From: Polyangia bacterium
Lineage (GTDB): Bacteria; Myxococcota_A; Polyangia; Fen-1088
DNA length: 64,000 bases
Direction of reading: 5' to 3'
Assembly (NCBI GenBank): GCA_036268875.1
Contig: DATATI010000029.1
Coordinates: 1-64,000 of the forward strand
Every line of letters begins with the position of its first letter. Within the stretch, counting starts at the first letter, position 1. The notes below the pieces were generated by a model. That model was not told the origin of the DNA. It saw only the letters and a program-made list of their open reading frames with translations, and ran no database searches. Position numbers and translations under genes: made by a program. This document shows, piece after piece, positions 1 to 64,000 of this stretch.

Positions 1-2083
1 TCAAGGTCGATACCGTATGCGCTTCCTGGAACTCGCTCATATTGATGGTGACGACATTCTGCTCGCCGCCATAGAGCGACTCGGCGAGCGTCAGCGCCGT
101 CTCGGTCTTGCCGACGCCGGACGGCCCGCACAACATGAACACGCCGATCGGCTTGTTCGGGTTGTCGAGGCCGGCGCGCGAGGTCTGGATGCGCTTCACG
201 ATCATCTCGAGGCCGTGGCGCTGGCCGATGACGCGCTGGCTCAGCGTGTCGGCCAGCTTGAGCACGGTCTCGATCTCGTTCTTGACCATGCGGCCGACCG
301 GGATGCCGGTCCAGTCGCCGACGACGGAGGCGACCGCCTGGGCGTCGACACTGGGCAGGATCAGCGGCGTATCGCCCTGCAGCTCGGCAAGCCGTGCCTG
401 CGCCTCATGCAGCTTGGACAGCATGCGCTCGCGCTCGAGACCGGTGAGCGCGCCGGCCGGCGCGGCCTCCGTCTCCGCCGCACGCGTCGCGGCGGCCGCC
501 TTCTCGAGCGCGCTGTTGGTACCTTCGACCGGCTCGGCGGTGCCGCGCAGCTTGGCGCGCATCTCGAGGATGCGGTCGACGAGGCCCTTCTCCTCCTGCC
601 AGCGCGCCTCGAGGCCCTTCAAGCGCTCGTGCTCGGCGGCGAGCTTCTCGTTGGCTTGCGCCTCGCGTTGCGCGGTATCGACGCCGACCGCCTTCTCGCG
701 GCCGATGATCTCAAGCTCGGTGTCGAGCGCGGCGATGCGGCGGCGGCTGTCATCGACCTCGGCCGGCACGGCGTGCTGGCTGATGGCGACGCGGGCGCAG
801 GCGGTGTCGAGCAGGCTCACCGCCTTGTCGGGCAGCTGGCGCGCCGGGATGTAGCGATGCGAGAGCCGCACCGCCGATTCCAGCGCCTCGTCCATGAGCT
901 GGATGCGGTGATATTTCTCCATGGTCGAGGCCATGCCGCGCATCATCAGGATGGCCTTCTCCTCGCTCGGCTCGTCGACCTGGATGACCTGGAAGCGCCG
1001 CGTCAGCGCCGGGTCCTTCTCGAAGTATTTCTTGTACTCGGCCCAGGTCGTGGCGGCGACGGTGCGCAGCGTGCCGCGCGCCAGCGCCGGCTTGAGCAGA
1101 TTGGCGGCATCGCCCGTGCCGGCAGCGCCGCCGGCACCGATCAGCGTATGCGCCTCGTCGATGAACAGGATGACCGGCTTGGGCGAGGACTGCACCTCGT
1201 CGATGACCTGGCGCAGGCGGTTCTCGAACTCGCCTTTCATCGAGGCGCCGGCCTGCAAAAGCCCGACGTCCAGCGCGCGCAATGACACGTCCTTCAGCGG
1301 CGGCGGCACGTCGCCCGAGGCGATGCGCAGCGCGAAGCCTTCCGCCACCGCCGTCTTGCCCACGCCCGCCTCACCGGTGAGGATGGGGTTGTTCTGGCGC
1401 CGGCGCATCAGGATGTCGATGATCTGGCGGATTTCTTCCTCCCGGCCGGCGATGGGATCGATCTCGCCTTTGCGCGCCCGTTCGGTCAGATCGACGGAGA
1501 AGCGACGCAGGCCTTCCTGCTTGCCCATCTCGGCCGGCGGGATCGCCCCGCTGGCCTCGCCCGGCGACGCGCCTGCGCCGCCACCGTCGGACGCCCGCAT
1601 TGAAGTCTCTGGCGATCCGCCGACGATGGAATCGAATTTCTCCACCAGCGCGTCGACCTTGATCTTCTCGAACTCGCGCGACATCGCTGGCAAGGCGTTG
1701 CGCAGGCCGGGTGTCTTCAGGATGCCGACGATCAGGTACCCGCTGCGAACCTGCTTGTCGCCGAACATCAGGCTGCCGTAGACCCAGCCGCGCTCGACCG
1801 CTTCTTCGACGTGCGACGACAGATCGGTGACCGACGAAGCGCCCCGCGGCAGCCGATCCAGCGCCTCGGTCATCTCCTTGGCCAGCCGCGACGGGTCCAG
1901 CTGAAAGTGGCGCACGATGCGATGCAGGTCAGAGTCCTGTTGCTGCAGGATCTGCTGGAACCAGTGCACCAGTTCCACGTACGGGTTCCCGCGCAGCTTG
2001 CAGAACACCGTCGCGCTTTCGATCGCCTTGTAACCGAGGCTGTTCAACTTCCCGAATAACGCCACCCGGCTGATTTCGGACAT
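1..2083 (-). CDS. tssH: T6SS ATPase TssH/ClpV (3' part beyond left edge)
   Basis: AAA+ unfoldase that disassembles the contracted TssB/TssC sheath so that its subunits can be reused. The visible 694 residues hold a Clp-N type domain (about 10-150), a first AAA module with Walker A GEAGVGKT at 237-244 and Walker B ILFIDEAH near 300, a Glu/Arg-rich middle segment, and the start of a second AAA module with GPSGVGKT near 652. The C-terminus is off the window. It starts with ATG at 2083, 53 bp after tssG, and is the last visible gene of a tss operon. A Ser/Gly/Pro-rich linker (about 155-185) between the N-domain and AAA1 fits ClpV rather than housekeeping ClpB. General ClpB is the alternative, but the context makes TssH nearly certain. 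Confidence 0.95.
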   Translation of the reverse strand, partial: MSEISRVALFGKLNSLGYKAIESATVFCKLRGNPYVELVHWFQQILQQQDSDLHRIVRHFQLDPSRLAKEMTEALDRLPRGASSVTDLSSHVEEAVERGWVYGSLMFGDKQVRSGYLIVGILKTPGLRNALPAMSREFEKIKVDALVEKFDSIVGGSPETSMRASDGGGAGASPGEASGAIPPAEMGKQEGLRRFSVDLTERARKGEIDPIAGREEEIRQIIDILMRRRQNNPILTGEAGVGKTAVAEGFALRIASGDVPPPLKDVSLRALDVGLLQAGASMKGEFENRLRQVIDEVQSSPKPVILFIDEAHTLIGAGGAAGTGDAANLLKPALARGTLRTVAATTWAEYKKYFEKDPALTRRFQVIQVDEPSEEKAILMMRGMASTMEKYHRIQLMDEALESAVRLSHRYIPARQLPDKAVSLLDTACARVAISQHAVPAEVDDSRRRIAALDTELEIIGREKAVGVDTAQREAQANEKLAAEHERLKGLEARWQEEKGLVDRILEMRAKLRGTAEPVEGTNSALEKAAAATRAAETEAAPAGALTGLERERMLSKLHEAQARLAELQGDTPLILPSVDAQAVASVVGDWTGIPVGRMVKNEIETVLKLADTLSQRVIGQRHGLEMIVKRIQTSRAGLDNPNKPIGVFMLCGPSGVGKTETALTLAESLYGGEQNVVTINMSEFQEAHTVSTL

Positions 2084-2136
2084 GTGCTTTCTCCTGTTTG
2101 ATAGGGCGATCGTTGTCGCGTCTTATGGCTGCGCCT

Positions 2137-3288
2137 TCAGGCTGCGTCTGGAATCTCCGCCTGGGGATCCAGTATCAGATCTTCACGCCGATTACCGCTG
2201 CGGCCGGGCCGCCCCGCCCAGCTGGTCCAGGCCAGGCGCGACCGTCCCAGGTGCCAGGGCTCGTCGACCCGGTCGTGCAGGATGAGCTTCAGGTCCCAGC
2301 GCAGCTGGTCGCCTGTGTAACTGCGCACCATGGCGTTGAGCCGTTTCAGGCTGGCCCCGCCCGGCAGCATCCGTTGGAACTGATCGCGGTCCAGCGGGCC
2401 CAGCACCACGCGGAACTTGTGTTGCGCGGCGAAGGTGTACGCGCCCAGCGGCGTGGACACGCCCAAAAGGCCGACGGTCCCTGGAACGCCCAGACGCCAG
2501 CGATGCGACAGCGGCAACTCCAGCCAGTCGCCGACGAACTGCTGAATGCGGGTGGGCATCTGGAAGAACTCGCCGATCATTCCGCCGAGACCGTCGGCGT
2601 GTTTGGTCTGATTGGACAGCGTGGCGGCGTAAAAAAGTTTGGCCGTGTCGGGCATGGCGTCCATGCCGCGAAACGACGCCAGGCCCAGGCCCGCCATCGC
2701 CCCGACGTAGGTGAAGAAACGGTTGGTCTCGGGCAGATCCTGGCCCACTGTCGGCTCGCCGGTGGCCCAGGCGCGATAGAACAACATCAGCATGCGGTGG
2801 TGAAACACGTCCAGGAAGCGACCCATGGTGGTGTCGCCGGCGTTGTTGTTTCGGTCGCGCACGTACTCGGTCAGGTGCAGCGGCAACGGACCGTTCGGGC
2901 CCAGCAAGCCAAAGAAGTTCACCGCCAGCCGCGGCGGCCGCCCGTCTTTGCCGGCACGCAGAGCCGCCAGCGTGGCCGGGGGGAAGGCCAGCGACGCTTC
3001 CTGCCCCAGGCGGATCGGCTCGTCCGCCGGGCGCAGGGCGGCGCCGAAGCGAGGGCGATCGGGGCGATCCCGGTGCAGGGCTTCCATCCGGCGTAGCACC
3101 TGGAAAAAGTCGAACTGGTGCGGCGCCCGCGCCAGCAGATCCAGAATCTGCGCGAACGACCGGGCCCGCTCCGGCGGCAGCGGCGCGCGCGCTACCGGAG
3201 GCGACGGGCCCGACGTTGCCGCCGCTTGCCCCGACGCCGCCGCCGGCCCGCCTAAAGGATTTGGCGGAGACCCAATCTCGCCGGCCAT
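2137..3288 (-). CDS. tssG: T6SS baseplate protein TssG
   Basis: TssG (VasB/ImpH/VCA0111 family) is a baseplate wedge subunit that works with TssF, TssE and TssK. The 383-residue product has an Ala/Pro-rich N-terminus, then the family core beginning FAQILDLLARAPHQFDFFQ, with FFGLLGPNGPLPLHLTEYV in the middle and a C-terminal region ending in a basic, low-complexity tail. The frame stays open far upstream inside tssF, but the ATG at 3288 is chosen because the family core starts soon after and because it gives a 37-bp overlap with the tssF 3' end, typical of tssF-tssG coupling. Length is normal for the family. Confidence 0.95.
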   Translation of the reverse strand: MAGEIGSPPNPLGGPAAASGQAAATSGPSPPVARAPLPPERARSFAQILDLLARAPHQFDFFQVLRRMEALHRDRPDRPRFGAALRPADEPIRLGQEASLAFPPATLAALRAGKDGRPPRLAVNFFGLLGPNGPLPLHLTEYVRDRNNNAGDTTMGRFLDVFHHRMLMLFYRAWATGEPTVGQDLPETNRFFTYVGAMAGLGLASFRGMDAMPDTAKLFYAATLSNQTKHADGLGGMIGEFFQMPTRIQQFVGDWLELPLSHRWRLGVPGTVGLLGVSTPLGAYTFAAQHKFRVVLGPLDRDQFQRMLPGGASLKRLNAMVRSYTGDQLRWDLKLILHDRVDEPWHLGRSRLAWTSWAGRPGRSGNRREDLILDPQAEIPDAA

Positions 3289-5129
3289 CGCATGATCTCG
3301 CCACGCTGTACGGTGCGCAGCACGGTCTCGGTGAATGAGTTGATCGACACGTACTTGGCGAAGAACCGTTCCAGTACCGCGCCCATAACAAATACGCCGC
3401 TGCCTTCGAACGACCCTTCGTCGCACAGCAGACCAATCTCCAGGCCGCGCCCGAACGTCGTCGGTCCCGGCACCGGCAAAGCGCGGGTGATGCCCGTGCA
3501 AGACGTGGCGCGTATGCCTTCGATCTGCTTGCGGGCGGTGGGGTCGGTGAGGTCGCCGTACAGCGACAGCATCTCGCGCAGCGCCGATGCTTTTTCGCCC
3601 GCGCCCGAACCGGTGTCGACCAGCGACAGATAATTCAGCGATAGGTGACTGATGAGACGCCAGCTGGTGTCGCCCAGCGCGTGCGATGCGCGCGGCGGCG
3701 TCGGCCCAGAAACGCAACGAATCGCCTCCACCGGCGCGCCTGATTCCAGCGTGAAGTCAGTGCGGCCCTGGCCGATGGTCATGTGCAACGGCAGGTCGCG
3801 GTTGGTGCACACGGTCTCGACCGCCAGCTGCCGGAGGCTTGACCGATAAGGCCCCTCGTCGGGATCGACCAGCGACAGGAAAACCTCCGACCCGACGTAG
3901 CTGGACCGCGCGCCCTGGCCACGCTGCCGCGTCGACAGCATGCGTCCCTGGCGCGACACCGTGTAATACGCCGGCACCTCGTCGGCCGCCGATTGATCGT
4001 TCCAGGCAAAAAACGGATGGAACTGCTGCTTGACGTCCGAGCTGGCGCCGTAGCCCACCACTTCCTTCACCCCGTAGATCTCGAAATCCATAGGCCGCGT
4101 GCGATCGGGGACCACATGGTACTCGGTGGTCGCCTCGGTCAGGTGGATGCGATCGGCGCGGCGCGGGAACAAGTTCACCGCCGGCGTGCAGTAAAGCGCC
4201 AGGTTGTCGGCGCTGACCGTACCGTCCAGCGTGCGCTCGTGCGTGTCAGTGACCACCAGGATCTCGATCTCCTGGGCGTTGCAACGGCGCACCGCCGGTG
4301 CAAGACCGTTGACGCTGACGAAGAGAAAGCGCGCCGGGAAAGCAAAGTACTCCTGCAACAGGCGATAGCCTTGAAAGGACCGCGGTCCGTACGGCAGCAA
4401 CGCCTGCTGGTCTTCGAACCCCACCGCCGCCGTCGGCGCCTCCGTCACCACATGCCGCCAGGGCACGGGCCGGGTGGTCGGGCGGGCGATCACCGCCAGC
4501 GTGCGCCCCACGATCTGTTCGTAAAGCCGGGTCGGCAGCTCGTCGCTGCCGCGCAAGAAAAACGTCAGGTCGTTGAGCGCCATCTCGGACAGGTTCATCC
4601 CCGCCGTCGAGCGCAGCTTGAGGCGCAGCGCCGCCCGCGCCCGCCGCGGCAGCTCGACGTCGCCCAGATCACCGACGTAGCCGGTGTACTCGGCGTGCAC
4701 CAGCTCCAGCGGCCACAGCGTCACGTCGTGCGCGGTCCGGTATTCGCACGACGTCTGATCACCACGCCCAAGCATGCTGCGCATCGACGTCCCGCGCGGC
4801 ACCTGATAGCCGAGGGCCAGTGCGCCCTCGCCCTGGTTGGGGAACATCTGCACCGTGGCCATCGACGGCGTCGGCGCCAGATAGTGGGGATAGATGATCT
4901 CCAGCAGGTGCTGCGAAAACCGGGGAAATTCCGCGTCGATTTTCAGGTGCACGCGGGCCGCCATGAAGGCGAACCCTTCCAGCAACCGCTCGACGTACGG
5001 GTCGGAGCATTCGAAGGTCTCGAGGCCCAGGCGCCCGGCCACCTTGGGAAACTCGCGGGCGAACTCGGCGCCCATCTCGCGCACGTATTGCAGCTCGCGG
5101 TTGTAGTACTGCAGAAGACGCGGATCCAT
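3252..5129 (-). CDS. tssF: T6SS baseplate protein TssF
   Basis: TssF (VasA/ImpG) is the largest baseplate wedge protein and contacts TssG, TssK and TssE at the cytoplasmic face of the membrane complex. The 625-residue protein opens with the family signature MDPRLLQYYNRELQYVREMG, followed by FAREFPKVAGRLGLE and a segment on the pattern FSQHLLEIIYPHYLAPTPSM, all hallmarks of TssF. The length is normal. The ATG at 5129 overlaps the last base of tssE, and the 3' end overlaps tssG by 37 bp, so the three baseplate genes appear translationally coupled. Confidence 0.97.
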   Translation of the reverse strand: MDPRLLQYYNRELQYVREMGAEFAREFPKVAGRLGLETFECSDPYVERLLEGFAFMAARVHLKIDAEFPRFSQHLLEIIYPHYLAPTPSMATVQMFPNQGEGALALGYQVPRGTSMRSMLGRGDQTSCEYRTAHDVTLWPLELVHAEYTGYVGDLGDVELPRRARAALRLKLRSTAGMNLSEMALNDLTFFLRGSDELPTRLYEQIVGRTLAVIARPTTRPVPWRHVVTEAPTAAVGFEDQQALLPYGPRSFQGYRLLQEYFAFPARFLFVSVNGLAPAVRRCNAQEIEILVVTDTHERTLDGTVSADNLALYCTPAVNLFPRRADRIHLTEATTEYHVVPDRTRPMDFEIYGVKEVVGYGASSDVKQQFHPFFAWNDQSAADEVPAYYTVSRQGRMLSTRQRGQGARSSYVGSEVFLSLVDPDEGPYRSSLRQLAVETVCTNRDLPLHMTIGQGRTDFTLESGAPVEAIRCVSGPTPPRASHALGDTSWRLISHLSLNYLSLVDTGSGAGEKASALREMLSLYGDLTDPTARKQIEGIRATSCTGITRALPVPGPTTFGRGLEIGLLCDEGSFEGSGVFVMGAVLERFFAKYVSINSFTETVLRTVQRGEIMRWPARLGLRQIL

Positions 5130-5641
5130 CAGCGTCCCGCGCTGCCCAGGTCGGACACGTTCACGCCGCCGTTCTCAAGGTCGATCTCGGTGCGCAAAAA
5201 CAGCCGCAGCGGCAGGGGCTGCGCCCACAGCTCGGCCTCGATGTCGAAGCACATGGCGTTGTGGTTCATCTTCTGTTCGTCGTTGAGCAGGACGATCTTC
5301 ACCGTGTTCTTCAAGAGGCGCGGCTCGAAATCAAAGATCACCTTCGACAACAAACGCTCGAGGGCCCGCAGATCCACGCTGGACGCCGTGTGCCCGGCCA
5401 GATCGGGCATCCCGAAGTTCACCACCGACTGCGCCACCTCCGGGTAGTCGCTGAGGTTTTGCAAGCTGGCCAGGTTCGTGGTGTTCAGCAGCCAGGTGAG
5501 GTCGCGCCGCACGCACTCGCGCAACCGCGCCGGTGACAACACCCGTTTGTCTCTCGACTCTTGCCGCGCCTCCGGCTCCTCGTCGGTCAACCGATCGAGC
5601 AGCGACGGCTGCAGCCGCTCTTTCTGGGTTAGTTCCGCCAA
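5129..5641 (-). CDS. tssE: T6SS baseplate protein TssE (gp25-like)
   Basis: TssE is the phage T4 gp25-like baseplate protein that seeds sheath polymerisation. The 170-residue product has the expected pattern: an N-terminal LQPSLLDRLTDEEP, a central VRRDLTWLLNTTNLASLQ, and the gp25 core around SVVNFGMPDLAGHT, where the usual 'YG(L/M)PD' motif appears as FGMPD. The length is normal for the family. It lies 18 bp after tagJ and its stop overlaps the tssF start by one base. The C-terminal part (about 100-165) carries the conserved beta-strand region PLRLFLRTEIDLENGGV. Confidence 0.95.
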   Translation of the reverse strand: MAELTQKERLQPSLLDRLTDEEPEARQESRDKRVLSPARLRECVRRDLTWLLNTTNLASLQNLSDYPEVAQSVVNFGMPDLAGHTASSVDLRALERLLSKVIFDFEPRLLKNTVKIVLLNDEQKMNHNAMCFDIEAELWAQPLPLRLFLRTEIDLENGGVNVSDLGSAGR

Positions 5642-5659
5642 AAGCGCTCGCTCCGCTCG

Positions 5660-6502
5660 CTAGGCGGGCGACTCCGCTCGTTCCGCCGACGCCTCGTCCG
5701 CCGCTCCGTCGTCGACGACGTCAAGCTGGATGGTCCGCACGTCCATCAACGGAAACTCGCCCGCGTCGGTGGCCAAGAGCCGCTGGCCGAGACCAAGGTA
5801 CGTCGCGCCCGGCCGCTCGACCCACTCCGTGCTGCGGGCCATCACCGCGCGCGGATCTTTCGACGTTTCGGACCCTGGATAGCGCGTCGGGATGAACGCC
5901 ACCGTCTGGCCGGCGTTGGCGAACGTCAGGCTCGCCGGCGTCCAGGCCACGTCACGCAGGTCGATCGGCTTTTCGATGGTCACCTCGCGCAGCCGCGAAA
6001 ACGGAATCCAGTAGTAACGTCCGTTGACGATCGCCTCCAGCAGCGGGCCCAGGCGCGGATCCGCGTCGGCGATCCAGGCGAACGGCTGGTCGTTGATCTT
6101 GCCTGTTGTGGCAGGCGCGCCCTCGAAGGCCTTCTCGCGCAAAGTGGCCGCCTCGTCGAATTTCTCCTCGGCGGTCAGCTTCAGCGCCTGCACAACCAGC
6201 GCCATCCACTCGGCGGGTTTTCCGAACAGCAGCGGCGTCTTGTGGCCGGCGAACACCTCGCCGCGCAGAACCTCGCACTTCAACGCTTCTTGATACGTCT
6301 TCAGCATGGCCACTGTCGACGGATCAATGTCGGACGCCACTTTCAGCTGGGTCAGCGCGCGGTCCCACTGCCCCATCACCGCCAGGAGCTGGAACAGAAA
6401 AACGCGGAGCTTGCCGTCGGACGGTTGCTTACGCACCCGGGCCTGCAGATCTGCCAGGGCATCGTCAAGACGTCCGGCACGAACACTTTCCTCGGCGGTC
6501 AT
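5660..6502 (-). CDS. tagJ: T6SS accessory protein TagJ/ImpE
   Basis: TagJ (ImpE/SciE; HsiE1 in Pseudomonas aeruginosa) is an accessory protein reported to bind the TssB-type sheath protein and to be linked to ClpV recruitment. The 280-residue product starts MTAEESVRAGRLDDALADL and has TPR-like helices in the first 120 residues, then the ImpE-type C-terminal domain with YYWIPFSRLREVTIEKPIDL. The ATG at 6502 is preferred over an in-frame upstream start because AGGAGA lies about 8 bp before it and the extra upstream residues look non-coding. It sits between hcp and tssE, a usual position. No enzymatic motif is visible. Confidence 0.9.
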   Translation of the reverse strand: MTAEESVRAGRLDDALADLQARVRKQPSDGKLRVFLFQLLAVMGQWDRALTQLKVASDIDPSTVAMLKTYQEALKCEVLRGEVFAGHKTPLLFGKPAEWMALVVQALKLTAEEKFDEAATLREKAFEGAPATTGKINDQPFAWIADADPRLGPLLEAIVNGRYYWIPFSRLREVTIEKPIDLRDVAWTPASLTFANAGQTVAFIPTRYPGSETSKDPRAVMARSTEWVERPGATYLGLGQRLLATDAGEFPLMDVRTIQLDVVDDGAADEASAERAESPA

Positions 6503-6595
6503 GGGTTGGTCTCCTGGCAGGCAGCCACACGGCAAATACCTCGCGCCCGGCGACCCAACGGCCACCAGACGCGAGGCGGTCACCGCGAGCGCGCC

Positions 6596-7084
6596 TTAGG
6601 CGATGCTGTCGGTGTTGGCCGGGATGTTCCAGGTCACCGGGATGGCCGCGCCGCCAGCTCCGGTCGCCGTCTGCGGCGTGTAGATGACCTCGAACTTGCC
6701 GAAGTTCAGGGTGACGTTCTCGGTCAGACGATCCTCGCCGCCGCTGCCGCCGGTGGAGACGTTCGAGATGAGGACGTCCAGCAGCTTGATCTTCAGGTAC
6801 TCGAGCGGGTGCTCACCAGCCTTGCGCACCGTTAGCAGCGCCTGCTTGAAGTGCTTGCCGTTGCAGCACATCTTGATCAGGTTGGGCGAGGAGGTGTCGA
6901 TGTACTTGGTGAACGACAGATCCTGAACGTTCACCTTGCCCGCGCCACCGCCGGGGCCCGCGTGAGTGGTTCCGGACTGGGACATGCCCCAACTCCACGC
7001 CAGAACCTGTATCTCATCCTTGTGCGTCTTATCGACGGACTCACCCTTGATGTCATCAATCTTCATGAACATATCGACGGCCAT
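6596..7084 (-). CDS. hcp: T6SS tube protein Hcp (TssD)
   Basis: Hcp forms stacked hexameric rings that make the inner tube propelled by sheath contraction and can carry small effectors. The 162-residue protein opens with MAVDMFMKIDDIKGESVD and contains IQVLAWSWGMSQSG, the classic Hcp N-terminal beta pattern; the C-terminal half has LNFGKFEVIYTPQ. A Gly-rich loop is present near residues 43-49. An AAGGAGA ribosome site lies 8 bp before the ATG. An internal promoter candidate lies just upstream (7134-7162), which would fit the need for far more Hcp than baseplate protein. Spacing to tagJ is 93 bp. Confidence 0.97.
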   Translation of the reverse strand: MAVDMFMKIDDIKGESVDKTHKDEIQVLAWSWGMSQSGTTHAGPGGGAGKVNVQDLSFTKYIDTSSPNLIKMCCNGKHFKQALLTVRKAGEHPLEYLKIKLLDVLISNVSTGGSGGEDRLTENVTLNFGKFEVIYTPQTATGAGGAAIPVTWNIPANTDSIA

Positions 7085-7133
7085 GAACAGTCTCCTTGTC
7101 TTCGGACGTTGGGATCGCCCCTACCCTGCAGCG

Positions 7134-7162
7134 ACCATATTTTTACACTCGCGTAAGCTCAA
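7134..7162 (-). promoter_or_regulatory. Possible internal promoter upstream of hcp
   Basis: On the minus strand a TTGAGC -35-like box (7157-7162) and a TATGGT -10-like box (7134-7139) are 17 bp apart, in an unusually A/T-rich stretch directly after the tssC stop and 50 bp before the hcp start. Matches are partial (4 of 6 at each box). Extra transcription of hcp relative to the rest of the operon is biologically sensible but not shown by sequence alone. Confidence 0.35.
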
Positions 7163-7163
7163 A

Positions 7164-8654
7164 CTACTTTTTCGCTGATGGCAGCACCGACGTCAGGCGC
7201 AGCGACACGGTCAGCCCTTCCAGCTGGTAGTGCGGACGAAGGAAGAACTTCGAGGTGTAATACCCCGGGTTCCCTTCGACCGACTCGACAACCACCTCGG
7301 CGGCAGCCAGGGGCTTGCGCGCCTTGACGTCCTCGCTGGAGTGCTGGGGATCGCCGTCCACGTACTGCAGGATCCAGCTCTGCAGCCAGTTCTGCATGTC
7401 ATCGCGTTCCTTGAACGATCCGATCTTGTCGCGAACGATGCACTTGAGATAGTGCGCGAAGCGGCAGGTCGCGAACAGATACGGCAACCGTGCGGCCAGG
7501 TTGGCGTTGGCGGTGGCGTCGGGGTCGTCGTATGTCCCCGGTTTTTGCAGCGACTGCGCGCCGATGAACGCGGCGAAATCCGAGTTCTTCTTGTGAATGA
7601 GCGGCATGAAGCCGTTCTTGGCCAGCTCGGCCTCGCGGCGATCGCTGATGGCGATCTCCGTCGGGCACTTCATGTCCACACCGCCGTCGTCGGTGGGGAA
7701 GGTATGGGTGGGCAATCCCTCGACCGAGCCGCCTGATTCGATGCCGCGGATGCGCGAGCACCAACCGTAGATCTTGAACGACCGGTTGATGTTCACCGCC
7801 ATGGCGTAGGCCGCGTTGGCCCAGGTGAACTTGCTGCTGTCGGCGGCGGCCGTGTCCTCTTCGAAGTCGAACTCCTCGACCGGGTTGGTCTTGGCGCCAT
7901 AGGGGCGCCGGGCCAGAAAGCGCGGCATGGTCAGGCCGAGATAGCGAGCGTCGTCCGACTCGCGCAGCGACCGCCAACCGGCGTACTCCGGTGTGCTGAA
8001 GATCTTGGTCAGGTCGCGCGGGTTGGAAAGCTCGCTCCAAGATTCCATCTGGAACAAGCCCGGCGCGGTGCCCGAGATGAACGGCGCGTGGATGGCCGCC
8101 GCGATCTTCGACACCTCGCCCAGGAGCTCGACGTCGGGCGCGTTGTGGTCGAAGTAGTAATCGCCCACCAAGCATCCGTAGGGCTCGCCACCCAGCTGGC
8201 CGAACTCTTCTTCATAGAGGCGCTTGAACACCGGGCTTTGATCCCAGGCCGCGCCCTTGAACTTGCGCAGGGTCTTGTGCAGCTCTTTCTTCGAGATGTT
8301 CATGACCCGGATCTTCAGCATTTCATCGGTCTCGGTGTTGTTCACCAAGTGATGCAGGCCACGCCAGGCGCTTTCCAGTTGCTGAAAGTCCGGGTGATGG
8401 ACGATGGCGTTGATCTGCTGGCTCATCTTCTTGTCGATCTCGGCGATCATGGCGTTGATCGACTCGACGACGTCAGAACCGATGACGGTGGTCTTTTCCA
8501 GCGCTTGCTGGGCCAGGGTGCGAACGGCCGATTCAACTTCTTCGCGCGCCCGATCCGACTGTGGCTTGAACTGCTTTTGCAGCAGCGAGGCAAACTCGCT
8601 GGTCTCGCCGGTGGCGCCGGCGGCGGCTTCTTTGCTTTGCTCTAGCTCGGCCAT
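7164..8654 (-). CDS. tssC: T6SS sheath large subunit TssC (VipB)
   Basis: TssC pairs with TssB to build the contractile sheath around the Hcp tube. The 496-residue product matches the family throughout: an N-terminal helical region rich in Glu/Lys, the core LESAWRGLHHLV, the conserved GGEPYGCLVGDYYFDH, the stretch YLGLTMPRFLARRPYG, the sequence SRIRGIESGGSVEGLPTHTF, and a C-terminal LRPHYQLEGLTVSLRL that forms the interlocking sheath strand. The length is normal. It starts directly after tssB (two intervening bases) and is followed by a 79-bp gap holding a possible hcp promoter. Confidence 0.97.
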   Translation of the reverse strand: MAELEQSKEAAAGATGETSEFASLLQKQFKPQSDRAREEVESAVRTLAQQALEKTTVIGSDVVESINAMIAEIDKKMSQQINAIVHHPDFQQLESAWRGLHHLVNNTETDEMLKIRVMNISKKELHKTLRKFKGAAWDQSPVFKRLYEEEFGQLGGEPYGCLVGDYYFDHNAPDVELLGEVSKIAAAIHAPFISGTAPGLFQMESWSELSNPRDLTKIFSTPEYAGWRSLRESDDARYLGLTMPRFLARRPYGAKTNPVEEFDFEEDTAAADSSKFTWANAAYAMAVNINRSFKIYGWCSRIRGIESGGSVEGLPTHTFPTDDGGVDMKCPTEIAISDRREAELAKNGFMPLIHKKNSDFAAFIGAQSLQKPGTYDDPDATANANLAARLPYLFATCRFAHYLKCIVRDKIGSFKERDDMQNWLQSWILQYVDGDPQHSSEDVKARKPLAAAEVVVESVEGNPGYYTSKFFLRPHYQLEGLTVSLRLTSVLPSAKK

Positions 8655-8656
8655 GA

Positions 8657-9187
8657 CTACTTGCCGTCCTTATCGGCGGGGGCGTCGCCGGGTTGCTCAG
8701 GTTTCGGCGCCGAGGCCAAAGTTTTTAGCAGGGTCGGATCGCGCATGACCTTGCCGATGAGCTCCTCGGCCCCACTCTTGCCATCCATATAAGTGACCAG
8801 GTTGGTCAGTTGCTGACGCGCTTCCAAAAGTTGGTTCAACGCCCCCACCTTCCGCGCCACCGCGGCCGGGGAGAAGTCGTCCATATTTTCAAACGTGATA
8901 TCCAGGTTCAAATTCCCCTCGCCGGTCAGCGTGTTGGGGACCTGGAAAGCCACCCGCGGCTTCATCGCCTTCAGCCGCTCGTCGAAGTTATCCACCGAAA
9001 TTTCCAAGAATTTTCGGTCAGTGACGGCCGGCAAGGCCTCGGCGGGTTTTCCCGACAAGTCGGACATCACGCCCATGACGAACGGCAGCTGGACCTTCTT
9101 CTGTGCGCCGTAAAGCTCGACGTCATATTCGATCTGAACCCGGGGTGCTCTGTTTCGCGCAATGAATTTTTGGCTGCTGCTGCTCAT
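8657..9187 (-). CDS. tssB: T6SS sheath small subunit TssB (VipA)
   Basis: TssB forms the sheath heterodimer with TssC. The 176-residue product contains the family signature VQLPFVMGVMSDLSGKP near the start, then FDERLKAMKPRVAFQVPNT and a segment on the pattern DITFENMDDFSPAAVARKVG, followed by the ClpV-interacting helical C-terminal region and a Pro/Asp/Lys-rich tail. An AGGAGG sequence lies about 11 bp before the ATG, with AGGTGG closer. It is separated from tssA by 39 bp and runs directly into tssC. Confidence 0.97.
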   Translation of the reverse strand: MSSSSQKFIARNRAPRVQIEYDVELYGAQKKVQLPFVMGVMSDLSGKPAEALPAVTDRKFLEISVDNFDERLKAMKPRVAFQVPNTLTGEGNLNLDITFENMDDFSPAAVARKVGALNQLLEARQQLTNLVTYMDGKSGAEELIGKVMRDPTLLKTLASAPKPEQPGDAPADKDGK

Positions 9188-9226
9188 GTGACCACCTGCC
9201 TCCTGTGAATGAGAACGCCGAGTTCG

Positions 9227-10261
9227 CTATTCGGTTCTCCCTTTCAGAACCTCGACCTGAGAAACGGCTTCGGGGACCAACTCGCGGACGATATCGATGA
9301 AGCTCATCATGACCAGCTTCTTGCAGCGGGCCATGAAAAGCGGAACGGGACTGGAAGGTTCGTACCGGTCGTAATAGGCGGAGATCTTGTCCAGCGCGCG
9401 GATGACATCCTCGCGCGAGCCGATCTCGCCGGGCAGGCCGCCACCACGGTTTGCCACGGGACCACCTCCTTCGTTACCGGCGTCGACGCCGTCGACCATC
9501 GCGGCGCCGGCGGCGGCCGGCGCGCGCAGCGCCAGCTTGGCGCCCAGAAATTGGCTGGCCTTGCGCACCAACGGCAACAACTTGCTGTAGTTCACCCCGC
9601 TGGACTCGCCGACCTGCGCGGCCACCGACGCCTCCAGCGCGACCAGCGCGTCGCCAGCGGCGCGCGCGGCCACGGCAAGGGCCTGCAATTCGCCGAGGTC
9701 GCAATCCAGCGCCGCCGCGTCCAGCGACGCCATGGTCGGTCCTTGGGTCCCGGCGGCGAGGGCGTCGCCCGAGGCGATCTCCAGATCCTTCAGCGTGAAT
9801 CGACCGAGAGTCCGCGACGCGACCAACACCGTGGCGCGCACGCCGGAGATGGTCTCGCCGTCCGCCATGCTGTTGAGGATGTTCACCCGCATGGTCGGAT
9901 CGTTGTCGTCGTCGGGATCGAGCCGCGGGTAGATCCCCGGCCATTGGTGGTCGACGAAATCGCGCAGCACCGACAGACCCTGGGAAAAGCCGTTCCAGCC
10001 GCTGGTGCGCAGCAACGCTTTGGTCAGATGGGCGGCGACGCGCAGATCTTTGCTGCGACCCAGAAGTTCCAGCGCCTGCCTCTGCACCGATTTCCAGTCG
10101 GGCTCCTCGGCGGGTACGATGGTGCTGCCGATCTGTTGTTCTGGTTTCCCTTGTCCAAGACGTTCGAGTTCGCCAAACGCGACGTCGTATTCAAGATCGC
10201 TGCCGCACGGATCGGCCCCCGCGATGGGAGCGAGGATCGTATCAAGGACAAGGGTAGCCAT
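9227..10261 (-). CDS. tssA: T6SS cap/baseplate protein TssA
   Basis: TssA coordinates tube and sheath growth, either at the distal cap or at the baseplate depending on class. The 344-residue product has the N-terminal ImpA domain, seen in PIAGADPCGSDLEYDVAF near residue 12 and LLGRSKDLRVAAHLTKALLR near 65, followed by GLSVLRDFVDHQWPGIYPRLD. The C-terminal part (about 150-344) is Ala-rich and helical and ends with a region including ISAYYDRYEPSSPVPLFMAR, the common TssA C-terminal signature. It is the first gene of the operon, with a good promoter match 24-52 bp upstream; no clear Shine-Dalgarno sequence is visible before the ATG. Confidence 0.93.
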   Translation of the reverse strand: MATLVLDTILAPIAGADPCGSDLEYDVAFGELERLGQGKPEQQIGSTIVPAEEPDWKSVQRQALELLGRSKDLRVAAHLTKALLRTSGWNGFSQGLSVLRDFVDHQWPGIYPRLDPDDDNDPTMRVNILNSMADGETISGVRATVLVASRTLGRFTLKDLEIASGDALAAGTQGPTMASLDAAALDCDLGELQALAVAARAAGDALVALEASVAAQVGESSGVNYSKLLPLVRKASQFLGAKLALRAPAAAGAAMVDGVDAGNEGGGPVANRGGGLPGEIGSREDVIRALDKISAYYDRYEPSSPVPLFMARCKKLVMMSFIDIVRELVPEAVSQVEVLKGRTE

Positions 10262-10284
10262 GGCGCAGCTAAAGCGGCGCGCTT

Positions 10285-10313
10285 ATTAGCTCGCAGCAGG
10301 CGCGGCTTGTCAA
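10285..10313 (-). promoter_or_regulatory. Probable sigma-70 promoter of the tss operon
   Basis: Minus-strand TTGACA (perfect -35, 10308-10313) and GCTAAT (-10-like, 4 of 6, 10285-10290) are separated by 17 bp. Transcription would start about 17 bp before the tssA ATG, giving a short leader. The position, spacing and local drop in GC content support it; no operator was recognised around it. Confidence 0.45.
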
Positions 10314-10451
10314 TTCCAGGTTCGTCTACGGCGGCATATGTAAAGCCGCCGCCACCGGTCGGTCTCGCGCAGCCTTCGCTTCACAGTCGCTTCACGGGGG
10401 CCCCCTGCGTCACGGATCGGGTATGATGGCGCCCTTTTCGCGAACCGCTCG

Positions 10452-11522
10452 ATGAAGCTCGAGGTCAAAATCAAAACCCCCGCCGGGGGCCCGGACAAGA
10501 CGTTGCACTTTTCGCAGTCACCCGTGCGCATCGGCCGGAACCAGTTGAACGACATCTCGCTGCAGGACCCGTTCGTCTCCGAATGGCACGGCATCATTCG
10601 TTTCGATCAGAAGAGCCTGGCGTACTTTGACCTCGGTTCGACCAACGGCACCGTGCTGGAAGGCAAGCGCCTGACCAAGAACGTGGCCATGGAGCTGTCC
10701 GACAGCTCGCGCCTGCAGCTGGGATTGCTGGAATTGACCGCCATCCGAATCGATGACGAACCGCCGGTGCCGCAACCGCAGCCGCGGCGGTCGCAAAGCG
10801 GCCCGCACAAGACCATGGCCTGGGGATACACGCCGCCCGGCCCCGGAGCGCCGGGTTCGGTCGCCCCGCACGGCGACGGCTGGACGCCGGGCGCCCCCGC
10901 GCCCAGCGGCAGCATTGATGTCGATCTCGGCCTCACCCCACCGCCCGGCGCCAATCCGCTCGCCGCGGCCTTGCGAGGCGCGTCCGCTGCCAGCGCGCCC
11001 AGCGGCGACGCTGCCCTGTTGATCCGTCAAGGCAAGCTGCTGGAGGCGTTCGGCGAAGCCTTCATCGGTCTGCGCAAAGGCTACGAACAGTTCGGCGCCG
11101 AGGTCGGCGTGCGCACCATCAACGGCGCCACGCCGCTGCACCGGGCCCGCACCCGCGCCGAGTTGATGGATTACTTGCTGGCGCCCGGCGTGGATCCGGA
11201 AGCGGCGGCGCGCGACCTCATCGCCATCTTCGCCGACTTCGGCATCCACCACATCGCCATGATGGAAGGCGTGACCGAGAGCGTGCGGACGTTGCTTCAA
11301 GGGTTGGATCCGCGCGCCAACGATCTGGACGACGCCGCCCCGCGCTTGTTCTCCGGCGCCAAGGTGCGAAACCAGTGGAAGGCGTACCTGGAGAGGTTCG
11401 AGCAGATCGCCGCCGACGACAACGAGCTGCACGGCGCCGTCTTCGGCGAGGAATTCGCCCGCGCCTACGCCAGTGTCACCGTCGGTGATGACGGCGGCAA
11501 ACGCCCTGAAGGCGACGAGTGA
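10452..11522 (+). CDS. tagH: T6SS-associated FHA domain protein (TagH/Fha-like)
   Basis: FHA proteins in T6SS loci bind phosphothreonine and relay the PpkA/PppA kinase-phosphatase switch that triggers assembly. In this 356-residue protein the FHA domain spans about residues 1-100, with the expected Gly-Arg at 28-29, SEWH (Ser-x-x-His) at 43-46 and the STNGT motif at 63-67. A Pro/Gly-rich linker (about 100-190) leads to a C-terminal helical domain (195-345) with an LHRARTRAELMDYLLAPG pattern, as in type VI FHA proteins. It is divergent from tssA and overlaps the next gene by 4 bp (GTGA). No partner kinase or phosphatase lies in the window; it may be beyond the left edge. Confidence 0.85.
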   Translation: MKLEVKIKTPAGGPDKTLHFSQSPVRIGRNQLNDISLQDPFVSEWHGIIRFDQKSLAYFDLGSTNGTVLEGKRLTKNVAMELSDSSRLQLGLLELTAIRIDDEPPVPQPQPRRSQSGPHKTMAWGYTPPGPGAPGSVAPHGDGWTPGAPAPSGSIDVDLGLTPPPGANPLAAALRGASAASAPSGDAALLIRQGKLLEAFGEAFIGLRKGYEQFGAEVGVRTINGATPLHRARTRAELMDYLLAPGVDPEAAARDLIAIFADFGIHHIAMMEGVTESVRTLLQGLDPRANDLDDAAPRLFSGAKVRNQWKAYLERFEQIAADDNELHGAVFGEEFARAYASVTVGDDGGKRPEGDE

Positions 11523-12487
11523 GCAACGCCGACGGGCGCGGCGGGCAACCGGCGGCTGCAACGTGCGTTCCGTTCGCCGTCGCCGCGCTGGCCTTGTTCG
11601 CTGCCACCTGCGCCAGCGGCACGCCGCCGCCCACTGTTCCCAAACCGATCTGCAGCATCGACACCACCGTCGGCATGGACAAGGCGCCGCGCGATCGGGT
11701 CTTCCCGCCGGCCTACTGGTTCGTGCTGCTGGTCGAGGGCTATCAGTCATCAGGCGTGATCACCCGGCCGTCGAAAGACTGTCGCGGCTTTCCTTTGCGT
11801 CAGGACGGCGAGGGTTGCAGCGGCGAATTGCCGGCCGAGCTGGCGCCGGTGCCATTGACCCAGCGTGATCTGGTGGTGGTGAGCCTGGGCGACGCGCGCC
11901 GCCTGGTCTGGGTGATCACCGACCGCCTGCCCGACGGTCAAGGCCAGGGCCCCATCGCCATCGCCGAGATTGGCGTGCACGGCGTGGGCGTGCGCGCCAT
12001 CGGCACGCTGCGTACGTATCCTGAAAATGTGGCCCTGCGCCTGGAGCGCGTCGGCGCCAGCACCGTGCTGGTGGCGGAAGGCGAAAAATGCGCCGGCACC
12101 GGCGCCGACTGCGAGCGGGCCGTGCGCTTGTTGCCGCTGCTGGGCGATCGCTTCGTCAGCAAGCCGATCGTCGACGACCACAACGCGTGCCTTGGCAGCG
12201 CGTTCTTTCCCGTGCGCACCAAAGGCGGCATCGGCCACCGCACCAGCACCAACTATGAACTGGAAGCGGCCCTGGTTTTTGGACCCGACTCGATCACCGT
12301 GCGCGAACAGCTGGCCATCTCCGATGGGCACGGCTCGTCGACGACCGAGCAATCCGGCGGGGCGTTCGTCACCCGCGTGCAGGCCGACCGCACCTTGACC
12401 ATCAACGGCGGCACCGTCGTCGCGAACGGACCGTCACTGCTGGATCGCTGGCTGGCTCAGCACGGCGGCGCGGTCGATCGGCACTAA
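11519..12487 (+). CDS. Probable secreted protein, cotranscribed with FHA gene
   Basis: Family not recognised. The 322-residue product starts with GTG overlapping the FHA stop (GTGA), which implies translational coupling. Residues 14-32 are hydrophobic (FAVAALALFAATC), consistent with a signal peptide; Cys32 could be a lipid-modification site but the preceding residues AAT are a poor lipobox. The mature part contains scattered cysteines (about 34, 44, 88, 100, 192, 199, 225) that may form disulfides, and many beta-forming stretches such as DLVVVSLGDARRLVWVITD. By position it may be an envelope component or regulator of the divergent T6SS, but this is inference from neighbourhood only. Confidence 0.65.
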   Translation: MSNADGRGGQPAAATCVPFAVAALALFAATCASGTPPPTVPKPICSIDTTVGMDKAPRDRVFPPAYWFVLLVEGYQSSGVITRPSKDCRGFPLRQDGEGCSGELPAELAPVPLTQRDLVVVSLGDARRLVWVITDRLPDGQGQGPIAIAEIGVHGVGVRAIGTLRTYPENVALRLERVGASTVLVAEGEKCAGTGADCERAVRLLPLLGDRFVSKPIVDDHNACLGSAFFPVRTKGGIGHRTSTNYELEAALVFGPDSITVREQLAISDGHGSSTTEQSGGAFVTRVQADRTLTINGGTVVANGPSLLDRWLAQHGGAVDRH

Positions 12488-12536
12488 GCGGTTCGCGCCG
12501 GCTGCGTGAACCGGTCACCTTCTATGTGGCGAGGCA

Positions 12537-12915
12537 CTAGACCGCAATCAGGTTGAAGCGAGATCGAAGGGTGAATCGGTAACGTAACCGAGGCTGCACG
12601 CGCGGCTTGGACGTGGCGACAAATTGGACGGCCTGAGCCGCTTGGCGGCTTCCCGCCCGCGGAAGGCCTCTGTCTACGCCACCTCTCCCATCAAGGCTTT
12701 CGTCGCCGCATGGCATCCGTTGGGCCTTCGAACCGGGGAGGCCTTCCGCCGTCGGGAAGCCTTGTTCCGGAGCCGGTCGGATGCCATGCGGCGACGAAAG
12801 CAGCCAAGCGGCCCACCACGCCGAATTTGTCGCGCCGTCCAAGCCGCGCGTCCAGCCTCGGTTACCGTTCGTCCCGTGTCGCCTCCGAGATCGGGTCAAT
12901 TCGATAGCGGTCTAG
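12537..12915. repeat. 379-bp nested inverted-repeat element
   Basis: The 424-bp gap between two convergent genes is filled by a large imperfect palindrome. Its ends are CTAGACCGC (12537-12545) and GCGGTCTAG (12907-12915), a perfect 9-bp inverted match. Inside are a 42-bp arm pair, 12584-12625 with 12824-12865 (39 of 42 match as inverted repeats), a short pair 12637-12646 with 12803-12812, and two interleaved 24-bp pairs: B 12647-12670 with 12738-12761 (22 of 24) and C 12696-12719 with 12778-12801 (24 of 24). The order B-C-B'-C' cannot fold as a simple hairpin. Short open frames inside are not credible genes. The right end supplies the TAG stop of the LON-domain gene. It could be a MITE-like element, a structured RNA or an unusual bidirectional terminator. 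Confidence 0.8.
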
Positions 12916-13601
12916 TTCGTTGTCTTCGAAGAGCTGATCCGCCCGTTCATCGCGACTACCTCGGCCGAAACGCGTTCGATGCGGCGAAGAACGTCGCGCG
13001 TCTCCAGCAGCGACTGGCGTTGGGTTGAATCGACAACAAGCGCCGCGGCCAGCACGTCGACCAGCTCGGACGAGGTTTCTTGGGCCGCCACCACCTGGCG
13101 CAAAAGCTCGCCGCCTTCGGGGATGGACTCGGCCAGGTGATTGACCAACGCGCGCAGTGACTGGTCGGCGTCACGCAGCTCGCGCTGGTCGATGGTGGGA
13201 AGATCGGGCAGCGAGGCGGCGCTGATCAACCGATACGGGCGATCGGAGATCAGTTCTTCTTCGATGCGGATGCGGGCCCGGCCGCGAACCACCAGGTTGA
13301 AGCGCCCGTCGACCAGCTCGTGTGCCATCACCACCTCGCCGATCCCGGCCACCGGAAGCACCGACGGCTTTTCGACCAGATCCAGATCCTGCCCGGGCGT
13401 GATCAAGCCGATGGCCAGAAATCTTTGCCCTGCCAACACGTCGCGGGCCATGGCCCGATAGCGTTCTTCGAAGATGTGCAGCGGCAAAAGCGCGTGCGGA
13501 AACAGCACCACGTTCGGCAGCGGGAACATGGGCAGCCGGCCCAGCGCCTCTTGAAAACTGCGGTCCTGCGCCAGCGGGCCGGCGTCGAAGTCGCTACCCA
13601 A
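12912..13601 (-). CDS. Stand-alone LON N-terminal domain protein
   Basis: The 229-residue product matches the substrate-binding N-terminal domain of Lon proteases (PF02190) with no AAA+ or protease part. Recognisable signatures are LPMFPLPNVVLFPHALLPLH (about 23-42), the following IFEERYRAM, and VMAHELVDGRFNLVVRGRAR. Such proteins are common in bacteria and their function is poorly defined. The gene is last in a four-gene overlapping set: its ATG lies inside the SDR 3' end with an 8-bp overlap. Its TAG stop is part of the CTAG terminus of the inverted-repeat element next to it, so the last residues may have been altered by insertion of that element. Confidence 0.9.
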   Translation of the reverse strand: MGSDFDAGPLAQDRSFQEALGRLPMFPLPNVVLFPHALLPLHIFEERYRAMARDVLAGQRFLAIGLITPGQDLDLVEKPSVLPVAGIGEVVMAHELVDGRFNLVVRGRARIRIEEELISDRPYRLISAASLPDLPTIDQRELRDADQSLRALVNHLAESIPEGGELLRQVVAAQETSSELVDVLAAALVVDSTQRQSLLETRDVLRRIERVSAEVVAMNGRISSSKTTN

Positions 13602-14247
13602 AGACGTCCACGCAAGACCCGGTCAGGGCCAAAGGTGCCTCGGTCGCCAGGTACAGCACCACACCGGCGACATCTTCGGGCGACATCATCGGCGTGGCGC
13701 CGGGCATGCCGATTTTTAGCATGTCGGTGTCGACCGAACCGGGACAGACGGCGTTGACGGCGATGCGATGGGCGCGCAGCTCTTCCGCCAGGGCGCGGGT
13801 GAACCCGACCACACCGTGCTTGGCGGCGCAGTACGCGGTCAGCCCGGCGGTGCCTTGCCGGCCCGAGATCGAGGCGACATTGATGATGCGTCCGCTGCCG
13901 CGCGCCTGCATATCGGCGACGAAGGCCCGCGACACCAGGAACGTTCCTTTGAGGTTGCTGTCGACCACTTCGTCCCACGCCTCTTCGGGCAGCGACGCCA
14001 GCGGAGCGCGCGCCACCGTGCCGGCGTTGTTGACCAGGATGTCGGGGACGCCGATGCGTTCGCGAACCGTGTGGGCAAAGCGCGCCACGTCGTCGGCCAG
14101 GCGCACGTCGCAGACCAGGACGTCGGGCGCCGCGTGCAGCGCGCAGCCCATCACCTCGGCACCGGCGGCGCGCAGAGCGGTGGCGATGGCCAATCCGATG
14201 CCGCGCGCGGCGCCGGTGACCACCGCCGTCGATCCGGCCAGCGTCAT
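13594..14247 (-). CDS. Short-chain dehydrogenase/reductase
   Basis: NAD(P)-dependent oxidoreductase of the classical SDR type, 217 residues. Visible motifs are the cofactor-binding TGAARGIG (about 10-17), the structural NNAG, the catalytic Ser in INVASISG and the YxxxK pair in YCAAKH, followed by VNAVCPGSVDTDM. The ATG at 14247 is chosen because it overlaps the folE stop (ATGA) and sits six codons before the TGxxxGxG loop. Substrate cannot be read from sequence. Being coupled to folE suggests a pterin reductase role (FolM- or sepiapterin-reductase-like), although generic 3-oxoacyl-ACP-reductase-like activity remains equally possible. Confidence 0.88.
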   Translation of the reverse strand: MTLAGSTAVVTGAARGIGLAIATALRAAGAEVMGCALHAAPDVLVCDVRLADDVARFAHTVRERIGVPDILVNNAGTVARAPLASLPEEAWDEVVDSNLKGTFLVSRAFVADMQARGSGRIINVASISGRQGTAGLTAYCAAKHGVVGFTRALAEELRAHRIAVNAVCPGSVDTDMLKIGMPGATPMMSPEDVAGVVLYLATEAPLALTGSCVDVFG

Positions 14248-14825
14248 CGGACCCGCCCGCCCAGGTTCGCGGCCGCCAGCAGTCGCGCCTTCAGATCGGG
14301 ACGCTCGCGCATGTCGCCGACGAAGGCGCTGGTCACGACGCCCGATTGATCGTGTTTTTCGCCGGGGATGGCCAGGCACATCTGCTCTGCTTCGATCACG
14401 CAGCCGGCGCCGCGCGCCTGCAGGTGGCGGCACAAGCTGTCGGCGATCTGGTGCGTGGCTCGCTCTTGCAGCGTCAGGCGGCGGGTGAAGCAATCGACCA
14501 GCTCGGCCAGCCGTCCGAACCCCACCAGCTTGCCGTTCGGGATGTACGCGACGTGGGCCACTCCGCGGTAGGGCAGCAAGTGGTGCGGGCACATCGAATG
14601 AAAGCGCAGGCCGCCCACCACCACCACGTCGGGATCAGCCTCGCCCACCACCGGATCGCCCAGGATGGCCGCCGCATCCATGGCGTACCCGGACAAAAAT
14701 TCCGTCGCCCACAGGTGCGCCACACGGGCCGGGGTCTGCGCCAGATCGCCGTCAGCGGCCGGGTCCAGGCCCGACGCGCGCAACAGCGCTGCCACTGCCG
14801 CCTGCAGCGCCGCCTCGTCGGGCAC
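14244..14825 (-). CDS. folE: GTP cyclohydrolase I
   Basis: FolE converts GTP to 7,8-dihydroneopterin triphosphate, the entry step to folate and other pterins. With the GTG start at 14825, two bases after the DUF2203 stop, the product is 193 residues. Family features are FHSMCPHHLLPYRGVAHVAY, with Cys79 and His82 as zinc ligands and His81 catalytic, then GKLVGFGRLAELVDCF, QERATHQIAD, and the third zinc ligand Cys150 in EAEQMC. The residue two before this Cys, normally His (E. coli His179), is Gln148 here. The frame is open further upstream, but that region belongs to DUF2203. The replacement leaves open whether the enzyme has standard activity. Confidence 0.92.
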   Translation of the reverse strand: MPDEAALQAAVAALLRASGLDPAADGDLAQTPARVAHLWATEFLSGYAMDAAAILGDPVVGEADPDVVVVGGLRFHSMCPHHLLPYRGVAHVAYIPNGKLVGFGRLAELVDCFTRRLTLQERATHQIADSLCRHLQARGAGCVIEAEQMCLAIPGEKHDQSGVVTSAFVGDMRERPDLKARLLAAANLGGRVR

Positions 14826-14827
14826 GT

Positions 14828-15271
14828 TCAGTCCAGCCGTTGCGGCGCGCGCGGGATCTGTTCGTCGATGGGGCGACGCGAGCCGAAACCGCCGTCGACG
14901 GTATGCCAGAAACGAATCTGCTTTTCGCCCAGCTTCCAGCACAGCAGGATCTCATCGCTGCCGCGGCGGCCGGGAAAATCAACCAGTCCGGTCTCGATGT
15001 CTTTGATCTGACCGCCCAGGGCCTTGACCCGTTCAATCTCGTCGGACAGGGCTTCGTAGAAACCGCGCAGCACCGCTTTGGCCTGGCGCACCTCGGGCGT
15101 GCCGGTGTCTTCGGCCGAGGCCTCGTCGCGCTTGCCGCGGCCGCCGGCGCGATCCAGTTTCTCTTCCACGCCCCGCAGGCCGGCGCGCAGCTGCAGGACG
15201 TCGGTGAAGATCCGTTCCAGCGTCGGGATCAGCTCTTCGACGTCGCCCACGGTGAAATGCGTTCGCGCCAT
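14828..15271 (-). CDS. DUF2203 family protein
   Basis: The 147-residue product belongs to the uncharacterised DUF2203 family, recognised from the N-terminal FTVGDVEELIPTLERIF and from the C-terminal core GQIKDIETGLVDFPG, LLCWKLGEKQIRFWHTVD and the GSRRPI that follows. The middle (about 30-65) is a charged, probably helical, low-complexity stretch. Function is unknown. It is the first gene of the overlapping set DUF2203-folE-SDR-LON and its stop lies two bases before the folE GTG start, so it is probably co-translated with folE. Confidence 0.88.
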   Translation of the reverse strand: MARTHFTVGDVEELIPTLERIFTDVLQLRAGLRGVEEKLDRAGGRGKRDEASAEDTGTPEVRQAKAVLRGFYEALSDEIERVKALGGQIKDIETGLVDFPGRRGSDEILLCWKLGEKQIRFWHTVDGGFGSRRPIDEQIPRAPQRLD

Positions 15272-15394
15272 CGGGATAACTTACATCATTCTGGCGTCGG
15301 CAACTGTCCACCCACGATCGCCCGGTGCGCTGTCGCCGCCGACGGCCAGTGTCTTGGTGGTCGTGACGCCGCTGCGGGCCTTAGGAAGAGGCGC

Positions 15395-16540
15395 TCACTT
15401 GCACGCGTAGGCGCTGAGCGCCGGCGTGATGCCGTTGGCGGTCTCGCTGCTGGTGTAATAGCCAAGGCCGTCGGGCCTGTACTCGACGGCTTCGCCCTGC
15501 GGTTCGGCGGCGACCGGCATTGTCATGGCGGCGCCGCTAAACACCGAGACCAGATCGCCGTCGGCCCGGCGGGTCAGCTCGTAAAGCGCCAGCTTGGTGC
15601 GGATGAGGATCCGATCGCTGCAAGGATGAAAGCTGCCCCCCGTCACCAGACCGGCGCTGGCCGGCAGCGACAGCGTGGCCACCTTCACCACCGTCACCAC
15701 CGTGTTCGCTTGCAACGGCAGCGGCAGTTCGTAGACGGGCGCCGAGACGTTGGCTTCTTTCAGCACGATGAACACGCGGCCGGTCTGCGGGTCCACCAGC
15801 AAAGATTCGGCGTTGTGTGGGCCGTCGGGATAGACGAACGGAAACATTTCGTAGGTGACGTTGATGCTGCCACCAGCGGTGGGCAACGTGTCGGGCTCGG
15901 CCACGCGGTAGATGGCGTACTGCTTGCGGTTGACGTCGTTGTCGCCGGTGTCGCTGAGGTACACGCACGATCCGACCGGACACGGCCCCATGGCGATGTC
16001 TTCCCAGTCGGTGTTTGTCGCGCCGGGGAGATCCAGCTCGGCGCTGATCTGGGCGGCTTGATTCAGGGCAAAGAACCGCGCCGTGTCGCCCGAGTCATTG
16101 TGCGCATAGAGGATGCCGGGGTGGACGCGGCTGGCCGCCAGGCCGGACAGCTCATGCAGCGTCGGCGAGATCAGACCCAGCGCAGTCGGCGCGGCGTAAG
16201 CGGCGCAGTGCTGACAGACGGGCGGGCCGATGTCAACGCCCACCACGTCCGGCGGCGTCCACGCGTCGTCGGCGGTCCCGTCATCGCCGGCATCGGCGAT
16301 ATCGGCGGTCGTCTGCCCGTCGATCGGATCAGGCTCCTCCGCCGCGGCGTCAGGCGGGTCGTCGCTGATCGGCACATCGGGGGTGCCGCCGTCGGCCCGG
16401 GCGTCGACCTTGTAGCCTCCGGTTCCACCCGTGACCACCTGCAGGCCACCCTCGTCGATCTCGCAGGCGACGGTGGCCAAAGCCAGATAAATGGCCAGCA
16501 CCGGCCATGTTCTTCGCGACCGCAGCGCCGGTGCTCTCAT
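15395..16540 (-). CDS. Secreted lipoprotein, probable beta-propeller-like
   Basis: The 381-residue product (ATG at 16540) begins with a basic n-region and a hydrophobic stretch WPVLAIYLALATVAC; Cys26 is a plausible lipidation site. Residues 30-110 are an Asp/Gly/Pro-rich linker typical of myxobacterial surface lipoproteins. The rest resembles a propeller-type esterase/phytase-like fold: repeats such as LSGLAASRVHPGILYAHNDS, DWEDIAMGPCP, VYLSDTGDND and NAESLLVDPQTGRVFIV recur at propeller-like spacing. The four segments suggest calcium- or substrate-binding Asp clusters. No catalytic assignment is possible. A longer reading from a TTG at 16573 exists but is less likely. Confidence 0.75.
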   Translation of the reverse strand: MRAPALRSRRTWPVLAIYLALATVACEIDEGGLQVVTGGTGGYKVDARADGGTPDVPISDDPPDAAAEEPDPIDGQTTADIADAGDDGTADDAWTPPDVVGVDIGPPVCQHCAAYAAPTALGLISPTLHELSGLAASRVHPGILYAHNDSGDTARFFALNQAAQISAELDLPGATNTDWEDIAMGPCPVGSCVYLSDTGDNDVNRKQYAIYRVAEPDTLPTAGGSINVTYEMFPFVYPDGPHNAESLLVDPQTGRVFIVLKEANVSAPVYELPLPLQANTVVTVVKVATLSLPASAGLVTGGSFHPCSDRILIRTKLALYELTRRADGDLVSVFSGAAMTMPVAAEPQGEAVEYRPDGLGYYTSSETANGITPALSAYACK

Positions 16541-16693
16541 GCGTCTCACGCGTCTCGACACTTTCGCGGACAAACCTGAGCCGTCTTGACGCGTTTCAGT
16601 AGCACGGTCGGCTGTAAGAGCGTAAACGGTTTGTGAACCGATTGATAGTTCTTCGGCGGCGCCAATCAGCGGACGAAACGGCCGCGGTCGCCG

Positions 16694-18484
16694 TCAGCGC
16701 CGGTCGCCCAGGAAGCCCGGATGCGGGTACAGCGGCGGCTTGCGGAAGCGGCCGGTTTGCCGGCGAATGTCGACGTCGTCGAACAACAGCGACGGCGTGA
16801 CGATCGCCGACGGAATGCCGCTGAAGCCGCTGCCGCCGTCGATGTAGTCGTAAACCAGCGGCTCACGCCCGACCGCGACGATGTCCTTCAGCGCGCGCGG
16901 CAAAAGGTTCTCCAGCGTGAGGCCGCGTACCAGCGTCTCCTTGCCGTTGTGAACCCGATAGACAACCAGCGGCCGCACCGGCGGCGGTCCGTGGCTGCCG
17001 CCCAGACCAAACGAGAACAGCAGCGTCAGATCGTCGTTGTCGCCGCCCAGCCCCGGCACGTTGGGATCTTCCAGCAGGCGCACCACATACGGTGTCACGC
17101 CGCCGCCCTTGGCGATCTTATCAAGCTGGCCAATCAGCGCCGCCCGCGGCAGCCCGCCCTTGCCGCTCACGATCAGGTTGCCGAGGTGCGCGCGCGGCGA
17201 GGTGAAGCGCGAACCGCGGGCGTGGCCATTAGAGTGCGGGAGCTCCTGACGCGGCGTCCGCGACATCAACAGCGAGCGCAAAATTCCTGCCTCGACCAGC
17301 GACACCCGCCGGGCCGGCACGCCCTCGTCGTCAGCGCGATAGGCGCCGAACAGCGGCTGCTTGCCAGGGCCTTCCTCCAGCAACGGATCGTCGACCGCGG
17401 ATAGCAGGGGCGAGGCCACCTTCTGACCCAGCTTGTTGGCCAGCTCGCTTTGTTCGTTGCGCTCTTCGCTGCCGGCGGCGGCGGTCTTGGGCGGCGGCGT
17501 GCCGGCCAGGTTGTCGCCCAGCAAAAGCTTGATGATCTGAGCCGCCGCCGGACCTTCGAACAACACCGGGCCCGAACCGCTGGCCGCCACCGGCGCCGAG
17601 CGCATCGCCGTCAGCTCGGTGGCCATCGCCCGCACCGCTTTTTCCATCTCGGGCAGCGGCGGCAGGCCAGCGACGGTGAGGGCGTTGAAGGGCACAAAGC
17701 TGTGCAGCTTCATCCCGTCGTCGGCCTGGGCCTCAGCGGTCACCTCGACCCGCACGGTGCGCTGGTGGTCGTCGATGAACGTGCCGTCGCTGGCCGCCAT
17801 GCGCCGGCGGATCAGCGCCGCCGTGGCCGTCACGTGCGAGCCCACCACCAAAGGAAATTCGCGGAACACCGCCGACAACCGCTCGGTAAGGCGGCGCAAC
17901 GACTCGACGTCGGCGTCGACGGTGGCGAGCGGCAGCGTGACGTGGGCGGGCGGCTCGGCGGAAAAATCGCCCAGAGCGGCGTCTCCTTCCGCGCTGGCCT
18001 GGCTGGCCGCCGCCGCCCGCTTGCGCGCCAGCACCTCCAGCGCCGCCTTGTACGCCTCGTCGGTGCGCAACCACAGCTCGCGCCGCAAGGCCGCGTAGTC
18101 GTCTTCGATGGGCAACCCGGCAAAGCGGCCACCGCTGCCTTCAAAGTTGCTGTTGTCGAAGGTCGGATCGCCGACGCGCAGGTCGGTGCGCAGCACGCGG
18201 GCCACCGAGCGATTGGCCGCCGTCGGGGCGCCGAAGGTGGCGGCGGCGACCAGCTGATCGACGTCGCTGATGGTGTAGGCGAGATAGTACGGCCGCGGCT
18301 CGTCGCCCAGGCGCAGCTCGGACATCGATCGGGTCAGTTCGTCTTGCAGGGCTTTGCGCACGCTGGCGTCGTTGGTGCTGACGCGCGGATCGGCTTCGAT
18401 ATCGACGCGCACGCCGAAACCCAGCGACAGCAACGCCGCGATGGCGACGATCAGCGAGGCAACGGAACGAATACGACCCGTCAC
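16694..18484 (-). CDS. Exported TldE/PmbA-like protein (no metal site)
   Basis: A 596-residue TldD/PmbA-family protein. The GTG start at 18484 overlaps the stop of the upstream TldD-like gene (GTGA). Residues 9-26 ([18 protein letters not shown]) form a signal peptide or anchor, unlike cytoplasmic TldE. It shares with its neighbour the [10 protein letters not shown] segment, a [11 protein letters not shown] region, [15 protein letters not shown] and a C-terminal [20 protein letters not shown]. At the position of the partner's HExxxH it has [15 protein letters not shown], so the zinc site is absent, as in the non-catalytic half of TldD/TldE heterodimers. Proposed role: partner subunit of an extracytoplasmic peptidase. 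Confidence 0.85.
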
Positions 18485-20415
18485 CGGTCGTCTCCGTTCG
18501 TCGTCGGCACGCGGCCTATCGCGTGGACGGAGCTCGGGCTTCGCCCGAGCGGAGTCCTTCGCGGGAGGGTCCGGGAACCCTCCCAGGGTTGCCGGTTCAA
18601 CGACGGCGCGGGCAACGCGGGCGGTTTGTCGTTGCCCTTGTCGCGTCGTTCGATCTCGATCTGATCCACCAGCAAGCTGGGGCTGGTGGCCGATACCGGA
18701 ACGAATCCGGATTCGGCGCCGCAGTAGCCGTTGAAGGTCTGGTAGTCGCCGGTGGCGGCGTGAATGCGCGACAGCGCGGCCAGCGGCGTGCCGACCACGT
18801 CGACGCCGCGGACCAGCTCGTCCGGCCGGCCGTCGACCCACACGCGGTAGACAAGAATCGGTAGCACCTTGAAGGCCTGCGGCCCGCCGCGCGTGGTGTT
18901 GGTGAAGCCGCCCGAGATGTCGCGGAACAAAAGCCCGTACGGTTTGCCCTGACGGGTGGCCACCTCGCGCAGCAGGCGGCGCAGCTCATCAGTCGACACC
19001 ACCGTCGCCGGCTGCACCACCAGGTTGCCCTGGCGCGACACCACCTGCCGCCCTTCCTGGCGGCGTCCGTGCCCGTTCGACTGGCTGAACCCACGCGTCG
19101 GCGATCGGCTGAGCAAGAACGTCTTCAGCACGCCGTCCGCCACCAGCGTGGCCCGCTGGGCCGGCACCGCCTCGTCGTCGAAGTGATAAAAGCCGTTCAG
19201 ATCGACGCCGCCGATGCGGGCCAGCGTCGGATCGTCGTAGACAGAAATGAACGACGGCATCACCGGCTCGCCGATCTTCTTGGCGAAGGTCTGTCCTTCG
19301 TCGTCGTTCTTCTGGCGGTGGCCTTCCACCCGATGACCGAAGATCTCGTGAAAAAAAACCCCGGCCGCTTTTCCTTCCAGGATCGCCGGCCCGATATAGG
19401 GATCGGCCAGCGGCGCCCGGCGCAACGCCTTCAGATCGGCGATGATGGCGTCCGCGGCGCGGTTCATCTCGGCGTCGGAGGCCAGCTCGGCGAACGACGC
19501 GGCGTCGAAGCTTTCGAACCGTTCCAGCTCCATGCCGTCGTCGGCGTGGGCGTCGGCTTGCAAGCTGACCCGCACGAAGGTGCTGCCGGTCTGAATCAAC
19601 GCGCCCTCGGAGTTCAAAAGCCAGCGCGTCAGCCCCACCACCTGCAGCGTCACCTGCGAATCCAAGATCTCGTCTTGCCCGCGAAAACGCGCCGACAGCG
19701 TGCGCAGCTTGTTTTCCCAGGTCGGGACGTCCGCCCCGATCTCCGCCGGCTGGCCCAGGTAGACCACCGGTTTTTCGTGCGAGAAATCGTCGGAGGCGTC
19801 CTCGTCGGCGACCTTCAGCGTCTTCTGGGTCTTGATCTTCACCAGCCGCTCGGCCGCTTCTTTGTAGCGGCGATCGGTCTCGATCCAGGCCACCGCGCGC
19901 AGGGCCGACGCATCGTCGGTCAGCGGCAGCGCCGCCCCGCGCCCGCCGAACGCCGACGAGAAATCCATCCCTTCCGAACGAATGTTGTGCGTCGAATCGA
20001 GTTTGTAGTCGCCCACCCGCACGTCGGTGTCGAGCGTGCGCGCCCGCCGTTCGGACGACTGCACCAGCGCGCCGTAGCTGGCCGACACCACCACCTCACG
20101 ACGATCGCTGACCTCGTAGGCGATGAAGTACGGCGGCGGTTTGCCTTTCGCGCCGAGCTCCTTCATCGCCCGGTGCAGCTCGTCCTCCAGGGCAGCCAGG
20201 CCCGCCGGCTTGGGCGCGCCGCCACCTGAGGTGGGCGCCACCGCCACCACCAGCGGCCCGGGCGCGCGCGCCTGGCCGGCGACGGGCGCGGCGGATGGCG
20301 CGACCGCCGACGGTGGTCTGGGCGCCGCGCAGCCGGCCAAAAACGCGACCACCATCCAGCGAGGCGGAGACGAACGGACGAAGCGCTGGTTGGTTTCGAG
20401 CGGGAGAAACGGCAT
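18481..20415 (-). CDS. Exported TldD-like metallopeptidase lipoprotein
   Basis: TldD-family proteins act with TldE as a heterodimeric metallopeptidase that degrades or trims peptides. This 644-residue version carries the HExxxH motif as HEIFGH at 356-361, within [17 protein letters not shown], and the downstream family regions [20 protein letters not shown] and RDISGGF. Its N-terminus has a lipoprotein signal: [10 protein letters not shown] with lipobox FLAGC and Cys29, then a long Ala/Pro linker (30-70). It is therefore probably anchored in the envelope, not cytoplasmic as in E. coli. The last 50 residues are Pro/Arg-rich and basic. The TldE-like gene follows with a 4-bp overlap. Confidence 0.88.
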
Positions 20416-20548
20416 CTGGGTGTGTGTCTTAGCAGGTCACGATCTCACGGCCAGCGCCCGCGCGCCACGGGCGACCTCTAGCCACGCTCGGCGGTTGATG
20501 GTATGTCGGCGTTCCAGCGGTAACAGCCAGAACCCTCGGAGGATCTTT

Positions 20549-21175
20549 ATGGACGCACTGACCAGCCCGGCCTTTGTCCCCTACCTTTTACGTTGGGCGC
20601 ACATCCTCTTCGGCATCATCTGGCTCGGCCACCTGTACTTCCTCAACCTGGTGAACGTTCCGTTCCAGGGCGGGCTCGACAAAGAGCTGAAGCCGAAGGT
20701 CAACCCGGCGCTGCTGCTGCGCGCGTTCTACTGGTTCCGCTGGGGCGCCATGTACACGTTCATCTTCGGCTGGGCCCTGTTCGGCTATCACTACCTCGGC
20801 CCGGAGCACAACCTGACCTTCCCCGCCTCCGAAGGCGGCGGGGTGACCGGCCGAGCCATGTGGATTCTGTTTGGCGGCCTGCTGGGAACGATCATGTGGT
20901 TCAACGTCTGGTTCGTGATCTGGCCGCGCCAGAAACGCATCCTGGGCGGATTGGCCGCCGGCAAACCCGATCCCGACGCCGCGGCGATGGCCGCCACCGC
21001 CGGCAAGGCCTCGCGGTTCAACACGTATGCGTCGGGCCCGATGCTTTTCGGGATGGTGGGCGCCACGCACTTCACCGTGATGAGCTTCCCGGTGCTGCTG
21101 GTGGTGTCCATCGTCGGTTGTGGTTTCTGGTTCGGGATGATCAAGCGATCGTTCAAGGTCAAGACCAGCGTCTAG
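20549..21175 (+). CDS. PuuD/DUF989-like membrane protein
   Basis: The 208-residue product resembles the membrane part of the urate hydroxylase PuuD (DUF989): LLRWAHILFGIIWLGHLYFL, then NLVNVPFQGGLD, and FYWFRWGAMYTFIFGWALFG. About four membrane segments are visible (about 13-32, 58-78, 103-125, 170-195). Histidines in the first segments could bind haem, as in this family. The C-terminal cytochrome c domain of true PuuD is missing, so urate oxidation is not assured. A GGAGGA site lies 6 bp before the ATG at 20549. The gene stands alone and its 3' end overlaps the convergent vWA-FHA gene by 4 bp. Confidence 0.8.
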   Translation: MDALTSPAFVPYLLRWAHILFGIIWLGHLYFLNLVNVPFQGGLDKELKPKVNPALLLRAFYWFRWGAMYTFIFGWALFGYHYLGPEHNLTFPASEGGGVTGRAMWILFGGLLGTIMWFNVWFVIWPRQKRILGGLAAGKPDPDAAAMAATAGKASRFNTYASGPMLFGMVGATHFTVMSFPVLLVVSIVGCGFWFGMIKRSFKVKTSV

Positions 21176-23223
21176 CGAGAAGCCGCCGCCCGCCGCGCCC
21201 CACCGCCGCCCGCCGACGATCCACCTCTGCCGCTTCCCGCCGACAGATTGCCCGCACTGGCCGACTTGAAAATAAAGAGGCCAGCGCCCACGCCGACGGT
21301 CTCGCCGTCGGCCAGCACGTGACGATCGCTGACCTGCGCGCCCTCGACGGAGATTGAACCGCCGAGCGGCGCGACCACGAAGGCGCCGGCCTCGACGGTG
21401 AAGACCGCGTGCTCGGGCGCGACGGTGCCGTCACCGGTGATGCGCACGCCGCACGACGGAGATTGGCCCAACACACAGCGACCGTCGCCGCTGATGCGCA
21501 GGGTTTCCCCCCGCCGGCCCGGACCGCCCGCACGCACCAGCCAGCCGACCAAGACGCCGTGCGAGCCACTGCCCGAGCGCAAGGCGTCCTGGATGGACAC
21601 CGCCACGCCGCGCGCGCGCGGCCGGCCCAACAAAGAATGGGCCCGCGACGACCCGCGCAGCGCCTCGGCCAGGCGATCGAGATCCAACCCGGCGAACGCT
21701 GTCCACTCGTCGGCGCCCACGCGCGCGGCCAGCATCTCGGCGGCCTGCTCGGCGGGCATCTGGCCTTCGACCGCTTCGGCCAGCACAGCGGCCACACCGG
21801 GGCTCAGCGTGGGAACGTCAGCGGATTTCTTGGCCAGGATGTCGCGAATCTCTTGCAGGCGCATGCGCCCGGGTCGGGTGCGGAAGTACGGAAAACGCGG
21901 GTCCTGCAGGACTTCCTGATCGACCTTGGCCAGCGCGCTGACCGCCTGGGGAAAGCTGCGGCTCAACTCGTCGACCGCGCGCTTGGGCGAGGCCCCGCGC
22001 CGGATCAGATCGTGCGCGGCTTGCAGCACTTCCTCGCTGTCGTCGTCGGCGCCTTCGTCGCCGTCGCCTCCGTCAACGTCGTCTTCGCTTTCATCGTCGT
22101 CATCGCCGCCGCGAGCGGCGCGCCCACCGCGTCCTGCCGAGCGACCACCGCTGCCGCCCGCTCGACCTTTCAGCAGCAACACCGCACCGCCCGCCGCCAC
22201 CACGATGCCCACCACCAATGCGATCAAGACCCAGCGCAGGGCGCTGGGTGGCGCCGAAACGAGACCGATCTCCGCGTTCAACTTTTGCCCGCCGCCGCCC
22301 GTCTGCCGCACCAGCAAGCGATGCGATCCGCCAAACAGCCGCCACGTCATCGGAGGCGTGAACCGCACCCGCTGCAGGTCGGCCACGCCCTGTCCCAGCG
22401 ATTCAAGCGTGTTTTCCAGATCGCTGGCTTGATCGAGGACGCGCAGGAACCCGCCCGCCGCCTCGTGCAGATCACGCAGGTTCGACGCGGCTGCAGCGGC
22501 GTCAGCCTCGGGCGCCGGGAAGGCAACCACCAGCGGCGTGATGCCGGCCTTGCGCAGGTCGTGGCCGAGGGCCGAAAAATCTCCCGGGCCGTCGCCCTTC
22601 GGATCAGCAAAGTCGCGCCCGTCAGTGACCAGCAACAGCAGCTTCAGCGCCGCCGGATCCGCCGCCAGATCGGGGAGCTCCAGGCGAATGGCGTCGATCA
22701 TGTTCGGCCGATAACTCTCCAGGTAGGCCACGTCGCCCAGCCGGCTGACGTCGGCGGCGGTCAGACGCGCGCGCCCTTGGCGCATGCGTCCGTAGATCGT
22801 CGGATAGACCGTGGTCCGCGACGGCACGCGCTGGAAGAAGCTTTGAATCCCGTCCAGCGCGCCCGAGGGAACGCCCGTGACCCACAGATAGACCAGGCCG
22901 ACGCTGATCGGCGGACGCCAGGTGGCGCTGGCCTCGGAGGCGGTGGTGGCCCACTCCGACAGCGACTGCACAGTCATCGGCGCATCGGAGGGCGCGCCAT
23001 CGACGACCAGTTCCAGGCTGGACGCTTTCAGAGAGCGGCCGCTTTCGCTGATGGCACCGACGAAGAAGGTCAGGTCGGCCGGATCAACGTCGGGCACCGG
23101 GCGCGTCACCAGCACCGCCGGCGCAGCCAGCGCCTGACCGGCGAAGGCGCACATCCCCAACCCGGCGACCAGACGGCGAAGGGCCCCGACCGCGCGACCT
23201 CCCCGACGGCGGCGTCCGCTCAT
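21172..23223 (-). CDS. vWA-like and FHA domain membrane protein
   Basis: A 683-residue protein with a signal peptide (LRRLVAGLGMCAFAGQALA), a von Willebrand A-like periplasmic domain (about 35-290) with LLLLVTDGRDFADPKG, a membrane segment near 331-354 (LRWVLIALVVGIVVAAGGAV), a highly acidic stretch of Asp/Glu/Gly (about 375-402), a helical region, and a C-terminal FHA-type domain (about 570-660) with VLGQSPSCGVRI and the conserved positions around PEHAVFTV. The topology puts the vWA part outside and the FHA part inside, as a transmembrane adaptor. The ATG at 23223 overlaps the stop of the upstream FHA gene (ATGA). The tail is Gly/Ser/Arg-rich. Confidence 0.82.
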   Translation of the reverse strand: MSGRRRRGGRAVGALRRLVAGLGMCAFAGQALAAPAVLVTRPVPDVDPADLTFFVGAISESGRSLKASSLELVVDGAPSDAPMTVQSLSEWATTASEASATWRPPISVGLVYLWVTGVPSGALDGIQSFFQRVPSRTTVYPTIYGRMRQGRARLTAADVSRLGDVAYLESYRPNMIDAIRLELPDLAADPAALKLLLLVTDGRDFADPKGDGPGDFSALGHDLRKAGITPLVVAFPAPEADAAAAASNLRDLHEAAGGFLRVLDQASDLENTLESLGQGVADLQRVRFTPPMTWRLFGGSHRLLVRQTGGGGQKLNAEIGLVSAPPSALRWVLIALVVGIVVAAGGAVLLLKGRAGGSGGRSAGRGGRAARGGDDDDESEDDVDGGDGDEGADDDSEEVLQAAHDLIRRGASPKRAVDELSRSFPQAVSALAKVDQEVLQDPRFPYFRTRPGRMRLQEIRDILAKKSADVPTLSPGVAAVLAEAVEGQMPAEQAAEMLAARVGADEWTAFAGLDLDRLAEALRGSSRAHSLLGRPRARGVAVSIQDALRSGSGSHGVLVGWLVRAGGPGRRGETLRISGDGRCVLGQSPSCGVRITGDGTVAPEHAVFTVEAGAFVVAPLGGSISVEGAQVSDRHVLADGETVGVGAGLFIFKSASAGNLSAGSGRGGSSAGGGGARRAAASR

Positions 23224-23990
23224 GATCGCCCGCCGACCGGCGGCAGCCACAGCGACTTGAACAGCATCTCGGTGGCGCCCACCTTCAGCACGTCACCGTC
23301 GGCCAGCCGAATCACCTCGCCCGGCGTCAGCTTGTGCGAGTTGACGAACGTGCCGTTCACCGACGGCGACGGGTTGTCCCGGTCGTTGATGGTGAAGGCG
23401 TCGGTGCGATCGCCGGTGCTGGGGCGATTGAGCACGGCGTGGCCGCTGGACATGAAGGTGTCGTCGAACTCGACCACCCGCGCACCGCCGCCCGCGCCGG
23501 CGCCGGCCCGCGACAGCACCACCCGCTGCTGGTCCAGTTCGATCAGGCCGCCCCGCTGTTTCTCGTCGACCGAGCGGACCACCACCAGCCAGCCCAGCGT
23601 CATGCCGCCTGGCGCCTGCGACGGCAGCGCCACCTGGCCGGCGGCCAGGAACATCGTCTTTGCCGAAACCAGGTGCGGGCGGCACTTGCCGCAGGTGGTG
23701 CCCCAGCCGGCCAGCATCGGTTCACCGCAGTTGGGGCAAGCGACCTCGGTCGGCGGCGGGCCCTCCGACGCGCGCGCCTGAATCGCCGCGCCAGTGGCGG
23801 CGACGCGCGGACGAACGGCGCCGGTGCCGCTGCCCGGTTTGGCGCCGGTTGTGGCGCCGGCCCTGGCGCCTTGGCGCGGACGCGCCGGTCGTCGCACTGT
23901 CGAGGCGCCCGGACGCGGGCGGCTGCCGGGGGCCGGCTGCTCGGGATCGCCCGATCCCCCGCCGAACATTTTTCTGAATTTGTCGAACAC
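23220..23990 (-). CDS. Zinc-ribbon and FHA domain protein
   Basis: A 256-residue protein with a basic Pro/Arg/Ala-rich N-terminus, a CxxC-type zinc ribbon near residues 85-105 (CPNCGEPMLAGWGTTCGKC), and a C-terminal FHA domain (about 165-250) with the conserved GHAVLNRP, a Ser-x-Asn-Gly-Thr variant SVNGTFVNSHKL, and ADGDVLKVGATEM. FHA domains bind phosphothreonine. The GTG at 23990 (VFDKFRKMFGG) is preferred, with an in-frame ATG at 23969 as the alternative; no strong Shine-Dalgarno precedes either. It overlaps the following vWA-FHA gene by 4 bp, so the two proteins probably act together. Confidence 0.8.
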   Translation of the reverse strand: MFDKFRKMFGGGSGDPEQPAPGSRPRPGASTVRRPARPRQGARAGATTGAKPGSGTGAVRPRVAATGAAIQARASEGPPPTEVACPNCGEPMLAGWGTTCGKCRPHLVSAKTMFLAAGQVALPSQAPGGMTLGWLVVVRSVDEKQRGGLIELDQQRVVLSRAGAGAGGGARVVEFDDTFMSSGHAVLNRPSTGDRTDAFTINDRDNPSPSVNGTFVNSHKLTPGEVIRLADGDVLKVGATEMLFKSLWLPPVGGRS

Positions 23991-24081
23991 GTTGCGGCGC
24001 GATTCATCATAGGTTCGGGATCGCGGGGGGTCAAACGTTCGGCGGCGATCGCCGTCGCCAGATGGCGGTGCGCCCGCTAAC

Positions 24082-26106
24082 ATGCATGCGCCGATGATCC
24101 GGGCTTCCGCATGCGCTTCCCTCTTCGCGCTGGGTTTTCTGGCGCTGACCGGCGCCGCCGTCGCGGGCGAGCCCAGCGCGTCGCCCGGCAGTTCGATCAT
24201 CGTGGCCGGCCAGCCGTTCGAGGTGGGCCGTCCGGTGGTGCTGTGGAACGATCCCCAGGGGTTCGACGCCTATCAGATCCGCTGCATCGACCAGTCGGGC
24301 GGCTGCTGCAACAGCGATTCGAAACGCTATGGCACGCGCAAGAACGTCAACAAAGGCACGCTGGAAGAACTGCAACAGAACGTCTCGCAGTTCGTCCTGC
24401 ACTTTGACGGCTGCGTGAATTCGCGCTCGTGCTTCAAGTCGATGCACAACCGCCCACGGCCCAGCGGCGAGGGCTGCGGCCTGTCGGCGCACTTCATGAT
24501 CGACGCCGACGGCACCATCTATCAGACGCTGGATCTGGTCGAACGCGCGTTCCACGCCGAGGAGGTCAACTCGATCTCCATCGGCGCCGAGATCTGCAAC
24601 CGCGGGCGCGTCGACCGCAGCGAATGGCCCAAGCTGCCGCCCGATTACCGCACCCGCCCCACCCGCGACGTGGTGGTGAACGGCGAGCACCACGAAGCGT
24701 ATGAATTTCGCCCTGAGCAGTACGATTCCATCGTCGCCCTCACCCGCACGCTGCTGCGGGTTTTCCCGCGCATCAAACCGGTGATCCCCGAGCGCGACGG
24801 CCAGCCGATCATGGACACGCTGGCCGACCCGCTGTCGTTCGCCGGGATCCTGGGCCACCTGAACGTCGATCTGCAAAAGCAGAAGTGGGATCCCGGCGCG
24901 CTGGATTGGCGGCGCATTCTGCGCGCGCTGAACGGCTTTGAATTCCCGGTGCAGATCCGTTCCTTCACGGAAATTCCGCGCGAGCAGCAAGATCTGATCT
25001 CGGCGCGGCGGGCGGCTTTCTTCAACGCCGAGGAGCGCGCCACCGGGCAATTTCCCGCCTCGGCCGGGCGCTTGTGGCATTCGGGCGCGCACCTGCGCGC
25101 GGCGCCGGACAGCCCGGTGCGGGCGCCGACCCGCGGGCGCATCATCGCCGCCCGGCGCGCCCAGGCGGGAAATTCGTCGCGGTCATTCGTGTTGATCCGC
25201 CACGACATCGACGTCGACGGCGAGCCGCTGACGTTCTATTCGCTGATCGCCCACCTGGCGCTGCCGCCGCTGGATTCGCCCGCCGCCCAGGCCATCCCCT
25301 GGTTGCAGGCGCTGGCGCACGGTCCGCGCGAGACCCAGGTGGCGCTGGAGGCCGGACAGGTGGTGGTGCTGGATCAGCGCGTGGAGGCCGGAGACAGCAT
25401 CGGCACCGTCGGCACCGTCAGCCGGGGGCCCGAGCAAGGCCCGGAGATCCACTTCGAGATCTTCACCACCGATCGCCTGACCGGCGAGTTCGGCCGCACG
25501 TTCCGCTACATCAACGCCGCCGGCGACGGTCCCATCGTCAGACGCAGCGACGTCGTCGCCGCCATGGACAGCAACGGCGATCAACAGCTGGACGGCGCTG
25601 AGCTGCGCCGGTTCTTCCGCTCCGGCGATCTGGACAAGCGGCAAGCGCTGCGCCGGCTGGCCATCCGCCACCGCCACGAGTGGGGCGATCGCACGACGTC
25701 GACGGAATTTTCCGGTCTGCGCGAGCTGGCCGGCCTGTCGGAAGCGCAGCGCCGGCAGCTTTATGACATCGCCATCGCTCCCTACATTTTCTGGACCGAC
25801 GAACTGTCGCGCGCCACTGGCTTGCCGGCCAACCAGACCATTTATTCGTACAATCCCCTGACGTTCATGCTGGAGCTAGCCGCGCGCACCGCCCACGTCG
25901 AGCTGCCCAAGACCCGCGGCCGCGAGATCGGCGAGGCCGGCAGCGAGCCGCGCAAGCTGGCCCACGTGCCGCTGACCGACTGGACGCAGCCGCAAGCCTC
26001 GCCCATCGAACGCCCGCTCTTGAGCGCGCCCATCGGCATGCGGTTAGGGCCGCGCAAGCGTGAGGACATCCCGCTTATCGAGCTGGCGCCGACGGATACC
26101 CGCTGA
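24082..26106 (+). CDS. Secreted amidase / M23-like / EF-hand protein
   Basis: A 674-residue exported protein (signal peptide about 1-29, ASLFALGFLALTGAAVAG). Residues 60-280 form an N-acetylmuramoyl-L-alanine amidase (Amidase_2/PGRP) domain with zinc ligands His108 (FVLHFDG), His259 (GHLNVDL) and Asp270 in KWDPG. Residues about 325-465 resemble an M23/LytM domain: WHSGAHLRAAPDSPVRAP, YSLIAHLALP and EIHFEIF; the canonical HxxxD aspartate is replaced by His (HSGAH), so zinc binding is doubtful. An EF-hand-like loop DSNGDQQLDGAEL lies near 495-507. It probably cleaves peptidoglycan stem peptides in the periplasm or outside. An alternative start is the ATG at 24094. Confidence 0.85.
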   Translation: MHAPMIRASACASLFALGFLALTGAAVAGEPSASPGSSIIVAGQPFEVGRPVVLWNDPQGFDAYQIRCIDQSGGCCNSDSKRYGTRKNVNKGTLEELQQNVSQFVLHFDGCVNSRSCFKSMHNRPRPSGEGCGLSAHFMIDADGTIYQTLDLVERAFHAEEVNSISIGAEICNRGRVDRSEWPKLPPDYRTRPTRDVVVNGEHHEAYEFRPEQYDSIVALTRTLLRVFPRIKPVIPERDGQPIMDTLADPLSFAGILGHLNVDLQKQKWDPGALDWRRILRALNGFEFPVQIRSFTEIPREQQDLISARRAAFFNAEERATGQFPASAGRLWHSGAHLRAAPDSPVRAPTRGRIIAARRAQAGNSSRSFVLIRHDIDVDGEPLTFYSLIAHLALPPLDSPAAQAIPWLQALAHGPRETQVALEAGQVVVLDQRVEAGDSIGTVGTVSRGPEQGPEIHFEIFTTDRLTGEFGRTFRYINAAGDGPIVRRSDVVAAMDSNGDQQLDGAELRRFFRSGDLDKRQALRRLAIRHRHEWGDRTTSTEFSGLRELAGLSEAQRRQLYDIAIAPYIFWTDELSRATGLPANQTIYSYNPLTFMLELAARTAHVELPKTRGREIGEAGSEPRKLAHVPLTDWTQPQASPIERPLLSAPIGMRLGPRKREDIPLIELAPTDTR

Positions 26107-26241
26107 GACGGCCGACGCGACGCTGCCCCCGGTCGCCCGCGACGATCCGCGATAGATCGCCAGGCCGCCCTCGGTGGCGATCCAGGTTTCGTCGTCGAAG
26201 CTGGCGATGGCGGCGCACGCGCCGGCGAGACGACGTCCTCA
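26107..26241 (-). pseudogene. Possible beta-propeller remnant in intergenic gap
   Basis: In this gap the minus strand reads, after a stop near 26241, a frame with AIASFDDETWIATEGGLAIY, which looks like one blade of a two-component-regulator-type beta-propeller (pattern 'W-I-A-T-x-G-G-L-x-x-Y'). There is no start, ribosome site or further blades, and the frame runs into the antisense of the amidase gene. It is probably a decayed fragment. The rest of the gap, to 26305, shows nothing recognisable. Confidence 0.3.
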
Positions 26242-26305
26242 ATGAGAGTGCTCTATGACACGTGTATGCGCTCTGCAGATTGTCGACGGTGGACGGCGCC
26301 GCCGG

Positions 26306-26764
26306 TCACAGCGGCTGGCCGGCCGCCAGGCGATCCAGAAGGCGGGCGATCTCCTGCAGGCCGGCGCTGGATGCCACCACCCGCAGCGGGTGGAGGTCGC
26401 TTTGCAGAAAGGCGATCTGCTCGGCGTCGTCGAGATCGGCGAACAGCAGCGCCGGCAACGTCACGCCTGCCCGGCGCAGCGCCCGTAGGATCAGGATGCC
26501 CTGCACCGCCGCCAGTCGCCGCCGTTCGCCGTCCGGGTGCGCACCGGCGGCCCGTCCGTTGTCGTCGATCAGCTGGTCAGGCGCCGTACGCCCAAAATCC
26601 AGATCCAAAAGCAACCCGACCGCTCCACCGCAGGCCAGCGCCGCGGCCTCCTCGGCGCTGCCGGCGCGGGTGAATCGAAAACGCGCCCCCAGCAAGCGGG
26701 CGAATCGCTCGGTGTATTCGCGGCCGTCTTCGACAACCAGAAAAGTGGAGGCGGCGGCGGTCAT
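26306..26764 (-). CDS. Atypical stand-alone receiver-domain protein
   Basis: A 152-residue response-regulator-like receiver. Near the N-terminus is FLVVEDGREYTERFARLL, with acidic residues at the usual metal site, and the likely phosphoacceptor Asp lies in LLLDLDFG. After it comes an extended insertion (about 25 residues with GRAAGAHPDGERR) before the helix QGILILRALRRAG. The receiver of the sigma-54 activator in the same operon has the same kind of insertion and a matching helix (QGLLVLERLRRDF), so they are a shared subfamily. It has no output domain. The ATG overlaps the stop of the histidine kinase gene (ATGA). Probable phosphorelay sink or shuttle. Confidence 0.78.
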   Translation of the reverse strand: MTAAASTFLVVEDGREYTERFARLLGARFRFTRAGSAEEAAALACGGAVGLLLDLDFGRTAPDQLIDDNGRAAGAHPDGERRRLAAVQGILILRALRRAGVTLPALLFADLDDAEQIAFLQSDLHPLRVVASSAGLQEIARLLDRLAAGQPL

Positions 26765-29700
26765 GGGCTGTCTCCGCGCGATGGTGCCGGGAACGCCGCA
26801 CCGATCGCCTTCACCAGCGGCGGCGCTTCCGCCTGCACCACCATGCGCCCACCCCAGCGTCGCACCAATTCGCGCACCACGCCCAGACCGCGCTGGCCGT
26901 CGCGCCGGTCGATGTCAGCCAACGTGACCATCGCCGGCGCCGCGTCGGCCACCAGCAGCGTCACCAGCCGGCGGCCGGCGACGTCGCGTCCTGGCGCCAC
27001 GCTCACCCGCACCACCAGCGGCGTGGCGGCGGCGCCGCCGTCGGCGGCCAGCGCGTTTCGCAGCAGGTTGCCCAGGATGGTGTGCACCGCCGGCAGCGGC
27101 AGCGGCAGCGACACGGCACCGGCCGCCACCTCGATCCGCGGCAGCGAATCGTCGGGGACGGCGCCGGCGGCAATCGCGGCCAAGCTTTCGGTGGTCACCG
27201 GCGTGGTCGGCGCCAGAGCCAGCAACGCCGCCAGCGCCGGGCCATGCCGATCGCGCAGGTCGCGATCGACGGCGGCGATCTCCTTGCCGCTGCCGGGCCG
27301 CCCGATCAGCGTCTCCGCCGACGCCAGCGTGCGCACCAGAGGACCGAAGACCGGCTCGCGTTCCAGCGGCCGCAACGACACGCCCGCCGCCGCGGCGGCC
27401 CGGCGCAGGCGATCGTAAAGGACAGTCACCGCCGCAGATGTCGGCGTCGGCTCGGTCAGCGCGCGCTGGATCTCTTCGCGCGCCGTCACCGATTCGCCCA
27501 GCAACGACAGCGCGCTGGTACGGTGCTTGAGGATGTCGTGGCGGATCTCGCCCACCGCCGCCGCAACATCGGGAAACAGATCCGGCACCCGCAACAACGC
27601 CGCCGCCACCGTGCGGCCGCGCCAGCGACGGACGAAAAAGAAAACCAGCAGCAAAACGATCAAAACCGCGCCGGCTTCTATCGCCTGGCGCACCAGCGCG
27701 GTTCGCTGCGCCCGCGTCTGGCCGGCGCCGCGCCGCCAACCGTCGATGGTGGACGCCGCCCCGACGCGCAAGGGATCGTCGGCGGCCGCGACCTTCAGGA
27801 AATTTTCTCCCCCCTCAACCGCCTGGTCCCAGCGCTGGTCCGCCGCCGCCAAGCGGGCCGCCGCCCAGAACGCCGTAGGAATCTTCAGCGCCACGGCGCG
27901 CTGAATTTCCGGTTCCAGCACCCCTGCTTCCGGCGGCGACTGGCGCGCGGCGATCCGGGCCAGTCGATCCAAGGCGTCGCGGCCGGCGTGGGCCGCCCCT
28001 GGATCGCCGGCCAGCGCCAGGCGATGACAAGCGATCGCCTCGGCGCTGCGCCCGTCGTACTCGGCGATGCGGCCGAGCTGCACCAGAACGTCGGGCGCCA
28101 ATCCGGGTCGGCAGGGCCCGCCCAGCGCGCGCGCTGCCTCGCGCGGACGATCGGCCAGCAACAACTCGCGGGCCAGCGCCACCGTCGACGGGGCGCCGGC
28201 CCGCGGCGGCTCGAGGTTGCGGCGCAAGGCGCGCGCCTCAGCCAGATGCGGGGGACTGACGTCGGCACCGACGTACGCGGTCAGATCGGCCAGTGCGCCC
28301 GTGGCGTCCGCCTCATCGGCGCGCAGCAGCGCCCGCTGAAACAGCGCCTCGGCGTTGCCGAGCGCGACCGCGCGATCCAACCACGGCCGCGCCAGCTCGG
28401 TGGTGGCGGCGTCGGGGCGCGCGCGCAGGGCTTCGGTGGCCAGATGCACCAGCGCCTCGCCGTCGCTGCTGAGCGCCTGCACCGTCGCTGCCGGCACCTC
28501 GCCGGTCAGGGCGAAGAACGAGATCGCCGCTTCGATGTACGCCGGCGAATCGGCCACTGCCTCGCCCAGCGGCACCCGCGCCGCCTCTGGCGTGTCGCCG
28601 CCCAGCAAGCGTAGCGCGTCGTCGAACAGCGCCTGCGCCTTCGCCGACGGTGGCGGGCGATTGGGTGGCGACGATGTTCCCGGCGCGCGGTCGCCCTGGC
28701 GTCGCTCGGCCACCTGGCGTCGCAGCGCGCGCAGATCCTCCCACGACGGTTCCAGGACCAGCGCCCGGCGCAGTGCCTGATCGGCGTGATCGGATTCCAG
28801 CACGCCGCCGTGCAAAGCGAGGATCGTCCCCAGCAGCCGCCAGGCCTCGGCGTGCGACGGCCGCAGCTGCAACAAGACCGTCAACTCGCGCGTGGCCTGG
28901 TCGTAACGACCCAGCGCCGCCTGCGCGCGGGCCCGCGCGAACCGGGCGGCCGTCGACGACGGCGTCGCCTGGGCCAGCGTGGTGGCTTGCGCCAGCGCCT
29001 GATCAGCGTGGGCATCGGCCAGCGCGGCGTCGATGGTTCGCAGGGCGGCCGTGGTCTCGGGCGTTGGCGGCGGCTCGGGCCAGTCGGCCAGCACCTCCGC
29101 TCGCTCTTGATCGGCCACCGCCGCCAGCAGATCCAGCGCGCGCTTGCGTAGACCGCCGGCAGGTTTCTGGGCGAGCATCTCCTCCAGCCGGTGGCGCGCC
29201 TCGGCCAGCCGGCCCACTCGCTGCTCGAAGGCCGCGGCGGAAAGCCCGAGCAGCGTCCGCCCGCGCGCATCGTCGCGCAAAAGGCCGGCGCCTTTTTTCA
29301 GCAAAGTCAGGATCTCGTCTTGACGCTGCCAGCGGTCCGGGCTGTCGGCGACCAGATCGGCCAGGTTGGTGTAGGCGCCCGCGCGCCGCGGATCGATCTG
29401 CAGGGCGCGATGGAAAAACGCCTCCGCCTCGCGCCGCGCCCCCAGCTTCATCAAGGCGTAACCAAGATCGTTGGCGATGGCGGCGTTGGCCGGATCAGCC
29501 GCGTTGGCGGTTTTCAGCAGCGCCAGCGCATCGCCCAGCTCGTCGGCGCGCAGCTTGGCCAGTCCCGCTTCCCAGTCGCGCTGGGCGGCCACCGGATTGA
29601 CCCGCGTCGATTCGGCGGCAAGCGCGGGGACGACCACGATGGCCGCAACGCCACCGTCGGTTGATCCTGCCGCAGCGGCATCAACCGGCGACGCTGCCGA

Positions 29701-29772
29701 CGCCAGCGCGTTCGCCGCGGTGGTAACGGCAAGCACCAGCGCCGCCACCGTCGCTGCCGAACGCACCGACAC
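26761..29772 (-). CDS. TPR-sensor histidine kinase
   Basis: A 1003-residue protein with GTG start at 29772, two bases after the stop of the activator gene. A signal peptide (AATVAALVLAVTTAANALA) leads to a large extracytoplasmic region of TPR-like helices (about 60-650), for example DLGYALMKLGARREAEAFFH. One membrane segment lies near 690-712 (AVLIVLLLVFFFVRRW). The cytoplasmic part has an H-box EIRHDILKHRTSALSLL near 742-758 and a C-terminal HATPase-like domain with LGNLLRNALAADGG (N-box) and QRGLGVVRELVRRWGGRM (G-box). The sensor arrangement suggests detection of a protein or peptide in the periplasm. It signals to the adjacent receivers. Confidence 0.85.
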   Translation of the reverse strand: MSVRSAATVAALVLAVTTAANALASAASPVDAAAAGSTDGGVAAIVVVPALAAESTRVNPVAAQRDWEAGLAKLRADELGDALALLKTANAADPANAAIANDLGYALMKLGARREAEAFFHRALQIDPRRAGAYTNLADLVADSPDRWQRQDEILTLLKKGAGLLRDDARGRTLLGLSAAAFEQRVGRLAEARHRLEEMLAQKPAGGLRKRALDLLAAVADQERAEVLADWPEPPPTPETTAALRTIDAALADAHADQALAQATTLAQATPSSTAARFARARAQAALGRYDQATRELTVLLQLRPSHAEAWRLLGTILALHGGVLESDHADQALRRALVLEPSWEDLRALRRQVAERRQGDRAPGTSSPPNRPPPSAKAQALFDDALRLLGGDTPEAARVPLGEAVADSPAYIEAAISFFALTGEVPAATVQALSSDGEALVHLATEALRARPDAATTELARPWLDRAVALGNAEALFQRALLRADEADATGALADLTAYVGADVSPPHLAEARALRRNLEPPRAGAPSTVALARELLLADRPREAARALGGPCRPGLAPDVLVQLGRIAEYDGRSAEAIACHRLALAGDPGAAHAGRDALDRLARIAARQSPPEAGVLEPEIQRAVALKIPTAFWAAARLAAADQRWDQAVEGGENFLKVAAADDPLRVGAASTIDGWRRGAGQTRAQRTALVRQAIEAGAVLIVLLLVFFFVRRWRGRTVAAALLRVPDLFPDVAAAVGEIRHDILKHRTSALSLLGESVTAREEIQRALTEPTPTSAAVTVLYDRLRRAAAAAGVSLRPLEREPVFGPLVRTLASAETLIGRPGSGKEIAAVDRDLRDRHGPALAALLALAPTTPVTTESLAAIAAGAVPDDSLPRIEVAAGAVSLPLPLPAVHTILGNLLRNALAADGGAAATPLVVRVSVAPGRDVAGRRLVTLLVADAAPAMVTLADIDRRDGQRGLGVVRELVRRWGGRMVVQAEAPPLVKAIGAAFPAPSRGDSP

Positions 29773-29774
29773 CG

Positions 29775-31535
29775 TCAGTCCTCGCTTGACGAGCCGGAGG
29801 CCCGCAGCTCACGCAGCTTGAGGCCCAGCTGGTTCAGGCGCAGGTGCACCTGGCGCGCGGCGCCCGTTGGACCCAGCAATTCGACGGCCATCTTGGCCAG
29901 GTCGCCGTCGCAGGCGTGGTACACGGCGCGCAGATACTGACGTTCCACTTCCGCCGAGATCCCGGCGAACGTCGTGCCAGTGGGGATCTCGACGTCGATG
30001 CGCCGGCCACGATCGCCCGCCCGCGGCGAGCGGGCTCGCCCGCTGGGCCGCGACCGATCGGGCGCCAGCAGCCGATCGACCAAGGCATCGGACAAAGCCA
30101 AGATCGCCGGCGCGCGGACAGACGGCGACGGCGCTTTCGATTCTGTCGCTAGCGGAGGTCCCGCGACGTCAAGGTGCGCGACCAGAGCATGCACCAAGGC
30201 GTTGACGGCGAACAGCCGCAGCTCGCGCACGTTGCCGGGCCAGTCGTGCGCTTCCAGCCGCGCCAGCGCCGCCTTGCTGAGGAACACGGTCATGGCGTCA
30301 CGGCGGGCCTCGCGCGCCGCCGGCCGCCCGAAGATCACCAGATGAGCGTCCTCGCGAAAATCGTCGGGGGTGGGAAAACGCGCCAGGTACTGCCGCACCA
30401 GCGGCCGAAGCCCGTCCGAGCGCAGCGCTTCCAGCAGGCAAAACCGCACCAGAGCGGCGATGTCTTCCTGGCGATCGCGCAGCGACGGGACGTGCAGGCG
30501 CGTCCCGGGGTTGAGGCGCATATAAAGATCGCTGCGGAATCGGCCCTGGCGCACCAGCGCTGCCAGATCTTGGTTGGTCGCCGCCACCAGCTTGGGCGCC
30601 GCCGGGCGCGGGCGCGTGTCGCCGAGACGGGTGACCTGCCCGCGCTCCAGGGCCAGCAACAGCTGTCTTTGCAGATCCAGATCCAGATTGGCGATCTCGT
30701 CCAGGAACAAGGTGCCGCCGTGGGCCTGCTCGAAGACGCCGGCGTGGTCTTCGACAGCGCCGGTATACGCGCCCCGCCGCGCGCCGAACAGGTGTGCGGG
30801 CAAGAGCGCCGTCGGCACCGTGGACAGATCGGTGACCACCAGCGGCCCCTTGGCGCCCGAGCGCGGGTGAATGGCGTGCTCGGCCAGAAAGCTTTTGCCG
30901 GTGCCGGTCTCGCCTTCGATCAACACCGGCAGCGGCGACCGGGCCAAGACGCCGATCGATCGGCGCAGCTCGGCCATGCGAGCGCTGCGGCCCCAGAACA
31001 CCGAGCCGTCCTTCTGACTTTCGCCCAGGGCCAAGGCGCGCATGATCTCGGCGGCCAGGCTGCGGCTGTCCACCACTTCGTTTTCACTGAAATAGACCAG
31101 CGGATCGGCGGGGCGATCGGTGCCCAGCTCGGCTCCGGTGGTGGTGAGCATGACCACCGGCAGCGACGGAAAATCCCGCCGCAGACGCTCGAGGACCAGC
31201 AGGCCCTGCGTGCGCCGCAGTTTTTCCAGCGCCGCCTTGCGCGCCTTCGCCTCGGTCGGGAGGGCAGATTTGTCCTCGGGCAAAAGGCGCGCTTCGGGAA
31301 CGGCGAAGTGCAGATCCAAGATCGCCAGATCGGGCAGCGCCGGGGCGCGGGCCAGCACCTCGGCCGCTTCGAAATAGTCGTGCGCACACTTGAGCGGGCA
31401 GCCGCGGTCGCGCTCCTGGCAAACCTGGCAGGGAATACGGCGGTCACAGCGGGTGACGGTGTCGAACTGCGGAAGCTGGCGGTGGCACATCTCCACCGTC
31501 TGATCGCGATCGTCGATGACCAGGATGCGCGGCAT
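29775..31535 (-). CDS. Sigma-54-dependent response regulator with Cys-rich receiver
   Basis: NtrC-type activator of 586 residues. The receiver (1-165) has Asp8/Asp9, a probable phosphoacceptor Asp74 in AILDLHF, and an unusual insert with Cys30, 36, 39, 46 and 50 (C-x5-C-x2-C-x6-C-x3-C). No conserved beta-5 Lys is visible near LVYFSENEV. The AAA+ part has Walker A GETGTGKS at 208-215, the sigma-54 contact loop GAYTGA (GARRGAYTGAV), GGTLFLDEIANL, and WPGNVREL. The C-terminal Fis-type helix-turn-helix is around GDLAKMAVELLGPTGAARQV. The ATG at 31535 has AAAGGA before it and overlaps the upstream small gene by one base (TGATG). It should activate sigma-54 promoters in response to the kinase and perhaps a metal or redox signal. 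Confidence 0.9.
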   Translation of the reverse strand: MPRILVIDDRDQTVEMCHRQLPQFDTVTRCDRRIPCQVCQERDRGCPLKCAHDYFEAAEVLARAPALPDLAILDLHFAVPEARLLPEDKSALPTEAKARKAALEKLRRTQGLLVLERLRRDFPSLPVVMLTTTGAELGTDRPADPLVYFSENEVVDSRSLAAEIMRALALGESQKDGSVFWGRSARMAELRRSIGVLARSPLPVLIEGETGTGKSFLAEHAIHPRSGAKGPLVVTDLSTVPTALLPAHLFGARRGAYTGAVEDHAGVFEQAHGGTLFLDEIANLDLDLQRQLLLALERGQVTRLGDTRPRPAAPKLVAATNQDLAALVRQGRFRSDLYMRLNPGTRLHVPSLRDRQEDIAALVRFCLLEALRSDGLRPLVRQYLARFPTPDDFREDAHLVIFGRPAAREARRDAMTVFLSKAALARLEAHDWPGNVRELRLFAVNALVHALVAHLDVAGPPLATESKAPSPSVRAPAILALSDALVDRLLAPDRSRPSGRARSPRAGDRGRRIDVEIPTGTTFAGISAEVERQYLRAVYHACDGDLAKMAVELLGPTGAARQVHLRLNQLGLKLRELRASGSSSED

Positions 31536-31909
31536 CAGCGGATCCTTTCTTTGCTGATGGCCAACCCGGGCGTGGGCGACTGGCAAGCCGAAGTCAGGGC
31601 GGCGAACGCCACCTCCAACTGCAAGACGCCGGCGACATCGTCGGCACGAGCGGCGGCGTCGGCGGCGGTGACGGCGGCGGCGAACGCGTCAAGGATGGCG
31701 GGCGGCCATGCGGCGGGCGCGCCGGCCCGCAACGTCGTCCACAGCGCCGGCGCCGCGACAACCGCGCCTTCATCGTCGACCAAGGTCGGCACCAGTTCGC
31801 CCGGCTGCACCGGGCCGCCCAGCGCGTGGCGGTCGCGCGCCGGCCACAGCAGGCGTTTGACCAGGTCGTGGCGAACCTGGGCCAGCCAGGAAGCAGCCGG
31901 TGTCATCAT
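31535..31909 (-). CDS. Small protein opening the phosphorelay operon
   Basis: A 124-residue Ala-rich, mostly helical protein of no recognised family. Its stop overlaps the activator ATG by one base, so it is probably genuine and coupled. Residues about 13-25 (VRHDLVKRLLWPARDR) resemble the H-box helix of the histidine kinase two genes downstream (IRHDILKHRTSAL), so it may be an Hpt- or DHp-like phosphotransfer protein; this is inference from a short match. The start could be the ATG at 31909 or 31906. The region upstream is A/T-rich and contains an inverted dyad that may be the operon promoter. Confidence 0.65.
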   Translation of the reverse strand: MMTPAASWLAQVRHDLVKRLLWPARDRHALGGPVQPGELVPTLVDDEGAVVAAPALWTTLRAGAPAAWPPAILDAFAAAVTAADAAARADDVAGVLQLEVAFAALTSACQSPTPGLAISKERIR

Positions 31910-31911
31910 CT

Positions 31912-31937
31912 CTACATATCACGTATTGAAATTGTAG
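31912..31937 (-). promoter_or_regulatory. AT-rich dyad and -10-like site before phosphorelay operon
   Basis: CTACA (31912-31916) and TGTAG (31933-31937) form an inverted repeat around an A/T-rich core, a clear contrast with the GC-rich surroundings. On the minus strand TACAAT (31931-31936) resembles a -10 box about 20 bp before the operon start, though no convincing -35 is visible. It could also be an operator for either of the two divergent genes. Confidence 0.3.
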
Positions 31938-32046
31938 ATCGGCCGACGATCGGCGGCCGCTGGCGACGGCGATTCGCCCGTCGTTCGCCGGCACGCCGGC
32001 TGCAGAAACGAACGGGGACAAACCCTCGGGCTCAAACAAGGAGAGC

Positions 32047-32661
32047 ATGATGTTCCTCAGCACTGGAATCGCCTTTCTTCTCGGCTCGGCCGCCTTCCCC
32101 GGCGAACCGGCCGTTGCACCCAAGCCGCTGGTGGAGATCGCCGCCGGCTACCGGGTCATCAACCGCAGGCTGGAGCCGGTCGAGGCGGACAACGTCTTCG
32201 TGGCCAGCGACATGGTAGTGGTGTGGACGTCGCTGCTCGGCGTCCGCGCCGGCTTCATTGAACACGTCTGGCTGCACGACGGCGTCGAGGTGGCGCGCCA
32301 CTACCTGCCGGTGGGCTCAGACCGCCGCTGGCGGACGTGGTCGCGCCACCGCGTCGACCCTGGCGAATACGAAGTCCGCGTCTTCGGCCCCGACGGCGCC
32401 TTCCTGACCAAGACCACCTTCACCGTGGCCGCCGAAGGAGAAGACGAAGGCTGCTGGATTCTGCCCACTCGACTGAGTCCTGGCTCCGCGACCGTGCCGT
32501 TTTTCTTTCCCGCCGACTCCGCTTGGCCGCCGGGAGCCAAGCGGCAGTTGACAGATCAGCAGTTATCGGACAGTTTTTTGGCGGCGGCATTCGCACCAAA
32601 CCCGCGCTTTTTTCACTACCACCGGAGTTGGGAGCGCCGGGACCATGAAGCCGAATCCTGA
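32047..32661 (+). CDS. DUF2914 domain protein
   Basis: A 204-residue product with AAGGAG a few bases before the ATG. Residues 45-130 match DUF2914: a beta-rich segment VVVWTSLLGVRAGFIEHVWL, a conserved Trp-Arg-Thr-Trp-Ser (RRWRTWSRHRVDPGEYEVRV) and a following GPDGAFLTKTTF strand, as in the family 'thrWxxdG...wRtwS...pGxWrVeV'. The C-terminal 60 residues are unusual and Phe/His/Pro-rich. The N-terminus has a short hydrophobic stretch that could be a signal. The function of the family is unknown; it occurs in predicted membrane or envelope proteins. It is divergent from the phosphorelay operon and upstream of the ClC gene. Confidence 0.78.
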   Translation: MMFLSTGIAFLLGSAAFPGEPAVAPKPLVEIAAGYRVINRRLEPVEADNVFVASDMVVVWTSLLGVRAGFIEHVWLHDGVEVARHYLPVGSDRRWRTWSRHRVDPGEYEVRVFGPDGAFLTKTTFTVAAEGEDEGCWILPTRLSPGSATVPFFFPADSAWPPGAKRQLTDQQLSDSFLAAAFAPNPRFFHYHRSWERRDHEAES

Positions 32662-32809
32662 GACTGAGATCGCAAACGGCCTGCCCACGAAACTCGGGCG
32701 GTGGGCGATCGACGCGAGGTGGCTGCGTGGGTGAGCCGCGTCGGTGGGCTGGGTATATCGATTATGGTTGCGCCTGGCTTCTGGGCGCGCGAAGGCGTTC
32801 TCGTCCAAG

Positions 32810-34621
32810 ATGAAGTTGATCGAGCGATTCCAGACTCTCATCCAGCGGCTACTCGCGCTTTACGGTCGGTACCGCCTTTATCTGACCGGGCTCGGGAGTC
32901 GGTTCGGCCCCAGCGAACAGCAGCGCCTGTTCGGGCTGACCATCGTGCTCGGCGGCGTGTGCGGCCTGGCCGCCGTGATCTTCCACGTCTCGATCGATCG
33001 CATGTCGAAGCTGGCGGTCATGGGGGCGATGAACGCCCGGGGATATTCGTGGATTCCCTGGACGCTGGTGGTACCGACCGTCGGCGGCCTGGTGTCCGGG
33101 GTCCTCCTCCAGTACGTGGTGCCGAACGCGCGGGGCAGCGGTATCCCGCAGGTCAAGGTCGTGTACGCGGAGAGCGAGAATGGGGTGCGCCTGCGCGACG
33201 CCATCGGCAAGTTCTTCGTCTCGGTGATCCAGATCGGGACCGGATCGTCCCTCGGTCGCGAAGGCCCAACGGTTCATATCTGCGCGGGGCTGGCCAGCGG
33301 CATCGGGCGCATGCTCCGGGTGTCGCCAAAGAACCTGCGCCGGCTGATCTCGGTCGGCGCGGCGGCGGGCATCGCCGCCGCGTTCAATGCCCCGATCGCC
33401 GCGGTCACCTTCACCATCGAGGAGATCATCGGCAACCTCGACCAGACCATGCTCTCGGGCGTGATCGTCGCGGCGGCCGTCGCGGCCGTCGTCGAACGGA
33501 CCATGCTGGGCGAGAACCCGGAGTTCACGCTGCCGAACGGACATTTCCCCACGCACGCGGGGTCGATCCTACTTTATGCCGTACTCGGCGTGGTGGCGGC
33601 CTTGCTGTCGCTGGCGTTCACGGAAGGGCTGCTCGGCCTGCGCAAGCGGTTCCGCGAGCAGCGCCTGCTCCCGGCCTGGGCCCAGCCGGCGGTGGGCGGC
33701 CTGGCGACCGGCATCATGGCCATCTTCGCTTACGGCTGGTTGAAGACGGACGGGGTCACCGGCGGCGGGTACGCCGCGCTTTCGAACGCGCTGGCGGGCC
33801 ATTTCATGGTCAAGGTCCTGCTGCCCCTGTGCGTGTTCAAGCTCGTCGCGACCGTCTTCTCGTACGCCTCGGGCGGAGCGGGCGGCATCTTCGCCCCCGC
33901 GCTGTTCATCGGCGCCATGGCGGGCGGCGGCGTGGGCGCGGTGGACATGGTGCTCTTCCACCACTCGGCCGCCTCGATGACCTCGTTTGCACTGGTCGGC
34001 ATGGGGGCCGCCTTTGCCGGCATCATCCGGGCGCCCATCACGTCGGTCCTCATCATCATCGAGATGACCAATGGCTACTCCCTGATCCTGCCCCTCATGA
34101 TCGCGAACATGTTGGCGTACTTGATCGCGCGCCACTTCCGGCCCACGCCCATCTACGAGGCGCTGCTGGCCCAGGATGGCATTCAACTCCCCTCGCACGC
34201 CGCCGCCGTCCACGATCTCGACGGGATGTCGTTGTCGCAGGTGCCGCTCGACAACGAGCCCTACATCTCGATCGCGGTGGCCTCCCTGGCCAACACCATT
34301 GCCGCGCGCGCCGCCAGCTCGCGCCAGGGAGTTTACCCGGTGGTCAATGGAGGCCGCATCGTCGGCATCATCCGCACCGAAGACGTCGTGGGGCTGTCGG
34401 GCGACAAGGCGCAGCCAGTGACGGCCGGCGAGATCATGCGCCCGCCGGTTACGGTGCGGAAGGAGGACGACCTCAAGACCGCCGTCGAGACGATGCTGGC
34501 CAATCAGCTCCGTGAGCTGCCGGTCATCGACGAGAACGGCCACGTCGTCGGCTTCGTCGACGAGACCTCGATCGCGCGCGCCTACATCCTGGTGCGCCAG
34601 CGCAGCGCCCAGTCCGATTGA
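32810..34621 (+). CDS. ClC-type chloride channel/transporter with CBS pair
   Basis: A 603-residue ClC protein. The selectivity-filter motifs are present: GSGIP (in ARGSGIPQVKVV), GREGP with the gating Glu (SSLGREGPTVHI), and GGIFAP (GGAGGIFAPALF). About ten or more membrane helices run from about 35 to 435. The C-terminal 150 residues hold two CBS domains (NGGRIVGIIRTEDVVGLSG and IDENGHVVGFVDETSIAR) that would bind a nucleotide and gate the pore. Mechanism, channel versus H+/Cl- exchanger, cannot be read with certainty. The ATG at 32810 is chosen; a GTG at 32744 is possible and no strong ribosome site is seen. Located inner membrane. Confidence 0.9.
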   Translation: MKLIERFQTLIQRLLALYGRYRLYLTGLGSRFGPSEQQRLFGLTIVLGGVCGLAAVIFHVSIDRMSKLAVMGAMNARGYSWIPWTLVVPTVGGLVSGVLLQYVVPNARGSGIPQVKVVYAESENGVRLRDAIGKFFVSVIQIGTGSSLGREGPTVHICAGLASGIGRMLRVSPKNLRRLISVGAAAGIAAAFNAPIAAVTFTIEEIIGNLDQTMLSGVIVAAAVAAVVERTMLGENPEFTLPNGHFPTHAGSILLYAVLGVVAALLSLAFTEGLLGLRKRFREQRLLPAWAQPAVGGLATGIMAIFAYGWLKTDGVTGGGYAALSNALAGHFMVKVLLPLCVFKLVATVFSYASGGAGGIFAPALFIGAMAGGGVGAVDMVLFHHSAASMTSFALVGMGAAFAGIIRAPITSVLIIIEMTNGYSLILPLMIANMLAYLIARHFRPTPIYEALLAQDGIQLPSHAAAVHDLDGMSLSQVPLDNEPYISIAVASLANTIAARAASSRQGVYPVVNGGRIVGIIRTEDVVGLSGDKAQPVTAGEIMRPPVTVRKEDDLKTAVETMLANQLRELPVIDENGHVVGFVDETSIARAYILVRQRSAQSD

Positions 34622-34711
34622 CGTCGGGCGCGGGTCCGGCTTGAACGCCCGCCGACGTCAAACGCGCCTTTTCCCGCGGCAGCCGATCATCACATGCGAT
34701 AGTCGCTGGTC

Positions 34712-36952
34712 ATGAGGCGCATCCTCCGTTTCCTGGCAGCTTTGCTGGCAGGGCTGGCGATGCTGACGATTGCGGGATACGCGGTCCTCAGCAGCACCAC
34801 CAGCCGGTGGTTCAACGCCGACCTGGCGCTGCGATCGCGCCTGGCGGTGGCCTCGGCCCGGCAGAGCCTGCTGACGGCGTGGCGATCGGATCCGCAGCGT
34901 CTGGCCGACACGCTGGCCGACATCACCCGCGATGAACGCATCATGAGCGCCGCCGCCTGCACGCCGGATGGCAGCGCGCTGGCCGTCACCGACGCCTACC
35001 CGCCCGAATTTTCCTGTCGGACCGTTCTGGACAAGATGAGGGACGAACATGGGTCGCCCGTCGACGGGTGGTCCATGACCTCGGAGCTTCCTTCGGGCCG
35101 GGTTCACGTCAGCGTCGTGCGGGTCGACGGCAGCGGCGGGCCCCTCGGGGACGTGATTCTGGTGCACGACCTCAGCTATCTCGGCCGCCGCGAAGCCACC
35201 GCCCGGCGGTTCCTGCTGACGGCGTTCTTCGTTCTTTCCCTGGCCGCTGCCGCCGTCACCCTGCTGGCGATTCGATTCGTCTGGCGCGGGTGGATCGTCG
35301 AACTGCGCCGGGCCCTCACCGGCCAGGCTTCAGACGAGTTCCAGCCCCTGGTCAAAGACGTCCGGTCGCTGGTCTCCCGCCTGGTCGACGAGCGCGAGAC
35401 CGAATCGCGAAGCGGCCCCTGGAGCCCGCAGCGGCTGCGCGCGGCGCTGACCCATCACTTGCGCGGCGAGCGCATCGTCATCCTGGCCAACCGCGAGCCC
35501 TACGTGCACCAGCGCACGCCCCAAGGTGTGCGGGTCCTGCACCCCGCCAGCGGCCTGGTCACGGCGCTCGAGCCGGTGATGCGCGCCTGTTCCGGCGTGT
35601 GGGTGGCCCACGGCAGCGGCTCCGCCGATCGCGAGACCGTCGATGACAAGGATCGGATCATGGTGCCCCCCGACGAGCAATCGTATCGGCTCCGTCGGGT
35701 GTGGCTGACCGAAGAGGAAGAGCAGGGCTTTTACTACGGCTTTTCGAACGAAGGACTGTGGCCGCTGTGTCACGTCGCCCACACGCGGCCGGTCTTCCGG
35801 GCCGAGGACTACGCGCACTATGTGCGGGTCAATCAGAAGTTCGCCGATGCGGTGGCCGCCGAGGTGGACTCCGACCATCCGATCATCATGGTCCAGGACT
35901 ATCACTTCGCGCTGGCGCCCAAGATGATCCGCGAGAAGCTGCCGCTGGCCACCATCATCAGCTTCTGGCACATCCCGTGGCCCAACGCGGAACGGATCGG
36001 GATCTGTCCCTGGCGCGAGGAGCTGATCTCCGGGTTGCTCGGCTCCAGCATCGTGGGCTTTCACACCCAGCAGCACTGCAACAACTTCGTCGATTCGGTG
36101 GACGCCTTCATGGAGAGCCGGATCGACCGTGAGGCCACCGCCGTGGTCCAGGGCGCGCGCCGGACCCTGATTCGCCCCTACCCCATCTCGATCGAGTGGC
36201 CGGTGCACTGGTTGACCCAGGTGCCGCCGGCCGCAGAATCACGCGCCCTGGTGCGCCACGAGCTGGGCCTGGCGCCGGACGCGCTGCTGGGCGTGGGCAT
36301 CGACCGCCTGGACTACACCAAGGGCATCGAGGAGCGGCTGGCCGCCGTCGACGAGCTGCTCACCCGGCGGCCGGAGTTTCGCGGCCGCTTCACCTTCGCG
36401 CAGCTGGCGGCCCCCAGCCGCACCAAGATCGATCAATATCGCGATTTGAACGAACGGGTGGAAGCGGCCGCCGCCGCCATCAACGCCAAATGGTCCAGCG
36501 CCGACGGAAAATACCGGCCGATTGCCCTGCTGCTGTCCCACCACGAACCGCCGACCGTCTTCAAGTACTACCGGGCCGCCGACCTCTGTTACGTCAGCAG
36601 CCTGCACGACGGGATGAACCTGGTGGCGAAGGAATTCGTCGCCGCCCGCGACGACGAGCAGGGCGTGCTGGTCCTCAGCCAGTTCACCGGCGCCGCGCGC
36701 GACCTGACCGAAGCGCTGATCGTCAACCCCTACGACATCCGTCAGGCCGGCGCCGCCCTGGCCGCCGCCCTGACCATGCCCGAGGCCGAACAGCGCGAGC
36801 GCATGCAGTCGATGCGTCGCCTGGTCTCCGAGTTCAACGTCTACCGCTGGGCCGGACGCATGCTGGTGGACGCCGCCGAGCTGCGCCGCCGCGAGCGCAT
36901 GTCCGGCCGCCTCAATCGCCCCAATCACGTCGAGACCGAGAACCACACGTGA
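34712..36952 (+). CDS. otsA: Membrane-anchored trehalose-6-phosphate synthase
   Basis: OtsA (GT20) makes trehalose-6-phosphate from UDP-glucose and glucose-6-phosphate. In this 746-residue protein the enzyme part is residues 254-725, starting [10 protein letters not shown], with [33 protein letters not shown] and [15 protein letters not shown]. It is preceded by about 250 residues that standard OtsA lacks: a membrane helix (4-27), a domain of about 140 residues likely periplasmic (with a Cys pair, Cys83 and Cys102), a second helix (167-190), and a charged linker 195-235 like a HAMP/coiled coil. So a sensor-type front end is fused to the synthase. It is coupled to otsB by a GTGA overlap. Confidence 0.93.
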
Positions 36953-37746
36953 GGAACATTCTGCTGCCCGCCAATCACCAGGTCCTGTTGCGATTGGGCC
37001 GGCCCGATACCCTGCTGGTGTTCGATTTCGACGGAACGCTGGCACCGCTGGTCGCCGATCGCGAACAAGCGCTGATGCGCGACAGCACCCGGATGCTGTT
37101 CGTTCGTCTGTGCCGGCTTTATCCGTGTGCGGTGATCTCCGGGCGCAGCCGCGCCGACGTGAAACGCCGCCTGGGTGGCGCGCGGGTCGCGCAGGTGGTG
37201 GGCAATCACGGCCTTGAGCCCAGCCGCAATCTCGCGGGATTCGCGCGGCAGATCCGCACCGCCGGCCCGCACCTGCACAAAGCAATCGGGCACTGGCAGG
37301 GAATCGAGATCGAGGACAAGCGGTATTCGCTGACCATCCACTACCGGAAGGCCCGTCAAAAAAGGGGGGCCCGCGCCGCCATCGGCGCCGCCATCGCGCA
37401 GCTGCCGCCCGGGCTGCGCACCGTCGCCGGCAAGCTGGGGGTCAGCGTGATACCGACGCCGGCGCCCAACAAGGGCAGTGCCCTGCTGGCCCTGCGCGAC
37501 CGACACAACGCCGCCGCGACGTTGTACATCGGCGACGAACAGACGGACGAAGACGTCTTTCGGTTGAAACAACCAGGCCGCGCCCGTCTGGTCAGTGTCC
37601 GGGTGGGACACGCGCGCGGCTCGGCGGCTGGTTACTTCCTCCGCAATCAACAGGCCATCGACGTCCTGCTGGAGAGATTGGTCGGCCTGCGCGACGCCCT
37701 CCGCAAGGCTGCCCCAGCGCGGTCGCGCCGCGCTGGACGGCGCTGA
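36949..37746 (+). CDS. otsB: Trehalose-6-phosphate phosphatase
   Basis: OtsB dephosphorylates trehalose-6-phosphate to trehalose. The GTG start at 36949 overlaps the otsA stop (GTGA) and gives 265 residues. HAD-superfamily motifs are LLVFDFDGTLAPL (nucleophile Asp26, second Asp28), AVISGRSRADVK, the conserved VGNHGLE, and LYIGDEQTDEDVF near the C-terminus. The frame stays open upstream inside otsA, but that part has no HAD features. A basic tail (RKAAPARSRRAGRR) ends the protein. With otsA it makes trehalose, probably as an osmotic or desiccation protectant. Confidence 0.93.
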   Translation: MRNILLPANHQVLLRLGRPDTLLVFDFDGTLAPLVADREQALMRDSTRMLFVRLCRLYPCAVISGRSRADVKRRLGGARVAQVVGNHGLEPSRNLAGFARQIRTAGPHLHKAIGHWQGIEIEDKRYSLTIHYRKARQKRGARAAIGAAIAQLPPGLRTVAGKLGVSVIPTPAPNKGSALLALRDRHNAAATLYIGDEQTDEDVFRLKQPGRARLVSVRVGHARGSAAGYFLRNQQAIDVLLERLVGLRDALRKAAPARSRRAGRR

Positions 37747-37802
37747 TCGCCGTTCAAGCCAACGCTGCGCCGCCCTCAGCGAGGCGCCGTTGCGAGCGGG
37801 TT

Positions 37803-41669
<3,867 letters not shown>

Positions 41670-41845
41670 AATATTCCTCCCCGCGAACGAGCTAGTTTCT
41701 TAGGTCAATAAATTGAATAGCCATACGCCCAACCGGAGCCGCAAAAACGATGGGGAACGACGGCAGCGGACATTGTAATGCATGTTTCGTTGCGTACAGA
41801 GACCAATCCCGCCGTTCGGACCGGTTTTCCGCGCTGGTGGTGGCC

Positions 41846-42283
41846 TCAGGTACCGATACACGTCCACGTGGCCCCAAAGCAGAGGCAGCCGGCGTTCGCA
41901 CCGGCGGTGCAGGCAGTGGCGTTGGCGCAGCTGTCGCCGGTCTTCACGCCGGCCGGACAGGTGGCGACGTTGAGGTCGATGCCGTTGAGGTCGAAGTTGA
42001 GATCAAGCTTGAGGTCGTTCAGGTTGACGTCGTTCAGGTTGAGGTCGTTCAGGTTGACGTCGAACCCGTTGGTGTCGAAAGACACGCCGCCCGCGCCGTT
42101 GCTCCCGCCGCTGCCGGAACCGGACGCGCCACCGCTACCGATCGTGGCGGCGTCGGCGCCGGCATCACCGGCCGACTTCTTCGTGCCGCAGCCAGTGTCA
42201 GCAGCAGCAAAGACAGCGACAGCAGCAGCGCCTGCGGCACACGGGTTTCGGCTGCCGTGATCAACCCGCGCTCGTTCGATCAT
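41846..42283 (-). CDS. Small secreted Leu-Asn-Asp repeat protein, possible frameshift
   Basis: A 145-residue product. GGGAGG lies 8 bp before the ATG at 42283, which supports the start. The first 30 residues are a weak signal (AAGAAAVAVFAAADTGC). In another frame the same DNA reads ALLLSLSLLLLTLA, an excellent lipoprotein signal that would join CGTKK after a one-base change, so a frameshift (real or sequencing error) near 42195 is likely. The mature part has Gly/Ser-rich DNA, then the repeat VNLNDLNLNDVNLNDLKLDL (and FDLNGIDLN), then a Cys-rich end with ATCPAGVKTGDSCAN and CTAGANAGCLCF. Function unknown; the C-terminal Cys motif suggests a surface protein. Confidence 0.65.
   Translation of the reverse strand: MIERARVDHGSRNPCAAGAAAVAVFAAADTGCGTKKSAGDAGADAATIGSGGASGSGSGGSNGAGGVSFDTNGFDVNLNDLNLNDVNLNDLKLDLNFDLNGIDLNVATCPAGVKTGDSCANATACTAGANAGCLCFGATWTCIGT
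42011..42055 (-). repeat. Three 15-bp tandem repeats encoding LNDxN units
   Basis: Units 42011-42025, 42026-42040 and 42041-42055 are copies of a 15-bp unit GA[G/C]GTCGTTCAGGTT, differing at one alternating base. Diverged copies extend on both sides (about 41969-42067). They encode the xLND/xNL repeats of the small secreted protein and are prone to copy-number change. Confidence 0.85.
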
Positions 42284-42610
42284 TTCATCATCCTCCCGGG
42301 CGACAGCGTACACCCGCCAAGGCATCGGCACATCACCGCTGATGGAAACCAAATCTTTTCTGAAACGTAACAGCGAATGGACAGCGAGCAGCGCAAGCTG
42401 AATATGAAAAATAGACCTTTGGCCAAGGCGCGGGCCGGCTGGTGCCGATGCGGGGATGGGAGTCGAGGAAGGCGAGGTGCTGCCGGTTCCGCGCCCGGGA
42501 CCTGAGACCAAAAAGCGATCACCGCGATGACCGGGGCGTCGCGGCGACTGCCGGGTTGACGGCGCGCTGATCTCAACGATGATGCTGGCCGCAGGACGCG
42601 GAGGTGTCTT
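42284..42610. other. Divergent intergenic region, 327 bp
   Basis: This region separates the small repeat protein (minus) from the enolase-superfamily gene (plus). It contains the GGGAGG ribosome site of the former (just above 42283) and GGAGGTG before the TTG start of the latter (about 42600-42606). The middle, 42335-42420, is A/T-richer and may contain promoters, but no clear -35/-10 pair was found. No gene or structured RNA was recognised. Confidence 0.5.
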
Positions 42611-43840
42611 TTGAAGATCACGCAGGTCGCTTCGTTCCTGATGTCGTTTCCGCTGCCGCAACCGTTGCGGCTCGCGTTCTGGAATGGCGAGCGCACCATC
42701 CTGAAACGCGACGCCATGCTGATCCGCATCCGCACCGACAGCGGCGTCATCGGTTTTGCTCCCGGCCCGGCGCACGAGCGCGCCGACCGCGAGATCCGCG
42801 AGGTCATCGCGCCGTTCTTGCTGGGCCGCGATCCGGGCGCCTTTGCTTCGTTCGGTTTCAGCGCCGATGGCGAGCTGATGAAGACCTACCGGGCGGTAGA
42901 GATCGCGCTGCTAGACGTGGTGGCGCGGCGAGACGGCGTGCCGCTTTCGCAGCTGTGCGGCGGGCGGGTGCGCGACCGCATCAAGCTTTACGGCAGCGCC
43001 GGGATGTACATGCCGCCCGAAGGCTACGCCGCCGAGGCCGCCGCCGTGCAAGCGATGGGCTTCCCGGCGTACAAGATGCGGCCAGCCCTGGGTCCCGACG
43101 GCGATCTGGAGACCGTGGAGAAGATGCGGCAAGCGACCGGACCCGGGTTCGGTCTGATGGTCGACGCGCACTCGTGGTGGCGCATGGGCGACAAAAGCTA
43201 TACGCCGGCGATGGTGGGGGAGCTCGCCGCGGCGATGGGTCGGCACCACCTCACTTGGCTGGAAGAGCCGCTGCCGCCCGAGAACCACGACGACTACCGG
43301 CGGCTGCGCGCCCTTGGCCACGTGCCGATCGCCACCGGGGAACACGAGCCTGACGAGGCCGGATTCATGGACCTCATCGACACCGTCGCCGCCGACGTCG
43401 TGCAGATGGACGTATGCTGCCAGGGCGGGTTCGCCATGGGCGCGCGGGTGGTCGAAGCGGTGCGCCGGCAGCGACGGCGATTCGCCTTTCACAGCTGGGG
43501 CACGACGCTGGAGGTGCTGGCCGCCGCTCACTTTGGCGTGTGCTGGCCCGACCACGTCGTCGAATGGCTGGAGTATCCCTGCTACGCCAACAGCGGCCGC
43601 CCCGGCATGTACCCGTTCCCGCTGGCCGACGAGATCCTGACCCAGCCCATGGACATCACGAACGGTGTCCTCACGGTGCCGTCGGGACCGGGGTTGGGCA
43701 TCGACGTCGACGAGCGGGTGATCGAGCGCTACCCGTTTCTTCCCGGACCGTGGTCGTTCTTTCGCATCGATTCGCCGCCCGAGACCATCGCCGTCACCGG
43801 CGACCACAGCGTGAAATGGATCGAGGCGCCCAAGCGATGA
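42611..43840 (+). CDS. Enolase-superfamily (mandelate racemase/MLE-type) enzyme
   Basis: A 409-residue enzyme that abstracts a proton alpha to a carboxylate with Mg2+. TTG at 42611 is chosen because GGAGGTG precedes it by about 5 bp. Metal ligands are Asp185 (LMVDAHSWW), a Glu in WLEEPLPPEN (218 or 219) and Glu244 (ATGEHEPDE). Candidate bases are Lys155 in the YKMRP strand and the Asp267/His294 pair (VQMDVCCQGG; FAFHSWGTTLE). The N-terminal capping domain includes LRLAFWNGERTIL and RTDSGVIGF. Substrate is unknown, probably a sugar acid or carboxylate. The stop overlaps the following PIG-L gene (ATGA), suggesting a shared catabolic role. Confidence 0.88.
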   Translation: MKITQVASFLMSFPLPQPLRLAFWNGERTILKRDAMLIRIRTDSGVIGFAPGPAHERADREIREVIAPFLLGRDPGAFASFGFSADGELMKTYRAVEIALLDVVARRDGVPLSQLCGGRVRDRIKLYGSAGMYMPPEGYAAEAAAVQAMGFPAYKMRPALGPDGDLETVEKMRQATGPGFGLMVDAHSWWRMGDKSYTPAMVGELAAAMGRHHLTWLEEPLPPENHDDYRRLRALGHVPIATGEHEPDEAGFMDLIDTVAADVVQMDVCCQGGFAMGARVVEAVRRQRRRFAFHSWGTTLEVLAAAHFGVCWPDHVVEWLEYPCYANSGRPGMYPFPLADEILTQPMDITNGVLTVPSGPGLGIDVDERVIERYPFLPGPWSFFRIDSPPETIAVTGDHSVKWIEAPKR

Positions 43841-45210
43841 CGGCGACGCTGAACGCACGATGCATGACGCTGGCGCTGGGCGCGTGGTGGGCGGTCGGCG
43901 CCGGCGCGGCGCGCGCTGAAACACCGACGCCCGCGGCGGCGCCAGCGGACGATCGCTACCAGTTCACCGACGGCGCCAGCGAGACCCAGCACCTGACTCT
44001 GGCGGCGACGGCGACCGGCGCGCGCGCGACCTGGCCGGCGCCGGCGACGAAAGACTGGGACACGGCGCTGGTTGGCGTGACGGTGAGCGCGGCCGCCGAG
44101 AAGGGCGAGGCCTGGATCGACGTGACGGCGGGCGCGGCGCGCGTGCGCCAGCACCTGGACGCCGGCGCGCGCGGGCTGCGCTGGTTGAACGTCAGCCCGC
44201 TGCGCCCGGCGCTGGCCGGCGGCGCGCCGATCGAATTTGCCGCCCACGGAACCGCGCTGCGTCCAGCAACGGTGGTCGTGCGCCTGTTCGCCAACCACGT
44301 GCCGCGCGGGCGGCCGCTGCTGGTGCTGGCGCCCCACCCCGACGACGCCGAGATCGCCGCCTTTGGTTTTTACGCCGGCCAGCCGGCCACCATCGTCACC
44401 GTCACCGCCGGCAACGCCGGCGACGCCAACTACCGCGACGATTTTCCCGACGACGCCGAACAGTATGCCTTCAAAGGGTACCTGCGCGCCGTCGACAGCG
44501 TCACCGTGCCCTGGCAAGGCGGCATCCCGCCGCAGCGTTGTTTCAACCTGGGTTACTTCGACGCCCGCCTACAAGACATGCACGACAAGCCGGACGCGGT
44601 GGTGGCCGAAATGTACGGCCCCAATCAAGACGTCGCCCGTTATCGGCGTGTCAACCTGTCGCATCTTTTGCCGAACAGTGCGCGCACGGCGACCTGGGCG
44701 CATCTGGTGGAGGATCTGGCGACCATCCTGCGCAAGGTGCGGCCGGCGGTTATCGTCATGCCGCACCCGATCCTGGACGAGCACCCCGATCATGATTTCG
44801 TCACCGTCGCCGCCGCGCAGGCGCTGGAGCGATGGAAGCAGCCGGTGATGATCCTGCTTTACAGCAACCATTCGGCCGGCAACCGGCAACCGTACGGCCC
44901 GGCCGAGACCGACGTATCGTTGCCGCCGTGGTCATCGCGCGCGCTCAATGTGCAGCGCGTGTACTCGCACCCGGTCGACAAAGAGCTGCGGCGCCGCAAG
45001 CTGTACGCGCTGGAGAGCATGCACGACCTGCGGCTGTCTCCGTCGGAACAATCCTGCGGCCCCGGCCCGCGGCGGCCCGACTATCCGCGCACCCCGGACG
45101 TCGACTACTTCAGGCGCGGGCCGCGTCCGGAAGAAATGTTCTTCGTCTACGACCGCGCCGGCCTGAAGACCACCGTCAGCGATTTTCTCGCTCACCCGCC
45201 CGCGCCCTAA
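43837..45210 (+). CDS. Exported PIG-L/LmbE-family deacetylase
   Basis: A 457-residue protein with a signal peptide (TLALGAWWAVGAGAARA) and an Ala-rich N-terminal domain of about 130 residues. The PIG-L core begins near residue 160: LLVLAPHPDDAEIAAFGF, with the zinc-binding HPDD at 167-170, and continues with the conserved PHPILDEHPDHDFV that supplies another zinc His. PIG-L enzymes remove N-acetyl groups from GlcNAc-type sugars. The export signal argues against a thiol- or GPI-type cytoplasmic role and suggests deacetylation of an envelope or extracellular glycan. It is coupled to the enolase gene by ATGA overlap; its 3' end overlaps the convergent PilZ gene by 4 bp. Confidence 0.88.
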   Translation: MTATLNARCMTLALGAWWAVGAGAARAETPTPAAAPADDRYQFTDGASETQHLTLAATATGARATWPAPATKDWDTALVGVTVSAAAEKGEAWIDVTAGAARVRQHLDAGARGLRWLNVSPLRPALAGGAPIEFAAHGTALRPATVVVRLFANHVPRGRPLLVLAPHPDDAEIAAFGFYAGQPATIVTVTAGNAGDANYRDDFPDDAEQYAFKGYLRAVDSVTVPWQGGIPPQRCFNLGYFDARLQDMHDKPDAVVAEMYGPNQDVARYRRVNLSHLLPNSARTATWAHLVEDLATILRKVRPAVIVMPHPILDEHPDHDFVTVAAAQALERWKQPVMILLYSNHSAGNRQPYGPAETDVSLPPWSSRALNVQRVYSHPVDKELRRRKLYALESMHDLRLSPSEQSCGPGPRRPDYPRTPDVDYFRRGPRPEEMFFVYDRAGLKTTVSDFLAHPPAP

Positions 45211-46238
45211 AGCGGACGAGCGGTGTGGGCGGTGATGGCGGCGGCCAGTCGCTGCTCGTCGGCGGCGCGCAGCTTGCGAAACGTCAGGCGCAGCAGATAG
45301 GAACCAGTAGCCTGCGGCCGACAGTCCAGCACCACGGCATCGATTCCCTCGTAGCGCTCGTCGGCGAAGGCGAAGCTGGCGAGGCCGGCGGTGCCCGCCG
45401 CTAACGGCGTCGCGATGTGCCCGGCCAGGCCGCCCAGGCTGACGTCGACCAGCGCACCGTCGACGTCGGCAAACGCGGGCGCGACGGGCGCGGTTTGCTT
45501 GCCGGCCGGCGCGGGCGGCCGAAACCGCAGCGTTCCTGAAACGTTGATGCGTACGAACTCGCGCAACTGGGCGCGCACCGGCGCCTCGTCGTGCGACAGC
45601 ATCAGGATGTGGCCGCGCAGCAAAGGCTGGGTGGCCAGCAGCCGGCATTTGAAGACGTACCGCGCGTCATTGGCCCGCACCACCGCCGCCTCCAGCTCAG
45701 CGCCCGCACCCACCGGCAAGTTGCTGGGCGAGTCGACCGCCCAGAAGGCTTCATTGACGTCGGTGACGGCGGCCGACGCGCCTTCCAGATCGACGGTCGC
45801 GCCCACCGCCAGCTCGCGGGTGGTCAGCAGCGGAAAATGATTGGGCAGATCCGCGAAGCCCAGCCGGTCCCGCAAGCGGCGCAGCCGGGCGAAAAAATCG
45901 CCGTCGCGCACCACCATCGTCGGCGGATGGCCTTGCAAGGCGATCGCGCTCGACCGTTCAAAACTTTCCAGCCGCGTGCCTACCTCCATCGGACGTTCGC
46001 CGGCAATGGTGGCCAGCGCATCCAGCGTCTCGACGTCGTCCAGGGTCAGGTTTTGGTGGGCGATGAAGCGGCGCAGGTGGTCGACGACAGACCGCACCCG
46101 CCGACGGCGCCGCCGCACCAACCACCACAACGCCGCGATCAGCAGCAGCGCCAACGCCGCCAGCAGCGCCGCCCCAACATTGTCGTCGGGACGAAAAGCG
46201 CCGCGCAGCCCGAAAAAGAATGAATCGACAGGTTTCAT
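45207..46238 (-). CDS. Membrane PilZ-domain c-di-GMP effector (YcgR-like)
   Basis: A 343-residue protein with one N-terminal membrane helix (ALLAALALLLIAALWWLV) followed by an Arg-rich stop-transfer. The middle resembles the YcgR N-domain (PilZN) around VGATVDLEGASAAVTDVNE. The C-terminal PilZ domain has the c-di-GMP motifs RxxxR as REFVR and DxSxxG as DVSLGG. It likely alters motility, polysaccharide or adhesion in response to c-di-GMP at the membrane. ATG at 46238 is chosen; GTG at 46265 is possible. A GC-rich hairpin lies just upstream (46246-46263). No Shine-Dalgarno is evident. Confidence 0.85.
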   Translation of the reverse strand: MKPVDSFFFGLRGAFRPDDNVGAALLAALALLLIAALWWLVRRRRRRVRSVVDHLRRFIAHQNLTLDDVETLDALATIAGERPMEVGTRLESFERSSAIALQGHPPTMVVRDGDFFARLRRLRDRLGFADLPNHFPLLTTRELAVGATVDLEGASAAVTDVNEAFWAVDSPSNLPVGAGAELEAAVVRANDARYVFKCRLLATQPLLRGHILMLSHDEAPVRAQLREFVRINVSGTLRFRPPAPAGKQTAPVAPAFADVDGALVDVSLGGLAGHIATPLAAGTAGLASFAFADERYEGIDAVVLDCRPQATGSYLLRLTFRKLRAADEQRLAAAITAHTARPL

Positions 46239-46245
46239 GCCGGCG

Positions 46246-46263
46246 GGCGCGCCAAGGCGCGCC
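46246..46263. repeat. GGCGCGCC-AA-GGCGCGCC hairpin before PilZ gene
   Basis: Two identical 8-bp palindromes, 46246-46253 and 46256-46263, are separated by AA and together form a perfect inverted repeat, 7 bp upstream of the PilZ ATG. It could fold over the ribosome-binding region and repress translation, or the region may simply be part of the gene if the upstream GTG is used. Confidence 0.4.
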
Positions 46264-46337
46264 ACTGTCTATCCTGCGCGCGCGGTGACGGCAGCGCAAA
46301 AACCAGCCATCGCGCGCCGTCCGCTGGCGCGGGCCGG

Positions 46338-47123
46338 TTATCGCAGGAGCGGCACCGGCGTCGCCCGTCGGTGCCGTGGCGGCACCTGCAACACCACCAC
46401 CGTGGCGTCCTCGCCGGCCAGGGCGTCCGGCCCCAGCAAGCTGTCGCAGATGTGCGCGATGTTGTGGGGAGCGGCGGCCAGGCGGCGTAACAGCGCCCGT
46501 TCACCTAGAAGATCGCTGGCGCTGGCCAGGCGATCGGTGATGCCGTCAGTGGCCAGCACCAAAGCGTCCTCGGGGAAAAGATCCAGCGACGTCTCTTGAT
46601 AGGTTTGCCCCGGGAAGATCCCCAGCGCCAGCCCCGCGCCGGTGGCTAGGCTCTCCACGCCGCCGCCGGCCCGCTTGACGAATGGCCCCAGATGACCGGC
46701 GCTGGCGACCTCGGCGCGGCCGGCCCGCAGGTCTATACGCGCGCAAACCGCCGTCACAAAACGATCAGAGGTCTTGTTGTCGATCAACCATTCATTGACC
46801 GCCGACAGCACGGCGCCCGGGGCGATCGCCCGGGCCAGCTGCTGGCGCAAGACCCAGCGAATGTCCGAGACGTGCTCGGCGGCGCCTGGGCCGTTGCCAC
46901 AGACATCGGCCATCACGGTGGTCACGCGATCGTCGCGGTGCTGGAAGACCTCGAAGAAGTCGCCACCCCGGCCCAGCAAGGCCCGCTGCTTGCTGGCCAC
47001 CCGCAAGCGCGACCAAGTCGGCAAATGCAAAAGGCCAGACTGACGAAGAGCGGCCGACGATGATTGGGGCGATTCCCCGGCGGGAGCGGCGGCATCGTCA
47101 TTAAAAGATTTTGTAATCGACAT
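46338..47123 (-). CDS. SpoIIE/PP2C-type serine phosphatase
   Basis: A 261-residue protein matching the SpoIIE phosphatase domain (PF07228), which dephosphorylates Ser/Thr, commonly on anti-sigma-factor antagonists of the STAS type. Metal-site residues appear in GRGGDFFEVFQHRDDRVTTV (first Asp of the family), MADVCGNGPGAAEH, and LATDGITDRL. An N-terminal extension of about 50 Ser/Ala/Gln-rich residues precedes it. The ATG at 47123 is chosen; a TTG at 47153 is possible, and the A/T-rich upstream stretch is probably the leader. A STAS-domain gene at 62016 in the same window is a conceivable but unproven target. It is 99 bp from the PilZ gene. Confidence 0.85.
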   Translation of the reverse strand: MSITKSFNDDAAAPAGESPQSSSAALRQSGLLHLPTWSRLRVASKQRALLGRGGDFFEVFQHRDDRVTTVMADVCGNGPGAAEHVSDIRWVLRQQLARAIAPGAVLSAVNEWLIDNKTSDRFVTAVCARIDLRAGRAEVASAGHLGPFVKRAGGGVESLATGAGLALGIFPGQTYQETSLDLFPEDALVLATDGITDRLASASDLLGERALLRRLAAAPHNIAHICDSLLGPDALAGEDATVVVLQVPPRHRRATPVPLLR

Positions 47124-47153
47124 TACTTTATTTATTAGCACGAATTGCGCCAA

Positions 47154-47356
47154 CCCGATTTCACGGCTCCGCCCGCGGACGGGCGGGGGGTTCTAACCAC
47201 AACGAACCCGAGCCCTGTTGTTTCCGCGTCTACTTGTTGCGTGGAGAGCAACAAAAATAGAGCCCGCACCGGAGCATACTTATGTAGCAATGGCAGCGCA
47301 GCCGCCGCTAGGCCAGCGAAACGGATCGTCGGCCGGCGTTCAACCGCGCGGCGCGC
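47154..47356. other. Intergenic region with two small hairpins
   Basis: Contains a perfect 7-bp stem CCGCCCG/CGGGCGG (47169-47186) and a 7-bp stem TTGTTGC/GCAACAA (47234-47254). Neither is followed by a T-run in the sense needed for a rho-independent terminator. Nothing else was recognised. Confidence 0.4.
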
Positions 47357-48076
47357 TTAACGACGTCTGCCGTGGTCGTGATCGTGGCCGTGGTCATGCT
47401 CGTGCTCTTCATGCCACTCGCCGGCGTGCCAGTAGGCGCGTCCGCCTTCACGGTCCCAGTGGCCCGCGTGCCAATGAGCGCCAGGGCGTTCGTGCTCCCA
47501 GCGGCCTTCGGTCCAGACGTAACGACCATCGCGCCATTCGTGCGCGCCGGGTATCCAGATGAAGCCGGGACGCGGCGCGGGCACCACCACGGTCACTGGC
47601 GCCGGGGGCGGCGCCGGTGGTGCGCTCTCGACGTAAGCAGGTGGCGCACCGCCGGGGGCGGCGTCGGGCAACCATTCGCCTTCGACCCAGAAATAATGAT
47701 CACCACGAAGTTCCCAGCGGCCGGGATGAAAGTGGTGGCCGTGGCGCTCGCGCACCCAGTAGCCGGGGACCCAGCCGTAACCGTGGCGGCGCCATTCATG
47801 GTGACCCGGCACCCAAACAAATCCCGGCCGCGGCCGCATGGTCTCGACCACTGGCGCGGGTGGCGCTTGCGCTGGATAGCCGCGCCAGTCACCGGCGGGG
47901 GCCGACGCCGGTGTCGGCCGCGGGGTTGGTGCGGCGGGGGGAGCGCCTCGCCAATCGGCTTGAGCCAGCTGAACCGCCGACGGCGCTGCAGACGCGAGCG
48001 CGGGCGACGACGACGCTCCGACAGGAACGGCCACCAGCGAAATCACGGAACAAAGAACGATGGGGGAGATCAGCAT
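47357..48076 (-). CDS. YXWGXW-repeat exported protein, His-rich tail
   Basis: A 239-residue exported protein with a signal peptide (IVLCSVISLVAVPVGASS). After a Pro/Ala-rich linker it contains Trp-rich YXWGXW-type repeats: RPGFVWVPGHHEWRRHGYGW, VPGYWVRERHGHHFHPGRW, YFWVEGEWLP and GFIWIPGAHEWRDGRYVW, in two blocks. The last 20 residues are almost only His, Asp, Glu and Arg (EEHEHDHGHDHDHGRRR), suggesting metal binding. Such proteins are envelope-associated with unknown function. The His tail is enough to consider a metal-buffering role, but this is inference. Confidence 0.85.
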   Translation of the reverse strand: MLISPIVLCSVISLVAVPVGASSSPALASAAPSAVQLAQADWRGAPPAAPTPRPTPASAPAGDWRGYPAQAPPAPVVETMRPRPGFVWVPGHHEWRRHGYGWVPGYWVRERHGHHFHPGRWELRGDHYFWVEGEWLPDAAPGGAPPAYVESAPPAPPPAPVTVVVPAPRPGFIWIPGAHEWRDGRYVWTEGRWEHERPGAHWHAGHWDREGGRAYWHAGEWHEEHEHDHGHDHDHGRRR

Positions 48077-48149
48077 GGTGTAGTTTTTCCCGTCCCTTCG
48101 AGCGCCGCAAGGGCTCTCAACCTTACGACGCCCGCCGGGCGGCGATCAT

Positions 48150-48713
48150 TCACGGACCGGTCTTGCTCCAGGGCGGCACGACCTTGTTCGTGCGCGCGTA
48201 GGCGATCGACTGGCCCAGGTGCTCGTTCTCGTGGCCGAGGAGGCTGATCAGGGCGGCGCGTTCGGTCATCTCGTACTTGCCGAACAGTTTGATCTTCTTG
48301 TCCAGATCGGCGTCGGGCAGCGACTTGACCGTCGCGCGCACGTGCTCGAAGGATTTTTCCAGCACCTTCTTGATCTCGGCCTTGTCGGTGGTCTTCTTGT
48401 CCCACTTGTCGACGTCAAAGGCGAAGCCGACGTCGGCGGGCGGCTCGGCGCCAAGGAATTTCAGGAAAGCGTAGTTGCCGAAGGCCACGTGCAAGTAGAC
48501 CTCGGAGACCGAACGGACGCCCTTGTCCGGCCGCCAGGTCATCTTCTTGTCGGGCATCGACTCTTCCAGCGAGACCAGCTTCTTCTCGACGTCGGCCAGC
48601 TGACCCAGGAGGTCTTCCTGAAACGAACCAGTGGCAGCGCGCGCGTGAACACCGACGGCGAAGGCCGATCCGGCCAGGAGAATCGCAGTGAGGCGAGAGA
48701 GATTTTTTTTCAT
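48150..48713 (-). CDS. Exported DinB-like protein
   Basis: A 187-residue DinB-superfamily protein with signal peptide (LTAILLAGSAFAVGVHA). The four-helix DinB pattern is seen in VSEVYLHVAFGNYAFLKFLG, where His in the second helix is a metal ligand, and in LLGHENEHLGQSIAYAR, which supplies the second and third His. DinB-type proteins bind metal and include thiol-dependent transferases (bacillithiol or mycothiol users). Bacillithiol genes are close by, but export makes cytosolic BSH use unlikely, so the substrate is unknown. Confidence 0.85.
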   Translation of the reverse strand: MKKNLSRLTAILLAGSAFAVGVHARAATGSFQEDLLGQLADVEKKLVSLEESMPDKKMTWRPDKGVRSVSEVYLHVAFGNYAFLKFLGAEPPADVGFAFDVDKWDKKTTDKAEIKKVLEKSFEHVRATVKSLPDADLDKKIKLFGKYEMTERAALISLLGHENEHLGQSIAYARTNKVVPPWSKTGP

Positions 48714-48747
48714 GCAGAGCTCCGATCGTGGTTTTGAGAGGATGGTT

Positions 48748-50460
48748 TCACGACGCCGACGCCGGCGCCGGTGAATGACGGCCAGCCATCGCGCCGTCGA
48801 GGATCAGCGAAAGCAGCATCACAGCGGCGCAACCGATGACGTTGTACCAGAGGAATCCGACGCTGGTAAATGCGAACACGGCGATCACCAGTGCCTCGGA
48901 CAGCAGGGCGGCGACGAACACCGGCGTGGCGCGCACGCGCTTGACGAAAAACGCCACCAAGAACAGTCCCAAGATCGTCCCGTAAAACAACGAGCCCAGG
49001 ATGTTCACCGCCTGGATCAGGTTGTCCAGCAGCGAGGCGAACACCGCGAAGCCCACCGCCAGGCCGCCCCACACCGCCGTGGCCACCCGCGCCGCCTTCA
49101 CGTAGTGCCCGTCGGGCAACCCGGGACGGATGCTGCGCCGATAAAAATCCACCACCGTGCACGAGCCCAGCGCCGACAGCTCGCTGGCTGTCGATGAAAG
49201 CGCGGCGCAGATGATCACCGCCAGCAGCAGGCCAATCAAGCCGCGCGGGAAGGTCTGCATGACAAAGCTGATGAAGATGTAGTCGCCGTCCTTGGTCGCC
49301 GCGCGCGGCACGGCGGCGGCGATGATGGCCTTGGCCCGGTCGCGCAAGGCGGCGATGGCGGTTTCGTCGAGGCGCGCCCGCGCGTCGGCGGCGGCGATGG
49401 CGGTTGGGTCACCGCCGCCCAGGGCGGCGGTGAGGACGTGCATGTCGGCGGCCTTGCGTGCCCAGGCGGCGTCGTACGCGTTCTGCACCTCGTGCAACTG
49501 GGCGGCGGCGGGCGTGGCGGCGGCCCGGTTCCATTCGGCCCGGTTAAAGAACAGCGGCGGCTGGTTGAACTGGTGAAAGACGAACACCATCACCCCGACG
49601 AAGAGAATCAGGCACTGCATCGGGACCTTGAAAAGGCCATTGAACAGCAGTCCCAACCGGCTTTCGGTGATGGAACGCGCCGACAGATAACGCTGCACCT
49701 GCGACTGATCGGTGCCGAAGTAAGCCAGCGCCAGAAAGAACCCGCCGCCCAGCCCCGACCACAGCGTGTACCGGTTGTGGGGATCGGTCGAAGGATCGAT
49801 GAGGTTCATCTTCCCCAGCGCCCCGGCGATGTGCACGGCGTGGCCGAACCCCAGATCGGGCGGCAGCCGTGCCACCACCACGATGAACGCCACCACCATG
49901 CCGCCCATCATCACCACCATCTGGTGCTTCTGCGTCTGGCTGACCGCGCGCGTGCCGCCGGCCACCGTGTACGCCACCACCAGGCCGCCCATCGCCACGC
50001 AGGTCAGGTTCAGCGACCACCCCAGCATCGTCGACAAGATGATCGACGGCGCGTACAGGGTGATGCCGGCGGACAGCCCGCGCTGGATCAAGAACAAGAA
50101 CGCCGCCAGCCGCCGCGTCTTCAGATCGAACCGACCTTCGAGATATTCGTACGCGGTGAACACGCGCATGCCGTAAAAGCGCGGCACGAAGGCCATCGAA
50201 AGCACCACCATGGCGATGGGCAGGCCGAAATAGAACTGCACAAAGCGCATGCCGTCCTGGTACGCCTGGCCCGGCGTCGACAGAAAGGTGATGGCGCTGG
50301 CCTGGGTGGCCATCACCGACAGGCCGATGGTGTGCCATCTCTGTTGATAGCCGCCGTGCAGGAAGCCAGCGGCGTCGCGCGTGCCGCGGGTCTTCCAAAC
50401 GCCGTAGCCGACGATCCCGCCCAGGGTCCCGAACAGCACCAACCAGTCGAGCGCGCTCAT
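48748..50460 (-). CDS. Sodium:solute symporter (SSS family)
   Basis: A 570-residue inner-membrane transporter of the SSS family with about 13-14 membrane helices. Recognisable segments are the N-terminal VLFGTLGGIVGYGVWKTRGT, LSVMATQASAITFLSTPGQA (helix that holds Na+ and substrate residues), and later SFVMQTFPRGLIGLLLAVII and SSTASELSALGSCTVVDFY. Family members import sugars, amino acids, sialic acids or organic acids with Na+. It is translationally coupled to a 55-residue membrane protein and the exported PIG-L gene upstream; the likely substrate is the product of that deacetylase, but this is inferred from the operon only. Confidence 0.9.
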   Translation of the reverse strand: MSALDWLVLFGTLGGIVGYGVWKTRGTRDAAGFLHGGYQQRWHTIGLSVMATQASAITFLSTPGQAYQDGMRFVQFYFGLPIAMVVLSMAFVPRFYGMRVFTAYEYLEGRFDLKTRRLAAFLFLIQRGLSAGITLYAPSIILSTMLGWSLNLTCVAMGGLVVAYTVAGGTRAVSQTQKHQMVVMMGGMVVAFIVVVARLPPDLGFGHAVHIAGALGKMNLIDPSTDPHNRYTLWSGLGGGFFLALAYFGTDQSQVQRYLSARSITESRLGLLFNGLFKVPMQCLILFVGVMVFVFHQFNQPPLFFNRAEWNRAAATPAAAQLHEVQNAYDAAWARKAADMHVLTAALGGGDPTAIAAADARARLDETAIAALRDRAKAIIAAAVPRAATKDGDYIFISFVMQTFPRGLIGLLLAVIICAALSSTASELSALGSCTVVDFYRRSIRPGLPDGHYVKAARVATAVWGGLAVGFAVFASLLDNLIQAVNILGSLFYGTILGLFLVAFFVKRVRATPVFVAALLSEALVIAVFAFTSVGFLWYNVIGCAAVMLLSLILDGAMAGRHSPAPASAS

Positions 50461-50624
50461 TGAAAGACTGACGTGATGATCCAGAAAGCGACGATCTCCA
50501 CGAACAGCGCGCCGACGACGATCAAATAGATGCGGTTCCAGCCGAAAAACGGCGGCGCGTCGCGCAGCTCGTGGCGAGGGTCGACGTCGACAGCGGCGTC
50601 GCCGACGGACGGATCAACGCCCAT
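50457..50624 (-). CDS. Small single-pass membrane protein with symporter
   Basis: A 55-residue protein starting with ATG at 50624, inside the 3' end of the PIG-L gene (11-bp overlap), and ending in a TGA that overlaps the symporter ATG at 50460. The first 30 residues are acidic and hydrophilic, then one membrane helix IYLIVVGALFVEIVAFWIIT. Small TM partners encoded directly before SSS symporters are known in some families; here it is probably an accessory subunit. The overlapping start and stop on both sides are the main evidence that it is translated. Confidence 0.72.
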   Translation of the reverse strand: MGVDPSVGDAAVDVDPRHELRDAPPFFGWNRIYLIVVGALFVEIVAFWIITSVFQ

Positions 50625-53235
50625 GCGGTCCGTGGCCACCGGCCAGCAAGTTGGCGAACAAGCGAAACGCACCCGGCACGCCTTCGGGCAGCTGCCGGAA
50701 GAACGCCAGGCCGGTGTAAACGAACGTGCCCTTTCCGTGGTGCGCCCACAGGATGCTGCCGGCGAGCGCGTGCTCGCCCGGGTCGTGCATCGACAGCACG
50801 GTTTCATAGCGCGGGTCCCAGGTCTCGGCGAAATAAAGCCCGCGCTCTTGCACCCAGCCGTCGAAGTCGCGCGCCGTGATCACGTTCGGCGTGCTCAGCG
50901 CGGGGTGATTCACCGTCTCCACCGTCACCGCCGCCTCCTGATCGGTGACGCGGCCGTGGCCGATCTCGAAAGGATAGGGCCCGATCGCCGTCGACAGCGG
51001 CCCCAGCCGGTTGTTGGTGTTGTACTGCGCGACCAGGACGCCTCCCGCCTCGACGTAGGCCATCAACGTGGCGTGCGCGGCGCGCAGGCGACCGTCGGTG
51101 TTGAAGGCGCGCACGCCGACCACGATGGCGTCAAAGCGGCCCAGCGCCGTCGGACCGGCGGCCAGCATCTCGTCGCTGACCATCATCACGTCGTAACCCA
51201 CGCGGCGCAGGCTGGCCGGCACATCGTCGCCCGGACCGGGGAGATAGCCAATGCGTGTGCCGGCGGTGAGGAGCGGCAGCGGCACCAGGCGCACGTCGGC
51301 CGGGACCAGCAGCGTTTGCGTCGGAATGTGCGGGTGCTCGATGCGAATGATCCCGCGCGAAAAATGCCTCTCGCCCACATCGGCCACCACGTGCAGCGTC
51401 GCCGCCGTGGTGGCCACGCTGGACGGCCCGTGCGCCGCGCGCACCGCAAACGTCACGCTGGTCTCGGCGCCTTTGGCGGTCAGCGAAAACGGCGCCGACG
51501 CTGGCTCGATCGACCAACCCGCCGGCACCGTCGGGCGCACCACGCCTGTCACGGCCGGCGCGCCGGCGATCAAATTGACCGTCAACTTGCGAGGCCCGCC
51601 GTCGGGGAACATCAGCACGTCGGTGTCGGGACGAACCGAAACCGCGGGCGTGACCTCCAGCGGGCGATAGCGTTCGCCCATCACCGGATCGGTCCACTTG
51701 AAGCTGATCGACCGCGCCAGGGTGAAGGTGCGCGCGCCGGCGGTGAAGACGAACTCCACTTGCAGCGGCGATTCGATCTCCGGCGCGCCGATCTGCCGGG
51801 CGTCGGCCACCGGGTAAAGACCGGCCTCGGGCGGCGACACCAACCAGTACGGCGTGGTGAGCGGCAGATCCGCGGGCAGGTGCAGCGTCTGCTTGCGTTC
51901 AAACGACGGCGTGGCGCCTTTGCCGGCGGCCACCTTCACCGCCGGCGTCGACAGCGCGTGACCGACGGCGGTCGCGGGCGCGTTCGCCGGCCAGCGGATC
52001 TCGCGCAAGGTGAGGGCGAACGGCGAACGGTTCAGCGCACTGGCCACCACGTCGATGTCGGTCCCGGGCGCGGCGCGGAAGTCAGCGGCGGTGGCGTCGA
52101 CGAAGAGACCGGCGCAGGCGGCGATGAGCGCGCGGGTTTCTTTCTTTTTCTGCACCCGCCAACCCGGGTCCGGGGCGGCGTCCAGCGCGGCGTCGATCTC
52201 CAGCAGCGCCGGGATGCTCGCCTGTGGCGCCGCGGGCTGAAACTGGCGGGCCGCCTTTTCGATCAACCCACGCAGGCGCGCCGTGCCCTTGAAGCGCGCC
52301 CACGAAAAATCCAGTCCACTCAGAATGCCGCCGGACGCGCCATCGTTGATCTTGTCGCCGCCCGGCGCGTGATCCAGAAGCTTGAAATACTCGACGTCCG
52401 GCCCGCGCGAACGGGCGATGCCGAACCCCTGGCTTTTGTGCATGGTCCGACTGTCCGCCGCCATCTCGCCGAATGAAACACCCAACAGCGGCTGGTATCC
52501 GCCCACGTCCAGGCTGGCGAAGCCTGACATGTCTTCGCCGGGCTTCATGCTCCACGACGACCGGTTCCAGAAGATGCGCCGCGCCTGCCACGGCGTCACG
52601 TCGCCGGTCAGCTGCTCGGGATGAAACTTTGGATCGGCGGCGGCGTGAAAGGCCTGCACCGCCAGCATGGCCGACGCCGTGTGGTGGCCGTGCGTATCGG
52701 CCGGCCCGGGCGAAAAGCGGGTGATGATCACGTCGGGACGAAAACTGCGGATCACCTGCACCATGTCGGCCAGGATCGGCTCGCGTCCCCAGATCTTCAG
52801 CGTCTCGTCGGGGCTCTTTGAGAAGCCGAAGTCGCGCGCCCGGGTGAAAAACTGCTCGGCGCCGTCGATGCGGCGGGCGGCCAGAAGTTCCTGCGTGCGG
52901 ATAAGGCCCAGCTCCGGACCTTTCTCCGGGCCGATCAGGTTTTGCCCGCCGTCGCCGCGCGTGGCCGACAGGTAACCCGCGCGCAACAAAACGCCATTGC
53001 CCAGATACGCCAGGAGCTGGGTGTTCTCATCGTCGGGATGAGCGGCGATGTAAAGCGCGCTGCCCACCACGCCCAGCTTGTTCAGCGCCAGTTGTATCTG
53101 GGCGGCGTTGGGTTGCGGCGGCGGGCCGGCGGCGTTGGCGCTAGACATGAAGGACAGCACCAGGGCCAGGCCGACCAGAAGCGAACAGAACCATGATCCC
53201 ACCGTCGAGAAAAACGAAAAAGTGCGTTCGTGCAT
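50614..53235 (-). CDS. Large exported PIG-L deacetylase with C-terminal GATase-like domain
   Basis: An 873-residue exported protein: signal peptide with SLLVGLALVLSFMSSANA, then a PIG-L domain whose HPDD motif is at 66-69 (LYIAAHPDDENTQLLAYL) and which continues with TRGDGGQNLIGPEKG and SPGPADTHGHHTASAML. After a long beta-rich middle part (about 300-640), the last 220 residues resemble a glutamine-amidotransferase-like (ThuA/BPL-N type) fold, IGYLPGPGDDVPASLRR to AFFRQLPEGVPGAFRLF. It starts with ATG at 53235; the frame remains open further upstream, but only as antisense of bshC. It is divergent from bshC and first in an operon with the small membrane protein and symporter. Confidence 0.87.
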   Translation of the reverse strand: MHERTFSFFSTVGSWFCSLLVGLALVLSFMSSANAAGPPPQPNAAQIQLALNKLGVVGSALYIAAHPDDENTQLLAYLGNGVLLRAGYLSATRGDGGQNLIGPEKGPELGLIRTQELLAARRIDGAEQFFTRARDFGFSKSPDETLKIWGREPILADMVQVIRSFRPDVIITRFSPGPADTHGHHTASAMLAVQAFHAAADPKFHPEQLTGDVTPWQARRIFWNRSSWSMKPGEDMSGFASLDVGGYQPLLGVSFGEMAADSRTMHKSQGFGIARSRGPDVEYFKLLDHAPGGDKINDGASGGILSGLDFSWARFKGTARLRGLIEKAARQFQPAAPQASIPALLEIDAALDAAPDPGWRVQKKKETRALIAACAGLFVDATAADFRAAPGTDIDVVASALNRSPFALTLREIRWPANAPATAVGHALSTPAVKVAAGKGATPSFERKQTLHLPADLPLTTPYWLVSPPEAGLYPVADARQIGAPEIESPLQVEFVFTAGARTFTLARSISFKWTDPVMGERYRPLEVTPAVSVRPDTDVLMFPDGGPRKLTVNLIAGAPAVTGVVRPTVPAGWSIEPASAPFSLTAKGAETSVTFAVRAAHGPSSVATTAATLHVVADVGERHFSRGIIRIEHPHIPTQTLLVPADVRLVPLPLLTAGTRIGYLPGPGDDVPASLRRVGYDVMMVSDEMLAAGPTALGRFDAIVVGVRAFNTDGRLRAAHATLMAYVEAGGVLVAQYNTNNRLGPLSTAIGPYPFEIGHGRVTDQEAAVTVETVNHPALSTPNVITARDFDGWVQERGLYFAETWDPRYETVLSMHDPGEHALAGSILWAHHGKGTFVYTGLAFFRQLPEGVPGAFRLFANLLAGGHGPHGR

Positions 53236-53283
53236 GTGATTGCCAGCGAAGACCCACAACCCGGGTCGCGCGGGAGTATATAT

Positions 53284-54960
53284 TTGCCTAGCTCCGTGCG
53301 CCGCGCATTCTCCAGCTCGTACTTGGCAGGCGAAGCAGCGGCGCGCGCTTTCATCGCCAGCGATTTCCGCAGCGCCGACGAACGAAAAGCGGCCGCGCGA
53401 AGGGCGGCCGCGCGCGCGGTGGCGCCTGGTTTGTTGACGGCGCTGCGCGAACAGGACGGGCGCCTGCCGCCGAGCGAAGCGCGCCGGCGCAACCTGGACG
53501 CGCTGGCCAGCGGCGGCGCCGCCGTGGTGGCCACCGGCCAGCAAGTCGGTTTGTTTCTGGGGCCGCTTTACAGTTTCTACAAAGCCGCGTCGGCCGTCGC
53601 CGTGGCTCGGACCATCCAGGCGGAATCCGGCGTGCGCTGCGTGCCGCTGTTCTGGCTGCAGACCGAGGACCACGACTTCGTGGAGATCGCCGCCGCGACC
53701 ATCGCCGGCACCGACGGAGCAACGGCCACCTTGAGCCTGCGCCTGGACGAGGGCGGTGAGAATTCGCCCGACGAACGCTGTTCGATCGCCCACCGCGTGC
53801 TGGGCGCCGAGGTGTCCGGCCTGGTCGACGCGCTGGCCGAGGCGCTGCCGCCCGGCCCCGCAGCGACTGAGATGCTGGCGCTTCTGCGCGCGCACTATCT
53901 CGCCGGCCGCGCGCCGGCCGCAGCGTTCGCCGGCGTCTTGGCCACGCTGTTTGCCGACGAGGGATTGCTGATCCTGGATCCACGCGACGCGCGGGTGGCG
54001 GCCGACGCCATCCCGATCTACCGCCGCGCCGTCGCCACCGCGCCCGCCGTCGAGCACTGTCTGAATGCCCGGCGCGCCCACCTGCACGACGCCGGGTTCG
54101 ACGAGCAGATCACGTTGCGGGCCGACTGCGCGCTGCTGTTCTTTCACCCGCGCGGCGTGACCGGACCGCGCTTTCGCCTGCAAGCCGAGGGTGAAGGCCG
54201 GACGCCGACGTCCGCCGCCCCGATGCGCTGGGCGCTGGCCGGCGACGCGGCGACGGTCGCCCACGTCGCCTTGCTGGAAACCTTGCAACAGGAGCCGCTG
54301 CGCTTCTCCACCTCGGCGCTGCTGCGTCCGATCGTGCAGGACACGCTGCTGCCCACGGTGGCCTACGTCGGTGGGCCGGGCGAGATCAATTACTTCGCTC
54401 AGCTTGGGCCACTGTACGAACACTTCGGGCTGACGCCGCCGCTGATTGTTCCCCGCGGCCGCTTCCGCTTCATCGACGCCCGCACCCGCCGCCTGCTGCG
54501 CGAACTGGGACTGTCCGCCGACGACGCCGCCCGCTCGCGCGTGGAGCTGGGCGATCGCCTGCCGCCGCCGCGCCAGGCGGGCGCGCCCGATCCCGCCGAG
54601 CTGCGGCGGATCGCCGACCAGCAGCTGACGCCCGCCCTGGAGGCAATCGTCGCGCCCACCCTGGCCAGCGAGCCGGAGCTGGCGCGCGCCGCCGAACGAA
54701 CGCGCGCCAGCGTGGCCACCGCTGTGCGCCGCTTCGTCGATCGTTATCAGCGCCGCCTGATGGAATGCGACACCACCACCACCGATCGCCTTGAACGTTT
54801 GCGGGCCGCGCTGTGTCCGAACGGGGTGCCGCAAGAACGCGTCTACTCTTGGCCGTCGCTGGCCGGCCGCCTCGGCTGGCGCACGCTGAAACAGCTGGTG
54901 ATGGAAAATTTGGAGACGGCGGGACCGTTCGCCACCACGCTGCGAGACATCGAACCGTGA
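53284..54960 (+). CDS. bshC: Bacillithiol synthesis cysteine-adding enzyme BshC
   Basis: BshC adds cysteine to glucosaminyl-malate, the last step of bacillithiol synthesis. With the TTG at 53284 (GGGAG 7 bp upstream) the product is 558 residues. Family features are the first region SSSYLAGEAAARAFIASDFR, the nucleotide-like signature VATGQQVGLFLGPLYSFYKA, and LFWLQTEDHDFVEIA; the C-terminal coiled region has RDIE at the end. The length is normal. A GTG at 53230 is possible but would overlap the divergent PIG-L gene. The stop overlaps the bshA start (GTGA). BSH is a low-molecular-weight thiol, so this organism probably uses it for redox buffering. Confidence 0.92.
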   Translation: MPSSVRRAFSSSYLAGEAAARAFIASDFRSADERKAAARRAAARAVAPGLLTALREQDGRLPPSEARRRNLDALASGGAAVVATGQQVGLFLGPLYSFYKAASAVAVARTIQAESGVRCVPLFWLQTEDHDFVEIAAATIAGTDGATATLSLRLDEGGENSPDERCSIAHRVLGAEVSGLVDALAEALPPGPAATEMLALLRAHYLAGRAPAAAFAGVLATLFADEGLLILDPRDARVAADAIPIYRRAVATAPAVEHCLNARRAHLHDAGFDEQITLRADCALLFFHPRGVTGPRFRLQAEGEGRTPTSAAPMRWALAGDAATVAHVALLETLQQEPLRFSTSALLRPIVQDTLLPTVAYVGGPGEINYFAQLGPLYEHFGLTPPLIVPRGRFRFIDARTRRLLRELGLSADDAARSRVELGDRLPPPRQAGAPDPAELRRIADQQLTPALEAIVAPTLASEPELARAAERTRASVATAVRRFVDRYQRRLMECDTTTTDRLERLRAALCPNGVPQERVYSWPSLAGRLGWRTLKQLVMENLETAGPFATTLRDIEP

Positions 54961-56135
54961 GCGCGCCCGGCAACCACAACATCCCCGACAGCGTCTGGCG
55001 CATCGGCATCGCCTGTTTTTCCACCTTCGGCGGCAGCGGCGTCATCGCCACCGAGGTGGGCATGGCCCTGGCCCGTCGCGGACACCAAATTCACGTCTTC
55101 AGCGACGAACGCCCGGGGCGCCTCCACACCGGGCAGCCGAACGTCACGTTTCATCAGGTCGACGCCCGCCAGTACCCACAGATCAAGGACAGCGCGTACA
55201 TGCTGGCGTTGACGTCGGCCATTGTCGACGTCAGCCGGCGCGAAGGGTTGCAGCTGATCCACGCGCACTATGCCCTGCCCCACGCGGTCAGCGCCACGCT
55301 GGCCCGGCAGGTGATCGGCGCGGCCGGCGCGCCCAAGCTGGTCACCACGCTGCACGGCACGGACATCACGCTGGTGGGCAGCGATCCGAGCTTCCTGCCG
55401 CTCACGCGCTTTTCGATTCTGGCCAGCGACGCCGTGACCACGCCGTCGGCCTGGCTGCGGCAGGCGACCTATCGGTTTTTGGACGTGCCCGAGACTCTGG
55501 CCATCGACGTGATCCCGAACTTCGTCGACAGCGAACGCTTCAGTCCAGCGCCGGCGAGCGCGGCCGCAGCCGTGACCGCAGCGCGAAAGCCGCAGGCGCC
55601 GCGCGTGCTGGTGCACGTGTCCAACTTCCGCCCGGTGAAATGCGTGCCGGACGTGGTGCGCGTCTTCGCCCGGGTGCGCGCCGCCCGGCCGGCCACGTTG
55701 TTGCTGGTCGGCGATGGCCCCGACGCCGAGAGCGTGCGCGCCCTGGTCGCCACGCTGGGGGTGGCCGATGACGTGCGCTTTCTCGGCGAGCGCATCGATC
55801 TGACCGACGTCCTCCGCCGCAGCGACGTCTTCCTGTTGCCGAGCCAAACCGAAAGCTTCGGCCTGGCCGCGCTGGAGGCGATGGCCTGCGGCGTCCCCGT
55901 GGTGGCGTCGGCGGTGGGCGGGCTGCCCGAGGTGATCAGCGACGGTGAGACCGGCTTGCTGGCCCCGCTCGGCGACCTCGACGCCATGACCGCGCAGGTG
56001 CGCCGCCTGCTCGACGACGAGGCGCTGCGTTCAAAGATGTCGCGCGCTGCCCGCCAGCGCGCCGCCACCCTCTTTCAAGTGGCGCCCGCCGTCGAGCGCT
56101 ACGCCGCCGTCTACCGCCGCGTCCTCGGAGGTTGA
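54957..56135 (+). CDS. bshA: Bacillithiol glycosyltransferase BshA
   Basis: BshA joins UDP-GlcNAc and L-malate to make GlcNAc-malate, the first step of bacillithiol synthesis. The GTG at 54957 overlaps the bshC stop and gives a 392-residue GT4 glycosyltransferase with IGIACFSTFGGSGVIATEVG at the N-terminus, a signature of BshA, then VHVSNFRPVKCVPDVVRVF, LLLVGDGPDAESV and the E-x7-E motif in ESFGLAALEAMACG. The GlcNAc-malate deacetylase step (BshB) is not encoded in this operon; the PIG-L proteins here are exported and are not good candidates. Confidence 0.92.
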   Translation: MSAPGNHNIPDSVWRIGIACFSTFGGSGVIATEVGMALARRGHQIHVFSDERPGRLHTGQPNVTFHQVDARQYPQIKDSAYMLALTSAIVDVSRREGLQLIHAHYALPHAVSATLARQVIGAAGAPKLVTTLHGTDITLVGSDPSFLPLTRFSILASDAVTTPSAWLRQATYRFLDVPETLAIDVIPNFVDSERFSPAPASAAAAVTAARKPQAPRVLVHVSNFRPVKCVPDVVRVFARVRAARPATLLLVGDGPDAESVRALVATLGVADDVRFLGERIDLTDVLRRSDVFLLPSQTESFGLAALEAMACGVPVVASAVGGLPEVISDGETGLLAPLGDLDAMTAQVRRLLDDEALRSKMSRAARQRAATLFQVAPAVERYAAVYRRVLGG

Positions 56136-56154
56136 GCCTTCCGCGCAACTTCGG

Positions 56155-57015
56155 TCAGATCTTCTTCTTCCAGTTACCGAGCGCGGTCTTGATGTCGTCG
56201 GCCAAGAAGAACCCGGGGCCCTTCGACCCCATCTCCTGCGCTTTTTCGGCCAGCCCATAGGCCTGCTTGTAGTCACCCTTGGCCGCCAGCAGCTCGGCCT
56301 TGATCCACACGTTGAACCAGTCTTCTTTCAAGGCCAGCGACTGATCGACGTACTTGAGCCCGGTGTCATAGTCCTTCTTCGTCTCCAGCATGAAGCGCGC
56401 GGCCAGCGCGTAGGGCCGCCAGGAATTTCCCAGCACGGTGCCGATGGTGGCCATGATTTGCTGGTTGGTGGCGACGGCGATCGGAATCGGCAGCCGCACC
56501 TTTTCCCATTCCAGATTCAGCGACGCTTTCTCGTCGGTGAAATCGGTGAATTGATAGGCCAGCCGCTCGCGGAAAGGCGCGGGCTTCGGCGTCACGCTGA
56601 TGCGGACCATGTCGTCCGCGGCGTTGTAGTCGGCGCCGGTGCCGGCCTGATCGAGCTTCTTGCTGAGGATGACCGTCCACGCCGCCTTGGTCGGGATGAC
56701 GAACAGCGCGTACGTCCCGGCGGGCACCGCCTTGTCGCCGAAGGTGACGTCCTTGCTGAAGGTGACCTTGGTGGGCTGGTTGGCGCCGGCGCGCCACAGC
56801 TTGTCGAACGGCACCACCGCCCCCCAGATCTTGCGGCCCTTGACGCCGGGGCTGCTGTAATCGACGCCGAGCTCGGTCAGGCCGACGGTCTGCGAGACCT
56901 TGGCGCCGGGGCTGGGCCGCGGCAGCTCCAGTTGCTGCGCCGACGACGCGCGGGCGACGAGGACGGTGAAGGCGAAAATCAACAGCGACGAGAAACAGCG
57001 ACGGGCACGGGTCAT
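56155..57015 (-). CDS. Exported DUF2911 protein
   Basis: A 286-residue protein with a signal peptide (LLIFAFTVLVARASSAQ). DUF2911 features are SPGAKVSQTVGLTELGVDYS, the tight GRKIWGAVVPFDKLWRAGAN, TFGDKAVPAGTYALFVIPTK and LAYQFTDFTDEKASLNLEWE. The last 70 residues are helical, TPR-like (SWRPYALAARFMLETKKDYD). Function unknown; family members are periplasmic or outer-membrane associated. AGAGGAGG stands 5 bp before the ATG and it begins 14 bp after tex, so it is the last gene of the ATPase-tex set. Confidence 0.85.
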   Translation of the reverse strand: MTRARRCFSSLLIFAFTVLVARASSAQQLELPRPSPGAKVSQTVGLTELGVDYSSPGVKGRKIWGAVVPFDKLWRAGANQPTKVTFSKDVTFGDKAVPAGTYALFVIPTKAAWTVILSKKLDQAGTGADYNAADDMVRISVTPKPAPFRERLAYQFTDFTDEKASLNLEWEKVRLPIPIAVATNQQIMATIGTVLGNSWRPYALAARFMLETKKDYDTGLKYVDQSLALKEDWFNVWIKAELLAAKGDYKQAYGLAEKAQEMGSKGPGFFLADDIKTALGNWKKKI

Positions 57016-57029
57016 ACGAACCTCCTCTG

Positions 57030-59408
57030 CTAACGCTTGCGAAGCTTGTCGAGCGCGGCGAATGGGTTATTGAAGGGAGACTTCGGGGGGGGCGGTGAAA
57101 ACGGCGGCGAGCCCGCAGGCGACGCTCCGCCGCCGCGCGATTGAAAGCCGCCCTCTCGCGGCGGCGCCTCGCGTTTTTCGGCCGGTGCGCCCGCCGCGCG
57201 CTCGGCCTTCATGGTGAGCGCGATCTGCTTGCGCTCCAGCTTCACCTCCAGCACGCGCACGGTGACGCGATCGCCGGGGCTGACCACCTCGCGCGGGTCC
57301 TTCACGAACTTGTCCGCCAGCTGCGAGATGTGCACGAGGCCGTCCTGATGAACGCCAATGTCGACGAAGGCGCCAAAGTTGGTCACGTTGGTGACGATCC
57401 CCGGACACACCATCCCCGGCTGCAGATCTTTCAGCTCGTGGATGTCCGGCCGATAGGCGAAGGCGACGAAGCCGGCGCGGGGATCGCGGCCCGGTTTTTC
57501 CAGCTCGCGGATGATGTCGTCATAGGTGAAGGCGCCGACCTGGTCCTTCAGTTCGCGCGCCTCCTTGACCTGCTTGACGCCCGCGCCCAGCAGCGCCGCC
57601 ACCGAGACGCCCAGCCGCGCGGCCAATTTTTCCAGCACGGAGTAACGCTCCGGGTGAACGCCGGTGTTGTCCAGCGGGTGCTCCGCCTCGGGGATGCGCA
57701 GAAATCCCGCCGCTTGCTCGAACACCCGGGGCGAAAAGCGCGGCACGTCCAGAAGCTGCGCCCGCGAACGAAACAAACCTTCCTTCGCCCGATGCTCGAC
57801 GATGGCCCGGGCCAGCGAGGGCCCGATGCCCGAGACGTGACTGAGCAGGTGGTACGAAGCGGTGTTCAGGTTGACGCCCACCTGGTTCACGCACGATTCG
57901 ATCACCCCATCCAGGCTCTTCTTCAGCGCGTGCGGCGAGACGTCGTGCTGATACTGGCCGACGCCGATGCTCTTGGGATCGATCTTCACCAGTTCGGCCA
58001 GGGGATCCTGCAAGCGGCGGGCGATGGAGATGGCGCCGCGAATGGTGAGGTCGAGATCGGGGAACTCGTCGCGCGCCGCCTCGCTGGCGCTGTAGACGCT
58101 GGCCCCGGACTCGCTGACCATCACCACCGGCACGTCGAGGCCGGCGAACTTCAAAGCCTCGCGCACGAAGGTCTCGGTCTCGCGGCCAGCGGTGCCGTTG
58201 CCGACGGCAATGGCCCGGATGCCGCCCTTGCCGACAAGATCGGCCAGCACCGGCGCCGCGCTGGCCTTGCCCGCCGGCGTCTCCAGGTGCATGAGGCCGC
58301 TGCCCACGTATTTGCCGGAGCCGTCGACCACCGCCAGCTTGCAGCCGGTGCGAATTCCCGGGTCCACGCCCAGCACCGCCTTGGGACCGAACGGCGCCGC
58401 CAGCAGCAGCTTGCGGACGTTTTCAGCGAACACGGTGATGGCCGCCTGGTCGGCGATCTCGCGCAGCGCCTTGTGCACCTCGGTCTCCAGCGACGGAGCG
58501 ACGTGCGCGCGCAAGGCCATCCGCGCCGCTCGCTGTAACAAAGGTGCGCCGGTGAACGACGACGACGAACAGGCGGCGTTTTGAAACACCGTGGTCAGCT
58601 GTTCCAACAATGGATCCGTCGCCCGCGCACCGTCCTCGCCGTCGTCAAGAGGCAGCGGCCCGCCGATCGACAGCACCAGCTCTTCTTCCATCCAGCCGCG
58701 CCGCATGGCCAGGTACCGGTGCGAACTTTGCGGCTTCAGAAGCTCGGTGACCGATTCTTGATAAGCGAAGTAGTTTTCAAAGCGGCTTTGCGGTTTGACC
58801 TTCTCGCTCTTGCGCGTGCGCACGCAGCCTTTCTCGAACAGCGCACTGCGGGCCATCTGGCGCAGGCCGGCGTCTTCGGACAAGCGTTCGACCAGGATCT
58901 CACCGGCCCCGGCCAGCGCGGCGTCACCGTCGGCCACGCCTTTTTCAGCGTCGACGAACGCCTGGGCACGCGACGGCGGTGTCTCGCCGGGCGCCGGCTG
59001 GGTCACGCCGTGGCCACAGTCCCACAGCCAGTGCGCCAGCGGCTCCAGCCCCGCCTCGCGCGCGATGGCGGCCTTGGTCTTGCGCTTCTGTTTGAACGGC
59101 AGGTACAGATCTTCCAGCTTGGTCAGATCGAACGTGGCCAGAAGCTGCGCTTTCAGCTCGGGCGTCAGCTTCTGCTGGCGTTCGATCTCCTCGACGATGA
59201 AGGCCTGGCGCTTGATGATCTCGTCCCAGGATTTCTTGGCCTCCAGCACCGCGGCGATGGCCACCTCGTCCAGGTTGCCGGTCTCCTCCTTGCGATAGCG
59301 GGCGATGAACGGCACGGTGGCGCCGCCGCCCGCCAGGCGAAGGACCGCGTCGGCGGAGGCGAGCGAAATCTGCGGGTGCCGCGAAGAGAACCAGCTGGGA
59401 AAAATCAC
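57030..59408 (-). CDS. tex: Transcription accessory protein Tex
   Basis: Tex is an RNA-binding transcription and RNA-turnover factor found in most bacteria. With GTG at 59408 the product is 792 residues, which matches the family: the N-terminal helical region with GGGATVPFIARYRKEETGNL, the YqgF-like domain starting at VLGVDPGIRTGCKLAVVDGS, helix-hairpin-helix segments including HLLSHVSGIGPSLARAIVEH, and a C-terminal S1 domain VTNVTNFGAFVDIGVHQDGL. A Pro/Arg-rich tail follows. The frame is open upstream across the ATPase gene but without Tex features. No convincing ribosome site was found for the chosen start. Confidence 0.92.
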   Translation of the reverse strand: MIFPSWFSSRHPQISLASADAVLRLAGGGATVPFIARYRKEETGNLDEVAIAAVLEAKKSWDEIIKRQAFIVEEIERQQKLTPELKAQLLATFDLTKLEDLYLPFKQKRKTKAAIAREAGLEPLAHWLWDCGHGVTQPAPGETPPSRAQAFVDAEKGVADGDAALAGAGEILVERLSEDAGLRQMARSALFEKGCVRTRKSEKVKPQSRFENYFAYQESVTELLKPQSSHRYLAMRRGWMEEELVLSIGGPLPLDDGEDGARATDPLLEQLTTVFQNAACSSSSFTGAPLLQRAARMALRAHVAPSLETEVHKALREIADQAAITVFAENVRKLLLAAPFGPKAVLGVDPGIRTGCKLAVVDGSGKYVGSGLMHLETPAGKASAAPVLADLVGKGGIRAIAVGNGTAGRETETFVREALKFAGLDVPVVMVSESGASVYSASEAARDEFPDLDLTIRGAISIARRLQDPLAELVKIDPKSIGVGQYQHDVSPHALKKSLDGVIESCVNQVGVNLNTASYHLLSHVSGIGPSLARAIVEHRAKEGLFRSRAQLLDVPRFSPRVFEQAAGFLRIPEAEHPLDNTGVHPERYSVLEKLAARLGVSVAALLGAGVKQVKEARELKDQVGAFTYDDIIRELEKPGRDPRAGFVAFAYRPDIHELKDLQPGMVCPGIVTNVTNFGAFVDIGVHQDGLVHISQLADKFVKDPREVVSPGDRVTVRVLEVKLERKQIALTMKAERAAGAPAEKREAPPREGGFQSRGGGASPAGSPPFSPPPPKSPFNNPFAALDKLRKR

Positions 59409-59461
59409 CGGCGATACCGATAGCGCTTGGTCGCCGATTTCGCAACCGATCGCCGCAGCGA

Positions 59462-60559
59462 TTACGCGAACCGTTCCAGCAGCCGTTCGATGCGCAAGCT
59501 GCCGCGCAGGTCGGAGGCCTGGTGCGCGTGATCCATGGCGGCGAACAGGTTGCTTTGCTCCACTTCCCAGAGCTCCGGCCGGCGCTCCAGAAGGCGCGCG
59601 TAGTGGGCGAAGAACCGCGCCTGGGAAAACCGCGTCCGGCGCAGCACCGCGCGGCGAACCACCGCGTGCAGCGTGAACCGACCGGCGCGCGGCTCTTGAA
59701 TCAGCTCCCAGCGTCGCAGGCTGCTCAGACAGGCGCGCGCGTTTTTCCCGACGCCGCTGAGCAAGCGCAGCGATTCCACGCCGACGTGATCGCCCTGCCC
59801 GTGCGCCAGCACCGCCATCATCCGCCGCGCGCCCCCCGGCAGCCGCCGCCAGGCCCAGTCGCAGAGCAGGCGCACCTCGGCCACGTCGTCTTCGTCCTCC
59901 ATCACGCTGATGCGCTCGACGCCGTGGGCCCGCAGCCACGCTTGCAACGTCTCCACCGTGGCCGCCTGGCTGCCCACGATGGCGTCCGCGATCGCCAGCG
60001 CCAGCGGGTTCCAGCGCAAGAGCGCGGTCAGCGGCGCCACCCGCGGAAACGCCGGTTGCGCCGCGGTGGAAAGCGGCGCCACCACCGGAAAGATCGATAC
60101 GCCCGACAGCAGGCACCGCCGCGCCGTCAGCACCCAGGTCACCGGGCAACCGCGCAGCGCTTCCAGAAACAGGGCCATGGCCCGATCGTTTTCGTGGTTG
60201 TCGAGGACGATCAGTGTGCGCCCGCGCCCGCCCAGCGCGCGGCGCAGTCCGCCGCCGTCGCGATCGCGGGCGGCGCCGAAGCGCAACGCCAGGAGCTCGA
60301 ACAGCGTGCGGTGATCCCAGCCGCCCACGCGCAGCCAGTGCGCGCCGCCGGAAAAATTCCGCGCCGCCCGATGCCCCAGGGCGCAAGCCAGCAAAGACTT
60401 GCCGGTCCCGCCGCCGCCCAGGAGCACGAGGGGCGTCGACGGCGAGCGGCGCAGGGCCGCCGAGAGAATGCGCAGCTCGCTGCGGCGTCCTTTTATCTCC
60501 GTCGGGCGCGGCGGAAACGAAGGGGACGGCTTTCCAATCAGGGTCAGCGATGGCGGCAC
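59462..60559 (-). CDS. Small STAND/AAA-type P-loop ATPase
   Basis: A 365-residue protein of the STAND-type NTPase class. An N-terminal GRRSELRILSAALRR corresponds to the 'GRexEL' motif, then Walker A LVLLGGGGTGKSLLACALG and Walker B LIVLDNHEN. A winged-helix-like segment is suggested near LCDWAWRRLPGGARRMMAVL. It lacks the usual C-terminal sensor repeats, so the sensing partner is unknown. GTG start at 60559; the tex start lies 53 bp after its stop. STAND proteins act as signal-triggered switches, often in defence or regulation, but no effector domain is visible and none should be assumed. Confidence 0.78.
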   Translation of the reverse strand: MPPSLTLIGKPSPSFPPRPTEIKGRRSELRILSAALRRSPSTPLVLLGGGGTGKSLLACALGHRAARNFSGGAHWLRVGGWDHRTLFELLALRFGAARDRDGGGLRRALGGRGRTLIVLDNHENDRAMALFLEALRGCPVTWVLTARRCLLSGVSIFPVVAPLSTAAQPAFPRVAPLTALLRWNPLALAIADAIVGSQAATVETLQAWLRAHGVERISVMEDEDDVAEVRLLCDWAWRRLPGGARRMMAVLAHGQGDHVGVESLRLLSGVGKNARACLSSLRRWELIQEPRAGRFTLHAVVRRAVLRRTRFSQARFFAHYARLLERRPELWEVEQSNLFAAMDHAHQASDLRGSLRIERLLERFA

Positions 60560-60648
60560 GGCCCGTCACTTTGCCACAGGCGCCAGGGCGACGGCGTGGA
60601 CAACGTTGCGGGTTCCGCCGACGTTGTGGCTAGAATGCGCCGCACACC

Positions 60649-60930
60649 ATGCTGAAACACAACACGTACTTCGAAGGCAAAGTGCAGAGCATCGGCTTCG
60701 AACGTCTCGGCCGCCGCATGACCGCGGGCGTGATCGGGCCCGGCGAATTCCACTTCGGCACCGAAGCGCCCGAGCGCATGACCGTCGTCAGCGGCGAGCT
60801 GTTCGTGCGCGGGCAAGGCGCCACGGACTGGCGCGCCTATCCGGCCGGCACCGCGTTCGAGGTCGCGGGCAAAAGCGGCTTCGACGTCCGCGCGACCGAA
60901 CCGTCGGCGTACCTCTGCGAGTTCCTCTAG
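60649..60930 (+). CDS. ppnP: Pyrimidine/purine nucleoside phosphorylase PpnP
   Basis: PpnP (DUF1255, YaiE) is a small cupin-fold nucleoside phosphorylase with broad specificity. The 93-residue protein has the family features HNTYFEGKVQSIGFER, RMTAGVIGPGEFHFGTEAPE and a C-terminal GFDVRATEPSAYLCEF. Length is exactly typical (about 93-95 residues). It stands alone, divergent from the STAND ATPase, with an ATG at 60649 and no other start in frame. Confidence 0.93.
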   Translation: MLKHNTYFEGKVQSIGFERLGRRMTAGVIGPGEFHFGTEAPERMTVVSGELFVRGQGATDWRAYPAGTAFEVAGKSGFDVRATEPSAYLCEFL

Positions 60931-61063
60931 TTCCTTCGTCCTCGGTGGTCTGATCGAAAAATCCGACCTTGTGCGCGCAATCGATCGAAACGCGTAACCA
61001 AAAGCCGTTGGCCGAATCGAAACCGCCGACGACCCAAACGACGACCTCATCAAGGAGTCAGCC

Positions 61064-61954
61064 ATGCTCGTGACGGTAATGGGAGCGACGGGGAAGACCG
61101 GCAAGGCCGCGACAGATCGCCTGCTGGCGGAGGGAATCAAGGTGCGGGCACTCGGGCGTTCGATGGAGAAACTGGCGCCGCTGGCCAAGGCCGGCGCGCA
61201 GCCAGTGGTGGCCGACGCCAACAAGGCCGCCGAGCTGACCGCCGCCTTCCGAGGCGCCGACGCGGTTTATGCGCTGGTGCCGCCCTATCTCAGCGCGCCT
61301 GACCTGTTGGCCTATTACGAGCGCGTCAACGGCGCCATCGCCAGCGCCATCGTGGAAAGCAACGTGCGCCGGGTGGTGTACCTCAGCAGCCTGGGTGCCG
61401 AATTGGACGCCGGCACGGGGCCGGTGCGTGGCCTGCATGCGGGCGAACAGATGCTGAAAGCGATCCCCGGGCTGGACTTGCTGTTCATGCGCCCGGGATT
61501 TTTTTATGAGAATCACTTTGGCTCGCTGGGCCTGATCAAAAGTCAGGGCATCAACGGCGGCGCCACCGCCCCTGACGTTCCCATCACTACCCTCGCTGCC
61601 AGCGACATCGGGGAAGCGGTGGCCAGTGCCCTGGCCAAGCGCGATTTCAGCGGCATCATCGTCCGCGAGCTGTGTGGCCCGCGCGATCTGACCATGGCCG
61701 AAGCCACGCGCATCCTGGGAAGCAAGATCGGAAAACCCGATTTGGGCTATGTGCAATTTCCGGACGATGGCTTCATCGCTGGTCTGGAATCAGCCGGCTT
61801 TTCACACAGCATGGCCACCTTGTTCGCCGAGATGTCGCACGCCTTCAATGCCCGCAAAGTGAAACCCCACCAGCCGCGGACGCCCGCCAACACCGGCACC
61901 ACAACCTTCGAATCCTTCGCTGAGATATTCGCCCAAGCCTACCAAGCGGCCTAG
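61064..61954 (+). CDS. NmrA-type NAD(P)-binding oxidoreductase
   Basis: A 296-residue atypical SDR/NmrA-like protein. The N-terminal TVMGATGKTGKAATDRLL is the GxxGxxG nucleotide-binding motif, followed by ALGRSMEKLAPL and VYALVPPYL. A Tyr/Lys pair as in classic SDRs is not visible; LLFMRPGFFYENHFGSLG is the typical NmrA/QOR2-like substrate part. The C-terminus has DLTMAEATRILGSKIGKPDL. AAGGAG is 8 bp before the ATG. It probably reduces a quinone or acts as an NAD(P)H sensor, as relatives do; the substrate is unknown. Confidence 0.88.
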   Translation: MLVTVMGATGKTGKAATDRLLAEGIKVRALGRSMEKLAPLAKAGAQPVVADANKAAELTAAFRGADAVYALVPPYLSAPDLLAYYERVNGAIASAIVESNVRRVVYLSSLGAELDAGTGPVRGLHAGEQMLKAIPGLDLLFMRPGFFYENHFGSLGLIKSQGINGGATAPDVPITTLAASDIGEAVASALAKRDFSGIIVRELCGPRDLTMAEATRILGSKIGKPDLGYVQFPDDGFIAGLESAGFSHSMATLFAEMSHAFNARKVKPHQPRTPANTGTTTFESFAEIFAQAYQAA

Positions 61955-62015
61955 CCCGCTTCCGTGGCGGGCCGGCTCGGCCCCGCGAACACCTCGGCGT
62001 CTGCGGCGACGTCGA

Positions 62016-62435
62016 CTACGACGCCGCCGCGATCAGCACCGGTCGGGTGATCGTCGTGCGCTCGCTGTTGCTGACGGGCGTCGGAATTCTGTTGTTGATG
62101 GCGCTGCTGCTGATGGGGTCACTGCGACCGTCCATGGAAAGCACGCGGTCCAGGTTCAGCAACTTCAAGATGGCCAGCGGCTGCTGGCACGCGCCAGTTA
62201 GCGCGAACCCGCAATCATTGGCCCGCGCTTTCTTGTAGATGGCCACCAGCACGCCCACGCCGCAGCTATCAATCAGCCGCAGACGAGACAGGTCAACCAC
62301 CACCCGCCGCGGTTGCCTGGCCACCACCGCTTCCAGCGACGGTCGAACCTCGGACACGGTCACTGCGTCGAGCACCCCTTCGATGAATACCCGGGTCTCG
62401 CCCCCATCCTCCGATCTCCCCACCAAGATTTCCAT
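62016..62435 (-). CDS. STAS-domain protein (anti-sigma factor antagonist-like)
   Basis: A 139-residue protein with a STAS fold at residues 5-105: MEILVGRSEDGGETRVFIEG, VVVDLSRLRLIDSCGVGVLV with Ser in the conserved phosphorylation-site loop (DSCGVG), and CQQPLAILKLLNLDRVLS. A Ser/Thr/Arg-rich tail follows (about 108-139). GAGG stands 6 bp before the ATG at 62435, preferred over an upstream in-frame ATG. It may be a partner-switch antagonist that is dephosphorylated by a SpoIIE-type phosphatase, but its kinase is not in the window. Confidence 0.87.
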   Translation of the reverse strand: MEILVGRSEDGGETRVFIEGVLDAVTVSEVRPSLEAVVARQPRRVVVDLSRLRLIDSCGVGVLVAIYKKARANDCGFALTGACQQPLAILKLLNLDRVLSMDGRSDPISSSAINNRIPTPVSNSERTTITRPVLIAAAS

Positions 62436-62556
62436 GCTGCACCTCATCTTCGCCAACTAAAACGACCAGCCGAATCGATTATTCCCACAAGAGAATCTGC
62501 GAACGATTTCGCTATCCGCCAGAGCCCTTCGGCGGGCAATTCGTTACAGCCAGCGG

Positions 62557-63792
62557 CTAGCGTCCCGGACGGCGGTTCTTCAGCAGATCGCCCAGCGTTC
62601 CTAGCCGCGCCGGCGCCGCCGCCCGCACGGCTGCGGCCCGCCCTTCATCATCCAGTTGTTCCTGGCGATTGGCCAGGCCCAGCGAGATGCGGCGTTTGTC
62701 GCGTTCGACGGCCAGCACAGCGATCTCCAGCGCATCGCCAGGCTTGGCGGCTTCGCGGGCGTGCCGCAAATGCTTGTCGGCGCCGAGTTCACTGATGTGC
62801 AACAAACCCTCGACGCCCGGCGCCAGTTCGACAAAGACGCCGAATGGTTCAGCGCGCGTCACGGTTCCGCGCAGCAATGTGCCCGCCGGAAATTTCGCCG
62901 CCACCTCGTCCCAAGGATCGGCCTCAAGCGCCTTTAGCGACAGAGAGACTTGCTCGGGACGGCGGGGATCATCACGTTTCTCGATGCGGGTCACCTGAAC
63001 CGTGATGGTCTGCCCGACGCTCAGCACGTCGGCGGGACGGACTCCGCGGGTGTGGCCCAGCTCCGACGCCGGCAGCATGCCGTCGATGCCGCCGAGATCG
63101 ATGAAGGCGCCAAAGTCTTTCAACGTCACCACCACGCCGGTCAGGACCGCGCCCACCACCAGCTTGGCGCGCGTCTCGGTGGCGCGCAGCGCCGCTTCTT
63201 CTTCCAGCAGCACGCGCCGAGACAGCACGATGTTCGGCCCGCGCCGATCGTCTTCATAGCGAATCACCCGAAAAGTCAGACGCTGGCCCACCAGCGTGCT
63301 GGGATCGGACACCGGCCGCAGATCAAGCTGCGAGACCGGACAAAAGGCACGCACGCCAGCCACCAGCACTTCGGCGCCGCCTTTGTTGATGGCAGTGACG
63401 GTGCCTTCGACGGGCACGCGGGTCTCGACCGAGGCGGCCAGGGCGCCGCGGGCGTCAGCGCCGGCGCGACCGCCTCCGCCCACCGCAGACCGGCGCAGCA
63501 CAAAAAGACCGGCCTTCTCGCCGACCGCAGCCACGCGGGCGTCGACGATGGCGCCCACGGCAGCGGTCAGCTTGCCGTCGGAACCGCGCAGCTCGATCAC
63601 CTCCAGCGTCCCTTCGCCACCGCCGTCCAGTTCGACGACGGCGATCTCCTGGCCGATGCTGATGATGCGCCCGCGCACGGCGTCGCCGACGGCCCGCTCC
63701 GGCTGCCGGCGGCGGCCGCCGTGACGATCAGCCTCGGCCATCAGAGCGGCGAAGTCTTCTTCGGGCGGCGGAGAACCACTATCGTGTGTCAT
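62557..63792 (-). CDS. S1-domain RNA-binding protein
   Basis: A 411-residue protein with probably four S1-like OB domains: VRGRIISIGQEIAVVELDGG (about 38-105), PVEGTVTAINKGGAEVLVAG (125-200), LTGVVVTLKDFGAFIDLGGI with GMLPASELGH (210-290), and LRGTVTRAEPFGVFVELAPG with EGLLHISELG (300-375). It resembles short ribosomal protein S1 paralogues, not Tex. N-terminal and C-terminal extensions are charged. Probably binds RNA, with a role in translation or RNA stability. Confidence 0.85.
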   Translation of the reverse strand: MTHDSGSPPPEEDFAALMAEADRHGGRRRQPERAVGDAVRGRIISIGQEIAVVELDGGGEGTLEVIELRGSDGKLTAAVGAIVDARVAAVGEKAGLFVLRRSAVGGGGRAGADARGALAASVETRVPVEGTVTAINKGGAEVLVAGVRAFCPVSQLDLRPVSDPSTLVGQRLTFRVIRYEDDRRGPNIVLSRRVLLEEEAALRATETRAKLVVGAVLTGVVVTLKDFGAFIDLGGIDGMLPASELGHTRGVRPADVLSVGQTITVQVTRIEKRDDPRRPEQVSLSLKALEADPWDEVAAKFPAGTLLRGTVTRAEPFGVFVELAPGVEGLLHISELGADKHLRHAREAAKPGDALEIAVLAVERDKRRISLGLANRQEQLDDEGRAAAVRAAAPARLGTLGDLLKNRRPGR

Positions 63793-63823
63793 GCCGTTGT
63801 CGATGCGCGTGGACCGGACGCGG

Positions 63824-64000
63824 TCACCACTTGTTCATCCATTTTTTCGAACCGTCGCCTTTTTTTTCGCCGGCGTTGTCAGAACGAGTCACAGAGCCGC
63901 CCTTGACCAACGACTCGGGCGCAAGCGGTCGGTCATCTACACCCAGCGCCGGCCGATGGCGAGCGGTTTTCTTGCGCTGACCGGGCCGCGGATGGATGGC
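63824..64000 (-). CDS. 3' end of a basic protein running off the window
   Basis: On the minus strand a frame is open from the right edge to a TGA at 63824-63826, giving 58 visible residues. It is basic with Pro near the start (GQRKKTARHRPALG) and ends with a Lys-rich tail KKGDGSKKWMNKW. It ends 31 bp before the S1-domain gene on the same strand. No family can be assigned from this fragment; coding is supported mainly by absence of stops and position. Confidence 0.4.
   Translation of the reverse strand, partial: AIHPRPGQRKKTARHRPALGVDDRPLAPESLVKGGSVTRSDNAGEKKGDGSKKWMNKW

Follow-up and report, generated by a model that had tools for sequence, protein, structure and literature searches.

Bacterial MITEs typically have terminal inverted repeats and a terminal TA (PMC2229807). 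The Correia elements and other bacterial MITEs share these features, along with many intergenic copies (PMC2229807), with an element found between two convergent genes of a Polyangia bacterium, within the 64,000-nucleotide stretch of DNA analysed here (the window). By description, they are mostly shorter than 200 bp and A+T-rich, whereas this element is 373 bp long with 65% GC. RUP (the repeat unit of pneumococcus) is likewise short and non-autonomous, with terminal inverted repeats, TA-containing targets and a proposed IS630-type mobilisation (PMC2229807). However, it is only 107 bp long and its partner, IS630-Spn1, is known, while the Polyangia element is fully fold-back and G+C-rich, and no partner was found.

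The target resembles that of IS630 from Shigella sonnei, whose preferred insertion at the TA in 5'-CTAG-3' is attributed to Tenzen and Ohtsubo (1991) in PMC2170065; both IS630 and ISY100 duplicate the TA (PMC2170065). In contrast to the element, IS630 encodes its own transposase, and the GACCGC... ends are so far without match to IS630-family elements. MITEPsy1 of Pseudomonas syringae is likewise short, has inverted ends and sits at CTAG (PMC3189936), although it is 100 bp long, with a 4-bp duplication, a probable IS5-type parent and unrelated ends. Finally, REP/REPIN sequences with their RAYT are similar to the elements of two relatives (G252 and G253) in being palindromic and present in high copy number. 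In comparison, the element has TA on both sides in its own genome and in three others, and RAYT was not found in its own genome or in G252.

We read the feature as a single copy of a MITE-type mobile element (probability about 0.8), probably representing a new family of non-autonomous fold-back MITEs with an IS630/Tc1-mariner type of target. A mobilising enzyme of the IS630 kind is favored, the basis for this being the TA-in-CTAG target together with the duplication rather than a transposase.

Structure of the element and its host site

The features of the locus, with coordinates in the window, are as follows:

11519–12487, plus strand: convergent neighbour gene, ending 50 bp short of the element; no Pfam match
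12537–12540, no strand: left CTAG, consisting of the target C, the duplicated TA (12538–12539) and the element's first base G (12540)
12540–12912, plus strand: non-autonomous element, 373 bp, GACCGC...GCGGTC, 65% GC, without protein domain; from copies and alignment
12540–12566, plus strand: left terminal inverted repeat, conserved part GACCGCAATCAGGTTGAAGCGAGATCG; end motif common to elements of other genera
12584–12651, plus strand: outer arm A, 68 nt, 85% complementarity to A'
12647–12670, plus strand: inner arm B, 22/24 with B'
12696–12719, plus strand: inner arm C, 24/24 with C'
12738–12761, plus strand: inner arm B'
12778–12801, plus strand: inner arm C'
12798–12865, plus strand: outer arm A', pairing with A
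12888–12912, minus strand: right terminal inverted repeat, reading GACCGCTATCGAATTGACCCGATCT on this strand
12912–12915, no strand: right CTAG, consisting of the element's last base C, the duplicated TA (12913–12914) and the target G; it holds the TAG stop of the LON gene (minus strand)
12912–13601, minus strand: gene with a LON substrate-binding domain (PF02190, E 1.3e-32), ending in the target CTAG

An earlier reading of this DNA from its letters only (the sequence-only reading) had described a 379-bp feature with perfect 9-bp ends, and these (CTAGACCGC/GCGGTCTAG) indeed match at 9/9 positions. The mobile unit was refined to 12540–12912, whereby the outer CTA/TAG letters are the target and its duplication. 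Both ends of the 373-bp unit carry terminal inverted repeats with the common motif GACCGC-ATC---TTGA. The 42-bp outer arm pair of that reading (12584–12625 versus 12824–12865, 39/42) turned out to be a segment of the longer 68-nt arm (85%), while its inner pairs in the order B-C-B'-C' were found as described, with C perfect (24/24) and B at 22/24. There are only two short ORFs within the element, and neither matched Pfam, leaving no transposase coding capacity.

On the left side A adjoins B, and on the right A' adjoins C' (INTERLEAVING). Two alternative folds result. In one, A-C pairs with C'-A', which leaves B as a bulge and places B' in the loop; in the other, A-B pairs with B'-A', the loop then containing C and the bulge C'. 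The predicted fold of the feature reaches -238 kcal/mol, versus -157 ± 5 for shuffles (z = -17); the other strand (z -13) and the fold as DNA (z -14) likewise lie far outside the shuffle range. The B-C-B'-C' arrangement is common to all three complete copies in the genome. Since the substitutions among copies break pairs (see below), there is no sign that these repeats were selected for folding as RNA; the interleaving of the inner arms seems to be a by-product of the element's origin rather than a selected RNA structure. A fusion of two fold-back elements sharing ends is our guess for this origin.

According to the sequence-only reading, the right end supplies the TAG stop of the LON-domain gene. 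A TAG is present there; since it lies inside the CTAG target, the stop probably existed before the insertion and was not supplied by the element. The best matches to the LON protein had 60–64% identity and came from Myxococcota/Myxococcales MAGs, and no empty site was found among the matches in genome contigs. Elsewhere in the window (7164–10261), three adjacent minus-strand ORFs are, as we read them by eye, presumably type VI secretion parts (TssC-, TssB- and TssA-like).

Copies in the same genome

A search with the 379-bp query in the organism's own genome, assembled in 95 contigs (6.15 Mb), revealed three complete copies and additional ones at contig ends, 97–100% identical, in at least six distinct places: C29 (the window), C70/C78, C14, C66, C74 and C34/C88. 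The copies on C74, C34, C88 and C78 are cut by contig ends. C78 and C70 share the left flank and were therefore counted once, C34 and C88 hold the two ends of a single insertion, and C66 and C74 differ in sequence and were counted separately. By alignment, the flanks of the copies are mutually unrelated. Recent spread has brought the element to at least six places, and the earlier suggestions of a MITE-like element and of a novel repeat family are both supported: the copies are nearly identical at unrelated sites, with terminal inverted repeats, a TA/CTAG target and one insertion within a gene, and the end motif recurs in relatives. The contig breaks within the element suggest that this repeat limited the assembly, and the element explains why one repeat recurs in this genome and why its assembly breaks at several points.

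A tyrosine-recombinase gene is split by the C34/C88 copy. When the two flanks are joined across a single CTAG, the domain end (NIRFHHLRHTTASLLLMNGADLA...GHLDPRTTTEFYGHL) is restored; the match to Phage_integrase (PF00589, E 1.7e-4) falls short of the curated cut-off, and just past the joint there are apparently two small compensating frame irregularities. Other copies lie at gene ends. On C29, C14 and C66, a neighbouring reading frame has its TAG stop within the CTAG site; the C70 left flank, read directly, likewise shows a frame ending in TAG at CTAG; and the C74 copy lies four bases past a stop codon. The stop held by the target on C66 belongs to a MATCAP-domain gene (PF08014, E 2.4e-113; L004:336-1838, minus strand); the domain family, found here in a bacterium, is named after microtubule-associated tyrosine carboxypeptidase.

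Target site and duplication

CTAG was present at every copy end lying within a contig, two copies reading CTAGGCC and CTAGGTC just inside. The tetranucleotide is about tenfold depleted in the window (20 seen versus 192 expected from base composition) and makes up 3.3% of its TA sites (20/607), so that its presence at every copy reflects a target preference and not chance. Because CTAG is rare here and often overlaps TAG stops, most copies, that in the window's convergent gap among them, lie at gene ends. Such a build-up at TAG stops and in convergent gaps, following from the CTAG preference, could be misread as a regulatory function.

A search for target duplications gave a positive result: TA (in CTAG) flanks both sides of all complete copies in the own genome, and one empty site was inferred by joining the C34 and C88 flanks. 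These copies alone, with CTAG on both flanks, are compatible with a 2-bp TA or a 4-bp CTAG duplication alike. In three other genomes (G132, G135 and G136), those complete copies whose target is not CTAG have TTAG on one side and CTAG on the other, or CTAG with CTAA or CTAC. Variation is thus confined to the outer base of the flanks, the terminal G/C of the element being constant, which fits TA duplication. In one G136 copy (L204), TA is missing from one side. Among the complete copies of G252/G253, TA was present on both sides in 4/36 and on one side in 21/36, most having it on one side or neither; this sample is partly biased, as some loci were picked for a CTAG end. During in vitro transposition of ISY100, TA on one side only was seen in a small minority of products (3/39; PMC2170065).

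Related elements in other genomes

With the whole 379-bp query, nothing convincing was found in 58 relatives, the sole weak match being 50 bp at 79% in G037; what the relatives share is the end motif, not the whole element. The motif CTAGACCGCNATCNNNTTGA was counted with at most one mismatch in 318 genomes of the class, the reversed motif serving as a control. There were 25 occurrences in G252, 22 in G253, 12 in G135, 8 in G136 and 6 in G132, with none of the control in these genomes. A relaxed end count gave 481 in G252 and 507 in G253 (control 3 and 2), equivalent to about 240–250 elements each if the relaxed ends are halved, the halving being an estimate.

The terminal motif GACCGC--TC---TTGA thus recurs in these five genomes, on fold-back elements that differ among themselves. 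Those of G132 measure about 225 bp and those of G252/G253 about 123 bp, while G135 has a 179-bp element and G136 has elements of 158 bp and above. The 123-bp element of G252 and G253 (genomes of 4.2–4.8 Mb; stretches L205–L222) is exemplified by L210:7173-7296. One end type spans several families of one class, from about 6 to about 250 copies per genome. Outside these genomes, a plasmid search gave 46-bp matches only, at the E-value limit and within an IclR regulator gene; a relative's element had no match among plasmids, and the phage search with the element had none either. Two end-pattern matches on viral contigs had no partner end in inverted orientation and were regarded as chance. A literature text search for the end sequence returned unrelated papers only.

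Mobilising enzyme

A transposase made elsewhere would move the gene-less element by its terminal inverted repeats. A DDE transposase of the IS630/Tc1-mariner kind probably cuts at GACCGC/GCGGTC and pastes the element into the TA of CTAG, the TA being thereby duplicated; the long complementary arms give the fold-back form. An enzyme binding GACCGCTTTCA--TTGA would be new as the partner of these elements.

No transposase with the element's ends was found at PF13358, PF01609, PF13546 or PF01797 loci of these incomplete assemblies. A single IS630-type gene is present in the own genome (C50; L095:30-1170, near the contig end), and its ends, TA-GCAAAAGTCC, are different; the element's ends were not found as flanking ends at the IS630-type loci checked in this genome and G136. 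DDE_3 had no match in G252, G253, G135, G132 and G003. The end motif was also absent from two PF01609-matching genes of the own genome, which we take to be IS4-like, and from a decayed DDE_5 (IS701-type) fragment, which lies on C78 and scored under the cut-off for its family. The PF01609 and Y1 loci in motif-carrying relatives lacked the ends as well, and inward-facing ends 0.6–3 kb apart formed weak pairs only. Y1-type genes are present in G132, G135, G136, G003 and G253, and the Y1 transposase (PF01797) was not found in the own genome or G252.

Alternative explanations

The element could instead be a MITE of an IS5-family (or IS701-type) element duplicating four bases, CTAG or YTAR, in the manner of MITEPsy1, which duplicates 4 nt at its CTAG or YTAA targets (PMC3189936). 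This would agree with the CTAG on either side of every own-genome copy and with the decayed DDE_5 fragment on C78; yet the two flanking tetranucleotides in the relatives differ, always in the outer base, pointing to TA and not to four bases, and the PF01609 loci of the own genome and the relatives are without such ends. We regard this alternative as unlikely. Spreading of a REP/REPIN-like palindrome by a RAYT (Y1) transposase would account for the palindromic form, the very high copy number and the one-sided or absent duplication in G252/G253, and Y1-type genes do occur in five of the genomes. This explanation is nevertheless very unlikely: beside the lack of a detected Y1 transposase in the own genome and G252, no RAYT locus with a flanking motif was seen, and the own copies are 373 bp long with TA on both sides, one of them within a gene.

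A regulatory RNA had also been proposed by the sequence-only reading, with the inner pairs either forming a pseudoknot or excluding each other. The interleaved repeats are real, without sign of pseudoknot or switch action. A riboswitch-like two-state RNA (B-B' versus C-C') or a bidirectional terminator selected in convergent gaps would be in line with the strong predicted fold on both strands, the mutually exclusive pairs and the gene ends that form most insertion sites. But the copies are at unrelated loci, one inside a gene, the gene-end bias is explained by CTAG at stop codons, and Rfam gave sub-threshold matches only, none above the curated score. Moreover, the covariation expected of an RNA was not observed: among own-copy substitutions at paired positions of the minimum-energy fold, 13 pairs were broken, 1 was kept and 0 were compensated, and two changes in the C14 copy break the otherwise perfect C pair. 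Two alignment columns of the G252/G253 elements swap C-G/G-C between subfamilies. These swaps were not taken as RNA selection, because a few rows of the alignment are in doubtful orientation and arms can be exchanged by recombination in fold-back DNA. An RNA function is hence extremely unlikely. A chance or decayed single structure, for which only the absence of a good match to the full 379 bp in 58 relatives would speak, is practically negligible, being refuted by the repeated copies, the fold (z -17) and an end motif common to several genera.

Wider distribution of the ends

The MITE-type element is ordinary in kind; it merits recording because its end motif is class-wide, two relatives have very many copies, its fold-back form is G+C-rich and no transposase was found. 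A rather doubtful, tentative extension is that G+C-rich fold-back elements of Myxococcota with these ends form a class-wide superfamily, with about 240–250 copies in some genomes and without a recognisable transposase of the tested kinds. If true, this would imply an unrecognised mobilising enzyme or an odd insertion mode leaving a one-sided TA.

Two further structures were encountered among the relatives. A G136 fold-back element (L182:212-376) with the ends TAGACCGACCTCACGTTAAGTTGA lies directly after an IS630-type transposase fragment, and a solo 31-bp palindrome, CTAGACCGCTTTCAAATCGAAAGCGGTCTAG (L159:1891-1921), looks like two fused element ends without interior.
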